5,502 nt of DNA from Coriobacteriales bacterium (lineage in GTDB: Bacteria > Actinomycetota > Coriobacteriia > Coriobacteriales > UBA8131). The stretch lies in assembly GCA_031261765.1 (NCBI GenBank), contig JAISJA010000052.1:1-5502 (forward strand), in the 5' to 3' direction. Within the stretch, counting starts at the first letter, position 1, and each line of letters starts with the position of its first letter. Under the pieces are notes generated by a model. The model was not told the origin of the DNA and did no database searches. It worked only from the letters and a program-made list of their open reading frames with translations. Shown here piece after piece: positions 1 to 5,502 of the stretch. The translations under genes and the position numbers were made by a program.

Positions 1-717
1 CGCATAGAGGAGATGTACAACAAGGCCAACGACCTTGTATGGCAACAGGTGCAGGACGCCGGCGAGGAAGCCGCGTTTGACACCGGCATACATGACTTGC
101 ACCCTGAGCTCGTAAAGACGCTCGGACGCCTTAAATATCGCACCTCATATGGACAGAACGTGCTTAAGCACTCACTTGAGGTCGCATGGCTTGCCGGCAC
201 TATGGCATCCGAGCTTGACCTTGACCCCGCGCCGGCGAAGCGCGCAGGACTGCTGCACGACCTTGGCAAGGCCATAGACCACGAAACAGAAGGCCCGCAC
301 GCGCTAATAGGCGCGGAGCTCGCGAAACGCCTTGGCGAGAAACCTGAGATAGTGCACGCCATAGAGGCGCACCACGCGGACGTAGAGCCCAAGACCGTAC
401 TGGCGGTCATAATACAGGCAGCCGACGCTATATCAGCCGCGCGTCCGGGCGCAAGGCGCGAGAGCGCGGAGAACTACATAAAGCGCCTGGAGAAGCTTGA
501 GGAGATAGCGAACTCACATGATGGTGTCGAGAAGACATACGCCATGCAAGCCGGTCGCGAGGTTCGCGTCATGGTGGAGCCGGAGAAGATAAACGATGAC
601 GGCGCCGTCGTTTTAGCGCATGACATAGCCCATGAGATAGAGGATAGCATGGAATATCCCGGGCAGGTTAAAGTGGTCGTCATACGCGAGAGCCGCGCTA
701 CCGATATAGCTAAATAG
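1..717 (+). CDS. rny: Ribonuclease Y, C-terminal part (5' end outside window)
   Basis: Endoribonuclease of the RNase Y family, a membrane-anchored enzyme that starts mRNA decay in many Gram-positive bacteria. The frame is open from base 1, so the gene begins upstream. About 238 residues are visible of a protein usually a little over 500. The N-terminal membrane helix, coiled coil and KH domain are therefore missing, and the visible part starts just after the KH domain (RIEEMYNKA). Counting from the Met at base 13, the HD phosphohydrolase domain shows the conserved [17 protein letters not shown] block (H53), the metal-binding pair H82-D83 in [18 protein letters not shown] (H120/H121), and [15 protein letters not shown] (D138). 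The family C-terminus follows: [12 protein letters not shown] and [15 protein letters not shown]. It ends with TAG, 7 bases from the stop of the convergent GNAT gene, and no hairpin terminator is visible. All 16 Ile codons are ATA. Identification is firm. Confidence 0.96.
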
Positions 718-724
718 AAACGCG

Positions 725-1174
725 TTAACGACGTATGAACGGTTGCGGATGGCAGGTCTTAAGATCAGCGCACGTCTCGCAATCCTTCGCGATTATACCC
801 GCTACACCGCTCCAATCCATAGGCTTGAAACCGGCTTTTGGATAAAACCCTTGTGATTCGGCACATGCTACTAGCTTAATAGCACCATAGCGTTTTACGG
901 CATCGTCTATAAGCGCGCGCGCCACGCCATGGTGCTGCCAGTCCTTATAGACTATCACCGGGTACACGTACGCACCGTTACCCTCTGTGTCCTCCACGTC
1001 GTTTATCTCATATATATAGATGAAACCAACTGGTTCGTCGTTCGCGTTTACCGCGACGGTTCCGCCAAGCAGCATGTCACGCGATGGCAATACCATGTTC
1101 TCGTGCGCGAATATGGTATTGAGGTATGGCAGGTCGCGCTCTTGCGCTGCGCGTATGGTGAACGAATCGCTCAT
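725..1174 (-). CDS. GNAT-family N-acetyltransferase with C-terminal Cys cluster
   Basis: Small (149 aa) acetyl-CoA-dependent acetyltransferase of the GNAT fold; the substrate cannot be told from sequence. It opens with the usual first strand and helix (SFTIRAAQERDLPYLNTIF). Motif A is at about residues 68-90: YVYPVIVYKDWQHHGVARAL, with the acetyl-CoA loop Q80-H-H-G-V-A. The motif B region is at 105-118 (ESQGFYPKAGFKPM). The last 20 residues are unusual, with C132, C135 and C141 spaced CxxC-x5-C and followed by HPQPF; this could bind a metal or form a disulfide. The ATG start is supported by a good Shine-Dalgarno (GGGAAGG) 5 bases upstream. It is on the same strand as the ilv operon, 86 bp downstream of the DUF169 stop, with a palindromic repeat between them. 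It may be read through from that operon or be separate. It converges with rny. Confidence 0.88.
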   Translation of the reverse strand: MSDSFTIRAAQERDLPYLNTIFAHENMVLPSRDMLLGGTVAVNANDEPVGFIYIYEINDVEDTEGNGAYVYPVIVYKDWQHHGVARALIDDAVKRYGAIKLVACAESQGFYPKAGFKPMDWSGVAGIIAKDCETCADLKTCHPQPFIRR

Positions 1175-1179
1175 GCTAG

Positions 1180-1186
1180 CCTTCCC
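1180..1186 (-). promoter_or_regulatory. Shine-Dalgarno for the GNAT gene
   Basis: Read on the minus strand this is GGGAAGG, 5 bases before the ATG at 1174-1172. It fixes the start of the acetyltransferase. The base of the palindromic repeat hairpin ends only 4 bases upstream of it (1191), so the hairpin could affect access of the ribosome to this site. Confidence 0.65.
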
Positions 1187-1251
1187 GTGGATTCCGGGTC
1201 AAGCCCGGAATGACGTGATGGGGCGCCGAAATGACGTGATAGGGGCCGGAA
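1187..1251. repeat. REP-like palindromic element with two 21-bp units, intergenic copy
   Basis: The element opens with a perfect inverted repeat at 1191-1211: 8-bp arms ATTCCGGG and CCCGGAAT around the 5-base loop TCAAG. Two direct 21-bp units follow at 1210-1230 and 1231-1251, each starting ATGACGTGAT. It fills most of the 86-bp gap between the ferredoxin-DUF169 gene and the GNAT gene. The same palindrome-plus-21-bp-unit plan is found in the ilvB reading frame at 3144-3360, in the same orientation. There is no T-run after the hairpin on either strand, so an ordinary intrinsic terminator is unlikely. A role in mRNA processing or stability, or none at all, is possible. Confidence 0.85.
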
Positions 1252-1260
1252 TGCTGCCCA

Positions 1261-2280
1261 TCATGCCACCGGCAGGTATATCTTATCGCGGCTTTGCGGT
1301 ATGGCCTTCTTGCCAAGCTCCTTTAGGCCGCGTATGACCTCCGGCATAAGCGACACCGGTATACCAACGAACATGATGTCGTCTGACACGTCGCTTGAGG
1401 CACGGCAGCCGTAGCAGCCAAACGAGACGTTTATCTCGCCGGACGTATACGGTATGAGGGTCGTCTCAACACATTGCGCGTTATAGCCGGACGCGTGCAG
1501 GTCATGGCGGTGCCCAGTATAGTATGACGACGCCATCAATAGCCACATGACCTGTTCGGGGTTCGCGAACACGGCCACTACCTGCGGCGTGCACTTGGCG
1601 TCGTCCAACGGCGCCACGACGGTAGCGCGCACGGTGCGCGGCTCCAGGTGCGGACGCTCCCCCGTCATGCGCTTAGCGGCCTCCACGTTGTCAAGCTTGT
1701 GGAACAAGATATATAGCTCGCCAGACGCGAGCTTCGCCGGCATCTCAGTAAGGCCGAGTATGGACGTGCCGTCAGGACACGCATGGCGGTTCGCCGGCAA
1801 CATTATAGAACGTCCTCGACGCGCGGCTATGAGCGACTGGCAATAACGCATACGCTCGTTTGGAACGGGAACGTCGGGCAGCGGCTCGTTCGCCGGTATA
1901 AGGCTTATGGCCACCGGGTGCCACCGCAGCCCAAGCACGTCTTTCATGGTTTGGGCCCAGCCGTTGTACAGCTCGCGCTCTTCTTGCGAAAGCGCGGGAG
2001 CCTTCTGCCCGCTTTGTACGCCGGTCGTGCCGCCATGCACGGCGTCACCTGCAGCGGCGCATTGCTCGGCGCCTTCTTCAGCGCCTTCGCGCGGCGTTAT
2101 GGTTATGGCGCCCTCGGGGCACTGTCCCACGCACGTCTCGCAGCCCCAGCACGCCTCTGCGCGCGGCGCTTTTGGCATACCGTCTACCATGTCGAACACC
2201 TCTACCGGGCAGAACGCCTCACACAGCCCACAGCCGGTGCAGGCGTCCAGGTTTATATCTATGTCATATATCACGTTCAT
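1261..2280 (-). CDS. Two-cluster 4Fe-4S ferredoxin fused to DUF169 domain
   Basis: Predicted cytoplasmic iron-sulfur protein of 339 aa; its biochemical role is not known to me. Residues 1-62 form a bacterial 2x[4Fe-4S] ferredoxin: cluster one C14-C17-C20-C24-Pro, cluster two C44-C47-C50-C54-Pro, each CxxCxxCxxxCP. A low-complexity Ala/Gly/Glu linker covers about 65-98. Residues 102-335 match DUF169, a family common in anaerobic bacteria and archaea. Features include LGLRWHPVAISLIP, Cys at 147, 168, 230, 270, 289 and 292 (the last two as CYGCRAS), and YTSGEINVSFGC. The extra cysteines could hold another metal or cluster; that is inference. The ATG overlaps the ilvN stop (ATGA, 2277-2280) and has a strong Shine-Dalgarno, so translation is coupled to ilvN. 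It is the third gene of the ilvB-ilvN operon. It is not a recognised branched-chain amino acid enzyme. Confidence 0.9.
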   Translation of the reverse strand: MNVIYDIDINLDACTGCGLCEAFCPVEVFDMVDGMPKAPRAEACWGCETCVGQCPEGAITITPREGAEEGAEQCAAAGDAVHGGTTGVQSGQKAPALSQEERELYNGWAQTMKDVLGLRWHPVAISLIPANEPLPDVPVPNERMRYCQSLIAARRGRSIMLPANRHACPDGTSILGLTEMPAKLASGELYILFHKLDNVEAAKRMTGERPHLEPRTVRATVVAPLDDAKCTPQVVAVFANPEQVMWLLMASSYYTGHRHDLHASGYNAQCVETTLIPYTSGEINVSFGCYGCRASSDVSDDIMFVGIPVSLMPEVIRGLKELGKKAIPQSRDKIYLPVA

Positions 2281-2516
2281 GAATCTACCTCTTTTATCGT
2301 ATGCACGTTTATAAGCTTGTGGAGCTGCTTCTTGATCTGCTCTATAGTGGCGTCGTCGGTTGTCGCTATAAGCATTATACGTGATACCGTCTTGTCCTCC
2401 GTTGGACCAACGGCAAGCGATTCTATATTATAGCCGCGACGCGCCAAAAGCCCGGTCACGCGCGTAAGTACGCCAGGACGGTTGTCAACCAGAATGGAGA
2501 GTGTGTGCTTATCCAT
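2277..2516 (-). CDS. ilvN: Acetolactate synthase small (regulatory) subunit, ACT domain only
   Basis: Regulatory subunit of acetohydroxyacid synthase; in the family it activates the large subunit and gives feedback inhibition by branched-chain amino acids, usually valine. At 79 aa it holds one ACT domain and nothing else. HTLSILVDNRPGVLTRVTGLLARRGYNIESLAVGP is the hallmark N-terminal block, with the ligand-loop residues N12, G15 and V16; SRIMLIATTDD and a final strand INVHTIKEV follow. Most family members are about 160-170 aa with a second C-terminal domain. This one is nearer the short type (E. coli IlvN, 96 aa) and is shorter still. The ATG lies 8 bases inside the ilvB end (overlap 2509-2516) and its stop overlaps the next start, so it is tightly coupled on both sides. 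Six of 8 Ile codons are ATA. I see no frameshift: the frame ends cleanly at the coupled ATGA. Confidence 0.93.
   Translation of the reverse strand: MDKHTLSILVDNRPGVLTRVTGLLARRGYNIESLAVGPTEDKTVSRIMLIATTDDATIEQIKKQLHKLINVHTIKEVDS
2287..2294 (-). promoter_or_regulatory. Shine-Dalgarno inside ilvN for the ferredoxin-DUF169 gene
   Basis: Read on the minus strand this is AAAGAGGT, 6 bases before the ATG at 2280-2278. It lies inside the last codons of ilvN. With the ATGA stop/start overlap it supports coupled translation and decides the start of the DUF169 gene. Confidence 0.7.
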
Positions 2517-4371
2517 GTTCTATCATCTCTTCCAAAGAACCGTTTGGCTTGCGCATTGGCAACACGAGCTCGCTTGCGCCTATGGGCACTTCTAAAAGCG
2601 CCGGTCCGGCGGCGCTAAGCAACCAGCTGACGTCATCGCTTAACCAGGACTGTTTATACGTGCGCTTCGCTTGCCATCTGTACGCCTCGGCCAGTTTAAC
2701 GAAGTCCGGGTTGTCGTCAAGGCTCGTAGCCGCAAAGCGGTCGTTACCAAACAGGTGCTGCCATTGGCGCACCATGCCAAGCGCGCCGTTATTAAGAAGC
2801 AAGACCTTAACGGGCAGCTTGTTTATGGCTATGGTCGCCATTTCCTGCGACGTCATTTGCAGCGAGCCGTCCCCGCTTATGCAAAGCACCAGGCGTGTTG
2901 GATAAGCCACCTGCGCGCCCATGGCCGCCGGAAGGCCAAAGCCCATGGTGCCAAGCCCGCCTGACGTTATGAAGCGCCTTGGGCCGTCAACACGCAGATA
3001 CTGATTCGCCCACATCTGATGCTGGCCAACGTCTGTTGTTATGATAGCGTCATATTGTGATAGCTGCTTGTTCAACTCGTCGAACACCTGTTTGGGAGTT
3101 ATGGATTCCGGGTCGTCATCAAACGCGTCAGCGGCTGTTTGCGTGGATCCCGGGTCAAGCGCGGGATGACGTAACGGGACGCCGGGATGACGTGCTACCG
3201 TAACGTCATTGCGGGCCGTGTCCGCAGACGGCTGCGAAGCAGACGTCGTTAAGCGGACACGTGACCCGCAATCTATGGATCCCGGGTCAAGCCCGGGATG
3301 ACGTAATGGGGCGTCGGAATGACGTAATGGGACGCCGGGATGACGTAACGGGGTTTCGCTGGCGTCCTTGCCAAGCCGTTCCAAAAGCTCGCAAAGCACC
3401 GTCTTCGCGTCGCCCACGATGGGCACGTCAGCGCGTATGTTCTTGCCTATCTCGGCAGGGTCTATGTCTATGTGTATTATCTTCGCACCCGGCGCGAACT
3501 TATCCGGCTCGCCTGTAACGCGGTCGGTGAAGCGCGTTCCCACCGCCACGATAAGGTCGGCCGAGTTAAGCGCGTGGTTCGCCGCCGGCAAACCGTGCAT
3601 ACCAACGGCCCCAAGGGTATCGCTAAGCGCCCCTTTGGCCATTAACGTGCACACAACCGGTATGGAAGCCGCCTTGCTAAGGCGTGCAAGCTCGTCTGCG
3701 GCACCGCTGGCAATGACGCCGCCACCGGCCAATATAACGGGCTTATCAGCATGTTCTATAAGGTCGGCCGCGCGCATTACCTGTCTGCCGTTGCCCTCAT
3801 ACGTTGGCTTGTACGAGGCTATGTCCGGCTGCTGCGTAAGCGGCGTGTAGCTTACCATGGCGTTAGCAACGTCGTTTGGCACGTCTATTAGCACGGGGCC
3901 GGGACGTCCCGTACTGGCTATGTAGAACGCCTCGTGCACCGCGGGCACAAGATTGCGCGCGTCTTTTATAAGGTAGCTGTGCTTGACTATCGGCAACGTT
4001 ATGGTCGAGATGTCGGCTTCCTGGAACGCGTCCGTGCCTATGGACGTCGTAGCTACCTGCCCCGTTATGACCACTACCGGCACGGAGTCCATGTAGGCCG
4101 TGGCTATGCCGGTAACGGTATTCGTGGCCCCCGGCCCGCTTGTGGCAAACGCCACGCCAACGTTTCCGCTGGCGCGCGCGTATCCGTCGGCCGCGTGCAC
4201 AGCCCCCTGCTCGTGGCGAACGAGTATATGCCTTATCTGCGAAGAGGCGTATAAAGCGTCGTATATCTGCATGACTTGTGCGCCGGGAATTCCGAAGGCG
4301 ACACTGACGCCTTCGTTCTCTAACGCAGCGACAAGCGCGCGCGCACCGGTCATTGTCCTTTTATGTGCCAT
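2509..4371 (-). CDS. ilvB: Acetolactate synthase large (catalytic) subunit with in-frame repeat insertion
   Basis: ThDP-, Mg- and FAD-dependent enzyme joining pyruvate to pyruvate or 2-oxobutyrate, the first common step of Val/Leu/Ile synthesis. It is 620 aa from the chosen ATG, against about 560-575 usual. The PYR domain has the catalytic Glu54 in VRHEQGAVHAADGYAR and FATSGPGATN. The central domain shows GTRFTDRVTG (279-288). The ThDP domain has TTDVGQHQMWANQY, SGGLGTMGFGLPAAMGAQ, the metal motif G500-D-G...N527-N528, and a C-terminal PM block. Residues about 341-410 are encoded by a palindromic repeat (3144-3360) in the interdomain linker. They contain PLRHPGV, PLRHSDA and PLRHPGL. The usual Trp-containing linker helix is not seen. 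All motifs remain, so the enzyme is probably active. Start: ATG at 4371 with a weak purine stretch (AAGATAG) before it. A TTG at 4389 and an ATG at 4353 are alternatives; TGARALVAAL aligns with the normal N-terminus. First gene of ilvB-ilvN-DUF169. Confidence 0.95.
   Translation of the reverse strand: MAHKRTMTGARALVAALENEGVSVAFGIPGAQVMQIYDALYASSQIRHILVRHEQGAVHAADGYARASGNVGVAFATSGPGATNTVTGIATAYMDSVPVVVITGQVATTSIGTDAFQEADISTITLPIVKHSYLIKDARNLVPAVHEAFYIASTGRPGPVLIDVPNDVANAMVSYTPLTQQPDIASYKPTYEGNGRQVMRAADLIEHADKPVILAGGGVIASGAADELARLSKAASIPVVCTLMAKGALSDTLGAVGMHGLPAANHALNSADLIVAVGTRFTDRVTGEPDKFAPGAKIIHIDIDPAEIGKNIRADVPIVGDAKTVLCELLERLGKDASETPLRHPGVPLRHSDAPLRHPGLDPGSIDCGSRVRLTTSASQPSADTARNDVTVARHPGVPLRHPALDPGSTQTAADAFDDDPESITPKQVFDELNKQLSQYDAIITTDVGQHQMWANQYLRVDGPRRFITSGGLGTMGFGLPAAMGAQVAYPTRLVLCISGDGSLQMTSQEMATIAINKLPVKVLLLNNGALGMVRQWQHLFGNDRFAATSLDDNPDFVKLAEAYRWQAKRTYKQSWLSDDVSWLLSAAGPALLEVPIGASELVLPMRKPNGSLEEMIEHG
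3208..3272. repeat. Second, longer inverted repeat nested in the cluster
   Basis: The left arm at 3208-3225 (ATTGCGGGCCGTGTCCGC) and the right arm at 3253-3272 (GCGGACACGTGACCCGCAAT) are reverse complements apart from a 2-base indel. The loop holds a smaller hairpin at 3227-3247: GACG, a mismatch, CTGC, loop GAA, GCAG, a mismatch, CGTC. The outer sequence differs from the ATCCCGGG palindrome, so this is a distinct repeat type joined to it through CTATGG (3273-3278). Confidence 0.8.
3279..3299. repeat. Perfect REP-like palindrome in ilvB
   Basis: Arms ATCCCGGG (3279-3286) and CCCGGGAT (3292-3299) are perfect reverse complements around the loop TCAAG. On the ilvB strand it is translated as part of HPGLDPGS. 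The sister copy at 3147-3167 has one arm mismatch (G at 3161) and gives HPALDPGS. Confidence 0.85.
3298..3360. repeat. 21-bp direct tandem repeats encoding heptapeptides
   Basis: Three units start at 3298, 3319 and 3340, each beginning ATGACGTAAT or ATGACGTAAC. The third diverges in its last 8 bases, where host ilvB sequence resumes. On the ilvB strand they encode the repeats PLRHPGV, PLRHSDA and PLRHPGL. Confidence 0.85.
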
Positions 4372-4406
4372 ATATACTATCTTACACAATACTTACGTTG
4401 GATATC

Positions 4407-4415
4407 TGATAAAAT
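4407..4415 (+). promoter_or_regulatory. Extended -10 promoter for the PF06541 gene
   Basis: TGATAAAAT matches the extended -10 form TGnTATAAT with one mismatch, inside the only AT-rich patch of the 102-bp divergent gap (4372-4473). It predicts a transcription start near 4422 and a leader of about 50 bases before the ATG at 4474. No convincing -35 is seen, which extended -10 promoters do not need. On the opposite strand, for ilvB, I find only weak -10-like matches (for example TAAGAT read from 4384 to 4379). No room exists for a long attenuator or T-box leader. Confidence 0.4.
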
Positions 4416-4473
4416 TAAAGCGTGTGTGTAGAAGCGCATTCATGACATAAACGAACTATGCGAACGGACGGGA

Positions 4474-5172
4474 ATGGCAGATAACAGCAAGAAAATATCA
4501 AAGCTGAAAAAAGCACCCCAAGGGTACATCCCGCTCAAATATTACAACCTTTTCTGGATATTCATCCTCTGCTCCGTAATAGGGCTGCTCATAGAAACGC
4601 TATACCAGTATTTCGTGTTCGGTGACCTGGAAAGCCGCGCGAGCCTCGTGTTCGGGCCTTTCTCGACCATATACGGCGTTGGCGGCGTGTTGCTAACGGT
4701 GTTCTTGAACCGCATATGGGACAAGAACATATTCGTCATATTCATAGTGTCAATGGTCGTTGGCATGGCGCTGGAGTTCTTCACCAGCTGGGCCATGGAG
4801 GCCTTATTTGGGATAACCGCGTGGTACTACGGAGGCATGTGGGGCAACATAGGCGGTCGCACGAGCATAGGCTTTGGCATAATGTGGGGCATGTTGGGCG
4901 TGCTGTGGATACGTTTCTTGCTGCCTTGGGTACTGCGGATAATAAACCTCATACCGTTCAGGTGGCATATAGTGTTCACCGTGGCCATGTCCATATTCAT
5001 GGCACTTGACATAGCCGTCACCCTTGTGGCCACGAACCGCTGGTACGAACGCGAACGCGGCATACCGGCCACGAACGTCATACAGCAACAATGCGACAGG
5101 ATGTTCCCTGACACGTTCATGGAAGACAGGTTCCAGAACGCCACTATGTACCCGTCTTCGGCCGCGCGCTAG
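4474..5172 (+). CDS. PF06541-type integral membrane protein (putative ABC transporter permease)
   Basis: Membrane protein of 232 aa matching the PF06541 (CmpB-type 'putative ABC transporter permease') family; its function is not established and no ABC ATPase is adjacent. A basic N-tail (SKKISKLKKAPQG) is followed by about five hydrophobic segments at 23-44, 62-80, 86-108, 132-155 and 165-187. Family marks are visible: E41 in the first helix, GPFSTIYGVGG (61-71), ALEFFTSWAMEALFGITAWYY (99-119), GNIGGRTSIGFGIMWGMLG (124-142). A hydrophilic tail with FPDTFMEDRFQNATMYP closes the protein, as in relatives. The ATG at 4474 is the only good start, though the Shine-Dalgarno (GGACGG) is unusually close. 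The gene is divergent from ilvB and apparently monocistronic. Its stop codon lies in the first unit of a tandem repeat array. Ile codons: 22 of 24 are ATA. Confidence 0.88.
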   Translation: MADNSKKISKLKKAPQGYIPLKYYNLFWIFILCSVIGLLIETLYQYFVFGDLESRASLVFGPFSTIYGVGGVLLTVFLNRIWDKNIFVIFIVSMVVGMALEFFTSWAMEALFGITAWYYGGMWGNIGGRTSIGFGIMWGMLGVLWIRFLLPWVLRIINLIPFRWHIVFTVAMSIFMALDIAVTLVATNRWYERERGIPATNVIQQQCDRMFPDTFMEDRFQNATMYPSSAAR

Positions 5173-5288
5173 GTTCGGCTACCGCTAAGTCCGGCTACCG
5201 CTAAGTCCGGCTACTGCCAAGTCCGGCCGCGCACCAGGTCCGGCCGCGCACCGGGCTCAGTCGCGCACCGGGTTTAACCGCGCGCTAG
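5156..5288. repeat. Degenerate 16-17 bp tandem array between convergent genes
   Basis: Eight units run back to back: 5156-5172, 5173-5188, 5189-5204, 5205-5220, 5221-5237, 5238-5254, 5255-5271, 5272-5288. There are two subtypes: GTCCGGCTACCGCTAA (16 bp, three units) and GTCCGGCCGCGCACCGG-like (17 bp). Both outermost units end in CGCGCTAG. The first supplies the TAG stop of the plus-strand membrane gene (5170-5172), and the last supplies the TAG stop of the minus-strand gene (5285-5287). No spacers are present, so this is not a CRISPR array. GC-rich hairpins could form, but no T-run marks an intrinsic terminator. It could still slow convergent transcription; that is inference. Confidence 0.85.
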
Positions 5289-5502
5289 GCGCTATACAGG
5301 TCATATTCATGGCGTTTGCGCACGACTATGGCCAGTATCGTTATAAACGCGGCGAGCAACAGGACAGACGCCCCTATTACCATGAACAGCAACTGCCATG
5401 GCGTTTGCGGCGACGCTGCGGCAAGCGGCACTTCTCCTTCGTCTATGTCAAAGACGATGCCGTCGCCTTCAAGCAGCTGCGAACCTGACACGTTTGGTAC
5501 TT
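5285..5502 (-). CDS. C-terminal membrane anchor of a probable surface protein (5' end outside window)
   Basis: The frame is open to the right edge of the window, so the visible 71 residues are probably the end of a larger protein; the GTG at 5491 need not be a start. Numbering from that codon, there is an acidic stretch (EGDGIVFDIDEGEVP, 8-22), then PLAAASPQTP, one long hydrophobic helix at about 33-57 (LLFMVIGASVLLLAAFITIL), and a basic then polar tail RKRHEYDLYSA. This order (acidic stalk, helix, RKR) is that of a single-pass protein with the bulk outside the cell. SPQTP sits where a sortase LPXTG motif would be, but it lacks the Leu and the Gly, so sortase anchoring is not supported. The substrate or role is unknown. 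The stop codon lies in the last unit of the tandem array. Confidence 0.6.
   Translation of the reverse strand, partial: VPNVSGSQLLEGDGIVFDIDEGEVPLAAASPQTPWQLLFMVIGASVLLLAAFITILAIVVRKRHEYDLYSA

Follow-up and report, generated by a model that had tools for sequence, protein, structure and literature searches.

An ilvB gene of a Coriobacteriales bacterium contains a cluster of palindromic repeat DNA that is open in frame and adds about 70 residues to the encoded acetolactate synthase large subunit. In all probability, the cluster is selfish CGTC-type REP DNA, which is tolerated in a permissive linker of IlvB and was enlarged there by more REPs and 21-bp units. This kind of element is already known; the host group and the gene are new.

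The window, i.e., the whole stretch of 5,502 nucleotides that was analyzed, was annotated by ORF calling and Pfam. The ilvB gene is located on the minus strand at positions 2509-4371, with its ATG start codon at 4371 and its end at 2509, and the frame is continuous across the repeat cluster. The 620-residue product, with the insert in frame, contains the domains TPP_enzyme_N (residues 7-122), TPP_enzyme M (200-329), and TPP_enzyme C (447-595). The end of ilvB is overlapped by a gene for an ilvN-like ACT regulatory subunit of 79 residues (2277-2516, minus strand). Also on the minus strand are genes for a ferredoxin-DUF169 protein, which is devoid of REPs in the window (1261-2280), and for a GNAT acetyltransferase (725-1174), whilst the plus strand carries the end portion of a gene for an HD-domain protein (1-717) and a gene for an ABC_trans_CmpB-type membrane protein (4474-5172). 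A GC-rich array of 16-17-bp tandem repeats at 5167-5283 covers the end of the latter gene and the region directly 3' of it.

The repeat cluster in ilvB measures 210 bp (3144-3353, minus strand) and encodes residues 341-409 entirely and residues 340 and 410 in part. In a preliminary description, it was placed at 3144-3360 and at residues 341-410; the start stands and the residues are correct to within one, but the repeat DNA already stops at 3353. The cluster is composed of three palindromic repeats and 21-bp satellites. REP1 (3144-3171, plus strand) has its CGTC-tag end at 3171 and, when the minus strand is read, its CCA tail at 3144, and it contains one mismatch in the stem. It is followed by a single 21-bp satellite unit (3172-3192, plus strand), of which the last bases are ATGACG, and by a short spacer. 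REP2 (3204-3274, minus strand) has the opposite orientation and is a variant with a GC stem (CGTCATTGCGGG...CCCGCAAT) and an enlarged loop. This loop contains an inverted repeat of its own, which is absent from all other loci examined. REP3 (3276-3303, plus strand) forms a head-to-head dimer with REP2, with the CGTC tags on the outside, and reads CGTC-ATCCCGGG-CTTGA-CCCGGGAT-CCA on the ilvB strand. The cluster is completed by two units of 21 bp and an incomplete third one (3304-3353, plus strand). Since 21 bp correspond to seven codons, tandem growth of these units keeps the ilvB frame. Six-frame translation of 3144-3353 revealed stops in five frames, and the only stop-free frame is that of ilvB, in agreement with the earlier observation that the residues are added without a stop or frameshift.

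A second copy of the family (1188-1253, plus strand) is located in the gap between the ferredoxin-DUF169 and GNAT genes and consists of a palindrome (1188-1215) followed by 21-bp units. A repeat finder recognized a 56-nt family at 1188-1243, 3144-3199, and 3276-3331, with the latter two copies showing 80 and 88% identity, respectively, to the first. It also detected tandem units of 21 bp, which span 1205-1253 and 3293-3353. Thus, the cluster indeed shares its palindrome and 21-bp units with an intergenic copy, as had been proposed. The stop codon of the ferredoxin-DUF169 gene is separated by ~7 bp from the 21-bp units of this intergenic copy and by ~45 bp from its palindrome (window 1216-1260).

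The sequences on both sides of the insert are those of an ordinary acetolactate synthase. The catalytic Glu54 and the ThDP motif had been reported as intact, and residues E54, G500, D501, and N528 indeed show no variation in 31 aligned sequences. Solved acetolactate synthases align to IlvB on either side of the insert. The best match, 7tzz (a chloroplastic AHAS), covers residues 7-337 and 421-620 of IlvB, with 83 residues in the window vs. 28 in 7tzz at the position of the insert. An AlphaFold model of IlvB, built on a 31-row alignment, showed both halves folded (mean pLDDT 79, pTM 0.84). The pLDDT was below 50 at residues 338-386 and 388-418 and also at 282-287; calculated per block, it was 29-46 for the insert and >80 for most others, with modest values in some. 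The model supports the view that the insert is unstructured and lies within the interdomain linker, where it had been placed before.

IlvB was matched in 236 of 297 genomes of the order. The closest homologue found, in genome G063, is 60% identical over residues 7-617 and 67% identical to the window over residues 7-335. Judging from this protein identity and from the 68% identity of the ferredoxin-DUF169 protein to its G103 homologue, the window probably belongs to the same Coriobacteriales family as G063 and G103. Inspection by eye of 36 linker rows of relatives, i.e., those with DNA fetched among the 236 matching genomes, revealed no repeat peptide, which bears out the expectation that relatives lack the segment. 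The IlvB linker of G051 contains no REP-coded peptide either. The 36 rows include two genes twice, a paralogue (L084), and one row cut by a contig end (L088), and the absence applies to the protein level, the relatives being too diverged for a base-level empty site. With L088 excluded, the linker stretch measures 57-93 residues in the relatives vs. 118 in the window. It contains a tandem stretch rich in Pro-Ala in G063 and low-complexity sequence in its congeners G017 and G099.

By its form, the window element fits the CGTC-REP superfamily. REP1 and REP3 open with CGTCAT on the minus strand, and REP2 does so on the plus strand. REP3 displays the characteristic AT-first stem of 8-9 bp, loop of 4-5 nt, and CCA-like tail, from which REP1 deviates by its stem mismatch and REP2 by its long loop. 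REP2 and REP3 constitute the head-to-head dimer, and the element is multicopy in relatives, with up to 73 copies per genome, its own organism being seen through this window only. CGTC REPs, as presented in the main text of Di Nocera et al. (2013; PMC3733652), have the tag, an 8-bp AT-first stem, a 5-nt loop, and a CCA tail in common with the window element, and likewise form head-to-head dimers and have no dedicated transposase; relative to that text, the 21-bp satellites and the long-loop form seen in REP2 appear to be additional features. The same report describes several bacteria with REPs inside housekeeping genes; DNA polymerase I and RNA-related genes are among the sites. In its main text, CGTC repeats are named in five phyla, none of which is actinobacterial, and the terms "Actinobacteria," "acetolactate," and "ilv" do not occur. 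The superfamily includes RPE-4 and RPE-6 of Rickettsia (PMC3733652). The preliminary description had pointed to Rickettsia RPE as a parallel, and rightly so, but it overlooked the CGTC-REP superfamily and the intragenic REPs in other bacteria (PMC3733652). Rickettsia RPE are also palindromic, in frame, and tolerated in conserved genes (PMC2229807, PMC3733652), and the window element shares with them the in-frame insertion into protein genes; they belong to another phylum, and the likeness is one of descriptions, not of compared sequences. GTAG REPs and REPINs are similar in being short palindromes that form dimers and are found mainly outside genes. They differ in their GTAG tag and in their association with RAYT transposases; the tag in the window is CGTC, and no RAYT-adjoining repeats were found in the repeat-bearing genomes. 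At the sequence level, the palindrome matches plasmid repeats of Sphingobium, Sphingomonas, and Novosphingobium with 98.1% identity, in two short pieces with an E value of 1e-3. A literature search (titles and abstracts; few subscription papers) yielded no relevant REP in Coriobacteria, palindromic element in acetolactate synthase, or intragenic REP in Actinobacteria, and a search with the letters of the palindrome yielded nothing relevant.

Genomes were scanned for the 22-bp core of the palindrome with up to two mismatches, with the reversed pattern as a control. The palindrome is present in 12 of 33 genomes of the family at 1-73 copies each, i.e., 73 in G051, 31 in G103, 30 in G063, 27 in G071, 19 in G147, and fewer in seven others, and the control gave no match. 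Order-wide, 17 of 395 genomes matched, again with none for the control; beyond the 12 family genomes, these comprise G396 (23 copies), G228 (10), and three genomes with one copy each. The palindrome is not a chance sequence. Head-to-head (-+) pairs are numerous in G063 and G071. One genus contains the repeat-bearing genomes G063 and G051 as well as the repeat-free G017, G099, and G119, and a family with such repeat-rich and repeat-free congeners is a place to seek the mover of CGTC REPs. Genes for Y1_Tnp (RAYT-type) proteins were found in 15 of the 33 genomes, i.e., in 7 of the 12 with the repeat and in 8 of the 21 without. In the repeat-bearing genomes, no repeat was present near any of 11 such genes (0.4-3 kb on each side, some cut by contig ends), and a role of RAYT as the mobilizer is, therefore, unsupported. 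None of six Y1_Tnp genes from repeat-free genomes had an adjoining repeat either; there were 24 Y1_Tnp matches in total, and the seven outside the comparison are all from repeat-free genomes.

REPs in other genes were sought at loci, among the matches listed, from all repeat-bearing genomes of the family but G041 (11 of 12), with a pattern allowing up to three mismatches. Among the matches listed, 174 distinct clusters were examined, of which 27 are inside ORFs of at least 200 codons with 150 bases on each side, and 147 are outside by this ORF criterion, their intergenic position not being confirmed singly. This low genic share in mostly coding genomes, a raw share without a chance expectation, suggests that REPs rarely target genes or that genes rarely tolerate them. 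In 16 of the 174 clusters, the REP is internal and in frame and the identity of the host gene is supported by a Pfam domain across the site, by domains flanking it, or by alignment to homologues without the repeat. Hence, copies in other genes, as anticipated in the preliminary description, do exist; the ORF filter itself makes every internal copy found open in frame. The hosts are DUF1385 (L178, L293), an AMP-binding ligase (L186), RNase R (L218), an electron-transfer type dihydroorotate dehydrogenase (L239), NAD(P)H-hydrate dehydratase (L251), Cas10 (L255, two clusters), PriA (L285, two clusters), Pol I (L291), ferredoxin-DUF169 (L297), MFS proteins (L299, L314), an Fe-S protein with a nitrate-reductase-gamma domain (L301), and an HI0933-like protein (L306). 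At the position of the REP, RNase R of L218 has 46 residues vs. 9 in the solved RNase R 8cdu. The ferredoxin-DUF169 proteins form a clean pair: those of the window and G103 are 68% identical, and only the latter contains the REP-coded stretch. The weakest case is Pol I, which rests on the position between domains because the PDB alignment crosses the REP without a clear gap. Probable further hosts are EamA (L220) and MurT (L310), and two more clusters outside the 16 are located in a 385-aa ORF without a Pfam match (L255) and in an HsdR fragment (L273). The remaining seven of the 27 were rejected as spurious or 5' of the likely start, i.e., L223, PheS of L291, and, by eye without a Pfam scan, L216, L221, L227, L250, and a second cluster of L186. 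Besides its Cas10 gene, L255 (in G083) contains an adjacent ORF, and several in-frame REP variants are found in the two.

Four reading frames are used among the 16 insertions, giving peptides of the KIPGQARND, LRVKPAMT, RHSGLDPES, and VIPGLTRNL types; the two stop-carrying frames are absent among internal REPs, as the ORF filter ensures. The use of four frames means that nothing points to a function of the peptide. REPs are found in the DUF1385 loop of both G063 and G103, in differing frames, and the length of this loop varies from 34 to 131 residues in 19 genomes compared of the 28 matching. In L332 (G119), this loop consists of tandem QDDSESA units and opens with EKILRCAQDD, which resembles another common repeat-coded peptide.

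That the insert is adaptive, for example by tuning linker length or the regulation of acetolactate synthase, is improbable. Its site between two domains and the fact that G063 and G103 both have REPs in one and the same loop of DUF1385 would suit such a role, but the four differing frames, the unrelated host genes, the variability of the linker, and the disorder in the model argue against it. We also consider it very unlikely that the segment is missing from the protein, with the hairpin being bypassed by ribosomes or the segment being spliced or cleaved. Bypassing has precedents in gene 60 of phage T4 and the byp elements of yeast mitochondria, and the cluster is predicted to fold far better than shuffled sequences (-95.6 kcal/mol for the RNA of 3140-3357 vs. 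a shuffle mean of -70.75, z -5.6). Yet, bypassing would require neither an open frame nor a length that is a multiple of three, both of which are found here. Furthermore, no REP-broken gene was detected in the 10 of 62 same-strand ORF pairs on either side of a REP that were scanned with Pfam, a weak argument in that hits on both sides were obtained in only four, i.e., L217 (TGT/QueH), L238 (molybdopterin/SDR), L241 (M29/ABC2), and L236, which comprises two nitrogenase-type ORFs each starting at the start of the profile. In addition, a guanylate kinase of Rickettsia bearing an RPE was reported to be translated and active (PMC2229807).

An assembly artefact, in which repeat-rich reads were collapsed into ilvB, is highly improbable. 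The source record may be draft or metagenomic, and repeats attract misassembly; against this stand the intact frame of 620 codons, the presence of the two halves of the enzyme and of ilvN in their expected order, and the like pattern in many genes elsewhere, although those genomes may be drafts too. Finally, there is next to no chance that the segment is ordinary conserved protein that merely appears repetitive. No point in favor of this explanation was found, and it conflicts with the absence from the 36 linker rows; moreover, the same DNA is also found outside genes, not only in relatives but in the window itself, as well as in other frames and on either strand. Thus, the relatives examined do not carry the residues as conserved protein, and the repeat does occur elsewhere, as judged from the second copy in the window and from the relatives.

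According to the favored explanation of tolerated REP DNA, a CGTC-type REP of this Coriobacteriales lineage, presumably moved by an enzyme, would have entered the linker that joins the FAD-type central domain to the C-terminal ThDP domain. The insertion would be tolerated because the linker is variable and partly of low complexity in near relatives, and only an insertion with an open frame and a length that is a multiple of three would have survived. Later, the site would have gained more REPs, giving rise to the head-to-head dimer, and the tandem 21-bp units. The segment is probably translated, and the product would be an ordinary acetolactate synthase of retained activity with a disordered, REP-coded linker of ~70 residues.

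The DUF1385 loop, the Pro-Ala stretch of G063, and the 7-codon units of the window suggest that linkers are supplied with sequence by the insertion of repeats and by tandem growth. A more speculative extension, to which we attach rather limited credence, is that REP insertion with in-frame tandem growth is a recurrent source of linkers in the core enzymes of this family, and that many of its linkers and loops of low complexity represent repeat DNA in decay rather than ancestral protein that has drifted. The best-known palindromes that code for protein are those of Rickettsia, for which the decay of the genome and the intracellular way of life provide an easy explanation. That REPs of the same type are in frame in PriA, RNase R, Cas10, acetolactate synthase, and other proteins of a Coriobacteriales family suggests a general process. 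Such REPs indicate a source of new linker sequence, and pairs of proteins with and without the insert are material for testing tolerance.

REPs were also observed in an IMG/VR contig (3300003667_000196; L318 and L321), which appears phage-like as it contains, by eye, transposase-like and head-morphogenesis-like ORFs. Phages may be carriers of REPs between hosts. This contig contains ten exact copies of the palindrome, several of them in frame in ORFs, where they encode RHSGLDPES peptides.
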